This document shows, in pieces, positions 1 through 64,000 of a DNA stretch of 64,000 nucleotides. The position numbers and the translations under genes were made by a program. The notes below the pieces were generated by a model, which did no database searches, was not told where the DNA came from, and was given only the letters and a program-made list of their open reading frames with translations. Origin of the DNA: Allomuricauda sp. CAU 1633 (GTDB lineage: Bacteria; Bacteroidota; Bacteroidia; Flavobacteriales; Flavobacteriaceae); contig NZ_JAFLNE010000002.1 in NCBI RefSeq assembly GCF_017313225.1, positions 248,001-312,000 on the forward strand. The letters run 5' to 3'. The number at the start of each line of letters is the position of its first letter. The first letter of the stretch is position 1.

Positions 1-1725
1 GTCATTGAGCATTTCACCAGAGCTGCTTATGCCGCTTTGGGGTAAAAAGGATTGGTCGTACAGTGCATAGGCGGTCAAAGCAGGAAGAACATCCACGCTT
101 AACCCAACCCGTGGGGTTATCTCATCATCAGTTTCGGTTTTTCCCAAGGTGTACAGGTTGGTGTACCTGCCGGCCAAGGTCAATCTAATATGATTGTCCA
201 TAAAACCTATTTCATCCTGAACATAATAAGCTCTTACGGTATTGGCCCCATAAGGGTCGCCACCATTTCTGTACTGAACAGGAACAGAACGGTCAAAATT
301 GGTTGCAGGGCTAACACCGTACACAGGATTAAATATATTGAACGGTGCGGTGGTATCCACTACGGAAGACTCAAACCAATCGGCCCAATACTTTTTATCG
401 CTATAATCAAACCCTCCCATTACTTTGTGGGAAACATTGCCAGTGTTAAAAGCACCATGAATATATATTTGGGCATATTTTCCAAGGGAAAGGGCATCCC
501 ATTTTGAAGTATACCGAATGGCATCCCCATTTTCCTCGATACCTACCAACCAGGTGGAATTACCCACTTGGTCGTAGCGCAAATAGGCTAGTTGACCTTC
601 TACACTCCAGTTATCCGAAAACTCGTGCTTTAGGTTGGTAAAGAAAGTCACTTCTTGGATATCGGTTACAGGATAATCGTTATTGGTGAACTTGAAATTT
701 CTGTCCAAGCTTGCATATCCTGCACTTGCCGGAGCAAACATATAGGCTGAACCAATATATGATTCCGCTTGTTGTAAGTTCATCTCGGTGGTTATCGATG
801 TTTTATCGGAGAACTTATAGGTTAGTGATGGTGCTATTCCATAACGAGTAACATCCTCATTGCCTCTATGGCTATCCGTGGTCTGGTACATAAGGTTGAT
901 TCGCCCTAAAAGCTTACCATTTTCTGATAGTTTTCCACCGACATCAACAGTACCTCTGTAAAAATCAAAACTACCGGCTGAAAAAGATGCATTAGCGATG
1001 AACTGTTCTGTGGGTTTTTTGGTGACCACATTGTAGAAACCGCCAGGCTCTCCGGCAGACATCATAAATCCTGCGGGACCTTTTACAAACTCTATACGCT
1101 CCACAGTGTTCATGTCTTCTGAAAGTGGCCCCCAGCTATCCTGAACGTTTACACCATTTCTGAAAGCGGGCAAACGGAAGCCTCGCATATTAATACGGGC
1201 AAAGTGGCCCCAGTGTTCCAACATGGTGACCCCACTAACATTACGGATTACACCATCCATAATACTGGTGGCCTGTTGGTCTTGAAGAAGTTCCGAACTG
1301 ATCACCTGTACATTCTGTGGCAGTTCTACCAGTTTGGTTTTTAAGCGTAAGGATGTAGACGGCTCGTTTTCTACGTATTTGTTTTGATGCCCTTCAACAA
1401 CCACTTCGTTTAATTGTTCCTGTCGTTCAGCAAGTGCAACAGTTGATACTGTTGTAGTCTGATTGGCAGTTACATTTGCTGAAACCGTTTGGGTCTCATA
1501 TCCAATCATGGAAAAAGTAAGGGTATAAGAACCAGGCGCCAAATCCTGGATTTGGTAGTTGCCCGAATTATCTGTGGTAGTACCCAAACTGGTATGGGAA
1601 ATGGCAATATTTACATTGGATAATGGATAGTTTCTTTGGTCAGTCACCTTTCCGCTTAGGTTTCCGGTTTGAGCCTGTGCACCGTAAAAGATGATCAAGC
1701 TGAGGATGAGTAATATGTTCTCCAT
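1..1725 (-). CDS. TonB-dependent siderophore receptor, N-terminal part
   Basis: Outer-membrane receptor for a ferric siderophore, powered by TonB; the C-terminus lies beyond the window edge (575 codons seen, no stop). Translating the minus strand from the ATG at 1723-1725 gives a signal peptide ending near AQAQ (about residue 18), then a carboxypeptidase-D-like beta-sandwich (about 20-95) that includes the motif YPLSNVNIAIS, then LNEVVV, a TonB-box-like string typical of Bacteroidota receptors. A plug domain follows (LPQNVQVISSELL, then GPAGFMMSAGEPGG), and barrel strands after that. The plug wording is that of the siderophore subfamily rather than SusC. Two Fur-like boxes flank the promoter, which fits iron repression. 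The substrate cannot be read from sequence. Confidence 0.9.
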   Translation of the reverse strand, partial: MENILLILSLIIFYGAQAQTGNLSGKVTDQRNYPLSNVNIAISHTSLGTTTDNSGNYQIQDLAPGSYTLTFSMIGYETQTVSANVTANQTTTVSTVALAERQEQLNEVVVEGHQNKYVENEPSTSLRLKTKLVELPQNVQVISSELLQDQQATSIMDGVIRNVSGVTMLEHWGHFARINMRGFRLPAFRNGVNVQDSWGPLSEDMNTVERIEFVKGPAGFMMSAGEPGGFYNVVTKKPTEQFIANASFSAGSFDFYRGTVDVGGKLSENGKLLGRINLMYQTTDSHRGNEDVTRYGIAPSLTYKFSDKTSITTEMNLQQAESYIGSAYMFAPASAGYASLDRNFKFTNNDYPVTDIQEVTFFTNLKHEFSDNWSVEGQLAYLRYDQVGNSTWLVGIEENGDAIRYTSKWDALSLGKYAQIYIHGAFNTGNVSHKVMGGFDYSDKKYWADWFESSVVDTTAPFNIFNPVYGVSPATNFDRSVPVQYRNGGDPYGANTVRAYYVQDEIGFMDNHIRLTLAGRYTNLYTLGKTETDDEITPRVGLSVDVLPALTAYALYDQSFLPQSGISSSGEMLND

Positions 1726-1731
1726 TTTGTT

Positions 1732-1750
1732 ATTTGTAATTGGTCTAAAT
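1732..1750. promoter_or_regulatory. Fur-like 19-bp box, promoter-proximal copy
   Basis: Read on the minus strand the site is ATTTAGACCAATTACAAAT, an imperfect palindrome. It differs at only two positions from the second copy at 1798-1816. It ends six bases before the receptor ATG, so it lies in the transcript leader, downstream of the -7 element. It resembles the AT-rich inverted repeats reported as Fur boxes in flavobacteria (from memory). Binding by Fur is inferred. Confidence 0.55.
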
Positions 1751-1761
1751 AAATTTCGATG

Positions 1762-1793
1762 CAAATGTATGTTCCAACACTTATTCTTCCAAA
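1762..1793 (-). promoter_or_regulatory. Promoter of the TonB receptor
   Basis: On the minus strand there is a perfect -7 element TACATTTG (1762-1769) with a TTTGG -33 element (1789-1793) about 20 nt upstream. This is the usual Bacteroidota spacing. The promoter sits exactly between the two Fur-like boxes. Confidence 0.65.
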
Positions 1794-1797
1794 GAAT

Positions 1798-1816
1798 ATT
1801 TAGACTAATTATAAAT
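1798..1816. promoter_or_regulatory. Fur-like 19-bp box, distal copy
   Basis: ATTTAGACTAATTATAAAT, a 19-bp imperfect palindrome with seven of nine base pairs matching around a central A. It lies just upstream of the -33 element of the receptor promoter. Its near-identity to 1732-1750 makes chance unlikely. Confidence 0.55.
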
Positions 1817-1889
1817 AAAACGAAAAATTATTTTTAATTGTTTGATTTTCAGCTAAATGAAAATAAAATTGTATGTTAAGAAAAGAAAT

Positions 1890-2714
1890 CTAAAGGGAGT
1901 TGATGGTCTTTCGGATGGCGGTTAAATCTGTCAATAATTTCTCCAACAAACTTAAATCCAACATGTTGGCGCCATCACTTTTGGCATTGGCCGGGTCAAA
2001 ATGAGTCTCCATAAAAAGTCCATCAACACCTGCGGCGATTCCCGCTCGTGCCATGGTTCCGATTAATGCGGGACGACCTCCAGTAACCCCAGAAGATTGA
2101 TTGGGCTGTTGAAGGGAATGGGTAACATCCAGAACCACAGGGGCGTATTGTTTCATGGTCGGGATGCCTCGAAAGTCCACAATCATGTCTTGATAACCAA
2201 ACATGGTGCCTCTATCGGTAATGATAGCTTGTTCGTTGCCGGTTTCAGTGACTTTGGTCACGGCATGCTTCATACTTTCGGGACTCATGAACTGTCCTTT
2301 CTTCAAGTTGACGACCTTTCCCGTTTCGGCTGCAGCTACCACTAAATCCGTTTGTCGGACCAAAAAAGCAGGAATTTGAAGTACATCTACATATTCTGCT
2401 GCCATAACGGCATCAGAAATTTCATGAATATCTGTAATGGTAGGAACTTTGAAAGTTTCCGAAACTTTCCTCAATATTTTCAACGCTTTTTCATCACCAA
2501 TTCCCGTGAAAGAATCAATACGACTACGGTTAGCCTTCTTAAAACTTCCCTTGAAAACATAAGGAATCTGAAGCTTGTCCGTAATGGAAACCACTTTTTC
2601 CGCAATCTGCATGGCCATTTCCTCGCCTTCAATGGCACAAGGGCCGGCCAAAAGGAAGAAATTGTTGCTTTCAGTATGTTTTATTTGGGGAATGGCTTCT
2701 AGTCGCATCAGCAT
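1890..2714 (-). CDS. kdsA: 3-deoxy-D-manno-octulosonate 8-phosphate synthase
   Basis: Condenses phosphoenolpyruvate with D-arabinose 5-phosphate to make KDO-8-phosphate, the first committed step to the KDO sugar of lipopolysaccharide; cytoplasmic. The 274-residue length is normal. The family string LAGPCAIEG lies near residue 22, FKGSFKKANRSR near 55, and DRGTMFGYQDM near 165. Two start codons are possible: the ATG at 2714, or the ATG two codons later at 2708. A -7 element TATTTTTG at 2725-2732 sits only about 10 bases upstream of the first ATG, so the second start or a very short leader is plausible. The gene is divergent from the small secreted protein at 2779. No other KDO gene is adjacent. 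Confidence 0.96.
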   Translation of the reverse strand: MLMRLEAIPQIKHTESNNFFLLAGPCAIEGEEMAMQIAEKVVSITDKLQIPYVFKGSFKKANRSRIDSFTGIGDEKALKILRKVSETFKVPTITDIHEISDAVMAAEYVDVLQIPAFLVRQTDLVVAAAETGKVVNLKKGQFMSPESMKHAVTKVTETGNEQAIITDRGTMFGYQDMIVDFRGIPTMKQYAPVVLDVTHSLQQPNQSSGVTGGRPALIGTMARAGIAAGVDGLFMETHFDPANAKSDGANMLDLSLLEKLLTDLTAIRKTINSL

Positions 2715-2724
2715 TAATTTTCCA

Positions 2725-2732
2725 CAAAAATA
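2725..2732 (-). promoter_or_regulatory. -7 element of kdsA promoter
   Basis: Minus-strand TATTTTTG matches the Bacteroidota -7 consensus TAnnTTTG. A TTTGG at 2764-2768 is too far away to be a convincing -33 partner. Confidence 0.45.
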
Positions 2733-2778
2733 CTATTTTGATGATCTATATGTTATACTAGTACCAAATTAACCTACA

Positions 2779-3336
2779 ATGCGCCGTTTTCTTTTCATTG
2801 GCTTGCTGTTCCACTGCCTCGGGATTACTGCCCAGTATGGCAAAAACTGTGAGATTCGTCAAATGAAGCTCAACCTGTTCAGCCCTGGGTTGGAGTACGA
2901 GATGGGCGTTGGGGTTAACAGTACCTTGGATATTCGAGTGGCTTGGCAACCCGCTTTAGAGCCCGCGAGTTCGGAACCTTATAATAATTTGGATTTCTTT
3001 CCCGCTATTACGACCCAATATCGCTATTATCACAACTTTAATGGCCGTTACCACCGAAGACGTTCCATTTATGGAAATTCAGGGAACTACATTGCACCAT
3101 CCGCAGCCCTTTTTTCACCGGGAGACCGCGTTGTGGACGGTAATTTGGTGGAGGGTGTGCATGGCTATGGAGGTCTGGTCTATGGTATTCAACGGAGCTA
3201 TAATTCGGGTTTAAGTTTTTCCATTGATGCCGGTGCTGGATACTACGTGGGACCGTTTAAAGGAGCCATTCTTCCCGTAGTGAACATCAGTTTGGGCTGG
3301 ATCATTAGCGAAAAACGATGGTGCGTGGGGCTCTAG
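2779..3336 (+). CDS. Small secreted or outer-membrane protein, unknown function
   Basis: 185 residues. A signal peptide (MRRFLFIGLLFHCLGITAQ) is followed by alternating polar and hydrophobic stretches rich in Tyr, Gly and Asn, such as VYGIQRSYNSGLSFSIDAG and PVVNISLGWI near the end. This pattern fits a small outer-membrane beta-barrel or a periplasmic beta-rich protein. I do not recognise a named family. It is divergent from kdsA and about 100 bp upstream of typA on the same strand, but typA has its own promoter, so co-transcription is not required. The start is the first ATG and gives a good signal peptide. Confidence 0.75.
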   Translation: MRRFLFIGLLFHCLGITAQYGKNCEIRQMKLNLFSPGLEYEMGVGVNSTLDIRVAWQPALEPASSEPYNNLDFFPAITTQYRYYHNFNGRYHRRRSIYGNSGNYIAPSAALFSPGDRVVDGNLVEGVHGYGGLVYGIQRSYNSGLSFSIDAGAGYYVGPFKGAILPVVNISLGWIISEKRWCVGL

Positions 3337-3380
3337 GTTTTGAAACCCCTCAAAATCAATAAGATAAAAATAACATTTCC

Positions 3381-3414
3381 TTGTGTGTGCGAGAAGAAAA
3401 TAGCAGTATCTTTG
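3381..3414 (+). promoter_or_regulatory. Promoter of typA
   Basis: The -7 element TATCTTTG (3407-3414) matches TAnnTTTG. A TTG at 3381-3383 provides a -33 element about 23 nt upstream. The start codon follows about 19 nt after the -7 element. Confidence 0.6.
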
Positions 3415-3433
3415 CGGGCTTAAAAATCAGGTT

Positions 3434-5233
3434 ATGTCCAAGATTAAAAACATTGCTATCATTGCCCACGTTGACCATGGCAAGACCACCTTGGTTGATA
3501 AAATCATGTACCACTGCCAGTTGTTCCGCGATAACGAGAATAAGGGCGATTTAATTTTGGACAACAACGACCTGGAACGGGAGCGGGGAATCACCATTGT
3601 TTCCAAGAACGTTTCTGTGGTCTATAAAGACACCAAGATCAATATCATTGATACTCCTGGGCACGCCGATTTCGGTGGAGAAGTAGAGCGTGTGCTCAAC
3701 ATGGCCGATGGGGTGTTGTTGTTGGTGGATGCTTTTGAAGGACCCATGCCACAGACTCGTTTTGTATTGCAAAAAGCCATCGATTTGGGGTTAAAACCTT
3801 GTGTGGTCATCAATAAAGTGGACAAGGAAAACTGTACTCCCGAAGAAGTGCACGAAAAAGTGTTCGATTTGATGTTTGAGCTGGGTGCTGAAGAATGGCA
3901 GTTGGATTTCCCAACCGTTTATGGTTCTGCCAAGCAGAATTGGATGAGTGAGGATTGGCAAAAACCAACTGACAACATCGAACCCCTTTTGGATATGGTA
4001 TTGGAACATGTTCCTGAGTTTAAACCAGAACAAGGTTCTACCCAAATGTTGATCACTTCTTTGGACTTTTCTTCGTTTACAGGTCGAATCGCGATAGGTC
4101 GTTTGCAACGGGGAACGCTGAAGGAAGGACAACCCATTTCGTTGGTAAAAAGGGACGGAAGAGTGGTAAAATCCCGAATCAAGGAACTCTTCACTTTTGA
4201 AGGATTGGGCCGAATTAAGGTTCAGGAAGTTAGAACCGGCGATATTTGCGCTATTGTAGGTGTTGAAGGTTTTGAGATTGGCGATACTGTTGCGGATTTT
4301 GAAAATCCTGAAAAATTGAAGACCATCGCTATCGATGAGCCCACCATGAGCATGTTGTTTACCATTAACGACAGCCCATTTTTTGGGAAAGATGGAAAAT
4401 TTGTGACCTCAAGGCACATTAAAGAGCGTTTGGAGAAAGAGTTGGAAAAGAACTTGGCCCTTCGGGTTCAGCCTACGGACAGTGCGGATAAATTCATGGT
4501 CTTTGGACGTGGGGTATTGCACCTTTCCGTTTTGATTGAAACCATGCGCCGTGAAGGATACGAACTTCAAATTGGTCAGCCTCAGGTAATCATAAAGGAA
4601 ATTGATGGGGTTAAATGTGAACCTGTGGAGCATCTCACCATCGATTTGCCCGAAGAAGTTTCTGGAAAAGCTGTGGAAATGGTGTCTATCCGAAAAGGGG
4701 AAATGACCAGTATGGAGGCAAAAGGTTCCCGAATGATCTGTGAATTTATCATTCCATCACGTGGAATCATCGGCTTGCGAAACCAATTGTTGACCGCAAC
4801 CGCTGGTGAGGCCATCATGGCACACCGCTTTTTTGAATATCAACCTTTGAAAGGAGAAATTGCACAACGACAGAATGGTTCTTTGGTATCCATGGAAAAT
4901 GGAACAGCAATTCCGTATTCCATTGACAAATTGCAGGAACGCGGTAAGTTTTTTATCGACCCAGGAGAGGATATTTATGAGGGACAGGTGATTGGTGAAA
5001 ACTCGAGAGGAGACGATATGACTGTGAACGTGACCAAGACCAAAAAACTATCCAATGTTCGTTCTTCAGGTGCTGATGAAAAGGCCAAGATTGTACCGGC
5101 CATCAAATTTTCTTTGGAAGAAGCCTTGGAATACATCCAAAAGGATGAGTACGTAGAGGTAACGCCAAATCACCTAAGACTTCGCAAAATTTACTTGAAG
5201 GAAGTAGATCGGAAAAGAAACAAGATAGACTAG
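3434..5233 (+). CDS. typA: Ribosome-associated translational GTPase TypA/BipA
   Basis: Elongation-factor-like GTPase that acts on the ribosome, linked in other bacteria to 50S assembly and stress or cold growth. The 599-residue length is typical. The P-loop AHVDHGKTTL is at residues 11-20, DTPGH at 73-77 and NKVD at 127-130; the switch region contains RERGITI. The C-terminal half holds the EF-G-like domains and the BipA-specific end. It has its own promoter. The 292-bp spacer after it contains palindromic repeats and no clear simple terminator. Confidence 0.97.
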   Translation: MSKIKNIAIIAHVDHGKTTLVDKIMYHCQLFRDNENKGDLILDNNDLERERGITIVSKNVSVVYKDTKINIIDTPGHADFGGEVERVLNMADGVLLLVDAFEGPMPQTRFVLQKAIDLGLKPCVVINKVDKENCTPEEVHEKVFDLMFELGAEEWQLDFPTVYGSAKQNWMSEDWQKPTDNIEPLLDMVLEHVPEFKPEQGSTQMLITSLDFSSFTGRIAIGRLQRGTLKEGQPISLVKRDGRVVKSRIKELFTFEGLGRIKVQEVRTGDICAIVGVEGFEIGDTVADFENPEKLKTIAIDEPTMSMLFTINDSPFFGKDGKFVTSRHIKERLEKELEKNLALRVQPTDSADKFMVFGRGVLHLSVLIETMRREGYELQIGQPQVIIKEIDGVKCEPVEHLTIDLPEEVSGKAVEMVSIRKGEMTSMEAKGSRMICEFIIPSRGIIGLRNQLLTATAGEAIMAHRFFEYQPLKGEIAQRQNGSLVSMENGTAIPYSIDKLQERGKFFIDPGEDIYEGQVIGENSRGDDMTVNVTKTKKLSNVRSSGADEKAKIVPAIKFSLEEALEYIQKDEYVEVTPNHLRLRKIYLKEVDRKRNKID

Positions 5234-5240
5234 TCTAGTT

Positions 5241-5313
5241 GTTATTTCGAACGGATGTGAGAAATCTATTTTAAGGAGGGATTTCTCAATCGCTACGCTC
5301 ATGTCGAAATGAC
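5241..5313. repeat. Intergenic palindromic element (GTYATTTCGA type), complete
   Basis: The left arm GTTATTTCGA...GAGAAATCT (5241-5267) and the right arm ATTTCTC...TCGAAATGAC (5281-5313) are imperfect inverted repeats. The right arm shares an identical 18-mer, CGCTCATGTCGAAATGAC, with 5472-5489. It sits 3' of typA and may fold in RNA, perhaps acting as a transcript end. It looks like a dispersed REP-like family member. Confidence 0.6.
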
Positions 5314-5335
5314 AAGTTTTAGTCTTGTTTCCTGA

Positions 5336-5355
5336 TTCTTGAACTTGAACTTGAC
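5336..5355. repeat. Hexamer repeat TTGAAC, short array
   Basis: Three head-to-tail copies of TTGAAC or TTGACA just before an inverted repeat. A second, more degenerate array is at 5418-5447. Confidence 0.5.
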
Positions 5356-5408
5356 ACGAATTCCACGAATGTTCACAAATTTTGATTGAAGTGAATTTCG
5401 TAATTCGT
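5356..5408. repeat. Intergenic inverted repeat (ACGAATT...AATTCGT)
   Basis: The left arm holds ACGAATT, ACGAA and TTCAC; the right arm holds GTGAAT, TTCGT and AATTCGT, separated by an AT-rich loop. It is bracketed by TTGAAC hexamer arrays. The arrangement suggests a non-coding repeat, not a gene. Confidence 0.5.
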
Positions 5409-5417
5409 CCCTCAAAC

Positions 5418-5447
5418 TTTGAACTTGAATTTGAGCTTGAACTTGAA
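5418..5447. repeat. Hexamer repeat TTGAAC/TTGAGC, degenerate array
   Basis: Five consecutive six-base units of the form TTGAAC, TTGAAT, TTGAGC, TTGAAC, TTGAAA. Related units occur at 5336-5355 and 33936-33990. Confidence 0.5.
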
Positions 5448-5449
5448 AG

Positions 5450-5489
5450 AGATTTCTTGTCGCTCATTCTTCGCTCATGTCGAAATGAC
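5450..5489. repeat. Half copy of the GTYATTTCGA palindromic element
   Basis: Repeats only the right arm of the element at 5241-5313 (starts AGATTTCTTG, ends TCGAAATGAC), with an identical 18-mer at the end. No matching left arm is visible nearby, so it appears to be a decayed or partial copy. Confidence 0.5.
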
Positions 5490-5525
5490 CGAGAATTATT
5501 GCTTTCGTCTTACTTTTCCTAACTC

Positions 5526-6287
5526 CTATTGGCTCAAGTGCCCGTGGTGTTGTTCGCGAAGACAGGCCACGGCTGCACCTATAATTCCAGCATGATTCAT
5601 CAATTCGGCTTTGATCACATGGGTTTCGATGTCGATGTGATGACTGAATTCTTCCCAATCTTTTGAAGTTCCACCGCCTATGATTATTAGATCGGGAGAG
5701 ACAATGAGTTCTACCAGCGTTAAAAACTTATTGAAACGTTTGCCCCACTTTTTGTAGCTGAGATTTTCACGTTCCTTGGCTGAGGCAGCCGCCCATTTTT
5801 CAATTTTCTTGTACTTTTTATACGGAATCTGGCCTAACTCAAAATTGGGAATAAGCACTCCGTTAAAAAAAGCACCACTACCCAAGCCGGTACCAATGGT
5901 AATCATAATAACCAAGCCGTTCTTTCCTTTTCCAGCACCATAATTCATGGAGGCATAGCCGGCTGCATCAGCGTCATTGAGTACAGTAAACTCTTGTCCG
6001 GTAGCTTCGGTGAACAATTCATCGATGTTAACACCCACCCAACTTGGATGGAGGTTTCCGGGCGAAAGACAAACCCCATTTTTTACAATGGAAGGAAAAC
6101 CGCAGCCAACAGGGCCTTTGTAGTTAAAGTGTTCCACAATTTGGGCCACCACTTGGGCCATTTCATCAGGTTTTCTGGATTTTGGAGTTGGGATTCGAAA
6201 GCGTTCTGTCAGCATTTCACCGGTTTCGGCGTTGACCAAGGCACCCTTAATGCCTGATCCGCCAATGTCAATTCCAAGAATATCCAT
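5526..6287 (-). CDS. ppgK: Polyphosphate glucokinase, ROK-type
   Basis: Phosphorylates glucose to glucose 6-phosphate, most likely with inorganic polyphosphate as donor; cytoplasmic entry into glycolysis. The 253-residue single-domain length matches PpgK-like enzymes and is shorter than a typical ROK kinase. The phosphate motif DIGGSGIKG is at residues 7-15, GFPS at 63-66, the catalytic-base motif NDADAAG at 104-110 and GTGLGSG at 132-138. The absence of a ROK CxCGxxGC zinc motif also points to the PpgK branch. ATP use cannot be excluded. No operon partner; the next gene downstream is the convergent typA. Confidence 0.88.
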   Translation of the reverse strand: MDILGIDIGGSGIKGALVNAETGEMLTERFRIPTPKSRKPDEMAQVVAQIVEHFNYKGPVGCGFPSIVKNGVCLSPGNLHPSWVGVNIDELFTEATGQEFTVLNDADAAGYASMNYGAGKGKNGLVIMITIGTGLGSGAFFNGVLIPNFELGQIPYKKYKKIEKWAAASAKERENLSYKKWGKRFNKFLTLVELIVSPDLIIIGGGTSKDWEEFSHHIDIETHVIKAELMNHAGIIGAAVACLREQHHGHLSQ

Positions 6288-6427
6288 ATGAGGAAGAAAA
6301 TTTATTTAGGCAAAGAAACAAAAATTTTTCGGGTATTATAATAAGAGGTAAATGTAGGAACTGGGAACTAAAATGAAAACCCAGACGGCAATAGCATCTG
6401 GGTTATCAAATCAAAATGAAAACCAAA

Positions 6428-7099
6428 TCAACATGAATTGTTTTTTTCCAAAATGAGGATGATGGCATTTTCTGAAAGTGCCTCAAGTTCTATTTTATGT
6501 ATGTTCCACAAAGCCAGGCAATCCCTAGATTCCAATAAGCGGTTCTGTAATTCAAAAGCTCCATTGATTACAAATGCCATGATTGTATTCTGTTCATTGG
6601 AAGCGAAAAAATCCGATTCCATTCTTCCATCGAACACTCCAAAATGCAGTTTAAAGTTTTGCGTTTCCAAAATGGTCTTTAAAACGTTATTGGAATAATC
6701 CGAAAAGGATAGCTGCGCTTCAATGCTATGCTGTTTCACCCAAATCTGAAGATAATTGACCAGATTGTCTTCACTTGGATTTTTAATCGAGAGGTGTTCC
6801 CCTGTTTTAATGGATAGCACCTGTAATTCTTCGGGAGCAATTTTTCTGGAATGTTCATTTTCAAGGGATTCATATACAACCGTGCCGACCAAGGGCAGTA
6901 AAATAACAGTTACGTCTTCATCTGAAGTGAACAATCTACTTTTTTGGGGGGCAAGTGTTTCATCAGAAAACCTGAGTGTGCTCTTATCCACACCATTTTG
7001 GTAGATGGGGGTACTCAAACATCTATACTCACTTGATTCATAACTGAATCTCTTCTCTGCCAACAGTATCTTGGCCGGCTGTTGTACCATTGTAGCCAT
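6428..7099 (-). CDS. Pirin/YhaK-like cupin protein
   Basis: 223-residue protein with the layout of a pirin-like two-cupin fold. Seen: VILLPLVGTVVYESL at 65-79, then LSIKTGEHLSIKNPS, then NYLQIWVK at 115-122, which is close to the YhaK/pirin signature LQIWI. The usual metal-binding histidines of the first cupin are not obvious, so it may be a sensor or binding protein rather than a quercetin-dioxygenase-like enzyme. It starts 12 bases after the intradiol dioxygenase gene and almost certainly shares its transcript, under the same LytTR-type control. Related pirin-like proteins elsewhere act on or sense aromatic or oxidised molecules; a similar role here is inference. Confidence 0.65.
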   Translation of the reverse strand: MATMVQQPAKILLAEKRFSYESSEYRCLSTPIYQNGVDKSTLRFSDETLAPQKSRLFTSDEDVTVILLPLVGTVVYESLENEHSRKIAPEELQVLSIKTGEHLSIKNPSEDNLVNYLQIWVKQHSIEAQLSFSDYSNNVLKTILETQNFKLHFGVFDGRMESDFFASNEQNTIMAFVINGAFELQNRLLESRDCLALWNIHKIELEALSENAIILILEKNNSC

Positions 7100-7111
7100 T
7101 TTCTATTTCGT

Positions 7112-7894
7112 TTAAGCGTTTACATAGATATCATGGGTCAAAGTGAACCCTTCATCTATACTGCCACTTACATTGGCAAGTTCTTCTTCCACTCCGTCAC
7201 CGAACACATTGTCCTGAGCATGATAGGTATACCCGCTCATTCCTTTGGTATAACCATATTCACTGGCGTCATTTACCCGTACCACGGCACTGTTCTCTCC
7301 TTCGGGGAAGGCAATTTGAGTTACCAAAAGGGAATCTCCGTCGGCATTGTAAATATGTACATGAATGTGTGTTGAACGTCCATTGTACCAGCCCGGGAAA
7401 ATGGTGGTGAATTCTACCAGGCCATCTGTGTTGCTAATTTGTCTACCTCTTAAAAAATGATTGTTGGTATAATTGGTGGACTGCATGCCACTTCCGCCAT
7501 ATTCGGAATAATTCCCATCTTTATCACAATGCCATACATCCACTAGGGCACCTTCAAGTACATTGCAGCTGTCATTTACATTTCTAATGGTGATGTTGAG
7601 ATCCAAATCGATTCCGGTACGATCTCCAACAATGTCCATGCGTTCATAATCCTCCGGATCATGGGTAGGGAAAGGCCCTTCTGTTTCACTGGGGGTCACC
7701 TCGCAATCGTCCACAGTATCAACACTACTTGACAAGTCTGAACTGCTATCAGAAGAAGTGTCAGCATCCGAGTTAGTGTCCTCTTCCTCCAAAAGATAGG
7801 TGTCGCTGTCTTTAGAACATGAGCATAACAATGTTAAACCAGTGACAGAAAGTCCCGCAAGTCCTACACCTTTTAAAAATTCCTTTCGTTTCAT
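7112..7894 (-). CDS. Intradiol ring-cleavage dioxygenase, lipoprotein
   Basis: Non-haem Fe(III) dioxygenase of the catechol/protocatechuate intradiol family, predicted to be anchored in the envelope. The N-terminus is a lipoprotein signal with Cys in LCSCS (C26 best fits), then a Ser/Asp-rich linker (29-61). The catalytic domain shows TEGPFP at 71-76, VDVWHCDKDGNYS with ligand Tyr at 129, PGWYNGR with ligand Tyr at 170, and HIH with ligands H176 and H178: all four iron ligands are present. Single-chain extracellular members are known in other bacteria, but the substrate is not known here. No other ring-cleavage pathway gene is adjacent. The gene lies next to a LytS/LytTR pair and carries a LytTR-type operator upstream. 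Confidence 0.88.
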   Translation of the reverse strand: MKRKEFLKGVGLAGLSVTGLTLLCSCSKDSDTYLLEEEDTNSDADTSSDSSSDLSSSVDTVDDCEVTPSETEGPFPTHDPEDYERMDIVGDRTGIDLDLNITIRNVNDSCNVLEGALVDVWHCDKDGNYSEYGGSGMQSTNYTNNHFLRGRQISNTDGLVEFTTIFPGWYNGRSTHIHVHIYNADGDSLLVTQIAFPEGENSAVVRVNDASEYGYTKGMSGYTYHAQDNVFGDGVEEELANVSGSIDEGFTLTHDIYVNA

Positions 7895-7914
7895 AGTCTC
7901 ATTAAAATTTTCAA

Positions 7915-7922
7915 TAAAACTA
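7915..7922 (-). promoter_or_regulatory. -7-like element of the dioxygenase operon
   Basis: Minus-strand TAGTTTTA preceded by CA, a one-base variant of TAnnTTTG. The same CATAGTTTTA string occurs at the same place upstream of the histidine kinase gene. It lies 20 nt before the start codon and 27 bp from the operator. Confidence 0.5.
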
Positions 7923-7949
7923 TGGGGGTTAGGGTGTTAAGAATAATAT

Positions 7950-7980
7950 TTGAGGTAAACCCCAGTGATCTTGAGGTAAA
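7950..7980. promoter_or_regulatory. LytTR-type direct-repeat operator, dioxygenase operon
   Basis: Two exact copies of TTGAGGTAAA (7950-7959 and 7971-7980), start-to-start distance 21 bp. LytTR-domain regulators such as AgrA bind paired direct repeats with about this period. It lies between the end of the response-regulator gene and the dioxygenase start. A matching site is found at 9812-9842. Confidence 0.7.
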
Positions 7981-7993
7981 GGAAGGGAAATCG

Positions 7994-8677
7994 TTAAAGG
8001 TTTTTTAAAATTTCAGCTTTGTAGGATTTGCCCAAGGGTACTGTAAAATCACCAATCTTTGCCGTGTCCTTGTATATACTCCCAATCTTCTTCAATGGAA
8101 CAATGTAGGAGCGATGTGCCCTCACAAATTGGGTTGAAGGTAGTTTTTCCAGCATGCCTTTCATGGTGGCCCGGGCCACAATTTTTTGCCCATTTTCCAA
8201 ATGAATCTTAATATAATCGTCCATAGCCTCGATCAATAGGACATCTTCAAACGCTATATGGTATAATTTTAAATCTGCCCGTATGGAAAAGTGGGTTTTG
8301 TTGCTGCTTTCTCCCATTTCCAAATCCATTTGGATCTTGGCTTTTTCAACTGCTTTCTGAAACCTTTCAAAAGAAAACGGCTTTAATAGATAGTCAATGG
8401 CACTCACATTAAACCCCTCAACGGCATAATGATCATAAGCCGTGGTAAAGATGACCTTAGTTTTTTGTTTTAAGGATTTGTAGAGATCAATTCCATTGAG
8501 TTCCGGCATCCGGATATCAAGAAAGAGAAGGTCAACATCGAATTTGTTCAGATATCGGATAGCTTTACCCTGTTCGGTGAAGACATGAACTAAGTCAATG
8601 TAGTCAATTTGGCCACAGTAGGCCTGAATTACATCCAATGCCAACTCTTCATCGTCCAGTGCAACAGCTCTGATCAT
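7994..8677 (-). CDS. LytTR-family response regulator
   Basis: 227-residue two-domain regulator. The receiver domain (about 1-120) has acidic residues D8 and D9, phospho-acceptor D54 in LFLD, TTAY near 78 and K99 in LLKP. The LytTR DNA-binding domain (about 125-227) includes RAHRSYIVPLKKI. It is phosphorylated by a LytS-type kinase and binds paired direct repeats. Its start overlaps the kinase stop by four bases (ATGA), so the pair is translationally coupled. Two 21-bp-period direct repeats, one before the kinase gene and one before the dioxygenase gene, are its likely targets. Confidence 0.95.
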   Translation of the reverse strand: MIRAVALDDEELALDVIQAYCGQIDYIDLVHVFTEQGKAIRYLNKFDVDLLFLDIRMPELNGIDLYKSLKQKTKVIFTTAYDHYAVEGFNVSAIDYLLKPFSFERFQKAVEKAKIQMDLEMGESSNKTHFSIRADLKLYHIAFEDVLLIEAMDDYIKIHLENGQKIVARATMKGMLEKLPSTQFVRAHRSYIVPLKKIGSIYKDTAKIGDFTVPLGKSYKAEILKNL

Positions 8678-9753
8678 GTAAGTTCTATATAAAGTTTTAC
8701 GGCGTAGAAATCCTGTCTATGGTCAATGTCCAATCTATGCTTGTTGGGATAGAAATAATCCAGTCGTTTTTTGGTATTTCTATTTCCTTCTGTAGTTTGC
8801 TCCAAAAGACCGTTCTGCTTTACCGTTATTCTGTTTTCCACATGAAGCTCCACACCTTTGCTATCAATAGTAATAAAAATACTGATTTTGGAAGGTACAT
8901 CAGGATTTATCCCATATTTAAAGGCATTTTCAACATAGTTCACCAAAATTATTGGGGCGATTCGTTTGTTACTGGGATTTCCTTTGACTTCAAAAACAAA
9001 GTCGGTATGCTTTCCCATCCTCATTTTTTGAAGATCGATATAGTCCGAGATATATTGGATTTCATATTCCAGCGGAACTTTTTCGGAATCACTTTCCGTG
9101 ACCACATAGCGCATCATTTCAGAAAGTTTTAAAACAGCTGAAGGGGCTTGATCCGATTTTTTTAGGGTAAGGGCATAAATACTGTTCAAAGTATTGAACA
9201 AAAAATGCGGGTTAATCTGCGCTTTGAGATAATTGACCTCTGCCCTTAGCTTTTCATTGCTCATTTCCTTTAAACGGTTGTCAAGCCTTAGCAGCATGGA
9301 TAAAATGGTAACGGTTACAAACTGAACCAAAAACGAATCCCTAAGTTTAAACACGTTTATGGGAGGCTGCTTTCGGTTAAAATCTTCGGGCATTTTAAAC
9401 TCTGGCCCTGGAGGTGGCATCCCCTCAATATTCTTAGGCGAGGGCACATTGGAATTTGGGGAAAAGTCTTGGGCCTTGAACAAAAGGTCTGGTATATACG
9501 TAATGATTCCAAAACATACCAATAAAATTATAATGTACAGTACATGGCGTTTTTTGGTGTAGAATTCAGGAACCAACCAGTAGTAGTTGATGTAATAAAA
9601 AATGAGCAGTAATAGATAGCCCAAAAAATTTTGCCGGAAACCGCCCGCCCGAACCATTTCGCTGAATGAGTTAAAATCTGGAGAGGTTAGAATGGGAATA
9701 CTGAGCAGGCCCATCCCAATGAGTAGGTTAATCCAAAGATCTCTATTTTTCAA
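8674..9753 (-). CDS. LytS-type sensor histidine kinase
   Basis: 359-residue membrane sensor kinase. About four membrane segments (around 8-24, 41-60, 70-90 and 139-155) are followed by a His_kinase domain: phospho-acceptor H183 in QINPHFLFNTLN and the ATP-lid asparagine box VNYVENAFKYG near 270. Between the third and fourth segments is a Pro-rich loop (about 95-130). It appears to start at TTG (9751-9753): this gives a good N-terminus, and the next in-frame ATG (codon 14) would cut into the first membrane segment. It overlaps the response regulator. No sensory domain is recognisable, so the signal is unknown. A LytTR-type operator lies 59-89 bp upstream, implying autoregulation. Confidence 0.92.
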   Translation of the reverse strand: MKNRDLWINLLIGMGLLSIPILTSPDFNSFSEMVRAGGFRQNFLGYLLLLIFYYINYYWLVPEFYTKKRHVLYIIILLVCFGIITYIPDLLFKAQDFSPNSNVPSPKNIEGMPPPGPEFKMPEDFNRKQPPINVFKLRDSFLVQFVTVTILSMLLRLDNRLKEMSNEKLRAEVNYLKAQINPHFLFNTLNSIYALTLKKSDQAPSAVLKLSEMMRYVVTESDSEKVPLEYEIQYISDYIDLQKMRMGKHTDFVFEVKGNPSNKRIAPIILVNYVENAFKYGINPDVPSKISIFITIDSKGVELHVENRITVKQNGLLEQTTEGNRNTKKRLDYFYPNKHRLDIDHRQDFYAVKLYIELT

Positions 9754-9775
9754 GGCAATAGTTTAGAAGTTTGGC

Positions 9776-9783
9776 TAAAACTA
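9776..9783 (-). promoter_or_regulatory. -7-like element of the lytS/lytTR operon
   Basis: Minus-strand TAGTTTTA within CATAGTTTTA, identical to the element upstream of the dioxygenase gene. It lies 22 nt before the TTG start and 28 bp from the direct-repeat operator. Confidence 0.5.
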
Positions 9784-9811
9784 TGTAAATCAGCACAAAA
9801 GCTTAAAAAAA

Positions 9812-9842
9812 TTGAGGTGAAGACACCTAAAATTGAGGTAAA
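9812..9842. promoter_or_regulatory. LytTR-type direct-repeat operator, kinase operon
   Basis: TTGAGGTGAA (9812-9821) and TTGAGGTAAA (9833-9842), again 21 bp start to start. It contains an internal short dyad AGGTG...CACCT. Same repeat, period and distance to the -7-like element as at 7950-7980. Confidence 0.7.
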
Positions 9843-9868
9843 TGAACCTCTTAAAGACAACATTTTTG

Positions 9869-10552
9869 CTACATGGCCTTTTGGATGACCTCAAATACTT
9901 TGCTATCGTCACATTTTAAGGTTTTGTGCGGGTATTTTAAAATGAGCGCATAATCGTGAGTAGCCATTACAATGGTACGTCCATTTTGGTTGATGTCCTG
10001 TAATACTTTCATGACTTCCACACTGGTCTGCGGATCCAAATTTCCGGTAGGCTCATCGGCTAGAATGAGTTCTGGGTCGTTCAGCAGGGCACGAGCTATG
10101 GCAATCCGTTGCTGTTCTCCTCCAGAGAGTTCGTGCGGGAATTTAAAACCTTTGGTTTTCATGCCTACCTTGGTCAATACTTCCTCAATTTTTGAGTCCA
10201 TTTTGGAATCATCCGTCCATCCTGTGGCCTTAAGCACAAAACGGAGGTTGTTGTTGACATTTCGGTCTGGCAATAATTTAAAATCCTGGAAGACGATGCC
10301 CAGTTTCCTTCGTAAAAAGGGGATGTCCTTTTCTTGGAGTTTTTTTAGGTCGAAATCCACTACTGTGGCGTCGCCTTGTTTTAGTGGGATATCGGCATAG
10401 AGGGTTTTCATAAAACTACTTTTACCGCTACCAGTCTTTCCAATGATATACACAAATTCGCCTTTCTTTACTTCCAGATTGACATCCTTCAAAACAAGGT
10501 TCTCATTTTGAAATACGGCAACATCCTGTAATTTTACAATGGTCTCGGGCAT
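9869..10552 (-). CDS. ftsE: Cell-division ATP-binding protein FtsE
   Basis: ATPase partner of FtsX at the inner membrane, which controls peptidoglycan hydrolases at division. 227 residues, normal for FtsE. Walker [10 protein letters not shown] is at 38-46, the Q-loop VFQDFKLLP near 88, LSGGEQQR at 142-149 and Walker [14 protein letters not shown] from 162. The Q-loop sequence FKLLPDRNV is characteristic of FtsE within the MacB/LolD superfamily. No ftsX is next to it; it stands alone between the two-component operon and a divergent TPR gene. Confidence 0.9.
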
Positions 10553-10698
10553 AATATCACTTTGAGTGAATAAAAGTACTAAGTTCTGAAATTATGGATG
10601 ATTTTGCAGGTATAATTGCAAGATCTTACTTTAAAAATATACTTTGGCTTAAATTTTGACGTTATGGTAAAAGTCAGTCGAGAACAGCGTAGAACACT

Positions 10699-13600
10699 AT
10701 GAATCGAAAAAACCTCCTATTGTTTCCCATGATTTTGGGAACTTTTTTTGTGCTCCCTGCACAAGAAACCAAAATATATACCCACGAAAATAAAGCGTAT
10801 CAAGATGCCTTGGCCCTGTACAACAACGAACAGTACCAAGCCGCCCAAACCATTTTTGAAAACGTAAAGTCTTCCACAGCGGATTATGAGACTGAGGCCA
10901 ATAGTGCTTACTATGCTGCCAATGCCGCCATTCGATTGAACCAGCGTGGAGCCGATAAAATGATGGAGGATTTTGTGGATCGCTATCCTACGTCAACCAA
11001 ACGGAATTCCGCTTTTTTGGATGTGGCCGATTACTATTTTGAGACCGGAAAATACCCTTACGCCCTAAAATGGTATAAAAAGGTGGATGAATCCTCGATG
11101 TCCTATTCTGATCAGCAACGTTTTAATTTCAATAATGGATACGCGCTCTACGCTTCCAAACGGCCCAAGGAGGCAGAGCGATACCTGAACAAGGTAAGCA
11201 CATCGCAGAAATATGGCTCGCAAGCCAAATATTATTTGGGATACATCGCTTACGAACAGGATGATTACGACCAAGCTAGCGCTCGGTTCGACCAAATAAC
11301 AGACCCAAACTTGCTCAATGAAAAGCTTTCCTATTATCAAGCTGATTTGAATTTTAAGCTGGGAAATTTTGAGGAGGCTATTGCTATGGCAGAAAAGCAA
11401 ATGGCAAAATCGGACCGCAATGAGCAATCCGAACTCAATAAAATTATTGGTGAAAGCTACTTCAACCTAGAACAGTATGACAAGGCCATCCCGTATTTGG
11501 AAAAATACCGAGGCAAGCGTGGGCGAATGAACAATACGGATTATTACCTGTTGGGGTACAGCCATTACAAGCAGGGCGATTACCAAGCAGCCATTCAGCA
11601 ATTCAATAAAATTATTGGGGAAACGAACAGTGTCTCCCAAAACGCGTATTATCATTTGGCGGAGTGCTATTTAAAATTGGATAAAAAATCCGAGGCGCTC
11701 AATGCGTTCCGAAATGCATCACAGATGGATTTCAGCCCAGAAATCCAAAAAGATGCGTGGTTGAACTATGCCCGGTTGAGTTACGAAATTGGAAATGCCT
11801 ATGAGCCCGTACCGCAGGTTTTGACCTCCTATCTTGAAAAATATCCGAAGGATGACCACCAATTGGAAATCCAAGAACTTTTGGTGGATTCCTATATCAC
11901 CTCCAAGAATTTTGAGGGTGCCATGCAACTATTGGAGGAAAACAAAAATTACGCCAGCAAGGAAACCTATCAAAAAGTGGCCTACTACAGAGGTGTTGAA
12001 CTTTTTATAGATGGCGATTATGAAGCGGCGGTGGAGCGTTTTACCAAATCACTGAAAAGTGCGGACAACAAAGCTTTTGAGGCTCGAACGCTATATTGGA
12101 AGGGAGAGGCGGAGTATCGTTTAAACCGATTTGAAGAGGCCTTGGTAGATTTTGTGAAATTTCAACAACTTCCCGCTGCCCGTTCCATGAATGAATACGA
12201 AGAACTGGATTACAATTTGGGCTATTGCTATTTTAAGCTGAAGGATTACAATAACGCTATCGCCTATTTCAAAAATGTGGTCAATTCCAGTGCTTTGGAT
12301 GACCAACGAAAGAACGATGGGTATCTGCGATTGGGGGACAGCTATTTTGTGACCAGCAAATACCAATTGGCCATGCGGGCGTATGACGAATCGTCCAAAA
12401 TGAATGGTCCGGAGCGGGATTATGCCGCATTCCAAAAAACATTGTGTAATGGATTTTTGGGGAACAGTTCTGCTAAAATCGATGGGTTGAATGAATTTTT
12501 GACCATGTACCCTACTTCATCACTACGTGATGATGCCCTTTTTGAATTGGGAAATTCATACGTAACAGGAAATCAGGAAGCCAGAGGATTACAAACCTAT
12601 GACCGTTTAATTGAGGAATATCCAACGAGCAAGTTTGCACCGCGAGGGATGTTGCGGCAAGGGTTGGTGCACTACAATGCCAGCCGAAACAACGAAGCTT
12701 TGGACAAACTCAAGTTAGTGGTGCAAAAATACCCCAATACCCAAGAGGCCAAGCAGGCCGTTGCAACCGCCAAATTGGTCTATGTGGATGAAGGTCGCGT
12801 GAGCGAATATGCCGCTTGGGCCCGTAATCTCGATTTTGTTGAGGTCACCGATACCGAACTGGATAATGCCAGTTTTGAATCTGCGGACCGAAAATATGTG
12901 GAAGGGAAAACTGAGGCTGCTATTAAGGGCTATGAGGATTACCTCAAAGAATTTCCCAATGGATTGCATGCCCAAAATGCCAACTTTTCTTTAGCTCAGC
13001 TCTATTTTTCCAAGGGAGAAAAGGACAAGGCCCTCCCCAAATATCAGGCCGTGGCCAATGGGGGTACTGGAGAATACACCGAACAGGCGTTGACACGTGT
13101 CTGCGAAATTTATGTGGAAAAGCAAGATTATCAGAGTGCCATTCCCTATTTGAAAAAATTGGAAAGTACAGCTGATATTTCAGAGAACCGCACGTTTGCC
13201 CAATCTAATTTGATGAAAGGGTATTACGGCCAAAAAGAGTATAGTCAGACCATTGCCTACGCTGAAAAAGTTTTAAAGGCTCCAAAAATTGATGACCGCA
13301 TCAAGAGCGATGCACAGATTATGATTGCACGCTCGGCAATCGCAACCGACAATGAGGCATTGGCAAAAACGGCCTATCAAGATGTGAAGAAAATTGCGAC
13401 GGGTGAACTTGCTGCCGAGGCTTGGTACTATGATGCCTATTTTAAAAATCAAGATGGGAATTATGAAGCGTCCAATACCTCCGTTCAAAAATTGGCGAAG
13501 GATTATTCAGCCTACAAAGAGTGGGGTGGAAAGGGACTCGTGATTATGGCCAAAAACTTTCACAATTTGGGCGATGCCTTCCAAGCTACCTACATTCTGG

Positions 13601-13722
13601 AAAGCGTGATTTCCAACTTTTCCGAGTTTGATGAGATTGTAACGGAGGCTAGGGCTGAATTGGCACGGATAAAAGCCAAGGAAGCGGAAAGCAATTCATC
13701 GGTCAACCCTGATGAAAACTAA
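10699..13722 (+). CDS. Large periplasmic TPR-repeat protein
   Basis: 1007 residues. A signal peptide (cleavage near LPAQE, about residue 22) is followed by tetratricopeptide-type helical repeats along almost the whole length, with many A-x-Y-x-L-G and Y-x-x-A-I-x-x-F units such as YYLGYIAYEQDDYDQAS and YDKAIPYLEKY. TPR arrays of this kind are protein-protein scaffolds. It overlaps the next gene, a beta-barrel protein, by 11 bases, so the two are translationally coupled and probably form a periplasm/outer-membrane pair. I recall TPR plus barrel-protein pairs near ftsE in other Bacteroidota, but the function is not known to me. Confidence 0.85.
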   Translation: MNRKNLLLFPMILGTFFVLPAQETKIYTHENKAYQDALALYNNEQYQAAQTIFENVKSSTADYETEANSAYYAANAAIRLNQRGADKMMEDFVDRYPTSTKRNSAFLDVADYYFETGKYPYALKWYKKVDESSMSYSDQQRFNFNNGYALYASKRPKEAERYLNKVSTSQKYGSQAKYYLGYIAYEQDDYDQASARFDQITDPNLLNEKLSYYQADLNFKLGNFEEAIAMAEKQMAKSDRNEQSELNKIIGESYFNLEQYDKAIPYLEKYRGKRGRMNNTDYYLLGYSHYKQGDYQAAIQQFNKIIGETNSVSQNAYYHLAECYLKLDKKSEALNAFRNASQMDFSPEIQKDAWLNYARLSYEIGNAYEPVPQVLTSYLEKYPKDDHQLEIQELLVDSYITSKNFEGAMQLLEENKNYASKETYQKVAYYRGVELFIDGDYEAAVERFTKSLKSADNKAFEARTLYWKGEAEYRLNRFEEALVDFVKFQQLPAARSMNEYEELDYNLGYCYFKLKDYNNAIAYFKNVVNSSALDDQRKNDGYLRLGDSYFVTSKYQLAMRAYDESSKMNGPERDYAAFQKTLCNGFLGNSSAKIDGLNEFLTMYPTSSLRDDALFELGNSYVTGNQEARGLQTYDRLIEEYPTSKFAPRGMLRQGLVHYNASRNNEALDKLKLVVQKYPNTQEAKQAVATAKLVYVDEGRVSEYAAWARNLDFVEVTDTELDNASFESADRKYVEGKTEAAIKGYEDYLKEFPNGLHAQNANFSLAQLYFSKGEKDKALPKYQAVANGGTGEYTEQALTRVCEIYVEKQDYQSAIPYLKKLESTADISENRTFAQSNLMKGYYGQKEYSQTIAYAEKVLKAPKIDDRIKSDAQIMIARSAIATDNEALAKTAYQDVKKIATGELAAEAWYYDAYFKNQDGNYEASNTSVQKLAKDYSAYKEWGGKGLVIMAKNFHNLGDAFQATYILESVISNFSEFDEIVTEARAELARIKAKEAESNSSVNPDEN

Positions 13723-15481
13723 ATCGAGACACAGCATGCAAAAGAGAACCTATATATTTTCAACACTTTTTTTGAGCCTTTGCGGAGCCCTTTTAGCGCA
13801 GGAAACCGACAACATTGGTACTGAAACGGTAACGGTGGTAAAACCGTATTCCCCTACCGTTTCGGATGCCTTTAAGATAAAATCGGCACCCAGTCTCAAC
13901 GACTCCATTGTGCTTCAAAAAAAAGACATCAACTATAACATATTTTCCGTTCCCGTGGCTTCAACCTTTACCCCGGCCAAAGGAAAGGCTTCCGGGGTGG
14001 AGCGAACGCCGCCACCTACCTTGTACAATTCGTATGCTTCGGTAGGATTGGGCAATTACAACAATGCCTTGGTGGATTTTTACACCAGCCGCGAGTTTAA
14101 TCGGGGAGAGGATCTGTTGGATTTTGGTCTTACCCACCATTCGTCACGTGGAGATATTGATTCAACCCCTCTAGACACGGAGTTTTATAACACCAAACTG
14201 GACGCTTCGTATGCCAAGAAGGACCGCTACATGGATTGGGGCGCCAGCATTGGGCTTCAACATCAGCTGTATAATTGGTATGGTATTCCCAACAATACCT
14301 TTGGGGAGGATGTCATCAACGCAATGGATGAGCAGCAAAACTATTTTAATGCTGAGGCCAAAGCGCATTTGAGCACGGAAGATTCTTTCTTTAAAAACGG
14401 CAACATTTTGTTGCGTCGGTTTTGGGATGCCACAGAATCTGCTGAGAATAGGGTAGTACTTAATCCTACCATAGAACTGCCTATCACTGAAGAGCTAATC
14501 ACTATTGGTGTGAAGTTGGACTATGTGGGCGGGAACTTTCAAAATGGTTCGGTCAATAGTATCGTCAACGAAGGTGAAATCAACTACAGCCATTTTCAGG
14601 CAGGGGTAAATCCCAGTTTGTTGATTCTTCGGGATGATTTGACCATAAACCTTGGTGCTAATTTTGTCTATGGGATGGATACGGAGAACAGCAACAGTAA
14701 CTTTTATATTTATCCAGATGTTACCGCATCATACCGATTATTGGATGAAAATGTCATCGCCTACGGCGGAATAGAGGGTGAATTGAAGCAAAACTCCTAC
14801 TATGATTTTGTGGATGAAAATCCGTATGTATCGCCAACCTTGGATATTATGCCTACCGACCAGCAGTACGAAGGCTATTTGGGGCTGAAAGGTCAGTTGA
14901 CTTCCAATGTAGGGTACAATATCAAAGGTTCCTATACCGCCGACAATAGAAAACCCTTGTTTATTCATAACCCCACCAATATTTTCAGGGATGACGAAAA
15001 GAGCTATTATTACGGCAATTCCTTTCAGGTGTTTTATGATGACGTAAAAACGCTGGGCATTTTTGGAGAAATCAATGTGGATGTCAACCGAAACTTTGCA
15101 CTTGGAGTAAATGCTGAGTTTTATGACTATGATACCGAGACGGATAATCCAGCTTGGAACTTGCCCACCATAAAAGGTTCCGTATTTATGGATTATCAGA
15201 TTAATGACCAATGGTATATGGGTGCCAATTTGTTCTATGTGGGGGAAAGGGATGATTTGTTATCTCAAATTGCCACAATTGATTCGCCTTTGGAATTTCA
15301 ACAAGTGACATTGGATGGTTTTTTTGATGTCAATGCCCATGTGGGGTACCACTTCAATGAGCAGCTCTCCATTTTTATAAAAGCAAGCAACATTGCCAAC
15401 AACGATTACCAACGTTGGGCCAATTTTAGAGTGCAGGGATTTCAAGCTTTAGCGGGGGTTTCTTATAAGTTTGACTTCTAA
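13712..15481 (+). CDS. Outer-membrane beta-barrel protein, TonB-receptor-like
   Basis: 589 residues. Signal peptide to about GALLAQ, then an N-terminal segment with ETVTVVKPYSPTVSDAFK that resembles a TonB-box region, then barrel-like strands rich in aromatic residues ending in GVSYKFDF with the terminal aromatic typical of outer-membrane proteins. At under 600 residues it is shorter than true TonB-dependent transporters and shows no clear plug domain. The ATG at 13712 overlaps the TPR gene stop; an alternative ATG at 13736 would give a more usual signal peptide. Most likely it works with the upstream TPR protein; substrate or role unknown. Confidence 0.8.
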   Translation: MKTKSRHSMQKRTYIFSTLFLSLCGALLAQETDNIGTETVTVVKPYSPTVSDAFKIKSAPSLNDSIVLQKKDINYNIFSVPVASTFTPAKGKASGVERTPPPTLYNSYASVGLGNYNNALVDFYTSREFNRGEDLLDFGLTHHSSRGDIDSTPLDTEFYNTKLDASYAKKDRYMDWGASIGLQHQLYNWYGIPNNTFGEDVINAMDEQQNYFNAEAKAHLSTEDSFFKNGNILLRRFWDATESAENRVVLNPTIELPITEELITIGVKLDYVGGNFQNGSVNSIVNEGEINYSHFQAGVNPSLLILRDDLTINLGANFVYGMDTENSNSNFYIYPDVTASYRLLDENVIAYGGIEGELKQNSYYDFVDENPYVSPTLDIMPTDQQYEGYLGLKGQLTSNVGYNIKGSYTADNRKPLFIHNPTNIFRDDEKSYYYGNSFQVFYDDVKTLGIFGEINVDVNRNFALGVNAEFYDYDTETDNPAWNLPTIKGSVFMDYQINDQWYMGANLFYVGERDDLLSQIATIDSPLEFQQVTLDGFFDVNAHVGYHFNEQLSIFIKASNIANNDYQRWANFRVQGFQALAGVSYKFDF

Positions 15482-15586
15482 ATCCTGTAGGATATTACGC
15501 AATAAAATGTTAAAAAGGGCGTTTTAAACCCCCTGCCAGTATGTTTTTTTTAATTCGTATTGGTGGTTCCAAACGAATTGGAAATC

Positions 15587-16681
15587 ATGTTGTTGCGATT
15601 CTTTTACATAGTGTCAAGCCTCACGGTCGCATTGTTTTGTGCGAATCTTCAATCCCAAAATTTGGTTCAGAATGGAGGGTTTGAGGATTACCTTGAATGC
15701 CCTGTTAAAATGAGTAATCTTAACAAGGATGCAAAGCATTGGAGTGCCCCAACTTTAGGCACAACCGACTACTTTAACGAGTGTAGTAGGACCAAATTGG
15801 GAATCCCCATGAACTTTAAGGGGAAGCAAGAACCTTTTGAGGGAGCGGCCTACGCCGGATTATACTTATTTGCCCCACATGATTATCGGGAATACATTCA
15901 GGTTCCTTTGACCGAGACTTTGGAAAAAGGGCATCGGTACAAACTGAAACTTTCGTTGAGTCTAGCTGAAAAATCAGATGGAGCCGTAATGGATATCGGA
16001 GCGGTATTTTCAGAAAAACCATTGTCCATCCATACCAAAAGACAGCTCTCCCATGCAGCATTAACGTCACAGAGCATCCAAACCACTCATATAAAACAGT
16101 TCCCAGCATCAGCATTTTATGAAAACAAGGAAAAGTGGATGCAATTGAGTCTGGATATTGTGGCCAAAGGTTTTGAAAATCAATTGATCCTGGGCAATTT
16201 TATGAGCAATGCCGGTACGCACTACATGGATTTTAAAGACCCATCTCCAAGGGCAGAGGGCTATTCCTACTATTATATAGACGATATTTCACTGACCTAT
16301 TTGGGGCCGGAGTACAAACCCAACGAAGTGTATGTGTTGGATCACGTCAATTTTAATTTTGACCGTTTCGATTTACAGCCCAAAGCCAAGCAAAGTCTTA
16401 AGGATGTTTTTGAATACCTCAAGAAAAACCCCAATTTAAAGGTTTCCATCAGTGGACATACTGATGATTTGGGTTCAGACGATTACAACGATGTACTTTC
16501 TAGGGAAAGAGCCAGTTCCGTGGCTAAGTATCTCATGGGATTGGGGTTGGAGAAAAATCGCATCACTTCAAAAGGATATGGGGATAAAGTTCCCTTGGAT
16601 AGCGCCCAAACCGATCAGGCCCGAAGAAAAAACCGTAGGGTAGAGTTTGTGATGACCGAGTTTGAAGATGATAATGATTAG
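15587..16681 (+). CDS. OmpA-domain outer-membrane protein, copy 1
   Basis: 364 residues from the ATG at 15587; a TTG 27 bases upstream is in frame but gives a poor signal peptide. Signal peptide to about NLQSQ. The N-terminal region (about 25-245) starts NLVQNGGFEDYLECP, a galactose-binding-like beta-sandwich opening. The C-terminal OmpA peptidoglycan-binding domain (about 260-360) has FNFDRFDLQPKAK, SGHTDDLGSDDYN and KNRRVEFVM. It probably links the outer membrane to the cell wall. Copy 2 at 17181 is a clear paralog with the same architecture. Unlike classical OmpA, no barrel is seen. Confidence 0.85.
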   Translation: MLLRFFYIVSSLTVALFCANLQSQNLVQNGGFEDYLECPVKMSNLNKDAKHWSAPTLGTTDYFNECSRTKLGIPMNFKGKQEPFEGAAYAGLYLFAPHDYREYIQVPLTETLEKGHRYKLKLSLSLAEKSDGAVMDIGAVFSEKPLSIHTKRQLSHAALTSQSIQTTHIKQFPASAFYENKEKWMQLSLDIVAKGFENQLILGNFMSNAGTHYMDFKDPSPRAEGYSYYYIDDISLTYLGPEYKPNEVYVLDHVNFNFDRFDLQPKAKQSLKDVFEYLKKNPNLKVSISGHTDDLGSDDYNDVLSRERASSVAKYLMGLGLEKNRITSKGYGDKVPLDSAQTDQARRKNRRVEFVMTEFEDDND

Positions 16682-16694
16682 TGCTGAGGTGTAA

Positions 16695-17018
16695 CTATTG
16701 CCCTTCCAATAGTTTTCTCAGTTCCTCATCGTACTGCAATACAATTTCTCCCGCACTGCCACCACTTAAAACAAAGTAAGATTCGGTTTTGTAGCCTTTG
16801 GAGCTAATGTTTAACTTCCAATGAAAATCCTTGTCACTCTCAATGGAAAAATTGCCATCGAAGTCTGTGTAGGTAGCTTCGTTGGTATCGTTGATTTCTA
16901 CACTGGCGAAATAAATGGGGAGGCCCAATTCATCAATAATTTTACCGGAAACTACATTTTGACCCATTCCAAGACAAGGGAATGAGAATAGTACCAGCAT
17001 AAAGATTACTATCCGCAT
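16695..17018 (-). CDS. Small secreted carboxypeptidase-D-like domain protein
   Basis: 107 residues from the ATG at 17018; a GTG 39 bases upstream is in frame but leaves the signal sequence internal. Signal peptide MRIVIFMLVLFSFPCLGMGQ, then a single CarboxypepD_reg-like beta-sandwich: VVSGKIIDELGLPIYFASVE, TDFDGNFSIES and ISSKGYKTESY. The fold is common as the N-terminal part of Bacteroidota receptors; here it stands alone. It lies on the opposite strand between the two OmpA-domain paralogs, 13 bp from the end of the first. Confidence 0.75.
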   Translation of the reverse strand: MRIVIFMLVLFSFPCLGMGQNVVSGKIIDELGLPIYFASVEINDTNEATYTDFDGNFSIESDKDFHWKLNISSKGYKTESYFVLSGGSAGEIVLQYDEELRKLLEGQ

Positions 17019-17180
17019 TACAGTAAGATTTGGACTATAGTAACGTTTCCTATCCACATTTAGTATGGAAAAACAGCAATGAAATGTAAAAGCATGGGTT
17101 GTAAAAATCAGATAGACAGCAATATAAGATAAAAATATACGTTCTTAGGAGAACGGGAACCTAGCTAAACAAAGTTTAAA

Positions 17181-18263
17181 ATGGGGTACCGTACATTATT
17201 TTTATTCAGCATCAGTTTGTCAGTGTCCATGACACTTTCCGCACAAAACTTGATTTTAAATCCAGGATTTGAAAATTATAGTAACTGCCCATCCAGCATA
17301 ACAAGCATGGATGTCCTTCTAGAGGAAGTTTCGTTGCCAACCTCCAGTTCCGGGGATTATTTCCATGAATGTGGCTTGGAGGATTTTAGTGTTCCAACTA
17401 ATTTTAAGGGTACCCAGAGTGCTTCGGAAGGTTCTGGTTATATTGGGTTATATTTCTATGCCCTCAATAATTATAGGGAGTACGTTCAGTTGAACACCTC
17501 CAAAAAGCTTCGTGAAAAACATCCGTATAAAATATCGTTGCAGGTGAGCTTGGCCGAGACTTCCAAGCTGGCCTTGAAAACCATGTCGGTTATGCTGACG
17601 AACAAAAAAATAAAGGTTCCCAATAGCTCGGTACTTACGGATTCTAGGTTGGATTTGCAAAGCGATGTTGAATTTCACGAAGTGACATTAAAGGCTGATA
17701 ATTCTATCTCTGATAAGGAAGGTTGGGTTACTTTATCGGCAGAGTTCGATGCTAAAGGTTTTGAAACCCAAATCATATTTGGAAATTTCCAGACCAATGA
17801 AAATACGCCGCTTTTGGAATCTGGGAAACTTCCCTTGTCCAGCGATTTCTCCTACTACTTTGTAGATAATTTTATGCTTGAAGAATTACCAAGAGTGAAC
17901 TACGAAAAGGACAAGATTTACGTTTTGGAGCACAATCCATTTGAACCCAAAGGGTATGAGCTGGATGCCAAAGCAATCGCTGACATTCAAAAAATCTTTA
18001 AGTTTTTAAAGGAAAATGCCGAGGTGCAAATGAAAATTACTGGACATTCCGATAACATCGGCACCACAGAATACAACAAATTTATATCTTCTCTCAGGGC
18101 AAGGGCCGTAGCGCTCCATTTAAAAAAGTTGGGCATTGCTGATGACCGAATTGTTTGGGAAGGAGTTGGGGATACCAAACCCCTAAAAAGCCGCAAATTA
18201 AACGCAAATGGTTTTGAAGATGGCAGGATAGAGTTTGTGATGACCAAGTTTGAAGATCAATAG
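17181..18263 (+). CDS. OmpA-domain outer-membrane protein, copy 2
   Basis: 360 residues with signal peptide MGYRTLFLFSISLSVSMTLSAQ. It is paralogous to the protein at 15587: shared NLILNPGFENYSNCPS opening, shared TNFKGTQ and YREYVQL, and a C-terminal OmpA domain with ITGHSDNIGTTEYN. The second motif is partly degenerate (GRIEFVMTKF instead of NRRVEF), with RKLNANGFEDGRIEF at the C-terminal end of the domain. Copy 2 may therefore have weaker peptidoglycan binding. The pair arose by tandem duplication with later divergence. Confidence 0.85.
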   Translation: MGYRTLFLFSISLSVSMTLSAQNLILNPGFENYSNCPSSITSMDVLLEEVSLPTSSSGDYFHECGLEDFSVPTNFKGTQSASEGSGYIGLYFYALNNYREYVQLNTSKKLREKHPYKISLQVSLAETSKLALKTMSVMLTNKKIKVPNSSVLTDSRLDLQSDVEFHEVTLKADNSISDKEGWVTLSAEFDAKGFETQIIFGNFQTNENTPLLESGKLPLSSDFSYYFVDNFMLEELPRVNYEKDKIYVLEHNPFEPKGYELDAKAIADIQKIFKFLKENAEVQMKITGHSDNIGTTEYNKFISSLRARAVALHLKKLGIADDRIVWEGVGDTKPLKSRKLNANGFEDGRIEFVMTKFEDQ

Positions 18264-18264
18264 G

Positions 18265-18294
18265 TTGCCCATTCACTAGCATTTTCTATTTTTG
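18265..18294 (+). promoter_or_regulatory. Promoter of the amidohydrolase gene
   Basis: -33 TTG at 18265-18267 and a perfect -7 TATTTTTG at 18287-18294, 19 nt apart, followed by the start codon 17 nt on. It sits immediately after the stop codon of the OmpA-domain gene. Confidence 0.65.
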
Positions 18295-18310
18295 GGGAAA
18301 CCAGCTCTCC

Positions 18311-19930
18311 ATGAAAAAGTTTCTTCTGTTTTGTTCCGTTGCCTTCTTTGTAGCCTGTACTTCCAAGGAAGAGGTGGACCTTATCGTCTATAACGCCAAT
18401 ATCTATACAGTTGATTCTGATTTTTCCAAGGCCTGTTGTGTGGCCATAAAGGATGGAAAATTTGTGGCGGTCGCCGAAACCGCGGACATTTATAAAAAAT
18501 ACACTGCTATAGAAGAACTGGATGCTGAAGGGAGAACCATTGTGCCCGGTTTAATAGATGCACACTGTCATTTTTATGGTTTGGGATTGAACCAGCAAGT
18601 GGTGGATTTGGTCGGAACTACCAGTTTTGATGAAATTCTGGAGAAAGTAGTCGCTTTTCAAAAAGAACGCCCTTCAAATTTCATTATGGGTAGTGGTTGG
18701 GATCAAAACGATTGGGAAGTCAAAGAATTTCCGACAAAAGATAAGCTGGATGAACTTTTTCCTGATACCCCGGTTGCCTTGGAACGTATTGATGGTCATG
18801 CCCTCGTAGTGAACCAAAAAGCCTTGGATTTGGCAGGAATTACGGCCGAAACAGAGGTCGAAGGTGGAGAAATTGTTAAAAAGGACGGCAAAATTACGGG
18901 TGTTTTGGTGGATAATCCCATGGGCATGGTTTATGCCGTGATGCCCCAACCCAGTAGAGCAATTCAAATTCAGGCGTTGAAGGATGCAGAAAAACTGTGT
19001 TTGGATTATGGATTGACCACGGTGAACGATGCAGGACTGGGGAGATCCACTATCGAATTGATAGATAGCTTACAACAAGCGGGCGAAATGTCCATTAGAG
19101 TTTACGCCATGGTCAGCAATTCTCCAGATAATTTGGATTACTTCCTGAATAATGGAATCATTAAAACAGACCAACTCAATGTCCGCTCCGTAAAAGTATA
19201 TGGCGATGGTGCTCTGGGGTCCAGGGGAGCTGCATTAAGAGCACCTTATTCAGACCAAGCCGGGCATTATGGTGCCATGGTCACTCCGGTGGACCAAATA
19301 GGGGCATTGGCAGAACGAATCGCAGCTTCAGACTATCAAATGAATACCCATGCCATTGGGGATTCTGCCAATATAGTGGTGCTTAGGGCCTATCAAAAAA
19401 CATTGGAGGGAAAAGAAGATCGCCGTTGGAAGGTGGAACATGCCCAAGTCATTTCGCAACCTGACTTTGACTATTTTGAAAAGGGCATCATTCCTTCCAT
19501 TCAACCTACACATGCCACCAGTGATATGTATTGGGCCGAAGATCGTTTGGGGCCAGAACGGGTCAAGGGAGCGTATGCTTATAAGCAGTTGTTGGACAAA
19601 GCGGGCCTTGTGGCCTTGGGCACCGATTTTCCGGTGGAGCAGGTGAGTCCATTTTTGACTTTTTACGCTGCGGTGGCGCGCCAAGATTTGGAAAACTATC
19701 CCGAAGGCGGGTATCAAATGGAGAATGCCCTTACCAGAGAAGAAACTTTAAAGGGAATGACCATTTGGGCGGCCTATTCTAATTTTGAAGAGAACGAAAA
19801 AGGAAGTATTGAGCCCGGTAAATTTGCGGATTTTGTCATTTTGAGTGATGACATCATGACTATGCCTATTGATAGTGTCCCCAGTCTAAAAGCAGAGCAG
19901 GTTTTTGTGGGAGGTGTTTCCATGAAATAA
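18311..19930 (+). CDS. Amidohydrolase family 3 lipoprotein (YtcJ-like)
   Basis: 539-residue metal-dependent hydrolase of the amidohydrolase superfamily, exported as a lipoprotein. Lipobox FVAC (C16), then VDLIVYNANIYTVD and the metal site VPGLIDAHCHFYG (H85, H87). HGHALVVN-type features (RIDGHALVVNQKAL near 160), NTHAIGDSAN and ALGTDFPVEQ supply further ligands. YtcJ-like enzymes are annotated as acting on N-acyl or amide substrates, but the substrate here is unknown. Transcribed alone, with a terminator right after it. Confidence 0.88.
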   Translation: MKKFLLFCSVAFFVACTSKEEVDLIVYNANIYTVDSDFSKACCVAIKDGKFVAVAETADIYKKYTAIEELDAEGRTIVPGLIDAHCHFYGLGLNQQVVDLVGTTSFDEILEKVVAFQKERPSNFIMGSGWDQNDWEVKEFPTKDKLDELFPDTPVALERIDGHALVVNQKALDLAGITAETEVEGGEIVKKDGKITGVLVDNPMGMVYAVMPQPSRAIQIQALKDAEKLCLDYGLTTVNDAGLGRSTIELIDSLQQAGEMSIRVYAMVSNSPDNLDYFLNNGIIKTDQLNVRSVKVYGDGALGSRGAALRAPYSDQAGHYGAMVTPVDQIGALAERIAASDYQMNTHAIGDSANIVVLRAYQKTLEGKEDRRWKVEHAQVISQPDFDYFEKGIIPSIQPTHATSDMYWAEDRLGPERVKGAYAYKQLLDKAGLVALGTDFPVEQVSPFLTFYAAVARQDLENYPEGGYQMENALTREETLKGMTIWAAYSNFEENEKGSIEPGKFADFVILSDDIMTMPIDSVPSLKAEQVFVGGVSMK

Positions 19931-19957
19931 AAAAAGCGGACACCAGGCCCGCTTTTC
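19931..19957. terminator. Bidirectional terminator
   Basis: AAAAAGCGG...CCGCTTTT hairpin between two convergent genes (amidohydrolase and DUF2911). A-tract and T-tract flank the stem, so it can serve both strands. Confidence 0.8.
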
Positions 19958-19975
19958 ATATAATAAAAGTGTTTC

Positions 19976-20506
19976 TTAGAAGCTCATCGGCAAGGTAGCC
20001 CTAGCGGTGCCCCATCCCATGACCAAGTCACCATTGTCATCAAAGGCGATGGAAAACGCTTCCAATTCCTCGTCATCTGTACTGGCTTCAGCACTTACCC
20101 GTGCCACATCAGCAGCACTATCATAAGAATAAGCGCCCCATTGGTGCAAATTGCTGTTCAAGATAACAGTCCATTCATCATCACCGGGAATGGTGAACAA
20201 AGAATAGGTTCCGGCTTTAACGGCCTGACCTCCTACGGTGGCGTCTTTGTAAAAAGTGATTTCAGTGGCTTCATTGGCTCCAGTTCTCCAAACTTTTCCT
20301 TTGGGCGCCAATTCATCCAAACCTCGACCTTTCAATTGCGGACGGCTATAAATAATTCGTGCCGCTTTGTCCACTTCACGAGAACTGGATGGGTAATAGG
20401 CAATATCAGCTGGACTCTTGTCCAAACCACTGAATTTCTGTGCTGTGGCTTCAGTAGAAAAGACCAAAGCAAGGGTTAAAAAAGTAAATAAGAATACATT
20501 TTTCAT
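19976..20506 (-). CDS. DUF2911 family secreted protein
   Basis: 176 residues from the ATG at 20506 (a longer TTG start is less likely). Signal peptide to about TATAQ. DUF2911 signatures: KAARIIYSRPQLKGRGL, APKGKVWRTGANEATEI, AGTYSLFTIPGDDEW and NLHQWGAYSYD. The family is common in Bacteroidota and of unknown function, probably periplasmic. The start choice fits a -7 element at 20528-20535, which leaves a 21-nt leader. Confidence 0.88.
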   Translation of the reverse strand: MKNVFLFTFLTLALVFSTEATAQKFSGLDKSPADIAYYPSSSREVDKAARIIYSRPQLKGRGLDELAPKGKVWRTGANEATEITFYKDATVGGQAVKAGTYSLFTIPGDDEWTVILNSNLHQWGAYSYDSAADVARVSAEASTDDEELEAFSIAFDDNGDLVMGWGTARATLPMSF

Positions 20507-20527
20507 GATTGTGATTTTAGTTGTTCT

Positions 20528-20535
20528 CAAAACTA
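20528..20535 (-). promoter_or_regulatory. -7 element of the DUF2911 gene
   Basis: Minus-strand TAGTTTTG, a perfect TAnnTTTG match, 21 nt before the chosen ATG. No clear -33 seen. Confidence 0.45.
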
Positions 20536-20748
20536 GGATGTAATTAAATGGTGTTTTTATAAAAAGACGTTAAAATTTAAGAACCTTACAAAACGATCAA
20601 TTTTATGGCAATGGCCCAAAATTCAATTACAATGTAATATATAAAATTATTTTTATATTTCATTTTATAACTTAAATTCAATTTAAACTTTTATTTGAAA
20701 ACTATACGGTCAATATTTGCATCAAAATTGTTATAAATATATTTTGAT

Positions 20749-22419
20749 ATGTGTGGAATTGTATGCGCGTTTGATGTGAAGGAAAGCACGGAAGTGTTAC
20801 GCCCCCAATTACTGGAAATGTCTAAGAAGGTTAGACACAGAGGTCCAGATTGGAGCGGAATTTATGCAGACGATAAGGCCATCTTGGCCCATGAAAGATT
20901 AGCCATTGTTGATCCTGCTTCAGGAAAGCAGCCCTTGTTCAGTGCTGATGGGAAATTGGTGCTGGCAGCCAATGGCGAAATATATAACCATCAAGAACTC
21001 AGAAAGCAGTTTGAAGGGAAATATGAGTTCAAAACGCAATCTGACTGTGAGGTTATTTTGGCCCTCTACCAAGAAAAGGGACCTGAATTTGTGGATGAAA
21101 TGAACGGAATTTTTGGTTTTGCCATTTACGATAGTGAAAAGGACGAATATTTTATCGCCCGTGACCACATGGGTATTATTCCCTTATACATTGGCTGGGA
21201 CAAAAACGGAACCTTCTATGTTGCTTCTGAGTTGAAAGCTTTGGAAGGTACTTGTTCCAAAATAGAACTATTCCCTCCGGGACATTATTTGCACAGCTCC
21301 ACCGGTGAGTTTGTAAGGTGGTACGAGCGGGATTGGATGGAATATGATGCCGTGAAGGAAAACGAAACCAGCATCCAAGCCATTAAGGATGCCTTGGAAG
21401 CTGCGGTGCATCGTCAGTTGATGTCCGATGTGCCTTATGGAGTATTGTTATCCGGTGGATTGGATTCTTCAGTGACTTCGGCCATTGCAAAAAGATATTC
21501 CCAAAAGCGAATTGAATCTGGTGATACCGTGGATGCATGGTGGCCCCAGTTGCACTCCTTTTCTGTAGGGCTCGAAGGGTCTCCAGATTTGGCTGCTGCC
21601 CAAAAAGTGGCCAATCATATAGGAACGGTTCACCATGAGATAAAATTTACCATCCAAGAAGGTCTGGATGCCATCAAAGATGTCATCTACAACTTAGAAA
21701 CCTATGATATTACTACGGTGAGAGCTTCCACCCCAATGTATCTTATGGCAAGGGTCATTAAATCCATGGGGATAAAAATGGTACTTTCCGGTGAAGGAGC
21801 TGATGAGTTGTTCGGAGGCTACCTCTATTTCCATAAAGCACCCAGTCCAAAGGATTTTCATGAAGAAACGGTACGAAAACTGAGCAAATTGCATATGTAC
21901 GACTGTCTTCGTGCCAACAAATCCTTGGCGGCATGGGGAATTGAAGGTCGGGTTCCCTTCTTGGACAAGGAATTTATGGATGTCGCTATGAGCATCAACC
22001 CAAAAGACAAGATGATCAATGGGGAACGCATGGAAAAATGGGTGGTACGCAAAGCATTTGAATCTTATTTACCCGAAAGTGTGGCCTGGAGACAAAAAGA
22101 GCAGTTTTCAGATGGTGTGGGGTACAGTTGGATTGATACGTTGAAAGCTGTAGTGGCAGAAGAAGTATCCGATGAGCAATTGGAGAACGCCCACTTTAAG
22201 TTTCCAATCCAGACACCTACGTCTAAAGAGGAGTACTACTACCGTTCCATTTTTGAAAGTCATTTCCCATCAGATGCGGCAGCATTGAGTGTTCCGCAGG
22301 AACCTTCTGTGGCCTGTAGTACCAAGATTGCCTTGGAATGGGACGAAGCTTTTAAAAACATGAACGACCCTTCTGGAAGGGCAGTGGCCAAAGTACACTC
22401 CGATGCTTATGTAAAATAA
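20749..22419 (+). CDS. asnB: Asparagine synthase B, glutamine-hydrolysing
   Basis: Makes asparagine from aspartate, ATP and glutamine; cytoplasmic. 556 residues, like E. coli AsnB. The N-terminal Ntn amidotransferase domain begins MCGIV with nucleophile C2, and has RHRGPDWSG near 29 and ANGEIYNH at 74-81. The synthetase domain has the PPi-loop LSGGLDSS at 234-241 and LSGEGADELFGGY near 345. M1 must be removed for activity, which confirms the start. A strong terminator follows. The 240-bp region upstream is AT-rich; a weak promoter with TTTG near 20694 and ATATTTG near 20715 is possible. Confidence 0.97.
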   Translation: MCGIVCAFDVKESTEVLRPQLLEMSKKVRHRGPDWSGIYADDKAILAHERLAIVDPASGKQPLFSADGKLVLAANGEIYNHQELRKQFEGKYEFKTQSDCEVILALYQEKGPEFVDEMNGIFGFAIYDSEKDEYFIARDHMGIIPLYIGWDKNGTFYVASELKALEGTCSKIELFPPGHYLHSSTGEFVRWYERDWMEYDAVKENETSIQAIKDALEAAVHRQLMSDVPYGVLLSGGLDSSVTSAIAKRYSQKRIESGDTVDAWWPQLHSFSVGLEGSPDLAAAQKVANHIGTVHHEIKFTIQEGLDAIKDVIYNLETYDITTVRASTPMYLMARVIKSMGIKMVLSGEGADELFGGYLYFHKAPSPKDFHEETVRKLSKLHMYDCLRANKSLAAWGIEGRVPFLDKEFMDVAMSINPKDKMINGERMEKWVVRKAFESYLPESVAWRQKEQFSDGVGYSWIDTLKAVVAEEVSDEQLENAHFKFPIQTPTSKEEYYYRSIFESHFPSDAAALSVPQEPSVACSTKIALEWDEAFKNMNDPSGRAVAKVHSDAYVK

Positions 22420-22481
22420 CCAACCTATCATACGGAAATGTAGTGTGAAGATGCTGTTTTGTTTCATTTTCAATTAGTCGG

Positions 22482-22508
22482 AAAAGCCCCTTGTGTAAGG
22501 GGCTTTTT
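22482..22508 (+). terminator. Terminator of asnB
   Basis: AAAAGCCCCTT, 4-nt loop GTGT, AAGGGGCTTTTT: eleven-pair stem with T-tract. Confidence 0.85.
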
Positions 22509-22624
22509 GCATTTCATCGATGGTTGTGCCATACCTGCTTAAAATGTACCGTTTTCCACAGGTTTTTGTTGATAACTTAGGGTGTGCAAAGGGGTTCAAA
22601 GGCCTAATTTCGAGGGGTATTCTT

Positions 22625-22632
22625 TATATTTG
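22625..22632 (+). promoter_or_regulatory. -7 element of gyrB
   Basis: TATATTTG, a perfect TAnnTTTG match, 37 nt before the gyrB ATG. The -33 region is weak. Confidence 0.5.
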
Positions 22633-22669
22633 TAAGATTTGAAAAATTCAAGGCAAATACGAAGAATAT

Positions 22670-24610
22670 ATGAGCGAAGAAGTGAATAAGAAAATGTACT
22701 CAGCGGACAGTATCCAGGCTCTTGAAGGCATGGAGCACGTGCGTATGAGGCCTTCCATGTACATTGGAGATGTAGGGGTGCGTGGACTTCACCATTTGGT
22801 TTATGAAGTAGTGGACAACTCCATTGATGAGGCCATGGGTGGCCACTGTGATTCCATTGAGGTTATTATTAATGAGGACAATTCCATCACCACAAAAGAT
22901 AATGGACGGGGTATTCCTGTTGATCTTCACAAAAAAGAAGGTGTTTCCGCTCTTGAAGTGGTCATGACCAAAATAGGGGCCGGAGGTAAATTTGACAAGG
23001 ATTCATATAAAGTTTCCGGTGGTCTTCATGGTGTTGGGGTTTCTGTTGTAAACGCTCTTTCTGTTCATTTAAAGGCAACAGTTTACAGGGACGGAAAGAT
23101 TTGGGAACAAGAGTATGAACGCGGTAAAACCCTGTATCCTGTCAAAAGTGTTGGAGAAAGCAAGGAAACAGGCACCATTGTCACTTTTACCCCAGATGAT
23201 ACCATCTTTACCCAAACCACAGAATATAGCTATGAGACTTTGTCCAATAGAATGCGAGAGCTTTCCTATTTGAACAAGGGAGTAACCATAACACTTACGG
23301 ATAAACGCAACAAGGACGAAAAAGGAGAGTTTATTTCCGAAACGTTTCATTCAGAGGAAGGTCTAAAGGAATTCATCAAGTTTTTGGATGGAAACCGAGA
23401 GCCTTTAACTCAAGGTGTTATTGCAATGGAAGGAGAAAAAAATGGTATTCCTGTGGAAGTGGCCATGGTCTACAATACGGGATATACGGAAAACCTTCAT
23501 TCCTATGTGAACAACATCAACACCCACGAAGGAGGTACCCACCTTTCTGGTTTTAGAAGGGGATTGACCACCACCTTGAAAAAATACGCCGACAACTCTG
23601 GGATGTTGGACAAGTTGAAGTTTGAGATTTCTGGGGATGATTTTAGGGAAGGACTTACTGCTATAGTTTCAGTAAAAGTAGCCGAGCCTCAATTTGAAGG
23701 TCAGACCAAAACCAAATTGGGAAACCGTGAGGTGACCAGTGCGGTGAGTCAGGCCGTTTCAGAAATGTTGACCGACTACTTGGAAGAGCATCCGGATGAC
23801 GCTAAACAAATCGTAGAAAAAGTAAAATTGGCCGCCCAAGCCAGACACGCAGCCGCCAAGGCCCGTGAAATGGTACAACGTAAAAACCCAATGAGTGTTG
23901 GGGGATTACCTGGAAAATTGTCAGATTGCTCGGAGCAAGACCCTACTAAATGTGAGGTTTTCTTGGTTGAGGGTGATTCCGCAGGTGGTACGGCCAAACA
24001 AGGTCGGGATAGAAACTTTCAAGCGATTCTACCACTTCGTGGTAAGATTTTGAACGTGGAAAAAGCCATGCAGCATAAGGTTTTCGAAAATGAGGAAATC
24101 AAAAACATCTATACCGCTTTAGGGGTTACCATCGGAACTGAAGAAGATAGCAAGGCTCTTAACCTTGATAAGCTGCGTTATCATAAAGTGGTAATCATGT
24201 GTGATGCCGATGTGGATGGTAGCCACATTGAAACTTTGATTTTGACCTTCTTCTTCCGTTATATGAGGGAGTTGATTGAGGGAGGGCACGTATACATTGC
24301 CACACCCCCCTTGTATTTGGTGAAGAAAGGAGCAAAGAAAAGATACGCTTGGAACGATAAGGAACGCGATGCCATTATTGCAGACATGAATGGTGGAGCA
24401 AGTATCCAACGTTATAAAGGTCTCGGTGAGATGAATGCGGAACAATTGTGGGACACTACTATGAATCCGGAATTCAGGACATTACGTCAAGTTAGTATAG
24501 AAAATGCAACGGAATCAGACCGTATCTTCTCTATGTTGATGGGTGATGAAGTGCCACCAAGACGTGAATTTATTGAGAAAAATGCCGTCTATGCCAACAT
24601 AGATGTATAG
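22670..24610 (+). CDS. gyrB: DNA gyrase subunit B
   Basis: ATPase subunit of DNA gyrase, which introduces negative supercoils together with GyrA. 646 residues, the usual length for the type without a long C-terminal insertion. GHKL ATPase part: EVVDNSIDEA, DNGRGIPVD, and SGGLHGVGVSVVNALS. TOPRIM part: EGDSAGGTAKQGRDR, PLRGKILNVE and DADVDGSHI. The C-terminal end IQRYKGLGEMN is canonical. Monocistronic with a terminator; the nearest gyrA is not in the window. Confidence 0.98.
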   Translation: MSEEVNKKMYSADSIQALEGMEHVRMRPSMYIGDVGVRGLHHLVYEVVDNSIDEAMGGHCDSIEVIINEDNSITTKDNGRGIPVDLHKKEGVSALEVVMTKIGAGGKFDKDSYKVSGGLHGVGVSVVNALSVHLKATVYRDGKIWEQEYERGKTLYPVKSVGESKETGTIVTFTPDDTIFTQTTEYSYETLSNRMRELSYLNKGVTITLTDKRNKDEKGEFISETFHSEEGLKEFIKFLDGNREPLTQGVIAMEGEKNGIPVEVAMVYNTGYTENLHSYVNNINTHEGGTHLSGFRRGLTTTLKKYADNSGMLDKLKFEISGDDFREGLTAIVSVKVAEPQFEGQTKTKLGNREVTSAVSQAVSEMLTDYLEEHPDDAKQIVEKVKLAAQARHAAAKAREMVQRKNPMSVGGLPGKLSDCSEQDPTKCEVFLVEGDSAGGTAKQGRDRNFQAILPLRGKILNVEKAMQHKVFENEEIKNIYTALGVTIGTEEDSKALNLDKLRYHKVVIMCDADVDGSHIETLILTFFFRYMRELIEGGHVYIATPPLYLVKKGAKKRYAWNDKERDAIIADMNGGASIQRYKGLGEMNAEQLWDTTMNPEFRTLRQVSIENATESDRIFSMLMGDEVPPRREFIEKNAVYANIDV

Positions 24611-24630
24611 ATAACGGTTGTTTCACAACA

Positions 24631-24659
24631 AAAACTCGCTCTTACAGGGCGAGTTTTTT
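24631..24659 (+). terminator. Terminator of gyrB
   Basis: AAAACTCGCTC, short loop, GGGCGAGTTTTTT: eight-pair core with one G-T pair and a T-tract. Confidence 0.85.
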
Positions 24660-24682
24660 AGTTTTAGGAAAAATTTTACAAA

Positions 24683-25693
24683 ATGAAAAGAATTCTTTTG
24701 TGGGTTGCCCTCGCCACGGTAACCGTTTCTAAAGCGCAAGATTTGAACGACCTCTTTGTTTCCGGTGTCGATGACGCCGAACGTTTTGCCAATTCGTATT
24801 TGGCACCCGTTTCTGAGGCAACCATTTACAGTATCTCCAATGGGTGGTACAATACTGCTGATGCCAAGCCATTGGGAGGTTTTGAAATATCCATCGTAGG
24901 AAACCTGACCGGTTTTAAGAACAAGGATGATAAAAAAGCTTTCATTTTAGACCCCAACGACTACGAAAACTTGGATTTTGTAGATAGTCCTGGGCAGGCT
25001 AGACCTGTTTCAACCGCATTGGGAGATATTGAAGGGATAACCGTTTTTGTGGAAGATGAAAGCGGACTGTTCCGGGAAGAGTTTGAATTGCCTTCCGGAC
25101 TTGCTTCTGAGAACTTTAATTTTATCCCTTCGGGATATATTCAGGGAAGTGTGGGATTGATAAAAGGTCTTGAAGTGAAAGCTCGTTTTCTGCCTAAAAT
25201 CAAGTTTGATGACGATGCCAAAATCGGACTTTTTGGCGCCGGTATTCAGTATGATTTCACCAAATTGCTTCCAGCCGACAAATTATTACCTGTTGCCATT
25301 TCTGCGGTAATTGGATATACGGGACTTACTGGAGAGTACGATTTTACAGACACTGGAGTTATAAATGGAGAAGATCAGCGTATCGATGCCTCAGTTAAAA
25401 CATGGAACTTTAGTGCGGTGGTATCGACCCGAAAAATTCCTGTAATCAACTTCTACGGTGGTATTGGGTATATTTCAGGAAAATCTGATATTGATTTACT
25501 GGGTACGTATGAAGCCAATGGCCCTTTCTTTACGGAAACTATAGAAGATCCTTTTACAGTATCGAAAAAAGCCAGTGGAGTTGCAGCTACCCTGGGTACT
25601 AAATTAAAGTTGGGCTTCTTTAGGCTCAACGCAGATTACAATTTTTCGGAGTTCAGCACCTTCACCTTTGGTATCAACTTTGGATTTAGATAA
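24683..25693 (+). CDS. DUF6588 family outer-membrane protein
   Basis: 336 residues. Signal peptide MKRILLWVALATVTVSKAQ, then DLNDLFVSGVDDAERFANSY, which is the conserved opening of a flavobacterial family I recall as DUF6588. Then YSISNGWYNTADAKPLGGFE and beta-strand repeats ending in FSTFTFGINFGFR with terminal aromatic and Arg. Probably an outer-membrane barrel of unknown role. Follows gyrB with a terminator between; a second terminator follows it. Confidence 0.8.
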   Translation: MKRILLWVALATVTVSKAQDLNDLFVSGVDDAERFANSYLAPVSEATIYSISNGWYNTADAKPLGGFEISIVGNLTGFKNKDDKKAFILDPNDYENLDFVDSPGQARPVSTALGDIEGITVFVEDESGLFREEFELPSGLASENFNFIPSGYIQGSVGLIKGLEVKARFLPKIKFDDDAKIGLFGAGIQYDFTKLLPADKLLPVAISAVIGYTGLTGEYDFTDTGVINGEDQRIDASVKTWNFSAVVSTRKIPVINFYGGIGYISGKSDIDLLGTYEANGPFFTETIEDPFTVSKKASGVAATLGTKLKLGFFRLNADYNFSEFSTFTFGINFGFR

Positions 25694-25717
25694 TGCCCAA
25701 CCAAATAATCAGCCATT

Positions 25718-25752
25718 AAAAAGGCCCCAACGCAGTTGGGGCCTTCTATTTT
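25718..25752. terminator. Bidirectional terminator
   Basis: AAGGCCCCAA, loop CGCAG, TTGGGGCCTT: perfect ten-pair stem between the DUF6588 gene and the convergent lipoprotein. Confidence 0.85.
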
Positions 25753-25772
25753 CATATAAGTAGTCTTCCTGT

Positions 25773-26141
25773 CTATTCCCTGGTGGCGAAGACCGAACCG
25801 TTCTCCAGGGCTAAAATTTCTGGGTCGTTGCTTTGTTCCAAACTTACCGTGATGTCCTCAACTTGGGGATCACCATATATAATGGAGTAGGTCCCATTTT
25901 CTTCGGACCATTTAAAATCAGTATAAAAAACAAGTTTGGAGTTTGAATAACTTTGGTATCTGCCCAAATAAACATCGTTGAAAATCCATTCTTCCCGAGT
26001 TGAGTCGGTGCCTTTACCATCTATTGAAGATTCGGTTTTGGCCCAGATGCCTAAAATAGGGTCGTTGTTTTCGGGCACGCGGGTACAGTTGCTTATGGCG
26101 ATAATGCCAATAATGGACAACAATGAAAAGAGCTTTTTCAT
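25773..26141 (-). CDS. Small lipoprotein, lipocalin-like
   Basis: 122 residues. Lipoprotein signal with C19 in ISNC. After that: DPILGIWAKTESS, EEWIFNDVYLGRYQSY and FKWSEENGTYSII, a short beta-rich pattern like the lipocalin-like lipoprotein families of Bacteroidota. No specific function can be assigned. Stands alone; convergent with the DUF6588 gene through a shared terminator. Confidence 0.7.
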   Translation of the reverse strand: MKKLFSLLSIIGIIAISNCTRVPENNDPILGIWAKTESSIDGKGTDSTREEWIFNDVYLGRYQSYSNSKLVFYTDFKWSEENGTYSIIYGDPQVEDITVSLEQSNDPEILALENGSVFATRE

Positions 26142-26350
26142 AGGTCAAGTAGGTTTAATTTGGGACTAATAGAACGTAGGTTTGTAAGAAATTATTGCTA
26201 GGGCAAGACAAAAGATTGCATCGAAATCAAAATTCTTCGATGAACGGCTTATTTTGTTAACATCCTTATTCATTCCAAGGAATTGTGTGATGGACTATAA
26301 AACCGTGTTTAAAACTGGGAAAAGTCAGCTTTTTTCTAACCTAAATGCCT

Positions 26351-26358
26351 TATTTTTG
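26351..26358 (+). promoter_or_regulatory. -7 element of mdh
   Basis: TATTTTTG, perfect TAnnTTTG match, 26 nt upstream of the mdh ATG. Confidence 0.5.
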
Positions 26359-26384
26359 AGCGATTAAAATTTAAACCCATAAAA

Positions 26385-27311
26385 ATGAAAGTTACCGTAG
26401 TTGGAGCAGGCGCAGTGGGAGCAAGCTGTGCAGAGTATATAGCAATAAAAGATTTTGCAGCAGAAGTTGTTTTGTTGGACATCAAGGAAGGATACGCGGA
26501 AGGAAAGGCCATGGATTTGATGCAGACGGCATCCTTAAATGGTTTTGATACCAAAATCACCGGAAGCACCAACGATTATTCCAAAACAGCCAATAGCGAC
26601 ATTGCGGTGATCACTTCGGGAATTCCACGTAAACCGGGAATGACCCGCGAGGAGCTTATAGGCATCAATGCGGGAATTGTAAAAACCGTAGCTACAAGTC
26701 TTTTGGAGCATTCACCAAACGCAACCATCATTGTGGTGAGCAACCCAATGGATACCATGACGTATTTGGTGCATAAGGCCACAGGTTTGCCTAAAAATAA
26801 AATCATTGGAATGGGTGGTGCTTTAGATAGTGCTCGTTTCAAATACAGATTGGCCGAAGCACTGGAAGCGCCCATCTCTGATGTGGACGGCATGGTAATT
26901 GGCGGACACAGTGATACAGGTATGGTGCCTCTGATTGCACACGCTACGCGAAATAGCCTTAAGGTTTCGGAGTTCCTTTCCGAAGAAAAAATGCAGTGGG
27001 TGGTTGAAGAAACCAAAGTAGGTGGCGCCACCTTGACCAAATTATTGGGTACCAGTGCCTGGTATGCTCCGGGAGCAGCGGTTTCAGGTTTGGTACAGGC
27101 CATTGCGTGCGATCAAAAGAAAATGTTTCCATGTTCCACTTTATTGGAAGGGGAATACGGCCTTGATGATATCTGCATTGGGGTACCCGTGATACTAGGA
27201 AAAAATGGTATCGAAAAAATTGTTGAAATTGAACTGACCGATGCCGAAAAGGCAAAAATGCAAGAAAGTGCTGCCGGGGTCAAAAAGACCAATGGTCTGC
27301 TTGACGTTTAA
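26385..27311 (+). CDS. mdh: Malate dehydrogenase, LDH-like type
   Basis: Oxidises malate to oxaloacetate with NAD in the TCA cycle; cytoplasmic. 308 residues, of the lactate-dehydrogenase-like short type. GAGAVG at 7-12, D32 at the end of beta-2 (NAD preference), SGIPRKPGMTR with substrate arginines R82 and R88, R151 and catalytic H175 in GGHSDTGMVP. Transcribed from its own promoter; a long intergenic palindrome follows it, which may act as its transcript end. Confidence 0.97.
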   Translation: MKVTVVGAGAVGASCAEYIAIKDFAAEVVLLDIKEGYAEGKAMDLMQTASLNGFDTKITGSTNDYSKTANSDIAVITSGIPRKPGMTREELIGINAGIVKTVATSLLEHSPNATIIVVSNPMDTMTYLVHKATGLPKNKIIGMGGALDSARFKYRLAEALEAPISDVDGMVIGGHSDTGMVPLIAHATRNSLKVSEFLSEEKMQWVVEETKVGGATLTKLLGTSAWYAPGAAVSGLVQAIACDQKKMFPCSTLLEGEYGLDDICIGVPVILGKNGIEKIVEIELTDAEKAKMQESAAGVKKTNGLLDV

Positions 27312-27332
27312 TTTTGATTGAACCAAATTTAG

Positions 27333-27411
27333 AATTGTCATTTCGAAATTTAGGTTGTAAAATTCATGGTAACAATAGGCCGGGATTTCACCTAATTTTG
27401 AAATGACAATT
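27333..27411. repeat. Long intergenic palindrome after mdh
   Basis: Left arm AATTGTCATTTCGAAATTTA (27333-27352, extending to GGT) and right arm ACC...TTTGAAATGACAATT (27390-27411) form an inverted repeat with 22-base arms and few mismatches. The GTCATTTCGA core is shared with the elements at 5241-5313. May act as a mdh transcript terminator. Confidence 0.65.
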
Positions 27412-27462
27412 TTGTTTAATTGGCACAGCAGTGCATTCAAATTGCAATTACATCAATTTCTA

Positions 27463-27493
27463 TTGGCAAATCTTAAGGGAAATGATATATTTG
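27463..27493 (+). promoter_or_regulatory. Promoter of secDF
   Basis: -33 TTGG at 27463-27466 and perfect -7 TATATTTG at 27486-27493, 20 nt apart; 38 nt to the secDF ATG. Confidence 0.65.
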
Positions 27494-27531
27494 CACGCTG
27501 TTTAAGAAAACTTCTAAAAATTTAATAATCA

Positions 27532-30501
27532 ATGCAAAATAAAGGACTAATAAGGCTTTTCGCTATCCTTTTTGGCTTGGTGAGTATCTATCAGCTATCC
27601 TTTACTTTCATCACAAGTAAGTTGGAGAATGATGCTGAGGCTTACGCAGTTAGCCAAATTTCGGAGGCAGAGGATGATTATGTGGCTAAGCGTGAAGCTT
27701 TAGAGGCGTCGTATTTAGATTCCATCAGCGATAACTCCGTTTTAGGATTTACCAGCTATGAAGATGCCAAGACAAAAGAGTTGAACAAAGGCCTTGACCT
27801 AAAAGGAGGGATCAACGTTACCCTTCAGATTTCCGTAAAGGATATTCTTAGAGGTCTTGCCAACAATACCAAAAATCCCGTTTTCAACAAAGCATTGGCC
27901 GATGCCGACAATGCCTCCAAAAGCAGTGATGCTACCTATTTGGAGTTATTCTTTGATGCATTTGACAATATAAAAGGAGATACTAAATTGGCTTCTCCGG
28001 ATATCTTTGCAAACAAGGGATTGAGCGATGACATCAATTTTCAAATGACGGATGATGAGGTAAAACCTGTCATCAGAAGAAAGATTGATGAATCCATCGT
28101 TTCAGCATTTGAGGTACTTCGTGAACGTATTGATGGTTTTGGAGTGACCCAGCCCAACATTCAGCGTGAAGGGAATTCTGGCCGTATTTTGGTGGAGCTT
28201 CCTGGTGCACGTGATATTGCCCGTGCTCAAGAATTATTGTCCAGCACCGCCCAGTTGGAGTTTTGGGAAACCTATCCTCAAAGCAACCAAAGTTTGGGAG
28301 CGTTCTTTGTGAACGCCAATGAGAGACTCAAAGAAATTTTGGAACCTACCGAATCCCAAGAGGATGAACTTTCCAAACCAGAATCTGAAATAGATTCTCT
28401 TTTATCCGATGTAGCACAAGATTCTTTGGATATGGCTCCCCAGACCAATCCGTTGTTGGGGAAATTGATTCCTGCTGACCCAGGTAGCCATGCCATTGCA
28501 AGAGCACTAGTAGCCGATACAGCCGAAATAGGAGGGTATCTGAGAATGCCACAAATTAAAAGGTTGCTGCCCAACGATGTGCAGTTCACCAAATTTTTAT
28601 GGGAAAGACCTTCCCAAGATGCTGAAGTTGTGGAATTGTATGCCCTAAAATCCAATAGGGATGGTATTCCAAGAATCAGTGGGGATGTGGTTTCTGATGC
28701 GCAAGATTCGTTTGACCAGTTCAATAAGCCAAACATTAGCATGACCATGAACACCCGTGGTGCTAAAGAATGGGAAGAATTGACAGGTGATGCCTATAAC
28801 AACCAAACGGGGATTGCTATTGTATTGGATAATAAGGTATACACTGCTCCCGGGGTTTCTTCCGGACCAATTTCAGGAGGGCGTTCCGAAATTACGGGAA
28901 CATTTACCGTAAACGAAACCAAAGATATTGCAAACGTATTGCGTGCAGGGAAATTGCCTGCATCCGCAGAAATCATACAATCTGAAGTGGTGGGACCTTC
29001 TTTGGGTCAAGAGGCTATTGATAGTGGATTTATGTCTTTCGTCATCGCCATGTTGTTTGTATTGGTATGGATGATTTTCTACTACGGTAGAGCTGGAGTT
29101 TTTGCGGATATCGCTCTAGTGTTCAACATCCTCCTGATTTTTGGGGTGTTGACTAGTTTGGGAGCGGTATTGACCCTTCCGGGTATTGCGGGTATCGTTT
29201 TGACCATTGGTATGTCGGTGGATGCCAACGTACTTATTTTTGAAAGGGTGAAGGAAGAGTTGATTCGAGGTAAAGGAAAAGCACAAGCCATAGCCGATGG
29301 TTTTGGAAACGCGCTATCCTCTATCTTGGATGCCAATATTACCACAGGTTTGACTGCGATAATCCTTTTCATCTTCGGTTCAGGACCCATTAAAGGATTC
29401 GCAACAACCTTATTGATTGGTATTGTAACCTCTCTGTTCACGGCCATTTTTGTGACCCGTTTGATGATTGAGGCGTACACAGCCAAAAAAGGGAGACGAT
29501 TGGATTTCTCTACAGGAATCACCAAAAACTTGTTCAGTAAGATGAGTATTGATTTCTTGGTAAAACGCAAGATAGCTTATGTGATTTCTGGAATCTTGGT
29601 TGCTGTAAGTATCTTTTCATTGCTTACCACTGGTCTTAATCAAGGCGTGGATTTTATAGGAGGTCGTTCATATCAAATTCGTTTCGAGAAATCGGTGAGC
29701 CCTTCTGAAATTGCATCAGAGTTGAATGAAGTGTTTGGTAGTGGAACCAATGTAAAAACCTTTGGTGATGCCAATCAGATTAAAGTAACCACTCCATATA
29801 AAGTGGACCAAGAAGGTATTGAAGTGGATACTGAAATTCAGAACAAACTCTATACCTCATTGCAAAAATATTTGCCAGATGGCACTTCCTTCGATGACTT
29901 TACGGTAGGAGCCTCTGAAAAGTCAATAGGTATATTGCAGTCCGTAAAGGTTGGACCAACCATTGCAGACGATATTAAAAAGAATGCCTTTTTGGCCATT
30001 TTGGGCTCTTTGGCAGTTGTATTCCTATATATCTTATTGCGATTTAGAAAATGGCAGTTCTCTTTGGGTGCCGTTGTGGCGGTTTTCCATGATGTTATGA
30101 TCGTATTGGGAATCTTCTCCCTTACTGGAAGCATTATGCCATTTAACATGGAGATTGATCAAGCCTTTATCGCAGCAATCTTGACGGTAATTGGGTATTC
30201 CTTGAACGATACCGTGGTAGTGTTCGACCGTATTCGTGAGATTGTTGGATTGAAAGGCTGGAAAGCTGGTGAAAACATCAACGAAGCCTTGAACAGCACC
30301 TTGAGCCGTACCTTGAATACATCATTGACCACATTAATCGTGCTATTGGCTATCTTCATCTTTGGCGGGGAAAGCCTAAGAGGATTTATGTTCGCTATGA
30401 TTGTTGGTGTCATTGTGGGTACCTATTCTTCGGTATTCATTGCAACGCCGGTCATGTTCGATTCATTAAAAAAGAAAATTGCTCCTGCTGATAAAGCATA
30501 A
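27532..30501 (+). CDS. secDF: Protein translocase subunit SecDF (fused)
   Basis: Fused SecD and SecF, which use the proton gradient to pull proteins through SecYEG into the periplasm. 989 residues. The first membrane segment is at about 6-26. The SecD part has LNKGLDLKGGINV near 85-97, RIDGFGVTQP, then a long insert, then GMSVDANVLIFERVKEEL at the membrane bundle. The SecF part (about 675-985) has LNQGVDFIGG and GYSLNDTVVVFDRIRE. The fusion is normal in Bacteroidota. Own promoter; terminator after it. Confidence 0.97.
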   Translation: MQNKGLIRLFAILFGLVSIYQLSFTFITSKLENDAEAYAVSQISEAEDDYVAKREALEASYLDSISDNSVLGFTSYEDAKTKELNKGLDLKGGINVTLQISVKDILRGLANNTKNPVFNKALADADNASKSSDATYLELFFDAFDNIKGDTKLASPDIFANKGLSDDINFQMTDDEVKPVIRRKIDESIVSAFEVLRERIDGFGVTQPNIQREGNSGRILVELPGARDIARAQELLSSTAQLEFWETYPQSNQSLGAFFVNANERLKEILEPTESQEDELSKPESEIDSLLSDVAQDSLDMAPQTNPLLGKLIPADPGSHAIARALVADTAEIGGYLRMPQIKRLLPNDVQFTKFLWERPSQDAEVVELYALKSNRDGIPRISGDVVSDAQDSFDQFNKPNISMTMNTRGAKEWEELTGDAYNNQTGIAIVLDNKVYTAPGVSSGPISGGRSEITGTFTVNETKDIANVLRAGKLPASAEIIQSEVVGPSLGQEAIDSGFMSFVIAMLFVLVWMIFYYGRAGVFADIALVFNILLIFGVLTSLGAVLTLPGIAGIVLTIGMSVDANVLIFERVKEELIRGKGKAQAIADGFGNALSSILDANITTGLTAIILFIFGSGPIKGFATTLLIGIVTSLFTAIFVTRLMIEAYTAKKGRRLDFSTGITKNLFSKMSIDFLVKRKIAYVISGILVAVSIFSLLTTGLNQGVDFIGGRSYQIRFEKSVSPSEIASELNEVFGSGTNVKTFGDANQIKVTTPYKVDQEGIEVDTEIQNKLYTSLQKYLPDGTSFDDFTVGASEKSIGILQSVKVGPTIADDIKKNAFLAILGSLAVVFLYILLRFRKWQFSLGAVVAVFHDVMIVLGIFSLTGSIMPFNMEIDQAFIAAILTVIGYSLNDTVVVFDRIREIVGLKGWKAGENINEALNSTLSRTLNTSLTTLIVLLAIFIFGGESLRGFMFAMIVGVIVGTYSSVFIATPVMFDSLKKKIAPADKA

Positions 30502-30524
30502 GCATTAGTTTTAGATTACACCTT

Positions 30525-30557
30525 AAAAGGCCGTTCTAGCAAGATAGAGCGGCCTTT
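30525..30557. terminator. Terminator after secDF, bidirectional
   Basis: AAAAGGCCGTTCTA ... TAGAGCGGCCTTTT, stem of 14 pairs including one G-T, between secDF and the convergent ATPase gene. Confidence 0.85.
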
Positions 30558-30581
30558 TATTTTTTAGAAGTTGTATTGGAA

Positions 30582-31838
30582 TTAGGTTGAACTGGTTATG
30601 ATAACACCTGTGGAACCATTTTTTGAGGGGTGGAGCTCAAAAATATGGTGTGGGTCATGCCCAGTTTCCTTTCTGTGGGAAACAAACAGGATGGCCGAAT
30701 CACTTTCTTTTGCAATTTTATTTACCAAGGCCACAAACAAGGCCGCACTTTTATCATCCAGACCAGCGGTGGGCTCATCCAAAATAAGGAGTGGAGGGTG
30801 CTTTACCATGGCTCGGGCGGTCATCACCAATCGTTTTTCACCTCGGGTAAGCTCACGAAAATGCGTATCGCGCTTGTCGTAAAGCCCCAACAATTTCAGC
30901 CATTCTCCTGCTAGGCGTTTTTCTATTTCGGTAGGGAGCACATATAAACCTATGGAGTCATGCAGCCCCGAGATAATCATATTTTCCAAGCTGTGGTATC
31001 CTCTAAACTTATCGGTCACCGAAGGGGTAAAGTAGCCTATCTTTTGTTTGAGGTCCCAAACGCTTTCACCACTGCCTTTCTTTTGACCAAAAAGTGTGAG
31101 GTTTTGGCCATACCCTTTATGGCTATCTCCGGTAATCATGGACAACATGGTAGTTTTTCCACTGCCGTTGGGGCCAATTAATTGCCAAAACTCACCTTGT
31201 TTTACGGACCAGTTGATGCTGTTCAAAACTTGCCTACCATCAAAACTGACTGATACATTGGTAAAATTGACCAATTCATCATTTTCTTCTTTAATGGGAT
31301 TGATGGGAGGAGGGATTGTCCCTTTAAACTGAATAGCATCATGGCTGTTTGCTTCCCAAAATTCCTTTGGGGATGCATATTTTTCCAACTCATTTCCATT
31401 CAGTTTAAAAAAATCGGTAATTACAGGAAGGATATCGTCCAATCGACTTGCGAATTGCACCAATGTCCTCGACTTCGAAATTTCAGATAATTGTTCTTTC
31501 AAACTGGCTTGTGTTGCCACATCCAGATTATCAAAGGGGTTGACGAGTATCAAAAAATCAGGCTCTTGGTTCAGCAAATAATTGAGCAAAGCTTTCTTTT
31601 GCTCACCGCTGCTCATGGTTTTTAAAGGTTGATTCCTATCCTTGGTCAGAATTTTAATGTCGTGACGCTCTTCTTCATCCATAAACCGTTCAATTTCCGA
31701 TCTTGAAAAAAGAAGGCCTCTCTTATTTTTTAGGTGGTCAAGCTCGTTTATGGCGATATTGCCCAACAGCCTGGCAACCAATTCTTGGGTCTGCGATGTG
31801 TTGTTGGTAAGAATCGCGTAGTTTTTGGGTTGGTCCAT
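30582..31838 (-). CDS. ModF-like tandem ABC ATPase with degenerate first domain
   Basis: 418 residues with two ABC nucleotide-binding domains and no membrane segments, like ModF/PhrA. The first domain (1-170) has lost Walker A, keeps a signature MSSGEQ, and its Walker B reads LILVNPFDNLD, so the catalytic Glu is missing. The second domain (about 190-418) has GPNGSGKTTML, LTRGEKRL and LLILDEPTAGLD. The protein may be a soluble or regulatory ATPase rather than a transporter part. Molybdate involvement is not supported by any neighbour. It ends the run lgt, DUF192, GNAT, and lies 28 bp after the GNAT gene. Confidence 0.75.
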   Translation of the reverse strand: MDQPKNYAILTNNTSQTQELVARLLGNIAINELDHLKNKRGLLFSRSEIERFMDEEERHDIKILTKDRNQPLKTMSSGEQKKALLNYLLNQEPDFLILVNPFDNLDVATQASLKEQLSEISKSRTLVQFASRLDDILPVITDFFKLNGNELEKYASPKEFWEANSHDAIQFKGTIPPPINPIKEENDELVNFTNVSVSFDGRQVLNSINWSVKQGEFWQLIGPNGSGKTTMLSMITGDSHKGYGQNLTLFGQKKGSGESVWDLKQKIGYFTPSVTDKFRGYHSLENMIISGLHDSIGLYVLPTEIEKRLAGEWLKLLGLYDKRDTHFRELTRGEKRLVMTARAMVKHPPLLILDEPTAGLDDKSAALFVALVNKIAKESDSAILFVSHRKETGHDPHHIFELHPSKNGSTGVIITSST

Positions 31839-31866
31839 CTGAAGAAAATCTCCCTCAAAATTACGA

Positions 31867-32391
31867 TTATCCTTTGGTAACTCTAAAAATATGGACGGGA
31901 TTATCCTTGTAGGTAGTAGTTTTATCCAAATACATTCCGTTTTTTAAAGCCACTTTTTGCGAAGGAACATTGTCCACATGGATAATGGAAATCAAAGAAT
32001 CGGAAAAGTTGTTTATAAAGGCAAAAGCCTTACATTTTTGAGCCGCTTCAAAAGCAAAGCCTTGTAACCAAAAATTAGGCAATATGGAATAACCAATTTC
32101 CAATTCTTCCCTATTATCCACGGTTTGAACTAAAAGACCGCAGAGACCTACCAACTCATTGGTTTCTTTCAAAATCAAGGCGTTCATGCCTCCCAAGTTA
32201 TTTTCATAGCGCTCAAAGATTCGGTCAAATTGGGCTTGGCAAGCTTGAATAGGGTCGGAGGGGAGTCCATCCCAAAATTGGGTGGATTTTGGATTGTGGT
32301 AAAACGGTAACCAATCTTCAAAATCCGAAGGTGCTATCTTTCGGAACAACAAACGTTCCGAACTTTGGTTTTCCAATAGGTATTTTGACAT
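31867..32391 (-). CDS. GNAT family N-acetyltransferase
   Basis: 174 residues of the RimJ/RimL-like acetyltransferase type. Opening SSERLLFRKIAPSDFEDWLPFY, then LEIGYSILPNFWLQGFAFEA (acetyl-CoA-binding strand and helix) and VDNVPSQKVALKNGM near the end. The substrate may be an N-terminus or small molecule. Its start immediately abuts the end of the DUF192 gene, so it belongs to the lgt operon. Confidence 0.87.
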   Translation of the reverse strand: MSKYLLENQSSERLLFRKIAPSDFEDWLPFYHNPKSTQFWDGLPSDPIQACQAQFDRIFERYENNLGGMNALILKETNELVGLCGLLVQTVDNREELEIGYSILPNFWLQGFAFEAAQKCKAFAFINNFSDSLISIIHVDNVPSQKVALKNGMYLDKTTTYKDNPVHIFRVTKG

Positions 32392-32874
32392 CTAGTTTCT
32401 CGTAAAGGAAATACTGTCACCCACCTGCAAACCTATCTGGTCAGAAAGTCCTGCATTCACTTCCAGCACATATTTTATGGGAACTTTTGAGGTAAGTCCA
32501 CTTTCGTCATAAGGCTGTGCGTTTTTTTGGAAGCTGGCAATTTTCTGGTTTCCATCAATATAAATGATATCCAATGGAAATTCGGTGTTTTTCATATAAA
32601 ATGAATGCATGGCTTCAGTTGGAAAGACGAACAGCATGGCCTGATTTTCTTCCATGGATGCCCGGTACATAAGCCCGGTCTGGGTTTCATAATCTGTATC
32701 GGCTATTTCAATATCAAAATGTGATATAATGGAATCCGTCCCCACTTTTAGGATGGAAAGGTCACCTTCCTTTTTGAATGCAATGGTCTCGGTCTTGATT
32801 TCACGTTTGGATTCGGTTTTGCACGAAATCAACACAAAAAGTGAGATGAAAACAAGGATAAAACTTTTCCGCAT
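32392..32874 (-). CDS. DUF192 family lipoprotein
   Basis: 160 residues from the ATG at 32874 (an upstream in-frame start overlaps lgt and adds a poor leader). Lipoprotein signal with Cys in LISC, then a DUF192 domain: IADTDYETQTGLMYRASM, MLFVFP, YMKNTEFPLDIIYID and VLEVNAG. The family is widespread and of unknown function, often envelope-located. Placed directly after lgt, whose product lipidates proteins like this one. Confidence 0.9.
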   Translation of the reverse strand: MRKSFILVFISLFVLISCKTESKREIKTETIAFKKEGDLSILKVGTDSIISHFDIEIADTDYETQTGLMYRASMEENQAMLFVFPTEAMHSFYMKNTEFPLDIIYIDGNQKIASFQKNAQPYDESGLTSKVPIKYVLEVNAGLSDQIGLQVGDSISFTRN

Positions 32875-32878
32875 GGCA

Positions 32879-33847
32879 CTATGCTTTTGACTTTGTTGGC
32901 CGGAACATAAAGTACAGTCCAATAATAATCATAGGGATGCTCAACCATTGCCCTGTGGACAGCAAGCCCAAAGAATCTTCAAATCCTCCTTGACTTTTCT
33001 TGAAGAATTCCACCACAAATCGAACCACAAAAAGGAGTACCATAAACAAGCCAAAGAGATAGCCATTTTTGTCTTTTTTATCCGTTTTCCAATACAGTAG
33101 ATATAGGACGATGAAGACAAAGACGTAACAAATGGCCTCGTATAATTGTGCCGGGTGCCGAAAAGGAATGGACTCCAAAATATTGGCAAAATCTGGATTG
33201 TGTTCTATGGCCTTGTAGGCAGCATTGGCACTCTGTTCATTGGTATACCCCATAGCCTTATAGGCGGGCATATCATCTGAATCCCTTATAAAGCGTGTGG
33301 CCATAAAAAAGGACTCATCAACCACTTTTCCATTGATTTCTGAATTGAAAAAATTTCCCAGACGTACAAAGCAGGCTCCAATGGCTGAAGGAATCACCAA
33401 TCGGTCCAATAGCCAAAGCATATTAATGTCCTTCCATTTTCTGCAGTACAGCCACATACCAAAAATGGCAGCAATGGTGGCTCCGTGGCTGGCCAATCCC
33501 GTGAATCCAGTAAACTCATAACCATTGATGATGCCGAACAAGGATTCGTTGACATTTTCTCGGATAGGCAATAGAATTTCCGCCAAATGGTTTTTGTAGT
33601 AGTCCCAGTCGTAGAAGAAAACGTGTCCCAAACGTGCACCGAGCATTATGGAAACCACAGTGTAAATGAAAAGGGAGTCCAGTTTTTCCATGGACTTTTT
33701 CTCATTCTGGAAGATTTTCTTCATAATAAACCAGCCCACTACAAAAGCGGCGATCCAAAGCAGATTATAATATTTTATCTGAATAAAACCCAGTTTAAAG
33801 AGGGTGCCCTCGGGGTTCCAGTTAAATCCTAGGAAATACATCGACAT
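32879..33847 (-). CDS. lgt: Prolipoprotein diacylglyceryl transferase
   Basis: Inner-membrane enzyme that transfers diacylglyceryl to the lipobox cysteine, the first step in lipoprotein maturation. 322 residues with about seven membrane segments. The family signature IGACFVRLGNFFNSEINGK is seen near residue 175. ATG at 33847; an alternative ATG two codons later (33841) is possible. It heads an operon with DUF192, GNAT and the ModF-like ATPase. Confidence 0.96.
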   Translation of the reverse strand: MSMYFLGFNWNPEGTLFKLGFIQIKYYNLLWIAAFVVGWFIMKKIFQNEKKSMEKLDSLFIYTVVSIMLGARLGHVFFYDWDYYKNHLAEILLPIRENVNESLFGIINGYEFTGFTGLASHGATIAAIFGMWLYCRKWKDINMLWLLDRLVIPSAIGACFVRLGNFFNSEINGKVVDESFFMATRFIRDSDDMPAYKAMGYTNEQSANAAYKAIEHNPDFANILESIPFRHPAQLYEAICYVFVFIVLYLLYWKTDKKDKNGYLFGLFMVLLFVVRFVVEFFKKSQGGFEDSLGLLSTGQWLSIPMIIIGLYFMFRPTKSKA

Positions 33848-33935
33848 AAATTTTGGACTAATATAACTACTTTGGACGGTTGGGCGGACGGATTGTTTAA
33901 TTTTTGGTTACTCTTAACCTTTTTGCAACCCTTTT

Positions 33936-33990
33936 GCACTTGAACTTTACATATGATTTTGAACTTGAGCTTGTCCCTTGCACTTGAACA
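33936..33990. repeat. Hexamer repeat TTGAAC/TTGAGC, degenerate array
   Basis: Between lgt and yidD: repeated ACTTGAAC, TTGAACTTGAGC and CACTTGAAC units. Same motif as at 5336-5355 and 5418-5447. Confidence 0.45.
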
Positions 33991-33992
33991 TG

Positions 33993-34214
33993 TCAGGGAA
34001 CAGGATCATAACCACTGCCACCCCATGGATTACAGCTTACAATTCGTTTTATGGAAAGCCAACCCCCTTTAAAGAGGCCGTGTTTTTTTAAAGCTTCCAA
34101 AGTATAGGCCGAACAAGTGGGCGTGTACCTACAAGTCGCTGGAAGATAAGGGGAGATAAGGAGTTGGTAGGCTCGAACCAAAAAAACAAATGGCGCTATG
34201 AGGATTCGCTTCAT
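33993..34214 (-). CDS. yidD: Membrane protein insertion efficiency factor YidD
   Basis: 73-residue small protein that assists YidC-mediated membrane insertion. Contains [20 protein letters not shown] and [11 protein letters not shown], with [17 protein letters not shown] at the end, all signature. No rpmH/rnpA neighbour, which is normal for Bacteroidota. Confidence 0.95.
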
Positions 34215-34242
34215 GCTGAAAAAATAGTGGTCTACAAGGTAT

Positions 34243-34268
34243 AAAAAAGCCCCGACTTAAATCGGGGC
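34243..34268 (-). terminator. Terminator after the DUF779 gene
   Basis: On the minus strand GCCCCGA, six-base loop, TCGGGGC followed by TTTTTT. Confidence 0.85.
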
Positions 34269-34273
34269 CTGTA

Positions 34274-34654
34274 TTAAACCTCTTCGGATGCTAGATGAAC
34301 GGGCGATAGTTCTTCCCGCTCATCATCCGTATACACCCGTGATTTTATGACAAAGCGTATGCCCAATGGAATTTCCAGACTGAAACTGGACCCACGACCG
34401 GTTGTGATGTCCACTGTCAGCTGTGTATGTTTCCAATACTCGAATTGGTCCTTACTCATGTAAAAATCGCAATTGTGGATGGAACCCAACCAAACATCAT
34501 TTTCATTGAGCATGAGCTCCCCTTTGGGGAAACACATTGGGGAAGAGCCATCGCAGCATCCCCCACTTTGGTGGAACATGAGTTCTCCATGCCGCTCTTT
34601 GAGCTGGTCAATGATTTCTAAGGCTCGGTCCGAAACCAAAACACGCTTTGTCAT
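34274..34654 (-). CDS. DUF779 family protein
   Basis: 126 residues. Signatures: MFHQSGGCCDGSSPMC, DVWLGSI, and TTGRGSSFSLEIPLGIRF. DUF779 genes sit next to acetaldehyde/aldehyde dehydrogenase genes across many bacteria, as here (11 bp after the ALDH gene). The two cysteines in GGCCDG may bind metal; the function is unknown, possibly maturation or detoxification linked to the aldehyde dehydrogenase. Confidence 0.9.
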   Translation of the reverse strand: MTKRVLVSDRALEIIDQLKERHGELMFHQSGGCCDGSSPMCFPKGELMLNENDVWLGSIHNCDFYMSKDQFEYWKHTQLTVDITTGRGSSFSLEIPLGIRFVIKSRVYTDDEREELSPVHLASEEV

Positions 34655-34665
34655 AACTCCTGATT

Positions 34666-36189
34666 TTAGAAAAAGCCCATGGCCTTTTTGTCATATGAAA
34701 TCAGCATATTCTTGGTCTGCCGGTAATGGTTGAGCATCATTTTGTGGGTTTCCCTACCGATTCCAGACTTTTTATATCCCCCAAATGGGGCATGGGCAGG
34801 GTAAGTGTGGTAACAATTGACCCAAACACGTCCCGCCTGAATCTGTCTGGAAATTTTATAGGCTTGATGCATATCACGTGTCCAGACCCCAGCACCAAGA
34901 CCATATAAGGTGTCATTGGCAATTTCAAGGGCTTCGGCCTCATCTTTAAAAGTGGTGACGCAGACCACAGGGCCAAAAATCTCCTCTTGGAACACCCTCA
35001 TTTTGTTATTTCCTTCTAAAATGGTTGGCTTAATGTAATAGCCGCCTTCAAGACCTTCATTGTATGCTGCCTCACCTCCGGCAAGGACTTTACACCCTTC
35101 TTCCTTGCCAATTTGGATATAGTTCAGGATTTTCTCATACTGGTCATTGGAAGCTTGGGCGCCCATCATGGTATCAGGATCTAGAGGATGCCCTAATTTA
35201 ATGGCGTTGGTGCGTTCAACAACACGTTCCATAAACTTGTCGTAAATACTTTCCTGTACCAAAATTCTGGAGGGGCAGGTGCAGACTTCACCTTGATTAA
35301 GGGCGAACATAGCCGCACCTTCCAAGCATTTGTCGAAAAATTCATCATCGGCATCCATAACGCTTTCAAAAAATACGTTAGGAGATTTACCACCCAACTC
35401 CAACGTAACGGGAGTAATGTTTTTTGAAGCATATTGCATAATCAGTTGTCCTGTGGTGGTTTCCCCAGTAAAGGCTACTTTGTTAATGCGTGGACTGGAA
35501 GCCAAAGGTTTTCCAGCTTCAACACCAAACCCGTTAACAATATTAAGTACGCCAGCGGGGAGGATGTCTTCAATCAATTCCATGAACACCAAAATGCCTA
35601 CAGGAGTCTGCTCTGCAGGTTTCAATACAACGCAATTTCCTGCGGCTAGGGCGGGTGCTACTTTCCAAGCTGCCATTAACAGTGGAAAGTTCCAAGGAAT
35701 GATTTGTCCAACCACACCTAGGGGTTCCAAGACATTCATGGAAACAGTATTGGAATCCAACTCGCTTACAGAGCCTTCTTCAGCACGGATGACCCCAGCA
35801 AAATATCGGAAATGGTCAATGGCCAACGGAAGGTCAGCCGCTCTTGTTTCCCGTAACGGTTTTCCGTTGTCCCAAGTTTCGGCGCGGGCCAAGGTTTCTA
35901 GGTTACTTTCCATGGCATCGGCAATCTTTAACAAAAGATTGCTGCGGTAAGTAGCGGAAGAATTGTTCCATTCAGGAGCTGCTTTCCATGCGGCATCAAT
36001 GGCTTTGTCAATGTCTTCTGCGGTGGATCGGGCTATTTTGGTAAACGCTTGGCCATCAACAGGGGAGATATTGTCAAAATACTCACCTTTGGTGGGGGCG
36101 GTCCATTTTCCGCCAATATAGTTTTCATACTGATTTTTGAACGAGGGTTTCTGCAAAACACTACGTTCCGTTGTTTGTACATTGCTCAT
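34666..36189 (-). CDS. Aldehyde dehydrogenase, ExaC/acetaldehyde type
   Basis: 507 residues, NAD(P)-dependent aldehyde oxidation in the cytoplasm. N167 in PWNFPL, E264 in LELGGKSP, catalytic C303 in NQGEVC, then [20 protein letters not shown] near the C-terminus is the usual ALDH end. The DUF779 partner points to the acetaldehyde-type subgroup that also acts on ethanol-derived and longer aldehydes. An AraC regulator is divergently transcribed from the other side of its 218-bp promoter region. Confidence 0.93.
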
Positions 36190-36407
36190 AATAAATACTT
36201 TTATGTGTTACTGATAATTTTTATGCGATGGACAGGAATGTCCAAGTAGCTGATTTTAAAAGTATTGATTTTGGTGGTCGGGTATCTGACGTATCCTATT
36301 AAGATAGTGAACAATTCTATTTCTTCTTACATTTTTAACAAATAATGCTGCTGTATTTTTTATATTTAATAAGTATTTATGAAATATTTTAAGAAGTAAT
36401 TAGTGGT

Positions 36408-37313
36408 ATGCAGCTTTCCGAAAAGTTCTTTAAAGAACGCAAGCTTGAACATTTAGTGGAAAATCAGACTTCGTATACGTTGAACAACGCCTCCATGCAT
36501 GTTTTTGAGACGCACTTGCAGGCGGATAGGGTAATGTTGCAGTTTGACCAACCCGTTTTGGCTTCCATGCTCATCGGAAAGAAAATAATGCATCTTAGAG
36601 ATAAAAAGGCATTTGATTTTCTTCCAGGGGAATCCTTGATTTTACCATCCAACGAAACCATGTGCATCGATTTTCCTGAAGCCAATCAGGATAACCCAAC
36701 TCGATGTTTGGCCATGGCCATTTCTGAAGAGAAAATCAATAGGGTCATCAGGGTAATGAACGAAACCATGCCCAAGCACAATGGTTCTGAATGGGCCTTT
36801 ATGGACTATAACTTTCATTTTACCAATGACGTCAGTATTTATGGTATCATTCAGCGGTTATTGTATTTGTTCACTGAGAACCATCCGTCCAAGGATTTCT
36901 TTGTGGATAATATGTTGCAGGAACTCATTGTACGTATACTACAGGGAAATTCACGAAAAACGTTAGAGGAAAATGCATCCAAACTTTCCTCACACAATCG
37001 GTTGGCGAACGCCATTGAATATATATCCGCACATCTGCACGAACCCCTTACTGTAGGTGAACTCAGTAAAAAAGTCTATATGAGTGAATCTCACTTTTAC
37101 AAGACCTTTAAGGAGGAGCTGGGAGTAACGCCTATTGAATACATCAATAGTGAGCGAATTAAATTGGCCGTGAAGCTATTGAAGAACCCCAACCGGAAAA
37201 TCAAGGAAATTTATTTGGAATGCGGTTTTGAAAACCGTTCGTATTTTAACCGATTGTTCAAACGAAAAGTAAAGTCGTCCCCTGGGGAATACCAATCAAA
37301 ATTTACGGATTAA
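36408..37313 (+). CDS. AraC-family transcriptional regulator
   Basis: 301 residues. N-terminal region (about 1-180) is a ligand-binding cupin-like part (HVFETHLQADRVMLQFDQPV). The C-terminal AraC DNA-binding domain has two helix-turn-helix units: LTVGELSKKVYMSESHFYKTFKEELG and the second with IKEIYLECGFENRSYFNRLFKRKVKSSPGEY. Divergent from the aldehyde dehydrogenase operon and probably its activator; the ligand is unknown. It converges on cysS with only 9 bp between. Confidence 0.92.
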   Translation: MQLSEKFFKERKLEHLVENQTSYTLNNASMHVFETHLQADRVMLQFDQPVLASMLIGKKIMHLRDKKAFDFLPGESLILPSNETMCIDFPEANQDNPTRCLAMAISEEKINRVIRVMNETMPKHNGSEWAFMDYNFHFTNDVSIYGIIQRLLYLFTENHPSKDFFVDNMLQELIVRILQGNSRKTLEENASKLSSHNRLANAIEYISAHLHEPLTVGELSKKVYMSESHFYKTFKEELGVTPIEYINSERIKLAVKLLKNPNRKIKEIYLECGFENRSYFNRLFKRKVKSSPGEYQSKFTD

Positions 37314-37322
37314 AAGGCTTTT

Positions 37323-38804
37323 TTAATTTATACTGAAAGTAGTTCCGTCCTTACCATCTTTGAGTTGAATTCCCAGAGCGGTGAGCTCATCCCGAATTTT
37401 GTCTGAAGTGGCAAAATCTTTGTTGGCACGGGCTTCATTTCGCAGCTGAATCAGCAATTCCATGACTCCGCTCAACGCATTGGAATCATCTTTTGCCAAA
37501 GATTGGCTTTCAATGCCCAAAACCTCATACACAAAAGCTTTAAGGGTGTTTTCCAATTCAATTTTATCCGCTTCAGTGATGTTTTCCTTTCCCTCTTTGA
37601 TCAAGTTGATGTGTTTTACGGCATCAAAAAGATGTGCAATAAGAATGGGTGTATTGAAATCATCATTCATAGCATCGTAGCATTTCTGCTTCCAAGCCAG
37701 TACATCGAAATCAGATTTTGAACCGGTTTTAAGTGTATCCAAACTGCCCATGGCCTCCATCAATCGGTTATATCCCTTTTCAGATGCTTGCAATGCTTCA
37801 TCGCTCAAATCCAAAATACTGGTGTAGTGGGCCTGCATCATAAAAAAGCGGACCACTGCCGGTGAATAGGCCTTGCTCAGAATAGCATTGTCACCACTAA
37901 TAATTTCAGAAGGATAGATATTGTTTCCTGTTGATTTGGACATCTTTTTTCCGTTCAGGGTCAACATATTGGCATGCAGCCAATATTTTACGGGAGATTT
38001 TCCTGTACTGGCTTCGGCCTGTGCAATTTCGCATTCATGGTGCGGAAATTTAAGGTCCATTCCACCGCCATGGATGTCAAAGGTTTCACCCAAATATTTG
38101 GTGCTCATAGCCGTACATTCCAAATGCCATCCAGGGAAACCATCGCCCCAAGGGGAAGGCCAACGCATAATATGCTGGGGCTCTGCCTTTTTCCAAAGGG
38201 CAAAATCCTGTGGATTATGTTTTTCATCCTGTGCGGTAAGCTCTCGGGTATTGGCGATCATGTCTTCCAATTTTCTTCCGCTGAGTTTACCGTACTCATG
38301 ATCCTTGTTAAACTTGATCACATCAAAATAGACTGAACCGTTGGCTTCATAAGCATACCCTTTTTCAAGAATCTCCTTAATGATTTCTATCTGTTCAATA
38401 ATATGCCCGGTGGCGGTAGGTTCAATACTTGGAGGCAATAAATTGAACTGTTGTAGTGTATTATGAAAATCCACGGTGTAGCGCTGTACCACTTCCATGG
38501 GTTCAATCTGTTCCAATTTTGCTTTTTTGGCGATTTTATCCTCGCCATCATCCGCATCGTTTTCCAAGTGTCCGGCATCGGTAATGTTGCGGACATAACG
38601 CACTTTAAACCCCAAATGCTTAAAGTACCTAAAAATCATATCAAAAGACATAAACGTGCGGCAATTGCCCAAATGGACATTGCTATAGACCGTGGGGCCG
38701 CAAACATACATGCCCACGTGGCCTTCATTTATGGGTTGAAAAACCTCTTTTTTTCCTGTAAGTGAATTGTGTACTCTAAGGTTTTGGTCCTTGTAAAGTT
38801 GCAT
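37323..38804 (-). CDS. cysS: Cysteinyl-tRNA synthetase
   Basis: Charges tRNA-Cys. 493 residues, class I. HIGH-type HLGN at 44-47, zinc ligands C35, C230 and H255, KMSKS at 287-291. Lies 14 bp after folE and is probably transcribed with it. Confidence 0.97.
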
Positions 38805-38818
38805 TGAAAAACGTGGCG

Positions 38819-39499
38819 TTAAAAGTCGGTATCCAGATTGATGTAGTCCAAAAATTCTCTACGTACGGCTTCGTCCTTGAATTTGCCCCCGTATTCTGCG
38901 GTAACGGTACTGCTCTCAATATCGCGAATGCCTCGGGAATTGACACATAGGTGCTTGGCATCTATCACGCAGGCTACATCTTCGGTTCCCAATACTTGTT
39001 GGAGTTCCTTTACAATCTGTATGTTCAAACGTTCTTGCACCTGTGGGCGCTTGGCATAATAGTCAACCACACGGTTCATTTTTGACAAACCAACCACGGT
39101 ACCGTTTGAAATATAGGCAATATGGGCCCTACCGATAATGGGCAATAGGTGATGCTCACAGGTGGAGTAGAGCACAATATTCTTTTCCACCAACATTTCA
39201 CCGTACTTGTATTTGTTTTTAAAAGTGGATGATTCAGGTTTGCGTTTGGGATGTAGTCCGCCAAATACCTCTTTTACATACATTTTGGCCACTCTTTTTG
39301 GAGTACCGGCCAGACTGTCATCGTCCAAATCAAGACCGAGGGTCAACATAATTTCACGGACATTTTTCTGTATTCTCTCGATTTTTTCCTCATCACTCAA
39401 TACAAAAGCATCCTCCCTAATTGGGGTCTCCGTTGAAGAGCCAACATGATCGTTGCCCCTTTCCTCATACTGTTCTTCCAAAGCCTGCTCTAATTTCAT
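38819..39499 (-). CDS. folE: GTP cyclohydrolase I
   Basis: Converts GTP to 7,8-dihydroneopterin triphosphate, first step of tetrahydrofolate and queuosine precursor synthesis. 226 residues. Zinc ligands C114 and H117 in [11 protein letters not shown]185 in KHLCVNSRG. Followed by cysS. A perfect -7 element TATCTTTG lies at 39519-39526, 19 nt upstream. Confidence 0.97.
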
Positions 39500-39518
39500 A
39501 GCTGTTTCTTCAAGACAG

Positions 39519-39526
39519 CAAAGATA
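39519..39526 (-). promoter_or_regulatory. -7 element of folE
   Basis: Minus-strand TATCTTTG, perfect TAnnTTTG match. Confidence 0.55.
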
Positions 39527-39631
39527 ACATTAATGTGTGATTTAACATCCGGTATGGGGAGTTTGACAACATAAATTATTGTTAAGGCAGAGGCCGTACT
39601 ATTTTTATAATGCCCAAACCTACAGTCCTTT

Positions 39632-41443
39632 ATGGTAAAATTGGTTGTAAGAACTTTACTCTTTTGCCTCTTTTGGCAATTTTCGCATGCCCAAGTTTCG
39701 CAAGAATGTGGCAATGCTATTCCTATATGTAGCAATACGCCCATTAATGGAGGAACCAATGGTTTTGGTATGGATGATTTTAATGGGGCGGCCTCCAGCG
39801 GATGTTTGGAACAAACCTTATCCGGAGCCATAGAATCCAATTCGGCTTGGTATAGATTCAGAACCTCAGCTTCGGGTCAACTGGGCTTTAATATTGGGCA
39901 TAATAGTAATGAGGACTGGGATTTTGCACTGTATCAAGCTTCTGATTGCAATAATTTGGGAGAACCCATTCGCTGTAATTTTTTCGATAACAGTGAAAAC
40001 AAAAGTTTTATTGGGGTAGGGGTGGACCCAACAGGGGATGAGGATTCCGTACACTATGAGGATTGGCTTCAAGTAAACGCTGGGGAGGATTATTATCTCT
40101 TCATCAATAATTTCAGCAATATAAATTCAGGATTTTCCATCCAGTTTACGGGAGATATCTGGATTACCAACCCAACCGATGCGTTGGACTGCTCCATTAT
40201 CAACAATCTTCTGGGACCCCCCGTGGCCGCTTGTGAAAATGAGTCGGTACTTTTGGATGCTACCACTTCTGGAGCAACGAGTTATGAATGGTATAGTGAT
40301 ACCGGAAATGGATTTCAACTTATTTCAGGGGTTAATTCGTCTACCTATACCCCCACCAACTCAGCACAATATCGCGTGGTGGTTGTAACCAGTATGGAAA
40401 CCATTATAAGTGATGTCCAGGTTGGATTTACTCCAGCACCTGTTACAGAGACTATGGCAGATGTGGTTTTTTGCCATGAGCCCGATATGATTTTTGACCT
40501 TGGCACCAAAGATTCAGAAGCCTTGGGTTCCCAAGACCCAGCTAATTTTGTGGTAAGTTACCACAGTTCCCAAACGGATGCCAATTTGGGAGTCAATCCC
40601 TTACAAAAACAATACGCGAAGAGTCCTGGACAGGAAACAATTTATGTAAGAACTACCTCTTTGGCCAACCCAGATTGCTATGACGCTTCCCAAAACTTTA
40701 TTTTGGATGCCATTGAAACCCCAGAACTTACTTTTTCGGAAGAAGCGGTTATTTGTGAAAGTATAGGCTATGTTGAAATCGGCGAAACCATGCCCAACCC
40801 TTCATTTACCTATACCTGGAGTACAGGGGAACAGGCCCCTACGATAGTGGTGTCGGAAGATGGTGACTATACCTTAACAGTGACAAATTCTTCCAATGGA
40901 TTCTCCTGTGAGGCCACTGGAACAGTTACGGTGAGCATGTCTACTTTGCCGAGCATAACTGATGTCTCCATTGATATCCAAGATTTGCGCACCAATAATA
41001 CGGTGACCATAATTACTGAGGCAGATGCCACAAATTTGGAATATCGGATGGATGATGGCCCGTACCAATCCAGTAACGTTTTTGAAGGTGTTCCCCCAGG
41101 CAATCACAAAGTATACTTGCGTGATGTTTACGGTTGTGGAGAGGTTGAGGACGACATTGTTGTGGTTGGATTTTTAACTACTTTTTCACCGAACGGGGAT
41201 GTTCTTAATGAAAGTTGGCACATTGAGGGATTATCCGAACTCAATTCTGCTATTGTGACCATATATGATCGGTATGGAAAGTTGATAAAACAAATGACCG
41301 AATTTGACGCCGGCTGGGATGGCAGCCTTAATGGGCAACCACTTCCTTCCACCGATTATTGGTTTAAACTGTCCTATGTGGACGATAATGGAAATCGGGT
41401 CAATGCCAAGTACCTTCAGAGCCATTTTTCCTTAGTGCGATAA
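39632..41443 (+). CDS. T9SS type B cargo protein, copy 1
   Basis: 603-residue secreted protein. Signal peptide to about FSHAQ, then CGNAIPICSNTPINGG and an N-terminal domain that contains ESNSAWYRFRT and EDWDFALYQASDCN. Middle (about 200-430) has Ig/PKD-like segments (YEWYSDTGNGFQL and YTWSTGEQAPTIVV). The C-terminal type B sorting domain (about 510-603) reads TFSPNGDVLNESWHIEGL and IYDRYGKLIKQM, ending FSLVR, which directs export by the type IX system and attachment at the surface. Adjacent to a shorter paralog at 41559. Confidence 0.9.
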   Translation: MVKLVVRTLLFCLFWQFSHAQVSQECGNAIPICSNTPINGGTNGFGMDDFNGAASSGCLEQTLSGAIESNSAWYRFRTSASGQLGFNIGHNSNEDWDFALYQASDCNNLGEPIRCNFFDNSENKSFIGVGVDPTGDEDSVHYEDWLQVNAGEDYYLFINNFSNINSGFSIQFTGDIWITNPTDALDCSIINNLLGPPVAACENESVLLDATTSGATSYEWYSDTGNGFQLISGVNSSTYTPTNSAQYRVVVVTSMETIISDVQVGFTPAPVTETMADVVFCHEPDMIFDLGTKDSEALGSQDPANFVVSYHSSQTDANLGVNPLQKQYAKSPGQETIYVRTTSLANPDCYDASQNFILDAIETPELTFSEEAVICESIGYVEIGETMPNPSFTYTWSTGEQAPTIVVSEDGDYTLTVTNSSNGFSCEATGTVTVSMSTLPSITDVSIDIQDLRTNNTVTIITEADATNLEYRMDDGPYQSSNVFEGVPPGNHKVYLRDVYGCGEVEDDIVVVGFLTTFSPNGDVLNESWHIEGLSELNSAIVTIYDRYGKLIKQMTEFDAGWDGSLNGQPLPSTDYWFKLSYVDDNGNRVNAKYLQSHFSLVR

Positions 41444-41558
41444 GCTAACGTGCATTTTATCGATTAACTGCATATTATTTCGGTCAACGTATACTAAAAT
41501 TGTGGTTACCGGAGTTATACAGATTAGATTGTAGAATAACCTTTAGCCCCAAAATTCT

Positions 41559-43001
41559 ATGAGAGCTCTATTTAGCGCTATCTGTTTATTACTATTTTCC
41601 GTTGCAGTCAGCGCCCAAAACTCCCCAGATTGTAGAACAGCCATACCTGTTTGTGCCGATGCCCCTATTTTGGGAATCACAGATGGAGGTGGTGATATTG
41701 ACGATTTTGACCCTGAAGTGATTCTTCAAACCGGTTGTTTGGAAAAAGGGAGCAATAGTTCTGCCAATATTGAAAACAATTCGGCGTGGTATGTGTTTAG
41801 GGCTGGAACCGATGGACAGATAGGCTTTGACATTGAAGCCCTCCCAGGTCCTACTGGAATTATAACTGCCGAATGGGATTTTGCGTTGTACGGACCTTTT
41901 GATGAAACCTCGGGGCAAACCTTTTGTACCATTATTGGAGATGGAAGTGCCCAACCCATTCGATGTAACTACGAGACCAATGATACCAACTTTACTGGAA
42001 TGGGCGTAAACCCTGTTGATGGTAGGGAAGGGGCTCCTTTTGTAAAACAGAGTCAGAATACATACGATGAATGGTTGGATGTAAATGCTGGTGAAATCTA
42101 TTATCTATACATCAATAACTACAACACTAATTTTGATGGTGACCCAGAAACGTTTGAATTGACCTTTACGGGAACTTCTGTGGACGCTGATCAAGACAAT
42201 GCACTGGATTGTACGTTGCGAGATCAATTTTTGGGATTTGACATTTATGCCTGTGAAACTGATCCTCCCATTGATTTAACAGCATTAAATTCTCCCGCAG
42301 GTTCCAGTATTACATCAGTGGAATGGACTGTGGATTATGATGATGATGGTACTATTGATGATACTTTAGCGGGAACGGGTCCTTTTGGTGCCGAACTAAC
42401 GGTAACAAGTCCTAATTCTGGGAGATATTACGTTACTATTGAATGGCCTTTTGGCACTCCAATTGTAGATGATATTTTAATCACATTTTATGGAACTCCG
42501 GAACTGGATGAGGTACGGGTTTTGGACGACTTGGTCAATAGTGACCAGACAGATCCCTACAATATTGAAATTGTTCCCTTAGGTGATGGTGACTACGAAT
42601 ATGCCATTAATGGAGGGGAGTTTCAAGATGACCCTATTTTCTTGGATGTTCCTCCTGGGCTCAATACTGTGGTCATTAATGATAAAAATGGTTGTGGAAC
42701 CAGTGAGCCTTTTGAGTTTTTGGTGGTGGGTTACCCCAAATTTTTCACACCCAATGGTGATAGCTTTCACGACACATGGAATGTTTTTGGTATTGAGGAA
42801 TTGAGCAATCCGGTGGTGTATATTTTTGATCGCTATGGAAAACTATTAAAAGAATTGGATCCCAGTCTTGGGTGGGACGGCACTTTTAATGGTAGGGAAC
42901 TACCTTCTTCAGATTATTGGTTCCGTTTGGACTATGAACGTGATGACACTGGAGTTTTGGTAGCACGTTCTGTGCGCAGACATTTTTCCTTGGTTCGCTA
43001 G
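41559..43001 (+). CDS. T9SS type B cargo protein, copy 2
   Basis: 480 residues, paralog of the upstream protein. Signal peptide to about VSAQ, DCRTAIPVCADAPI, then NNSAWYVFRA and EWDFALYGPF, then the type B C-terminal sorting domain FFTPNGDSFHDTWNVFG and FDRYGKLLKEL, ending FSLVR. It lacks the longer Ig/PKD-like middle of copy 1. Probably adhesin-like or structural surface protein. Confidence 0.9.
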   Translation: MRALFSAICLLLFSVAVSAQNSPDCRTAIPVCADAPILGITDGGGDIDDFDPEVILQTGCLEKGSNSSANIENNSAWYVFRAGTDGQIGFDIEALPGPTGIITAEWDFALYGPFDETSGQTFCTIIGDGSAQPIRCNYETNDTNFTGMGVNPVDGREGAPFVKQSQNTYDEWLDVNAGEIYYLYINNYNTNFDGDPETFELTFTGTSVDADQDNALDCTLRDQFLGFDIYACETDPPIDLTALNSPAGSSITSVEWTVDYDDDGTIDDTLAGTGPFGAELTVTSPNSGRYYVTIEWPFGTPIVDDILITFYGTPELDEVRVLDDLVNSDQTDPYNIEIVPLGDGDYEYAINGGEFQDDPIFLDVPPGLNTVVINDKNGCGTSEPFEFLVVGYPKFFTPNGDSFHDTWNVFGIEELSNPVVYIFDRYGKLLKELDPSLGWDGTFNGRELPSSDYWFRLDYERDDTGVLVARSVRRHFSLVR

Positions 43002-43010
43002 GCACTCCAT

Positions 43011-43037
43011 AAAAAAGGCCGGAATTGCTTCCGACCC
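43011..43037. terminator. Bidirectional terminator
   Basis: GGCCGGAA, loop, TTCCGACC hairpin with A-tract on one side and T-rich stretch on the other, between the T9SS protein and the convergent OmpP1-type gene. Confidence 0.75.
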
Positions 43038-43062
43038 TTGTTTCATGTTTTTTTCTGATGGT

Positions 43063-44562
43063 TTAGAACTTAAAGGTGTACCCCAATGAGATGTTGGTGT
43101 TGATTCTATTCACCATAGCTGCACTGTCTATACCGGAGTCAAAAAAGAAAGCATTTACATCTTGTTCTGTTCTGCTGTAGGCCAAATCCAAACGGCTTCC
43201 GCCAAAACTGTAACCAATACCTGCGGAGAAACCATTCAGGTCGCCCACAATATCTCCATTTTCATAGGGACTGCTTTCATAACGGTACCCTCCTCGTAGA
43301 CTAACCTCATCAAAACGAATCTCACCTCCCAATCTGTAGCTATTCACGACTCCCAATGCGTCGGCAATAAAATCATTTTCAGCCGAAAAATTAGGATCAG
43401 AAGTAGGTCTAAGCTGTGCTTGCGACATATCTTGATAGCCATAATCAAAGCTCAAGAGTCCATCTTCCCCAAAAACAACGGCAACGCTTCCGGTCAGTTT
43501 TCCAGGTGTTTTGATTCGGTATTCTTCATAAAGATTCACAATGCCAAAATCTATAAAGTTGATATCTGACACGGCCAAGTTGGAATTGATGCGTTGCGAA
43601 AAATCATCCATCAATTCGTACCAAGTGGGAGATTGATAGCTACCGCCCACACGGACACTTTCATTTAATTTTGCAATGGCCCCCAAACTAAAGGAGAATC
43701 CGTAACCTTCGGTATGCAAGAGGTTATCAAATGAGCTAAACTGAACTGGGGAATCCTGATCGTATCCATCTTCATCCAAAAAGCTTACTCTATCATAAAG
43801 GACGGTATGAAAATTCAAGGATGCTCCCAAAAATAAATTCTCCTCATACTGGCTGGCAAAGTTCAGCGTGAATTTGCTATTGTATCCTGATGTATTCTGC
43901 ACATATTCCTGACGCACATTGCTGTAGGCGGCATTGGAAAAGTAGGAGGTGTTGGCATCGTCATCCTCAGTAGGTTCAATAAGACCGGCCTGAAAGCCTA
44001 GAAAAGCCTGTTGTGCACCAAAACCAAGACTAGATCCAATATCCAAATAGGCCTCTTCAATGTACTCACCTTGTTGTACGCGGAGTGGGCCCAGGGATTC
44101 ACCTTGGGCAAAGTTCAAAAAGTAGTTGTCTATGCCCAAAGCCGTGTTTCCAGCGGCATAAAATTCATTGTCAAAATTTTGAACCATGTCATAATTAAAG
44201 GCGATAGCAATTTTTTTCCAAGGGCTATTGTTGGACCTAAAGACAAGTACGCCACCCACTTGGTTCAACTCCAATGAGTTTAGGGTGGTATTTCGAACAC
44301 TGTTGCCGAAAAAAGCATCATTGTTTCTATGGTAGTTGGATCCCGTTACGGTCATTTCGCTGTAATTAAAGATGGCGGATCCTGCTGGGTTAACGTTAAG
44401 GGAGGACAAATCGCCACCAAGGGCTCCAAAAGCACCTCCCATGGCCTGAAATCTGGCGGTACCCTGTATATTTTCCGTGCTGTATTTAAGTACATCATCA
44501 ATAATCTGGGCACTTGAGTATGCACATACCAATACCATGATGAAAGTTGAAATTCGTTTCAT
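43063..44562 (-). CDS. OmpP1/FadL-family outer-membrane transporter
   Basis: 499 residues, beta-barrel for hydrophobic compounds such as fatty acids. Signal peptide to AYSSAQ, then the FadL-type N-terminal opening TARFQAMGGAFGALGGDLSSLNVNPAG, and barrel strands ending in INTNISLGYTFKF with a terminal Phe. Substrate unknown. Starts 39 bp after the low-complexity lipoprotein gene, so the two may form an operon. Confidence 0.9.
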   Translation of the reverse strand: MKRISTFIMVLVCAYSSAQIIDDVLKYSTENIQGTARFQAMGGAFGALGGDLSSLNVNPAGSAIFNYSEMTVTGSNYHRNNDAFFGNSVRNTTLNSLELNQVGGVLVFRSNNSPWKKIAIAFNYDMVQNFDNEFYAAGNTALGIDNYFLNFAQGESLGPLRVQQGEYIEEAYLDIGSSLGFGAQQAFLGFQAGLIEPTEDDDANTSYFSNAAYSNVRQEYVQNTSGYNSKFTLNFASQYEENLFLGASLNFHTVLYDRVSFLDEDGYDQDSPVQFSSFDNLLHTEGYGFSFSLGAIAKLNESVRVGGSYQSPTWYELMDDFSQRINSNLAVSDINFIDFGIVNLYEEYRIKTPGKLTGSVAVVFGEDGLLSFDYGYQDMSQAQLRPTSDPNFSAENDFIADALGVVNSYRLGGEIRFDEVSLRGGYRYESSPYENGDIVGDLNGFSAGIGYSFGGSRLDLAYSRTEQDVNAFFFDSGIDSAAMVNRINTNISLGYTFKF

Positions 44563-44601
44563 TTCCCGAGATTTAGTTTTACGATAAATTTTAAAGGAAT
44601 T

Positions 44602-45900
44602 TTAGTTTCTTCCGTTGCCTCTTCCACCTCTTGAAGATCCTCCAGATCTACTGGCACCACCAGAACTTCTGGAGCTTCCACCAGAGCTTCGGTAACTTCC
44701 ACTGGAACTTCTGGAACTTGAACCACTACTTCTGTAGCTTCTAGAACTGGAACCACTGGAAGACCTGTTATAATTGCTTCTGCTTGGCGTTGAGGTCCTT
44801 GGAGAAGATTGATAGCTTCTTGTGCTTCTTCCAGAGCTTCGGTATGTTGGAGAAGAAGAGCTTCTATTCACAGAACCACTTCTGCTATAGGTGCTACTAC
44901 TTCTGGATGAAGGCGAAGTGCCATATGAACGATAGGTTCTGGAATTATTGCTATAGTTGGGAGAAGTACGGGTACTTCTACTGGTCCTGTAATTTCGGTT
45001 TCTTGACATAGCATCGGTGCTAACTGTTCTTCTGGCCGTAGTTCCACTGCTGTATGATCGAGATGTTCTGGATGTGCCCACAGATCTATTGGAGCGACCA
45101 CTATCTGCTCTGTACCTAGAACTATATCCACTGGTTCTTGAGGCCAAATTAGATCTTCCCCTAAGTGAAGTGCCTGGTATTGTGGAAGAGGAATAACCCC
45201 TTCGTCCACGGGTGTAGGCATAGTTTCGGCCATAGTAGTTGTTGTAGTAATAGGGTCTCCAACCGTAGTTGTAATAGCCACCCCAGCCCCAGCCGGCGTA
45301 GCCCCAGCCACCACCATAATAAGGGTATCCACCCCATCCATAGTAGCCGCCCCAGCCCCATCGGTTCCATCTCCAAGGGTTGTTCCATCCCCAACCCCAA
45401 TTGTAATAGGGATATCCGCCCCAGCCATAACCGAAGCCCCAGTATGGACTGTTCCAACCCCATCCCCATCCAGCATTCCAACCCCAACTATTGTCATAGA
45501 CATTGATGCTGAGACTAGTGGGATTATCGCCCCATCCGGGATTACCATTATAGGTATTGTTGTAGGCAAAGTAATCGGTTTGTTCACCATAAGGAATGGT
45601 GTCGTTTTGTGTTTGACTTGAATAGCTGTCGATATCGGTGAAAATCTCATCATCAAGAATTTCTCCATATTCATTGGCTTTATCACCAAAATAATCACCA
45701 TAAAGGTTGCTTTCTTGTTCTTCAATACGAACGGCCTCAGGAGATTTTTTCTCTACATAAACTGTTCTATTGCCACTGGCATAGATGCCATCATCATAAT
45801 ATGAGGCTTGCTGGTACGATCCACATGATGCTGCAAGAAAAGCAGCCACAAGGAGTACGGCGAAAACCTTAAATTTTGGAAGGGGTGTAGACTTTATCAT
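44602..45900 (-). CDS. Low-complexity lipoprotein, Trp/Gly/Tyr- then Ser/Arg-rich
   Basis: 432 residues from the ATG at 45900 (an in-frame start at 46014 would include a poor leader). Lipoprotein signal KVFAVLLVAAFLAASC, then an acidic segment (YGDYFGDKANEYGEILDDE), then about 80 residues dominated by Trp, Gly, Tyr and Asn (many WGWG and GGYYYG units), then a long tail of Ser, Arg and Gly (RSYRSSG and SSRSSGG units). The composition is not that of a globular enzyme; it may bind polymer or nucleic acid by disorder, or form an adhesive layer. Family not recognised. Antisense frames in this region are also long because of the composition and are not genes. Confidence 0.75.
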   Translation of the reverse strand: MIKSTPLPKFKVFAVLLVAAFLAASCGSYQQASYYDDGIYASGNRTVYVEKKSPEAVRIEEQESNLYGDYFGDKANEYGEILDDEIFTDIDSYSSQTQNDTIPYGEQTDYFAYNNTYNGNPGWGDNPTSLSINVYDNSWGWNAGWGWGWNSPYWGFGYGWGGYPYYNWGWGWNNPWRWNRWGWGGYYGWGGYPYYGGGWGYAGWGWGGYYNYGWRPYYYNNYYGRNYAYTRGRRGYSSSTIPGTSLRGRSNLASRTSGYSSRYRADSGRSNRSVGTSRTSRSYSSGTTARRTVSTDAMSRNRNYRTSRSTRTSPNYSNNSRTYRSYGTSPSSRSSSTYSRSGSVNRSSSSPTYRSSGRSTRSYQSSPRTSTPSRSNYNRSSSGSSSRSYRSSGSSSRSSSGSYRSSGGSSRSSGGASRSGGSSRGGRGNGRN

Positions 45901-45995
45901 TGTGCAATTTTTATTGTTGAACATACTAAAAATAATTAGTTTTACCGAATTATTCTTGCTAATAAAAACACAAGTTTTGTGCCAAACTACAGTAG

Positions 45996-47471
45996 ATGGG
46001 TAAAAATTTAACAAGTCGAGCCGAAGATTATTCCAAATGGTATAATGAACTTGTCGTAAAATCGGATTTAGCTGAAAACTCAGGAGTTAGAGGCTGTATG
46101 GTGATAAAGCCCTATGGGTACGCCATCTGGGAAAAAATGCAGGCCCAATTGGATAAAATGTTCAAGGAAACGGGTCATGAGAATGCCTATTTTCCGCTTT
46201 TTATCCCAAAATCATACCTCAGTAAAGAAGCAAGCCATGTAGAGGGTTTTGCCAAAGAATGTGCCGTTGTAACGCATTATCGTCTAAAGAATGCCGAGGA
46301 TGGTAGTGGTATTGTGGTGGATGAAGAGGCAAAGTTGGAAGAAGAGCTTATTGTCCGTCCCACATCAGAAACCATTATTTGGGATACGTATAGAAGATGG
46401 GTGCAGTCCTACCGCGATTTGCCCATTTTGGTAAACCAATGGGCCAATGTGGTCCGATGGGAAATGCGAACCCGTCTTTTTTTACGTACGGCTGAATTTT
46501 TATGGCAAGAAGGTCATACTGCACATGCTACTAGACAAGAAGCTGTAGAGGAAGCCGAACTGATTATGAACTTGTATGCAGAATTTGCAGAAGAGCACAT
46601 GGCCGTTCCAGTGATCAAGGGAATTAAGACCGAGAGTGAACGGTTTGCCGGAGCAGAAGAGACTTATTGTATTGAAGCACTGATGCAAGATGGAAAGGCG
46701 TTGCAAGCTGGTACATCCCACTTTTTGGGGCAAAATTTTGCTAAAGCGTTTGATGTAAAGTTTGCCAACAAAGAAGGGCAACAAGAACATGTTTGGGCCA
46801 CATCATGGGGGGTTTCTACCCGATTGATGGGAGCTTTGGTCATGACCCATAGTGATGACAATGGATTGGTACTTCCTCCTAAATTGGCACCTATTCAAGT
46901 GGTGATTGTACCTATTTATAAAGGATTGGACCAGCTGGATGCCATTTCCGAAAAAGTGGAACCTTTGGTGAAAGAACTTCGAGCCAAAGGCATTTCGGTG
47001 AAATACGACAAAAGGGATACCCATAAGCCAGGGTTCAAATTCAATGAATATGAACTCAAAGGGGTTCCTGTACGTTTGGCGGTTGGCCCTAGGGACTTGG
47101 AAAACGGAACGTTTGAGGTGGCTCGAAGGGATACGTTGCAAAAAGAATTGGTGAAGGCTGAGGATGTTGTGGAAAAGGTAGAATCGTTGATGACCGAAAT
47201 ACAGGAAAACATCTTTAATAAAGCTTTGGATTATAGAAAAGAACACATCACCACGGTTGACTCCTATGAAGAATTCAAAAAAGTGATTGAGGAGAAAGGT
47301 GGATTTGTTTCGGCCCACTGGGATGGTACCACCGAAACTGAGGATAAGATAAAAGAAGAGACCAAAGCTACCATTCGCTGTATTCCTTTAGATGCAAAAC
47401 AAGAGGATGGAAAATGTATGGTGAGCGGAAAACCATCCACGCAAAGAGTGCTGTTTGCAAAGGCCTATTAA
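45996..47471 (+). CDS. proS: Prolyl-tRNA synthetase, short archaeal/eukaryotic-like type
   Basis: Charges tRNA-Pro; class II synthetase. 491 residues without the bacterial editing insertion, which is the normal form in Bacteroidota. [15 protein letters not shown] and motif 2 [24 protein letters not shown] near 160-180; [14 protein letters not shown]; and a C-terminal end with zinc-type features (IRCIPLDA and GKCMVSG). Followed directly by the first tRNA-Glu with its own promoter. Confidence 0.95.
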
Positions 47472-47499
47472 ACAGAGGTTCAAAAAATAAAAATTACTG

Positions 47500-47529
47500 T
47501 TGCAAGACTTAAAAATAGTTGTATTTTTG
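47500..47529 (+). promoter_or_regulatory. Promoter of the tRNA-Glu / rpsT unit
   Basis: -33 TTG at 47500-47502 and perfect -7 TATTTTTG at 47522-47529, 19 nt apart, 23 nt before the first tRNA. Confidence 0.65.
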
Positions 47530-47552
47530 CATCCGCAATTGTGCAACCTTAT

Positions 47553-47624
47553 GGCCCGTTCGTCTAGGGGTTAGGACGCCAGGTTTTCATCCTGGTAACA
47601 GGGGTTCGATTCCCCTACGGGCTA
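47553..47624 (+). tRNA. tRNA-Glu (TTC), copy 1
   Basis: 72 bases; the acceptor GGCCCGT pairs with ACGGGCT (with a terminal G-T), the anticodon loop is TTTTCAT with anticodon TTC, and the T loop is GGTTCGATTCC. No encoded CCA. Identical to copy 2. Confidence 0.97.
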
Positions 47625-47630
47625 CTGAGA

Positions 47631-47665
47631 TAGATGTAAGACGTTATGATATAAGACAAAAGACG
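47631..47665. repeat. Heptad array, left arm between tRNA copies
   Basis: Five seven-base units around the core AGAY (TAGATGT, AAGACGT, TATGATA, TAAGACA, AAAGACG). The array at 47698-47746 carries the opposite orientation (core RTCT), so the two form an imperfect inverted pair. Confidence 0.5.
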
Positions 47666-47697
47666 ATTAAGGTTGGGGTGCAATCCACAACGAGAAA

Positions 47698-47746
47698 GTC
47701 TAAAATCCAAAGTCTTGCATCTTACGTCTCATGTCTATAATCTAAA
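47698..47746. repeat. Heptad array, right arm between tRNA copies
   Basis: Seven consecutive heptads: GTCTAAA, ATCCAAA, GTCTTGC, ATCTTAC, GTCTCAT, GTCTATA, ATCTAAA. Degenerate tandem repeat with fixed period 7; inverted relative to 47631-47665. Confidence 0.55.
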
Positions 47747-47752
47747 AAAGAC

Positions 47753-47824
47753 GGCCCGTTCGTCTAGGGGTTAGGACGCCAGGTTTTCATCCTGGTAACA
47801 GGGGTTCGATTCCCCTACGGGCTA
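47753..47824 (+). tRNA. tRNA-Glu (TTC), copy 2
   Basis: Identical 72-base copy of the tRNA at 47553-47624, exactly 200 bp further on. Followed by rpsT at 47858, probably on the same transcript. Confidence 0.97.
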
Positions 47825-47857
47825 CAAAAAAGGAATTAGAAAGTATAAATTAAGACA

Positions 47858-48109
47858 ATGGCAAATCATAAGTCAGCATTAAAGAGAATCAGAAGAAACG
47901 AAGCGGTTCGTTTGCGTAACAGATACCAACACAAGACCGTGCGTAATGCTATCAAAAAGTTGCGTACCGAAGAGGACAAGAAAGCTGCTGAGGCCTTGTT
48001 GCCCACTGTAGTTGGTATGATTGATAAATTGGCTAAGAAAAATATCATTCACACTAACAAAGCCGCCAACTTAAAGAGCAAATTAATGAGCAAGGTTGCA
48101 GCGATGTAA
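47858..48109 (+). CDS. rpsT: 30S ribosomal protein S20
   Basis: 83-residue small-subunit protein that binds 16S rRNA. Opening [21 protein letters not shown] is canonical; basic and helical throughout ([22 protein letters not shown]). Terminator after it at 48140-48166. Confidence 0.97.
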
Positions 48110-48139
48110 TCTTTTTTCAATACCATATATTATATGAAG

Positions 48140-48166
48140 CGTCTCCATCAAGGGGACGTTTTTTTT
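48140..48166 (+). terminator. Terminator of rpsT
   Basis: CGTCTCC, loop ATCAA, GGGGACG (one G-T pair) followed by eight T. Confidence 0.8.
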
Positions 48167-48182
48167 GATTGTATTTGAAAAT

Positions 48183-48872
48183 TTATTGAAAAAGTTTTCT
48201 GCGATGAATCAATATGCCGATTAAAAAGGATCCGTACATGAAAAAAATGAATCCTATCAACCACCCGCGCAAATGAAAATCAAAATAGGTTGAAGGAATA
48301 AGGTAGGATAAAAGCGAGTAAATGGGGAAGTAAATATGAAAGCCCAATAGCCCCAAACTTGTCCAGAACATCAAATTATGCCAAGTTGGGTAAATTTCCT
48401 GTTTAAACTTCTCTTTAAAATACAGGAGAACGCACATAATCAAAAAGCAAGAAGCAATAGAGTCGGCGTAGAACAACCCAGTATAAAAGGGATCCTGAAA
48501 AAATAGGCTGATCAGATAACCTGCCATACTGATTGTAGCGCCAAGCTTCACCCATTTTTTATACTTTTCTGTCCCAAGAACTTTCAAATAGATATAAAAA
48601 AAGTACAGATAGGTAACTACGGAATAAATATTATAAATGATAATGTTGTACCAATAATACCTATCGTCTGATACCAGTTGAAAGCTGTCATGGTATTTTA
48701 CCAGAAACCCCAATAGCTCCGTTAATAGGGTGTACATCAGGAAAATGGGAAAATATTTTAAGACTGTGTCGTAATATGAACGATACCGGATTACCGATGC
48801 CAACCACACGATAAAGTAAAAGGGGAGGATTACAAAGGTGGGGTTCATGATTTTTAAGAGTTCCTCAATCAT
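48183..48872 (-). CDS. Seven-helix membrane protein of unknown family, copy 1
   Basis: 229 residues with about seven membrane segments and short loops. Shares a core with the next gene: KYFPIFLMYTLLTELLGFLVKY, then SDDRYYWYNIIIYN, then FWTSLGLLGFHIYFP. The conserved charged and polar residues (Glu in TELLG, Asp-Arg-Tyr in SDDRY, and Trp in WHNLMFW) sit at predicted membrane edges. No known transporter or sensor motif. It has its own transcript: the terminator between the two copies separates it. Confidence 0.75.
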   Translation of the reverse strand: MIEELLKIMNPTFVILPFYFIVWLASVIRYRSYYDTVLKYFPIFLMYTLLTELLGFLVKYHDSFQLVSDDRYYWYNIIIYNIYSVVTYLYFFYIYLKVLGTEKYKKWVKLGATISMAGYLISLFFQDPFYTGLFYADSIASCFLIMCVLLYFKEKFKQEIYPTWHNLMFWTSLGLLGFHIYFPIYSLLSYLIPSTYFDFHLRGWLIGFIFFMYGSFLIGILIHRRKLFQ

Positions 48873-48921
48873 ATAGGTGTTGGCATATTAAACAAAGAAA
48901 TGGGTTTTAAATGGAAAATAT

Positions 48922-48958
48922 AAAAAAAGCCCCAATGTTAGGGGCCTTTATTTTTTTG
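48922..48958. terminator. Terminator between the membrane-protein copies
   Basis: A-tract, GCCCC, seven-base loop, GGGGC, T-tract, symmetric. Reads on the minus strand as the end of the 50340-48971 unit. Confidence 0.8.
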
Positions 48959-48970
48959 ATGGGATGAAAT

Positions 48971-49660
48971 TTACCGAAATGCTTGTCTTTTTCCTGCCAA
49001 AAAGCCTATAATGAAACAACTGTACATAAATGCGATAAGGAAAAGGAATATTTGCCTAAGGTGTAATTTGTAATAGAGTTCTTGCTGCGTAATTCCTACG
49101 AGCATCATTACGGGAAAGAAAATATAAAATATCAATAGCCCTATACTTGTCCAAAATAAAAGATTCTGCCATTGGGGAAATGGATTTTTTTCGTCTTTTT
49201 TTTCAATAAAATAATATATAATAATAATTACCAACATGATTGATCCTAGAATGTCTCCATAGGTCAAATGATTATGCAGAGGATTAGATATAAATGCATT
49301 TATAACATAAGTTAAAGTACATAAATAAGCCCCGTATTTAATCCATTTTTTCGCTGACTTTTCCCGAAGGACATTTCGATAAACCCAATAAAAAAATAAA
49401 AAAGTGATTAACTGGTAAAAATTATATATTATCACATTGTGCCAAGAATATCTGTCATCAGAAAAAAACTGAAATTCATTGCTGTATTTAATCAAAATTC
49501 CTAGAAGCTCAGTACAAAATGTATAGACGATAAATATGGGAAAGTATTTTAGTGCGGTATCGAAATATGTTTTATATCGATATACAGCGACCACCCATGT
49601 AATGAGATACAATGGAACATAGAACTGCTCCATTAACAGATTCATGAACTCTCCAAGCAT
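48971..49660 (-). CDS. Seven-helix membrane protein of unknown family, copy 2
   Basis: 229 residues, paralog of 48183-48872: KYFPIFIVYTFCTELLGILI, SDDRYSWHNVIIYN, FWTSIGLLIFYIFFP. The pattern TELLG-SDDRY-N-(I/V)IIYN-WTS(I/L)GLL is common to both. Starts 8 bp after the lipoprotein gene, so it is in its operon. Confidence 0.75.
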   Translation of the reverse strand: MLGEFMNLLMEQFYVPLYLITWVVAVYRYKTYFDTALKYFPIFIVYTFCTELLGILIKYSNEFQFFSDDRYSWHNVIIYNFYQLITFLFFYWVYRNVLREKSAKKWIKYGAYLCTLTYVINAFISNPLHNHLTYGDILGSIMLVIIIIYYFIEKKDEKNPFPQWQNLLFWTSIGLLIFYIFFPVMMLVGITQQELYYKLHLRQIFLFLIAFMYSCFIIGFLAGKRQAFR

Positions 49661-49668
49661 AAAAAGTT

Positions 49669-50340
49669 CTAAAAATCACCCCAGGGAGGAGGTCCTGAGC
49701 CGCCTTGGTTCATATTAAGGCTTTTGCCTTGTTGTAATGTGGGTGTGGCAAAACTAGGGGCAAAGCTTGCATAAGATCTATTTCCATTTTTTGAGGCGTT
49801 GCCTACGGCAGTCTCCCCAACCGCATTTTTAATCAGTTTGGCCTTGCCATCTTCACCAATATAGAAGCCATATTCTCCATCAGGGGTTTCCATTGTGGGC
49901 ACAATAAAAATGGAATTTTGTCTCGGGTGCACTATTTTTTTGCCATCGGGAAAATCTTCTTTATCCGGATAATTGGCAAAATAGAAGCGCAATGAGGAAA
50001 TATCCACCTGGGCATCTTTGGACTCTTGCTCAATATAGTCCATATACTGCTTTATGTCGGCATAGCTGAAAGAGGTAAAACGAGCCGCTTCAAATTCCTT
50101 TTCGGGACTCCTTTGTGCCTCATATTCTTGAATGATTTCCAACCGGTTCCTTGTGTAATTGTCATACAAAGACTTTGATTCTTCCAAAGAGATAATACCT
50201 TTTGGAGGCTCCACTCTTTCTTGTTCCACAGCCGCTTTAGACTCGATGGGCTCTTCTTTTTTTGGCCCTTGTTGGCATGATACAAGCACAAGCAAAATAC
50301 CACCTAACAAGGTGGCGGTAACTTTTTTGAGGTTTTTCAT
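49669..50340 (-). CDS. Lipoprotein of unknown function
   Basis: 223 residues. Lipoprotein signal LVLVSC (C22), then a Lys/Glu-rich linker, then IDISSLRFYFANYPDKEDF-like region (VDISSLRFYFANYP near 120) and a Gly/Pro-rich end with NMNQGGSGPPPWGDF. Transcribed with the seven-helix protein. The pairing suggests a lipoprotein partner for the membrane protein, but the family is not known to me. Confidence 0.7.
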   Translation of the reverse strand: MKNLKKVTATLLGGILLVLVSCQQGPKKEEPIESKAAVEQERVEPPKGIISLEESKSLYDNYTRNRLEIIQEYEAQRSPEKEFEAARFTSFSYADIKQYMDYIEQESKDAQVDISSLRFYFANYPDKEDFPDGKKIVHPRQNSIFIVPTMETPDGEYGFYIGEDGKAKLIKNAVGETAVGNASKNGNRSYASFAPSFATPTLQQGKSLNMNQGGSGPPPWGDF

Positions 50341-50414
50341 AGTTAAAGTGTTATAAAGTTCAGTATTGGGGAAACTGATTTAAAGATAGGTTTTTTCTTT
50401 AAAACTATTCAAGA

Positions 50415-50446
50415 AAAAACCCTTTAAGAAATCTTAAAGGGTTTTT
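50415..50446. terminator. Terminator between rho and the lipoprotein gene
   Basis: AAAAACCCTTTAAGA, two-base loop, TCTTAAAGGGTTTTT: perfect 15-pair palindrome; marks the end of rho on the minus strand. Confidence 0.85.
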
Positions 50447-50472
50447 AATAATCTGAAAATCAATTGATTAAT

Positions 50473-52071
50473 TTATTCGTTCATCGTAAGCAGAAACTCT
50501 TCGTTGTTTTTGGTCTGCTTAATGCGCTGTTCCATAAATTCCATGGCTTCCACAGGATTCATGTCCGCTAAATACTTGCGCATAATCCACATACGTTGAA
50601 TGGTATTTTCGTCCAGCAACAAATCGTCCCTTCTGGTAGAAGAGGAAATAAGGTCGATGGCAGGAAAGATTCTTCGGTTGGAAATTCGTCTATCCAATTG
50701 AAGCTCCATGTTACCTGTACCCTTAAATTCTTCAAAAATTACCTCGTCCATTTTAGAACCAGTCTCTGTAAGTGCAGTAGCAATAATGGAAAGAGATCCT
50801 CCATTTTCAATATTACGCGCCGCACCAAAGAAACGTTTTGGCTTATGTAGTGCATTCGCATCCACACCACCACTCAATACCTTACCAGAGGCAGGTTGAA
50901 CGGTGTTATAGGCACGGGCCAATCGGGTGATGGAATCCAAAAGGATTACCACATCATGGCCACATTCTACCAAACGCTTGGCTTTTTCCAATACAATATT
51001 GGCCACTCGAACGTGTTCCGTAGCTTCCTTGTCAAAGGTTGAAGCAACCACCTCACCACGAACATTACGTTGCATATCGGTAACCTCCTCAGGGCGCTCA
51101 TCAATTAAAAGGATGATTTGGTACACCTCTGGGTGGTTGGCCGCAATGGCATTGGCAATATCCTTCAACAACATGGTTTTCCCTGTTTTGGGTTGGGATA
51201 CAATCATACCGCGTTGTCCCTTGCCAATAGGCGAGAACAAATCCATAATTCGTGTGGAAATGGTACTCTGCCGTTCGGCCAGTTTAAATTTTTCCTTTGG
51301 AAATAGTGGCGTAAGGTGCTCAAAAGATACCCGATCCCGAACCACTTGAGGGTCCAGGCCATTGATTTTGTTCACTTTGATCAATGGGAAATATTTTTCG
51401 CCCTCTTTTGGTGGCCTAATGTTCCCAAGGATGGTGTCCCCAGATTTTAAGCCAAACAATCTGATCTGTGATTGCGATACATAAATGTCATCAGGAGAAG
51501 ACAAATAGTTGTAATCTGAGGAACGCAAGAATCCATACCCATCCTGCATAATGTCCAGTACGCCTTCGCTTTCAATAATACTGTCAAACTCAAATTCAGG
51601 CTCTTTGTACCTGTTTTTTAAGTCCTTGTCAAAATTGCTGTTCTTTTTATCGTGACCACCACTTTTTTGGTGCTGGTTGTTTCTCCTGTTGTTGTTTTGG
51701 TTCTTTTGGGGATTATTGGGCTGTTTGTTTTCCTTTTTTTGAGGTTGTTGCCCTTGGGATTCCTCATTTTTAACGTTGGAATCACCCGCTGGAGCAGATT
51801 GCTTTTCTGTGGTCTCGGCCACTTTTCCCTTTGGCTCATTATTTTTTGGCCTTGGGGTTCTGCTACGCTTGGGTTTTGGAGCAGGGGTACCATTGTTTTG
51901 GGGTGCTGAGGTGCTTTCTGTCACTGCTTTTGGATTGGAAGCTTGTACATCTAGTATTTGATACACTAAATCCAGCTTTTTCAGGGATTTGAATTTGGGA
52001 ACATTAAGACCCTTTGCAATTTCTTGCAACTCAGGAAGCTTTTTAGCTTTTAGATCTGAAATCTCGAACAT
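50473..52071 (-). CDS. rho: Transcription termination factor Rho
   Basis: 532-residue hexameric RNA helicase that ends transcripts. N-terminal Rho_N (about 1-43), then a Gln/Asn/Lys/Pro-rich linker (about 44-160), then the RNA-binding cold-shock-like part ([16 protein letters not shown] near 170), Walker [10 protein letters not shown] at 292-300, [12 protein letters not shown] and the C-terminal RecA part. The long low-complexity linker is a Bacteroidota feature and is much longer than in E. coli Rho. Divergent from DUF4293; the two genes stay together across the phylum. Confidence 0.97.
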
Positions 52072-52235
52072 TAAGTAATGAATAAGTTAAACTGTGTATA
52101 ATCTGAAAATATTGAAGTAAAAAGTTATTTGAGTGCTACTGGAGGAAAGATTTCCTAGGTAAGTGCTTCGCTAATAACGACACAAGTATACAAATTATTT
52201 TTCAAGAATAAGCCCTCATTTCTCAAAAAGACGCC

Positions 52236-52243
52236 TATTTTTG
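52236..52243 (+). promoter_or_regulatory. -7 element of the DUF4293 gene
   Basis: Perfect TATTTTTG, 22 nt upstream of the ATG at 52266; it would leave no leader for the ATG-like codon further upstream at 52248, supporting the shorter start. Confidence 0.5.
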
Positions 52244-52265
52244 CATTTTGAAATCAATTTACACA

Positions 52266-52676
52266 ATGATTCAACGAATTCAGACGTTTTTTTTGGTGGT
52301 TGTTGCCCTCATAACAGGTGTACTGCCCTTTTTTCTGAATTTATGGATTGATGTGAATGGAAAGGAAATCTATGCCGAAAACGAACTGTGGCTCAGCATT
52401 GCATTTTATGCCTCTGCAGTTTTGGCGGTGATTTCAATTTTTATGTACAAGAACAGACAAAATCAATTTGTGGTAAACAGATTGAATATGATATTGAATC
52501 TTTTTTTACTAGGATTTTTCGTTTATCGATCGCTAAGCTTATCCGGAGAAGCTGTGGTTTCTGAGAAGGGTATTGGGATGCTGATTCCTGTATTTTCTAT
52601 CGTTTTTCTGGTCCTGGCCAACAGGGCTATCAAAAAGGATGAAGATCTTGTAAAATCTGTTGATCGCTTACGTTGA
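52266..52676 (+). CDS. DUF4293 family membrane protein
   Basis: 136 residues from the ATG at 52266 (MIQRIQTFF, the usual opening of the family). Four membrane segments with a short C-terminal tail (RAIKKDEDLVKSVDRLR). The promoter element at 52236 supports this start. Gene of unknown function that is regularly next to rho in Bacteroidota, which suggests it is functionally or regulatorily linked to it. Confidence 0.9.
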   Translation: MIQRIQTFFLVVVALITGVLPFFLNLWIDVNGKEIYAENELWLSIAFYASAVLAVISIFMYKNRQNQFVVNRLNMILNLFLLGFFVYRSLSLSGEAVVSEKGIGMLIPVFSIVFLVLANRAIKKDEDLVKSVDRLR

Positions 52677-52705
52677 ACCTAACATCTTAGTAGTATTAGT
52701 GCGAG

Positions 52706-52732
52706 AAAACCCTGGCTTTGGCCGGGGTTTTT
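52706..52732. terminator. Bidirectional terminator
   Basis: AAAACCCTGGC, loop TTTG, GCCGGGGTTTT (one G-T) between DUF4293 and the convergent PqqB-like gene. Confidence 0.85.
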
Positions 52733-52744
52733 GTGTTTTAAAAG

Positions 52745-53701
52745 CTACAGTTTGAATTGTTGGTCAAAAGCTGAGACATTGTAACCAGCCTCAATAACCT
52801 TTTTAAAGGATGTGCTGTTTGGATCTAAAAGTGCATTGGTGTGATTAAAATGGATAAAGTACACTTTGGATTTTTCACTTTTGGGAAGATTTTTGAACAA
52901 ATCCATACTTTCCACAACAAACGGATGAGGAATTTCAGCAATATTTCTTGAGTTGATTTCAGGCCCATCAAAAAAAGTGGCATCCAAAAAAGCAAAATCT
53001 ACTTTCCCGATTTCCTTTACAATATCTTTTCTCCATTTAGACCATTTATCAATATCGGGAATAAACAAAGCCGATTTATTTGGTCCGATTATTTTATAGC
53101 CAACCGTTTCCGAGTACTCATCACGGTGCGGAACAGTAAATGGAATCACTTTTAGGTGCTCCGTAAGTTCAATTCCAACCTCATTTTGAATGGTCAGGAT
53201 ATCTATGTTGTTCAATTGCACAAGCTGCTGCCAAGGGCCATTGGTTTCTAAAAAAGTTTTCATTTTGGGCATGGCATACACAGGGATCTTTTTTCCGCCC
53301 AAAGCTTCTCTTCCAAAATACATGAGGCCAGCATAGTGGCCCACATGGGCATGGGTCATAAAAACCCCATCAGGCGTTTCCTTACCACTTTTTTTGTGCC
53401 CTTTCAACATTTTCAATTGGGTGGGCATGTCTGGAGTGGCTTCAAAGAGGTAACTTTTCTCGTTTTGATGATCCACCACGCCCAAGGAAACTACTTTTCT
53501 GGATGGGTCTGGATTCGTGAAGAGATTTTCGCAGCATGACTTTTGACAACCAATATGTGGACTGCCTCCATCCTGAACAGTTCCTAAAATATAAAGAGAG
53601 ACCAAACTCTGTTCATTTTTGGTGGAAGTTTCAACTTTTTGAGAGGAACTGCTGTTGCACGCCTCCAAGAATATCACCAAAAGGATTAAAACGTATTTCA
53701 T
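52745..53701 (-). CDS. PqqB-like metallo-beta-lactamase-fold lipoprotein
   Basis: 318 residues. Lipobox LEAC (C15). Core: LGTVQDGGSPHIGC near 39-53 with a second Cys pair, then HAHVGHYAG near 117 (last His of HxHxDH has Gly in place of Asp), VPHRDEYSETVGY and IHFNHTNALL near the end. The closest I recognise is PqqB of pyrroloquinoline quinone synthesis, but no other pqq gene is near and the protein is exported, so PQQ synthesis is unlikely; a hydrolase for an unknown substrate is more probable. Downstream gene of the phosphoesterase (2 bp gap), so in one transcript. Confidence 0.72.
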   Translation of the reverse strand: MKYVLILLVIFLEACNSSSSQKVETSTKNEQSLVSLYILGTVQDGGSPHIGCQKSCCENLFTNPDPSRKVVSLGVVDHQNEKSYLFEATPDMPTQLKMLKGHKKSGKETPDGVFMTHAHVGHYAGLMYFGREALGGKKIPVYAMPKMKTFLETNGPWQQLVQLNNIDILTIQNEVGIELTEHLKVIPFTVPHRDEYSETVGYKIIGPNKSALFIPDIDKWSKWRKDIVKEIGKVDFAFLDATFFDGPEINSRNIAEIPHPFVVESMDLFKNLPKSEKSKVYFIHFNHTNALLDPNSTSFKKVIEAGYNVSAFDQQFKL

Positions 53702-53703
53702 GC

Positions 53704-54198
53704 TTATCTTTTTCCAAGTTCAACAACCTCTAAATCTGAAATTTTATCCCCATCAATGACAAATCGCAACATAGTACGCATTTGGTGGAATCCCTGTTTC
53801 CCACAGGCACCCGGATTCATGTGAAGTAACCCCAATTTTTTATCGTTCATCACCTTAAGGATGTGGGAATGCCCGCAAATTAACAGTTTTGGGGGATTCA
53901 ACTTGATTTCTTCCCGTATTCGTACATCATAACGATTGGGATATCCACCAATGTGCGTGATCCAAACATCAACCCCCTCACACATAAAACGATTGTGTTC
54001 AGGGAACTCCTTTCTAATAACATGGCCATCGATATTTCCATATACGGCCCTGACTGGTTTCAATGCCTTTAGTTGATCGGTAACAGTAATACGGCCTATG
54101 TCACCTGCATGCCAGACTTCATCGGCCTGGGCTGCGTACTTTAAAATGGTGGTATCCATATGTCCATGAGTGTCCGACAACAATAGAATTTTGGTCAT
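53704..54198 (-). CDS. YfcE-type metallophosphoesterase
   Basis: 164 residues. SDTHGHMD at 8-15 with metal ligands D9 and H11, HAGDIG near 35, YGNIDGH, and CGHSHI near 120. Small phosphodiesterase with an unidentified substrate. First gene of a two-gene unit with the PqqB-like lipoprotein. Confidence 0.92.
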   Translation of the reverse strand: MTKILLLSDTHGHMDTTILKYAAQADEVWHAGDIGRITVTDQLKALKPVRAVYGNIDGHVIRKEFPEHNRFMCEGVDVWITHIGGYPNRYDVRIREEIKLNPPKLLICGHSHILKVMNDKKLGLLHMNPGACGKQGFHQMRTMLRFVIDGDKISDLEVVELGKR

Positions 54199-54286
54199 AA
54201 CGCTAAAAATATGCTAAAAAATAAGGGTTGGATTCCTATTGGAAGGGATTGAATTATCTTTAACGACTTAAAAGTAAGGCATTCCT

Positions 54287-55039
54287 TTGAGATATTTTAT
54301 CCAATTTTCCTATTTCGGAAAAGCATATCACGGGTGGCAGAACCAACCCAACGCCATTACCGTGCAGGAGGTATTGGAAAAAGCCCTATCTACCTTATTG
54401 CGACAAAAAGTGGAAGTCGTAGGAGCAGGAAGGACCGATACTGGGGTGCACGCCAAGGAAATGTTTGCCCATTTTGATTTCGATGAAATTGAAGATCGAG
54501 AGGAATTGGTCTATCGACTTAATGCCTTTTTGCCTGAGGACATTGCAGTGCAACATTTACACAAGATGTCCCCAGAAGCCCATGCCCGGTTTGATGCGTT
54601 GGAACGTACCTACGAATATTGGGTGGTGCAGGAAAAGAACCCTTTTTATGTGGATGCTGCCCATTTTTTAAAATATCCTTTGAATTTGGAAGCCATGAAT
54701 AAAGCGGTAACCTATTTATTGGAGCACACAGATTTTGAATGTTTTTCCAAATCCAATACCGATGTAAAGACCTACCGATGTGATGTTCGGCATGCTAAGT
54801 GGGAAAAAAAGGAAGATAAATTAGTATTCACCATTACTGCCGACCGTTTTCTAAGGAATATGGTACGTGCCGTGGTGGGAACCTTGTTGGATGTAGGTAT
54901 GGGCAAAATGTCGCCGGAGGAAATCCATACCATTATCGCAAGTAAGAACAGAAGTGAAGCAGGGGTATCCGTCCCCGCAAAAGGATTATATTTGACCAAG
55001 GTTTTGTATCCAAAAGAACTATTTAATGAGCAAAAGTGA
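54287..55039 (+). CDS. truA: tRNA pseudouridine synthase A
   Basis: Converts uridines 38-40 in the tRNA anticodon arm to pseudouridine. 250 residues. Catalytic D51 in GAGRTDTGVHA. Starts at TTG (54287) because MRYFIQFSYFG is the conserved opening; no ATG is near. The stop overlaps the next gene by 14 bases. Confidence 0.95.
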   Translation: MRYFIQFSYFGKAYHGWQNQPNAITVQEVLEKALSTLLRQKVEVVGAGRTDTGVHAKEMFAHFDFDEIEDREELVYRLNAFLPEDIAVQHLHKMSPEAHARFDALERTYEYWVVQEKNPFYVDAAHFLKYPLNLEAMNKAVTYLLEHTDFECFSKSNTDVKTYRCDVRHAKWEKKEDKLVFTITADRFLRNMVRAVVGTLLDVGMGKMSPEEIHTIIASKNRSEAGVSVPAKGLYLTKVLYPKELFNEQK

Positions 55040-56798
55040 TGAAATAGGTAAAGCGTTTGATTTTAGGTTATTCAAACGGGTCTTTGCGCATACCAAACCC
55101 TACCGGGTTATTTTTTGGGTTGTTGCCATCGCGGCTATTTTATCCGCAGCATTTGCTGTTGAGATTCCCATTTTGGTGAGGGATATTATCAATGAGGCAC
55201 TGGACAATAAAGACAGTCAACAATTATTGACGTTGGTTCTTTTAATGTTGGCCGTACTCATTGGTCAGGTGACCACACAGTTGGGCTTTAACTACTACGC
55301 TAACCTTTTGGGGGAATCCGTGATCAAAGACATTAGGGTGAGGCTCTTTCAAAAAATGATGAGCTTTAAAATGACCTATTTTGATAATTCTTCCATCGGT
55401 GTCCTCGTCACCCGGGCTGTAGCCGATATGCAGCGCATCGGAGAAATTTTCAGTCAAGGATTTTTTATGATTGTGGCCGATGTGCTTAAAATGTTGTTGG
55501 GTGCAGCCATCATGCTTTATACCAATTGGAAGTTGGCACTCATCGTTTTTGCTATTTTACCCGTAATCTTGATTGCAACACGACTCTTTCAGCAAGCCAT
55601 GAAGGTGGCCTTTATTGAAGTACGTGCACAAGTGTCCAATCTCAATTCCTTTGTGCAGGAACGTATAGCGGGAATGAAAATAGTTCAACTCTTCAACCGA
55701 GAGGAGATAGAGAAGGAAAAATTTAGGGTCATCAATGAAAAACACCAAAATGCTTGGTTGAAAACGGTCTGGTACAACTCCATTTTCTTTCCAGTCGCCG
55801 AGATTTCTTATTCCATTGGTATTGGATTAGTAGTGTATTTTGGAGTGATTCAGAATATTGAGAATGTTGGGTTGGATGATACAGGTTCCATTTTTGCTTT
55901 CTTCTTTTTGATGGATCTTTTGTTCCGTCCTTTGCGACAGATAGCGGATAAATTCAATACCCTGCAAATGGGAATGGTGGCCGCCAATCGGGTTTTTAAG
56001 ATTTTGGACACCGATAGCCATATTGCGGATGAAGGTTCCTTAGTAAAAGCAGATGTTAAGGGCGATATTGAGTTCAAGGATGTGCGATTTGGGTACATTA
56101 AGGACGAAGAGGTGCTGCATGGCATTTCATTTAAGGTGAAAGCCGGGGAGACTGTGGCCATTGTTGGGGCAACGGGAGCTGGAAAATCGACCATCATCAA
56201 CCTGCTCAACCGTTTTTATGAAATCAATTCAGGAGAAATATTGATTGATGGCGTGGGCATTCAGGAATATACCTTGCAATCATTGCGTTCACACATTGCA
56301 ATTGTGCTACAGGATGTTTTCCTTTTTGCGGATACCATAGCCAATAATATTTCGCTTCGCGATAAAAACATCTCCGTTAATGAGATAGAAGCGGCTGCCA
56401 AACAAATTGGGGTGCACGAGTTCATTTCAAGCCTTCCGGGGGGGTATCAATATAATGTAAAGGAAAGGGGAACCATGTTGTCTAGCGGACAGCGACAGTT
56501 GATCGCCTTTTTGCGGGCCTATGTGAGCAATCCCAGTATTTTGATCTTGGATGAGGCCACCTCGTCCGTGGACACCTATTCAGAACAATTGATTCAACAA
56601 GCCACGGACAAGATTACCGAAGGTAGAACATCTATCATTATAGCACACCGACTGGCGACCATCAAAAAAGCCAGTAAAATTATTGTGATGGATGAAGGAC
56701 AGATCGTAGAGATTGGAACCCACAAGGAACTCTTGAAAAAAGGCGGGTATTACAACGACCTATACACAGCCCAGTTTTTGGAGGAAGAGGTAGCTTGA
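55026..56798 (+). CDS. ABC transporter, fused membrane and ATPase domains (MsbA-like)
   Basis: 590-residue half-transporter exporter. Six membrane segments in about 1-330, then the ATPase with Walker A GATGAGKST at 381-389, LSSGQRQ at 485-491 and ILILDE at 505-510. Similar to lipid or drug exporters (MsbA group); substrate unknown. Its start overlaps truA by 14 bases, so both are on one transcript. Converges on DUF3667 with a 2-bp gap. Confidence 0.92.
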   Translation: MSKSDEIGKAFDFRLFKRVFAHTKPYRVIFWVVAIAAILSAAFAVEIPILVRDIINEALDNKDSQQLLTLVLLMLAVLIGQVTTQLGFNYYANLLGESVIKDIRVRLFQKMMSFKMTYFDNSSIGVLVTRAVADMQRIGEIFSQGFFMIVADVLKMLLGAAIMLYTNWKLALIVFAILPVILIATRLFQQAMKVAFIEVRAQVSNLNSFVQERIAGMKIVQLFNREEIEKEKFRVINEKHQNAWLKTVWYNSIFFPVAEISYSIGIGLVVYFGVIQNIENVGLDDTGSIFAFFFLMDLLFRPLRQIADKFNTLQMGMVAANRVFKILDTDSHIADEGSLVKADVKGDIEFKDVRFGYIKDEEVLHGISFKVKAGETVAIVGATGAGKSTIINLLNRFYEINSGEILIDGVGIQEYTLQSLRSHIAIVLQDVFLFADTIANNISLRDKNISVNEIEAAAKQIGVHEFISSLPGGYQYNVKERGTMLSSGQRQLIAFLRAYVSNPSILILDEATSSVDTYSEQLIQQATDKITEGRTSIIIAHRLATIKKASKIIVMDEGQIVEIGTHKELLKKGGYYNDLYTAQFLEEEVA

Positions 56799-56800
56799 TA

Positions 56801-57562
56801 CTACGCCCGAAATTCTTCGAGGGATATACGTCCGGTTGCTATAGAAACAACAACTATTAGCAATCCAATGACCATCATTAGTATGGCAAAGAGGATGAGG
56901 TAAATAAATCCGCGGAGAAAAGCGCTCCAAAAACCAATTTGGTATATTTTCTTGAATACATAAAACTGATAGGATATGGTCAGGAACAAGAAAAACCAAG
57001 TGAAAAGATCATATTTAACGTCAAAAAGGCCAAATAAAGGTAGACAAATCAAAACCTGAACAAAAGACACCTGCCCAGTGATATATGTATTCACAACCAC
57101 ATGTTCCGTAAAATTAAATTTTTTCTTGTCGAAAAAAAGGAACCAAGTCATTAGGGCATACATAGGCACGATCAAGTACATCAATAAGCCTTGATAATCA
57201 AACACATAATCCATATTGGGGCCTTCTGTATCAGTAATACTGTTTGGCGTAAGATCAATGAGATATACATTTCGGAGTACAAAAAAGAGAACTCCAACAA
57301 AGGTTATGGCTATGGCAAAATAGCTAATGGGATTCATGTATTTTTTTCGGGTCCCCAAAATGTAACTGGTAATGACAACCTCTGGTTGCGTAAAGAGATG
57401 CCTAAAGGTCTTCAATAGTTTGTTATCCAGATTAAAGACCTGGTAGCTTAAATCTTGGCCAACATTTTTTAAGGTGAGCCTTTTGCGAATGACCTTGGCA
57501 CCACAGGTAGGACAATAACTAAAGTCTGACCTTAGGCTGGTATGGCAATTCTTGCAGTTCAT
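56801..57562 (-). CDS. DUF3667 zinc-ribbon membrane protein
   Basis: 253 residues. N-terminal zinc ribbon C3, C6, C17, C20 (MNCKNC and YCPTC), then FRHLFTQPEVVITSYILGTRKKYMNP, which is the DUF3667 signature, and about five membrane segments. Its ATG overlaps the cdaA stop by one base, so the two are coupled. Function unknown; the coupling suggests a link to c-di-AMP. Confidence 0.85.
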   Translation of the reverse strand: MNCKNCHTSLRSDFSYCPTCGAKVIRKRLTLKNVGQDLSYQVFNLDNKLLKTFRHLFTQPEVVITSYILGTRKKYMNPISYFAIAITFVGVLFFVLRNVYLIDLTPNSITDTEGPNMDYVFDYQGLLMYLIVPMYALMTWFLFFDKKKFNFTEHVVVNTYITGQVSFVQVLICLPLFGLFDVKYDLFTWFFLFLTISYQFYVFKKIYQIGFWSAFLRGFIYLILFAILMMVIGLLIVVVSIATGRISLEEFRA

Positions 57563-58347
57563 TACCCCAAATCTTTCTTGATGTATTGTGTAAGTTCTTC
57601 TGAAGTTTTAAAAGGTACAAACTCCCCATTTTTAATATAGGAAATTGACCCTGTCTCCTCACTCACCACAAGGCAAATGGCATCCGTTTTTTCGGTGATG
57701 CCCACAGCGGCACGATGGCGCAGTCCAAATCGGAGGGGGATGTTTCGGTCGTTGGAAACAGGTAAAATTACACGGGTTGCTGTGATAAAGTTATCCTGAA
57801 TCACAGCAGCACCATCATGCAGCGGGCTGTTTTTGAAAAAGATGCTTTCCAAGATGGGTTGGGTGATTTCAATATTCATGGCATCTCCGGTGGATTTAAT
57901 AAAATCGAGGGAATTGTTGCGCTCAATAACAATGATGGCCCCCGTTTTGGTGCTTCCCATCCGTTCACAGGCCCCTACGATGGACTCCACATCCGTATCT
58001 GTGGGAACCACTTCTTGTTTCAAGAATTTAAAATGACGCATAAAGTTCCGTTTGGAAGCAAAATTGGTGGAACCAATCATCAATAGAAATTTTCGTATCT
58101 CTTGTTGAAATACAATGATCAAAGCGATAAGTCCAATGTTCATAAACCCGCCCACCATACTGCTGATCATTTTCATTTGGAGGAGCTCTGTGAGTTTCCA
58201 GAGAGCCCAAACAATAACAATTCCAATAAAAATATTGATGGCCACCGTACCTTTGACCAACTTGTAGATGTAGTAGAGTAGCGCGGCCACGAGCACAATG
58301 TCGATGATATCTGTGATTTTAAACTCTAGAAAATTTAAAAATTCCAA
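57562..58347 (-). CDS. cdaA: Diadenylate cyclase CdaA
   Basis: Makes c-di-AMP from two ATP. 261 residues. Three membrane segments (about 10-30, 35-50 and 65-82), then the DAC domain with DGA at 178-180 and RHR at 210-212. A candidate -7 element lies just upstream at 58371-58378. It sits between folP and DUF3667; the regulator CdaR usual in Firmicutes is absent here. Confidence 0.94.
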   Translation of the reverse strand: MEFLNFLEFKITDIIDIVLVAALLYYIYKLVKGTVAINIFIGIVIVWALWKLTELLQMKMISSMVGGFMNIGLIALIIVFQQEIRKFLLMIGSTNFASKRNFMRHFKFLKQEVVPTDTDVESIVGACERMGSTKTGAIIVIERNNSLDFIKSTGDAMNIEITQPILESIFFKNSPLHDGAAVIQDNFITATRVILPVSNDRNIPLRFGLRHRAAVGITEKTDAICLVVSEETGSISYIKNGEFVPFKTSEELTQYIKKDLG

Positions 58348-58370
58348 CCGCGGTGTTTTTGTAAAATTAG

Positions 58371-58378
58371 CAAAAATA
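58371..58378 (-). promoter_or_regulatory. -7 element of cdaA
   Basis: Minus-strand TATTTTTG, perfect TAnnTTTG match, 23 nt before the cdaA ATG; no clear -33. cdaA may thus be expressed separately from folP. Confidence 0.45.
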
Positions 58379-58391
58379 GAAGAATCAAAAA

Positions 58392-59225
58392 TTATAGTGC
58401 GTTTGCTTTCAACGCTTCCACAAGTTTAACACATTCCACAGCTTCTTTTACATCGTGGGCCCGTAAAATATTGACTCCTTTTAAAAGTGCAATGGTGTGC
58501 AGCGCAGTGGTGCCGTTCAACGCCTCTTTCGGGGATGAGTTCAAGACCTTGTAGATCATGGATTTTCGGCTTAATCCGATTAGTAGGGGTGCTTCATAAG
58601 TTTTAAAAAGGTCGAGATGGTTTAAAAGCGTATAGTTCTGCTCCGTGGTTTTGGCAAACCCAAAGCCGGGATCAATGATGATGTCATTTATTTTTTTTGA
58701 AGTGGCCTCTTGCATTTTTTGTGAAAAATAAAACCGAAGGTCCTTTATTAAGTCATCATAAACTGCCTCTTTTTGCATGGACTGTGGAGTTCCTTTCAAA
58801 TGCATCATAATATAAGGTACCTGAAATTTTGCAATGGTGCTGAACATTTCGGGATCCAAATTTCCCGCGGAAATATCATTGATGATGGCCGCGCCCCTTT
58901 CCAAACTTTCAGCCGCTACTTTGCTTCTAAAAGTGTCCACTGAGATTAAAGTGTCTGGAAAATGGCTAAGAATCAACTCCACAATCGGAAGCATCCGTTT
59001 GAGTTCCTCATCTTCGTCAACATGTTCAGCACCAGGTCGGGAACTGTACGCACCCATATCAATGAAAGAGGCACCATCTTCGAGCATTTTCTCAACTTGT
59101 TTCATAATAGCGGCTTCATCCTTGTATTTTCCGCCATCATAAAAAGAATCCGGAGTAAGGTTGAGAATGCCCATTACTTTGGGCACGGATAGGTCGATGA
59201 GTTTACCTTTGCAGTTTATGGTCAT
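58392..59225 (-). CDS. folP: Dihydropteroate synthase
   Basis: Joins 6-hydroxymethyl-dihydropterin diphosphate to p-aminobenzoate; sulfonamide target. 277 residues from the ATG at 59225: a 45-residue upstream extension overlaps the next gene and has no family similarity. MGILNLTPDSF near 19, DMGAYSSRPGA near 55-70, ISVDTFRS, IIDPGFGFAKT, GLSRKS. Upstream of cdaA with a 44-bp gap. Confidence 0.96.
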   Translation of the reverse strand: MTINCKGKLIDLSVPKVMGILNLTPDSFYDGGKYKDEAAIMKQVEKMLEDGASFIDMGAYSSRPGAEHVDEDEELKRMLPIVELILSHFPDTLISVDTFRSKVAAESLERGAAIINDISAGNLDPEMFSTIAKFQVPYIMMHLKGTPQSMQKEAVYDDLIKDLRFYFSQKMQEATSKKINDIIIDPGFGFAKTTEQNYTLLNHLDLFKTYEAPLLIGLSRKSMIYKVLNSSPKEALNGTTALHTIALLKGVNILRAHDVKEAVECVKLVEALKANAL

Positions 59226-59321
59226 AAAGAATACCTGCTTCGTTTGGGTTTCATTATCTTTGGCAAAGTGCTTTTTTAGCACGCTCATTTGGACGAAATT
59301 TACGCAAATTAGCAACAATAC

Positions 59322-59861
59322 ATGCAGCAGACTTCCCAACAATATGATGCGGTGATCCAAACCTGCCGGGAATTGTTTTTAAAAAAGGCGCAAGACTATG
59401 GTACCGCATGGCGTATTTTGCGACTTCCTTCCCTAACTGATCAGATTTTTATCAAAGCGCAACGCATCCGTAGCCTGCAACAAAATGCAGTTCGGAAAGT
59501 GGACGAGGGAGAACAATCAGAATTTATTGGGATTATCAATTATTCCATCATGGCACTCATTCAAATAAAGAAAGGTATTGTGGAACAGCCGGATTTAACG
59601 GCTGAGGAAGCCATTGCCCTGTACGATGAGGAAGTTGCTATCACCAAAAAGTTGATGGAGGACAAAAATCATGATTACGGCGAAGCTTGGCGCGATATGC
59701 GGGTGAGTTCTTTGACGGATTTGATTTTGCAAAAAGTACTTCGGGTAAAACAGATTGAGGACAATCAAGGGGCTACTTTGGTGAGTGAGGGCGTGGATGC
59801 CAATTATCAGGATATGGTCAATTATGCAGTGTTTGCGTTGATACATTTAAACTCCAAATGA
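59322..59861 (+). CDS. DUF1599 protein with two internal repeats
   Basis: 179 residues. Two similar halves: AQDYGTAWRILRLPSLTDQI and NHDYGEAWRDMRVSSLTDLI, each followed by a VxEG segment and NYxxxALI. All-helical; I recall this domain as nucleotide-modification-associated, suggesting a MazG-like or nucleotide-binding role. Divergent from folP (about 96 bp). Confidence 0.88.
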   Translation: MQQTSQQYDAVIQTCRELFLKKAQDYGTAWRILRLPSLTDQIFIKAQRIRSLQQNAVRKVDEGEQSEFIGIINYSIMALIQIKKGIVEQPDLTAEEAIALYDEEVAITKKLMEDKNHDYGEAWRDMRVSSLTDLILQKVLRVKQIEDNQGATLVSEGVDANYQDMVNYAVFALIHLNSK

Positions 59862-59898
59862 CAAAAACCAAATTGATAGTAAGGGAATTAGTATTTAG

Positions 59899-59933
59899 GA
59901 GTAAAGAGTAAAGAGTAAAGAGTCAAGAACCAA
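59899..59933. repeat. Heptanucleotide tandem repeat GAGTAAA
   Basis: Three exact GAGTAAA units followed by GAGTCAA and GAACCAA; short tandem array with period 7. Confidence 0.6.
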
Positions 59934-59958
59934 GACAAGAAGACTGTTGAGTTTTTTG

Positions 59959-60008
59959 CAAATCACATCTATAACCACCAACGCATTGGTGAAAATTCGT
60001 GAGATTTG
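59959..60008. repeat. Intergenic hairpin after DUF1599
   Basis: Inner stem CACCAA (59976-59981), loop CGCA, TTGGTG (59986-59991); outer CAAATC and GATTTG. No clear T-tract. Possible transcript end or REP-like element. Confidence 0.5.
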
Positions 60009-60073
60009 TGTCAGATTGAGATTTTTTGGTTTTTGTTTAATTGGAATTTATAAGTTGGGATTTAATAAATGAC

Positions 60074-61168
60074 ATGAAATATTTGGTTTGGATTTCAAGA
60101 ATCCTAGTTGGGGTGTTGTTCATTATAAGCGGACTCATCAAATTGAACGACCCGGTTGGGTTTTCGTTTAAATTGGAAGAATATTTTAGCCCCGCCGTGT
60201 TGGATTTGCCTTTTTTGGAGCCCATCGCTTTGGGAATCTCCATTTTTGTGGTCATTGTTGAGGTGCTATTGGGTGTCCTATTACTGATAGGCTTCAAACC
60301 CAAGTTAACTGTCTGGAGTCTCTTGGCGATGATTATTTTCTTCACCTTCCTCACTTTTTATTCTGCATACTTTAATAAAGTGACCGACTGTGGTTGTTTC
60401 GGTGACGCTATAAAATTGACGCCGTGGGAATCCTTCACTAAGGATGTTATTCTATTAGTGCTGATATTGATTTTATTTTTTGGACAGAAGTACATCAAAC
60501 CGCTTTTCAATACAAAAACCAACTGGATTGTGGGTGGAGCAGCGCTATTGGCATGTATCCTGTTTGCCAACCATGTATTGAACCATTTACCGTCGGTGGA
60601 TTTTAGGCCCTATAAAATTGGAGCCAATATTGAAGAAGGAATGACCGTACCAGAAGGTGCCCCAGAGCCCATTTATGAATACTCATGGCGATTTAAGGTA
60701 AATGGAGAGGACCAAATTGTGGTCACCAATGGTGATTATCCCTCCGTGGATGGAGAGTTTGTGGATGTGGAGACCACACAAATACAAGAAGGTTACGAAC
60801 CGCCCATTCATGATTTTACCATTGAGAAGGATGGCCAAAATTTTGCCTCTGAACTGTTGAATGAGGACAAATTGGTCATGGTGATTGCCTATGATTTGGC
60901 CAAAAGCAACTATGACGTATTTTCTGAAGTGGCCCAAGTAACCGAAAAAGCCAAGCAAAATGGATACAAGGTGATTGGTATGTCCGCTTCCAATGATGCA
61001 TTGGCCAATAAGGTGGAGCAGCAATACAATTTGCCGTTTGATTTTTATTTTACCGATGAGACCGCCTTAAAAACCATTGTCCGGTCCAATCCGGCTATTT
61101 TGGTTTTGGAGCGAGGCACCATTCAACAAAAAGTACATTACAACGACCTTGACGAACTTAGTTTTTAA
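60074..61168 (+). CDS. DoxX/MauE-like membrane protein of the BT_3928 family
   Basis: 364 residues from the ATG at 60074. N-terminal half with four membrane segments and SGLIKLNDPVGFSFKLEEYF and VTDCGCFGDAIKLTPWESF, the DoxX/MauE-like core with a CGC pair. C-terminal half (about 180-364) is periplasmic or cytoplasmic and resembles a thioredoxin-like or redox fold (VMVIAYDLAKSN and YDVFSEVAQVTEKAKQNGYK). Role unknown; linked by position to tpiA downstream, an arrangement I recall from other Bacteroidota. Confidence 0.85.
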   Translation: MKYLVWISRILVGVLFIISGLIKLNDPVGFSFKLEEYFSPAVLDLPFLEPIALGISIFVVIVEVLLGVLLLIGFKPKLTVWSLLAMIIFFTFLTFYSAYFNKVTDCGCFGDAIKLTPWESFTKDVILLVLILILFFGQKYIKPLFNTKTNWIVGGAALLACILFANHVLNHLPSVDFRPYKIGANIEEGMTVPEGAPEPIYEYSWRFKVNGEDQIVVTNGDYPSVDGEFVDVETTQIQEGYEPPIHDFTIEKDGQNFASELLNEDKLVMVIAYDLAKSNYDVFSEVAQVTEKAKQNGYKVIGMSASNDALANKVEQQYNLPFDFYFTDETALKTIVRSNPAILVLERGTIQQKVHYNDLDELSF

Positions 61169-61195
61169 TAATAGAACACAAGAAAAACCAACAAC

Positions 61196-61945
61196 ATGAG
61201 AACAAAAATAGTGGCAGGAAACTGGAAGATGAACAAGAACATGGAAGAAACTGAGGCTCTTTTGGCCGAACTTTCCGCCAAACTGCCCGATACCAAAGCA
61301 CAAGTGATTGTTTCACCCACGTTTGTGAATTTAGCCGCAGCAAAAAGGAGCCTTCAAGCTTCTACCATACAAGTGGCGGCCCAGAATATGCATTTTGCAG
61401 AAAGTGGCGCCTACACAGGTGAGATTTCGGCAGATATGCTATTGGATATTGATGTGGACATTGTGATTCTCGGTCACTCTGAGCGTCGCGCCTATTTTGG
61501 TGAAACCGATGAACTTTTAGCAAAAAAGGTAAAAACAGCTATAGAAAAGGGAATGAAGACCATTTTCTGCTTTGGTGAGGAATTGGAAGACCGAAAGTCT
61601 GATAATCACTTCTCCGTAGTGGAGAGTCAATTGAAAAATGCCCTGTTCGATTTGGATGCTGAGGCTTGGAAAAGCATTATTTTGGCCTACGAACCCGTTT
61701 GGGCCATTGGTACAGGTGAAACTGCTTCACCTGAGCAAGCCCAAGAGATGCACGCTTTTATCAGAAAGACTATTTCCGAAGCCTACGACACTTCCGTATC
61801 CGATGAAGTTTCCATTCTGTATGGGGGTAGTGTAAAGCCGGATAATGCTTCCGATATTTTCTCAAAACCCGATGTGGATGGCGGACTGATTGGTGGCGCA
61901 TCCCTTAAATCGGATGATTTTGTAGCCATTATAGAGGCGATTTAA
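61196..61945 (+). CDS. tpiA: Triosephosphate isomerase
   Basis: Interconverts dihydroxyacetone phosphate and glyceraldehyde 3-phosphate. 249 residues. AGNWKMN with N9 and K11, catalytic H94 in LGHSERR, E166 in AYEPVWAIGTG, GGSVKPDN. Followed 10 bp on by prmA. Confidence 0.98.
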   Translation: MRTKIVAGNWKMNKNMEETEALLAELSAKLPDTKAQVIVSPTFVNLAAAKRSLQASTIQVAAQNMHFAESGAYTGEISADMLLDIDVDIVILGHSERRAYFGETDELLAKKVKTAIEKGMKTIFCFGEELEDRKSDNHFSVVESQLKNALFDLDAEAWKSIILAYEPVWAIGTGETASPEQAQEMHAFIRKTISEAYDTSVSDEVSILYGGSVKPDNASDIFSKPDVDGGLIGGASLKSDDFVAIIEAI

Positions 61946-61955
61946 GCTGCAGGCC

Positions 61956-62789
61956 ATGGCATTGGTGTATTTGGAATACGATTTTAAAGTAAACCCACTC
62001 CAACCTGCAACGGATATTCTCATTGCGGAATTGGGTGAAGCCGGATTTGAAAGTTTTGTGGAAAACGATTCAGGCGTGTTGGCCTACATCTTAAAATCCG
62101 AATGGAATGAAAACATTCTGGATGACTTGTTCATTTTGGCGCACCCTGATTTTGAAATCTCGTGGACCAGCAAAGAAATTGAGCAACAAAACTGGAATGC
62201 AGAATGGGAAAAGAACTTTCATCCCATAAAAGTAGGAGATAGGTGTATGGTACGAGCACCTTTTCATGAAGCCGAGGATGTGGAGTACGATATTGTCATT
62301 GAGCCCAAAATGAGTTTCGGTACGGGTCATCATGAGACCACCCACATGATGTTGGAGCATATCCTTGAAAACGATTTTGACGGAAAATCCGTCTTGGATA
62401 TGGGATGTGGTACGGGCGTATTGGCCATTTTGGCCAAAAAAAAGGGGGCTGGCCCTGTGGATGCCATCGATATTGATGAATGGTGCTATTTGAACACCCA
62501 AGAAAATGTAGAACGCAATGATTGTTCTGATATTCAAGCTTTTCAGGGGGATAGCAATTTGTTGAAAGACAAGAAGTACGATGTTATTTTGGCGAATATC
62601 AACCGAAATATCCTATTGGAAGACATTCCCATTTATGCCCAATGTCTCAATCCAAAAGGACAACTTTTTCTAAGTGGATTTTATTTGGACGATTTGGATG
62701 CCATTTCTTCAAAATGTAAGGTCAATGGTTTGGAATTTGAAAAAAAGCTACAGAAGAACCGCTGGATTTCAGTAAAATATGTAAATTAG
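61956..62789 (+). CDS. prmA: Ribosomal protein L11 methyltransferase
   Basis: SAM-dependent methylation of ribosomal protein L11. 277 residues. FGTGHHETT at 121-129 and the SAM site VLDMGCGTG at 146-154, then ANINRNILLED. In operon with tpiA and clpS. Confidence 0.95.
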   Translation: MALVYLEYDFKVNPLQPATDILIAELGEAGFESFVENDSGVLAYILKSEWNENILDDLFILAHPDFEISWTSKEIEQQNWNAEWEKNFHPIKVGDRCMVRAPFHEAEDVEYDIVIEPKMSFGTGHHETTHMMLEHILENDFDGKSVLDMGCGTGVLAILAKKKGAGPVDAIDIDEWCYLNTQENVERNDCSDIQAFQGDSNLLKDKKYDVILANINRNILLEDIPIYAQCLNPKGQLFLSGFYLDDLDAISSKCKVNGLEFEKKLQKNRWISVKYVN

Positions 62790-62810
62790 AAAGGCATTAA
62801 CTCCACGATT

Positions 62811-63086
62811 ATGGGCACAAAAGAAAAAGGCTTGGAAGACCTTCTTCTGGAAGAGGAGACGGTTAAGCAAAATGAGATTGTACTTTTTAATGATGATGTG
62901 AATACGTTTGACCACGTCATTGAAACATTGATCGACGTCTGCGAACATACTCCCGAACAGGCGGAACAATGCTCCTTAATTGTGCACTATAATGGTAAAT
63001 GTACTGTAAAAACAGGGGAGTATTCTTATTTAAAGCCCAAATGTTCCAAGTTGCTGCAAGCAGGTTTAAGCGCAGAAATCATCTAA
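62811..63086 (+). CDS. clpS: ATP-dependent Clp protease adaptor ClpS
   Basis: Delivers N-degron substrates to ClpAP. 91 residues. VLFNDDVNTFDHVIETLIDV near 24-45 and the closing LLQAGLSAEII. Last gene of the tpiA-prmA-clpS unit (21 bp gap). Confidence 0.96.
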   Translation: MGTKEKGLEDLLLEEETVKQNEIVLFNDDVNTFDHVIETLIDVCEHTPEQAEQCSLIVHYNGKCTVKTGEYSYLKPKCSKLLQAGLSAEII

Positions 63087-63192
63087 TTTGAACTTAGCAG
63101 TCCATTGGGGTAAAATCCAGGTCTTGATCTAAAGCATTGTCCAATACCTTTATCGCTGTGTATTTCATCGTGACAAATTCTTTACATTGAAA

Positions 63193-63226
63193 TTGCGGCG
63201 AACAGGGTTTTTATAAGCTAAATTTG
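63193..63226 (+). promoter_or_regulatory. Promoter of the coiled-coil membrane protein gene
   Basis: -33 TTG at 63193-63195 and perfect -7 TAAATTTG at 63219-63226, 52 nt before the ATG. Confidence 0.5.
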
Positions 63227-63277
63227 TGTGAACAGTAATTCAATCAAAAAACCAACATCTAATTTTCTTTTTCAGGA

Positions 63278-63886
63278 ATGAGCGAATTCTTTAAGGCCGA
63301 ATTAAAAGACCGTTTTTTGGAATATGCTCTAGAGCGCACTGACTATTTTGAAATACAGACATTGTATGATGAGTTTTTGCGTCCAAATTATAGCTTGCAA
63401 TTTGTGGAAAAACTGATCAAGGAAATCCAAGAGTATGATATGGAACTTTTGGATGTGATGAGTGGGAATGGAATGGATATCTTTATGTTGGCCTCCACCC
63501 CCAGCACCGAGGATTTTTTGGAAGAAGGTGGTTTTAAGGACATGTATGTCAAGGAAGAGGAAAAGTGGGATGTGTTCGTAGAACAGTTGTCCAGCACACG
63601 AAAATTGAGTAAGGACGAAAAACAACTTCTTAAAAAAAGCTCTCCTAGGCTAAAAAGGGAAAAAACCTTGCTTATCATCCTTATTTCGGCCATTGCCATT
63701 AGTTTTCTGTTCACCCTGATCAGTATTTTAAACAGCTCGTTCTTGGAGCCCGAGTATGTCCCCGCTGATGAGTTTGAACGGCGATTAAATCAGTTAAATC
63801 AACAATATTTAGAGGAAAATCAACGCTTGGAACAAGAATTAAAGGCTTCTCAAACACAGTTAGACTCCATTTTACGCGGCCCTTAA
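63278..63886 (+). CDS. Membrane-anchored coiled-coil protein, unknown function
   Basis: 202 residues. An acidic, helical N-terminal half (about 1-120; LQFVEKLIKEIQEYDMELL), one membrane segment at about 130-150 (LLIILISAIAISFLFTLISI), and a short coiled coil at the end (FERRLNQLNQQYLEENQRLEQELKASQ split over two repeats). No signal peptide; family not recognised. Confidence 0.75.
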   Translation: MSEFFKAELKDRFLEYALERTDYFEIQTLYDEFLRPNYSLQFVEKLIKEIQEYDMELLDVMSGNGMDIFMLASTPSTEDFLEEGGFKDMYVKEEEKWDVFVEQLSSTRKLSKDEKQLLKKSSPRLKREKTLLIILISAIAISFLFTLISILNSSFLEPEYVPADEFERRLNQLNQQYLEENQRLEQELKASQTQLDSILRGP

Positions 63887-63914
63887 CACCTGTTTCTGCC
63901 AATCTGGTCTTGGT

Positions 63915-64000
63915 TTAATCACTATTGGTCACAAAGGCAATGTGTTTGCTGTCCTTTGCCCAACTGGGCACATTAATGGTTCCCTGACCGCCATAAAGAT
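63915..64000 (-). CDS. C-terminal fragment of a TolB/PD40-type beta-propeller protein
   Basis: Only 28 codons are visible; the 5' part is beyond the window. The end reads INVPSWAKDSKHIAFVTNSD followed by TAA, which matches the blade pattern SWSPDGKxIAFVS of TolB-like propeller proteins. Convergent with the coiled-coil gene. Family call rests on this short tail. Confidence 0.5.
   Translation of the reverse strand, partial: LYGGQGTINVPSWAKDSKHIAFVTNSD

Follow-up and report, generated by a model that had tools for sequence, protein, structure and literature searches.

Gene content and promoter elements of the locus

The 64,000-nucleotide stretch of DNA that was analysed (the window) encodes a two-component system next to a dioxygenase operon, with the following features.

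6378-6404, minus strand: terminator-like hairpin of 10 pairs with a T-rich tail, just past the cupin gene (consensus match only)
6428-7099, minus strand: pirin/YhhW-like cupin, 223 aa (Pirin_C_2), 12 bp after the dioxygenase gene
7112-7894, minus strand: intradiol ring-cleavage dioxygenase, 260 aa (PF00775, Dioxygenase_C, 41 bits, cut-off 27.3)
7915-7924, minus strand: CATAGTTTTA with the -7-type box TAGTTTTA, dioxygenase promoter, 28 nt past the proximal 9-nt half-site
7950-7980, minus strand: predicted operator pair of the dioxygenase promoter, TTTACCTCA-N12-TTTACCTCA on the coding strand, 21-bp period
7994-8677, minus strand: LytTR response regulator, 227 aa (PF00072, 70.5 bits, and PF04397, 62.2 bits, both above cut-off)
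8674-9753, minus strand: histidine kinase, 359 aa (PF06580, 96.4 bits)
9776-9785, minus strand: CATAGTTTTA with the -7-type box, kinase promoter, 29 nt past the proximal 9-nt half-site
9812-9842, minus strand: predicted operator pair of the kinase promoter, TTTACCTCA-N12-TTCACCTCA on the coding strand, 21-bp period

Exact copies of TTGAGGTRAA were found at 7950-7959, 7971-7980, 9812-9821, and 9833-9842, and these are the only four on either strand of the window. They form two pairs with a common 21-bp period, one before the dioxygenase gene and one before the kinase gene, exactly as the original prediction had placed them. On the coding strand both operators read TTTACCTCA-N12-TTYACCTCA and lie upstream of the -7 box TAGTTTTA. 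The element CATAGTTTTA, searched for on both strands, occurs only at 7915-7924 and 9776-9785, and its distances to the listed start codons (20 nt for the dioxygenase, 22 nt for the kinase) were the same on re-measurement. The gap of 27 or 28 bp first given between repeats and element holds only when counted to the TAG inside CATAGTTTTA; from the 10-mer to the whole element it is 25 or 26 nt. The -7 box of Bacteroidetes promoters has the consensus TAnnTTTG and the -33 element is TTG; we take TAGTTTTA, inside CATAGTTTTA, to be a near match of the former.

The names LytS and LytTR had been proposed for the two-component system. The Response_reg and LytTR assignments and the PF06580 core are correct, but LytS fits the kinase core only, as PF06580 is the sole match at E ≤ 0.001 in the 359-residue kinase and no 5TMR_LYT sensor domain was reported in it. 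The N-terminal half of the kinase is hydrophobic and includes a proline-rich, variable stretch, often Met/Pro-rich in the genus of the window and with several His in most of the loci shown for g17, another genus of the same family (loci of a second family, f5, are not listed). This stretch was considered as a clue to the ligand and set aside, being too poorly conserved for any ligand to be named. The kinase gene apparently lacks an ATG start and begins with TTG at 9753 or with an in-frame ATT two codons upstream (9753-9759); its relatives have ATG, GTG, or TTG at this place, as judged by eye. In the regulator, the sequence FVRAHRS fits FhRhHRS, which an excerpt of PMC4227749 gives as a motif of the LytTR domain; the Tamlana and Mangrovimonas proteins have HKS.

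Inspection by eye shows a signal-like N-terminal stretch and a lipobox-like Cys in the dioxygenase, which is probably exported as a lipoprotein. Intradiol dioxygenases bind Fe(III) through two Tyr and two His ligands, and the corresponding Tyr-Tyr-His-His positions are present (in GNYSEY, FPGWY, and HIH) in a region that aligns with PDB entry 6bdj. All five matches to the catechol and protocatechuate dioxygenase equivalogs of NCBIfam fall far below cut-off. The Dioxygenase_C and Pirin_C_2 labels are correct, and the 12 bp between the two genes are consistent with one operon. Since no invariant or nearly invariant His was found among 14 members of the cupin family, these proteins are unlikely to have a metal site or to act as quercetinases. 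The hairpin at 6378-6404 is a possible end of the operon; 11 terminator-like sites were found in the region versus 4.2 expected.

Search of the source genome for further sites

The two pairs are the only ones with zero mismatches in the 4.26-Mb source genome, and the next best places, 11 in number, have three mismatches. As these outnumber the matches of a reversed-pattern control in the same 10-mer pair scan (five in all), they were inspected: none of the 11 has a -7 box at 24-31 nt downstream, and nine lie within open frames of at least 100 codons (exceptions L005 and L012). With a looser coding-strand pattern the two perfect pairs came up again, together with 13 places that have one mismatch; its reversed control gave 27. 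Each of the 13 lies within an open frame of 100 codons or more and lacks a downstream box. A larger regulon in the source genome was rejected on these grounds, the weaker places being without a box and nearly all inside open frames, and neither the strict nor the looser pair scan found a target beyond the kinase and dioxygenase promoters. The original prediction would have been refuted by many unrelated genes with the same motif; none was found in the source genome and hardly any in its relatives. The conservation of the sites beside orthologs, described next, did not refute it either.

Conservation of the predicted operators and promoter spacing

Relatives of the regulator were collected with one genome scanned per species, and the best 80 of 306 were kept. 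Twelve of these best 80 loci (L014-L025), from Allomuricauda/Muricauda/Flagellimonas, Euzebyella, Tamlana, and Mangrovimonas, have the order kinase-regulator-dioxygenase of the window; the cupin was also found in 10 of the 12, the exceptions being L024 (Tamlana) and L025 (Mangrovimonas). Together with the window this gave 13 loci and 26 upstream regions, those of the kinase and of the dioxygenase at each locus. A pair scoring at least 14 of 16 is present in 24 of the 26 regions, and the other two (kinase promoters of L020 and L021) score 13; in 200 shuffles of the regions, at most one of the 26 reached 14. The mean best score is 15.04 at a period of 21 and at most 12.12 at 21 other periods. 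In 25 regions the proximal half-site is followed at 28 nt by a box of the form TANNTT[TA][GA]; in the remaining one, the kinase promoter of the window, the distance is 29 nt. In 24 of the 26, no TTG is present at the -33 place, 18-27 nt ahead of the box. A pair and a box without this TTG are the layout expected of a promoter that depends on an activator. An origin of the pairs by chance or low complexity was ruled out by the shuffles and by the reversed-pattern and other-period controls. The scoring of the 13 loci is partly circular, because the matrix was drawn up after the first upstream regions had been seen, and related genomes are not independent trials; the loci of further genera, the strict scan of 395 genomes, the co-occurrence with the regulator, and the looser scan described below are more independent.

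Dioxygenase relatives were identified at E ≤ 1e-25 in 29 of 395 genomes of the order and at E < 1e-80 in 20 of 395, a cut-off for the closer dioxygenase that was read off a gap between 7e-86 and 5e-66. The stretches around the dioxygenase gene were taken from 20 genomes, and later from more. Among these, L200-L216 comprise nine loci of genus g17 and eight of genus g5, family f5. A pair of at least 14 of 16 precedes the closer dioxygenase in all 17, counting that of L216, which is 254 nt from the start codon used (a 250-nt search range gives 16 of 17), and shuffling these regions gave one at most. All of the loci except L200 have the box, 27-28 nt past the pair. Besides the genome of the window, 19 genomes from two further genera have the closer dioxygenase; 18 of them have the pair before it, and 17 of these 18 pairs are followed by the box at 27-28 nt. 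Genome G317, of f5, has a pair and box before its dioxygenase and also before a second copy elsewhere (L244, L248). The exception is G388, of g17, where the best place directly before the dioxygenase scores 10 of 16; farther upstream, the cluster contains pairs that score 13 and 15, each with its box at 27 nt. More distant dioxygenases gave a different result: the pair is absent from three of three loci with the order kinase-dioxygenase-regulator (L217-L219), and none was found near the distant dioxygenases of L245, L246, L247, and L249. Among 41 sites compared, both half-sites almost always keep their CC, with variation mainly at positions 3 and 7 and, in the distal half, also at positions 8 and 9.

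The same sites were sought across whole genomes. A strict scan of the 395 genomes (pair, 28 nt, and TANNTTTR) gave five matches, four of them before the dioxygenase, against one for the control, and recovered only 4 of the 20 genomes with the module; the fifth match, in G366, sits inside a 592-codon frame read from its first residues as a phosphate transporter. A looser pattern (TTNACCKC-N13-WTNACCKCA) was run on 19 of the 28 other module-bearing genomes, nine of the genus and ten of g17, the remaining nine being of f5. It gave 20 matches, 18 of them directly before the kinase or the dioxygenase, against two for the reversed-pattern control; two of the 19 genomes had no match. The other two matches lie before a DUF3500/HupE block in the G388 cluster and, off-cluster, within a 777-codon open frame of G061. 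The strict pair without the box matched in 4 of 39 neighbourhood genomes, twice in the source genome and once each in G008, G013, and G015, with one control match in the source genome.

Some neighbouring features of these loci were also recorded. In L242 (7758-7787) and L241 (6128-6157 and 9209-9238), related 21-bp pairs with a box at 27 nt precede DUF3500 and HupE_UreJ_2 genes near the regulator and, in L242, also a TonB receptor; the L242 pairs have ACCAC cores, and a paralogous kinase-regulator pair lies alongside. A small gene encoding 165-168 aa follows the dioxygenase and cupin genes in both other genera (L208, 3883-4380; L210, 8722-9219; L211, 2620-3117; L201, 7493-7999), and a similar small gene in L242 had no Pfam match.

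The site before the kinase is less widely distributed. It is present in all 13 loci of the window and L014-L025, so that both sites are kept throughout this set, and the kinases of L202-L205, L209, L241, and L242 are likewise preceded by a pair of 13-14 of 16, with the box 28 nt away. No kinase-promoter pair of at least 13 of 16 was found in L201, L207, and L240, or in any of the nine f5 loci (L208, L210-L216, and L244). Autoregulation, as read from these sites, is a trait of the genus of the window and the named relatives, and more weakly of the second genus, but not of the whole module. Of the original prediction that the system controls both itself and the dioxygenase-pirin operon, the part concerning the operon is widely upheld by the conserved dioxygenase site, while the part concerning the kinase does not extend to all module-bearing genomes.

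Association of the regulator with the dioxygenase

A regulator cut-off of E ≤ 1e-64 was set before the order-wide test, after paralogs at 4e-63 had been seen in one genome. With up to seven listed candidates scored per genome, 20 of the 395 genomes have a regulator at this cut-off, and among the regulator matches listed these are exactly the 20 genomes with a dioxygenase at E < 1e-80. Some 6-8 kb separate the two genes in G388 and in G454, and they are on different contigs in G291, where pairs are present before the cupin and before the dioxygenase and none was found before the kinase. Within the genus, the kinase (E ≤ 1e-60) and the close dioxygenase (E < 1e-100) occur in the same 10 of 71 genomes, a count that is not independent of the 13 loci because some named loci and handle-coded genomes are probably of the same species.

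In a tree of 87 regulators, all 28 labelled as adjoining the closer dioxygenase fall within one clade of 37 rows (support 95/82). The other nine rows are a duplicate of the window, the linked but unlabelled G317, the regulators of G291, G388, and G454 (whose dioxygenase is located elsewhere in the genome), three paralogs (from G331, G454, and G317), and Avrilella L026, a locus where no dioxygenase was found. The adjacency label still has to change several times within the clade, and long branches are numerous in the tree. A further 77 loci of other regulator relatives, totalling 707 kb, were scanned (L026-L093 and L226-L234; L229 extends to the G454 ortholog as well). A score of 14 of 16 and a -7 box never coincide in them: three places score 14 but have no box, and two score 13 with a box.

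Outside the clade are the regulators of L217-L219, three loci that also belong to a set, L190-L195, in which the order is kinase-dioxygenase-LytTR regulator and the dioxygenase is 45-48% identical to that of the window. A de novo search of L190-L195 and L217-L219 revealed no shared 21-bp pair. Dioxygenases of this family are accompanied by LytTR pairs in at least two arrangements, and such a pairing with LytTR systems may have arisen repeatedly.

Proposed circuit and alternative explanations

Control of the dioxygenase-cupin promoter by the LytTR system, and of the promoter of the system itself, is very likely: the sites are conserved next to orthologs, track the regulator across genomes, have the published LytTR geometry, and were not found at unrelated genes of the source genome and hardly in its relatives. 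We consider it highly probable that the locus encodes a dedicated LytTR two-component circuit that activates the dioxygenase-cupin operon and, in this genus, itself. The membrane kinase (9753-8674) would sense a signal and phosphorylate the LytTR regulator (8677-7994), a dimer of which would bind two TTHACCKCA half-sites 21 bp, or two helical turns, apart. Positioned about 28 nt upstream of the -7 box, the regulator would recruit RNA polymerase to a promoter without the usual -33 TTG. In the source genome it would have two targets, its own kinase-regulator operon, in feedback, and the dioxygenase-cupin operon. We infer phosphotransfer, dimer binding, activation as opposed to repression, export, and ring cleavage from knowledge of the protein families.

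The same regulator could instead use the pairs as repression sites, as does CoxC, a LytTR regulator that represses from sites overlapping the -35 box according to an excerpt of PMC11347149. In the promoters described here, 27-29 nt separate the end of the proximal half-site from the -7 box downstream, and most of them lack the -33 TTG, and the same excerpt has most LytTR regulators binding upstream of -35 and activating; we therefore regard repression as unlikely. It is also conceivable that the pairs bind some other regulator and that the adjoining two-component system is a bystander. The source genome encodes 25 LytTR domains, leaving 24 other candidates, and the arrangement in G291, with the regulator on another contig and no pair before the kinase, would suit this reading. 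Against it stand the co-occurrence of the dioxygenase with this same regulator across the order even where the two are unlinked, the confinement to one clade of all regulators labelled as adjoining the closer dioxygenase, and the lack of any place with both 14 of 16 and a box in the 707 kb around other regulators, which together leave a bystander role quite improbable. Finally, the identical 10-mer CATAGTTTTA in both window promoters might reflect promoter duplication or shared ancestry without regulatory meaning. We give this very little credence, as the spacing is nearly fixed even in L200-L216, where the dioxygenases are 53-61% identical to that of the window, the N12 spacers differ, and the CC dinucleotides are retained in nearly all sites.

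Under the activating circuit, a signal related to the substrate of the enzyme is a guess, and so is the aromatic or oxidative cue suggested for the kinase in the original prediction. A more speculative version, which we put forward tentatively and hold to be possible though doubtful, is an extracytoplasmic switch in which the kinase detects a catechol-like aromatic at the cell surface, the lipoprotein dioxygenase opens the ring outside the cytoplasm, and the metal-free cupin acts as its partner; the 21-bp and 28-nt geometry could be a general rule for LytTR activation of Bacteroidetes promoters. A predicted operator, a promoter geometry, and a regulon of two promoters make the proposed circuit directly testable. 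If the circuit is correct, other LytTR regulons of the phylum may become easier to read by looking for a 21-bp pair placed about 28 nt ahead of TAnnTTTG, and it would offer a way to approach both the signal and the substrate of a ring-cleaving enzyme whose distribution is patchy.

Comparison with known systems

Among the papers searched, none joined LytTR with an intradiol dioxygenase, and no operator assigned to a LytTR regulator of the Bacteroidetes phylum was seen. Two side observations concern LytTR genes elsewhere. In evolved lines of Flavobacterium johnsoniae, an excerpt of PMC10197871 reports mutations in the LytTR gene FJOH_RS09515 in replicates 2 and 5 and in the kinase gene FJOH_RS09520 in replicates 1, 3, and 4. 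By another LytTR gene of the source genome (L111, 1107-1167, minus strand), TTTCACAAC occurs twice at 21 bp, about 28-29 nt before TAATTTTG, a similar geometry with another half-site. When periods of 12-33 were compared at 67 loci, a period of 21 was found at 19 places and any other at no more than five; six of the 19 have the same motif as the window, two are one place in G454, and some are in coding sequence, and 21 bp as a general LytTR period is only a lead.

The best solved matches of the dioxygenase are structures of the spider mite enzyme Tetur07g02040 (PDB 6bdj and 5vg2, E of 1.6e-21 and 7.7e-21), and 4ilv and 4ilt also match (2.2e-11 and 3.2e-11). We take these single-domain intradiol dioxygenases to be secreted enzymes; unlike them, the enzyme described here is likely a bacterial lipoprotein with predicted two-component control. 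A profile of the 14 cupins matches the YhhW-type pirin/quercetinase structures 6uts and 1tq5 over positions 11-212 (E about 1e-6), from which the family differs in having no conserved metal-ligand His.

Several LytTR systems resemble the one described here. The LytTR-like spacing claimed for the repeats agrees with published geometry, as the window pairs fall within the 9-11-nt repeats and 11-13-nt spacers that an excerpt of PMC4847170 gives for LytTR operators. The YpdB half-site in that excerpt, GGCATTTCAT, is unrelated in sequence to that of the window, and its targets are others. E. coli YpdAB and S. aureus AgrA likewise use pairs of direct repeats, the AgrA sites sitting upstream of the promoters on which AgrA acts. 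The closest parallel is E. coli BtsSR/YehUT, also a kinase with a LytTR regulator. The YehT oligonucleotide in the excerpt of PMC4847170 contains ACCGCTTA and ACCACTCA exactly 21 bp apart, compared with ACC[TG]C at 21 bp here, so that both the period and the ACC.C core resemble those of the YehT/BtsR operator. The half-sites differ (ACC[GA]CT[CT]A for BtsR, TTHACCKCA here), and BtsR, although the best NCBIfam match of the window regulator, scores 108.9 bits against a cut-off of 246, so that the protein is not filed as BtsR. AgrA half-sites are unrelated in sequence to those of the window, and AgrA has other targets. BtsR acts on a pyruvate transporter, whereas the predicted targets here are a dioxygenase and a cupin.
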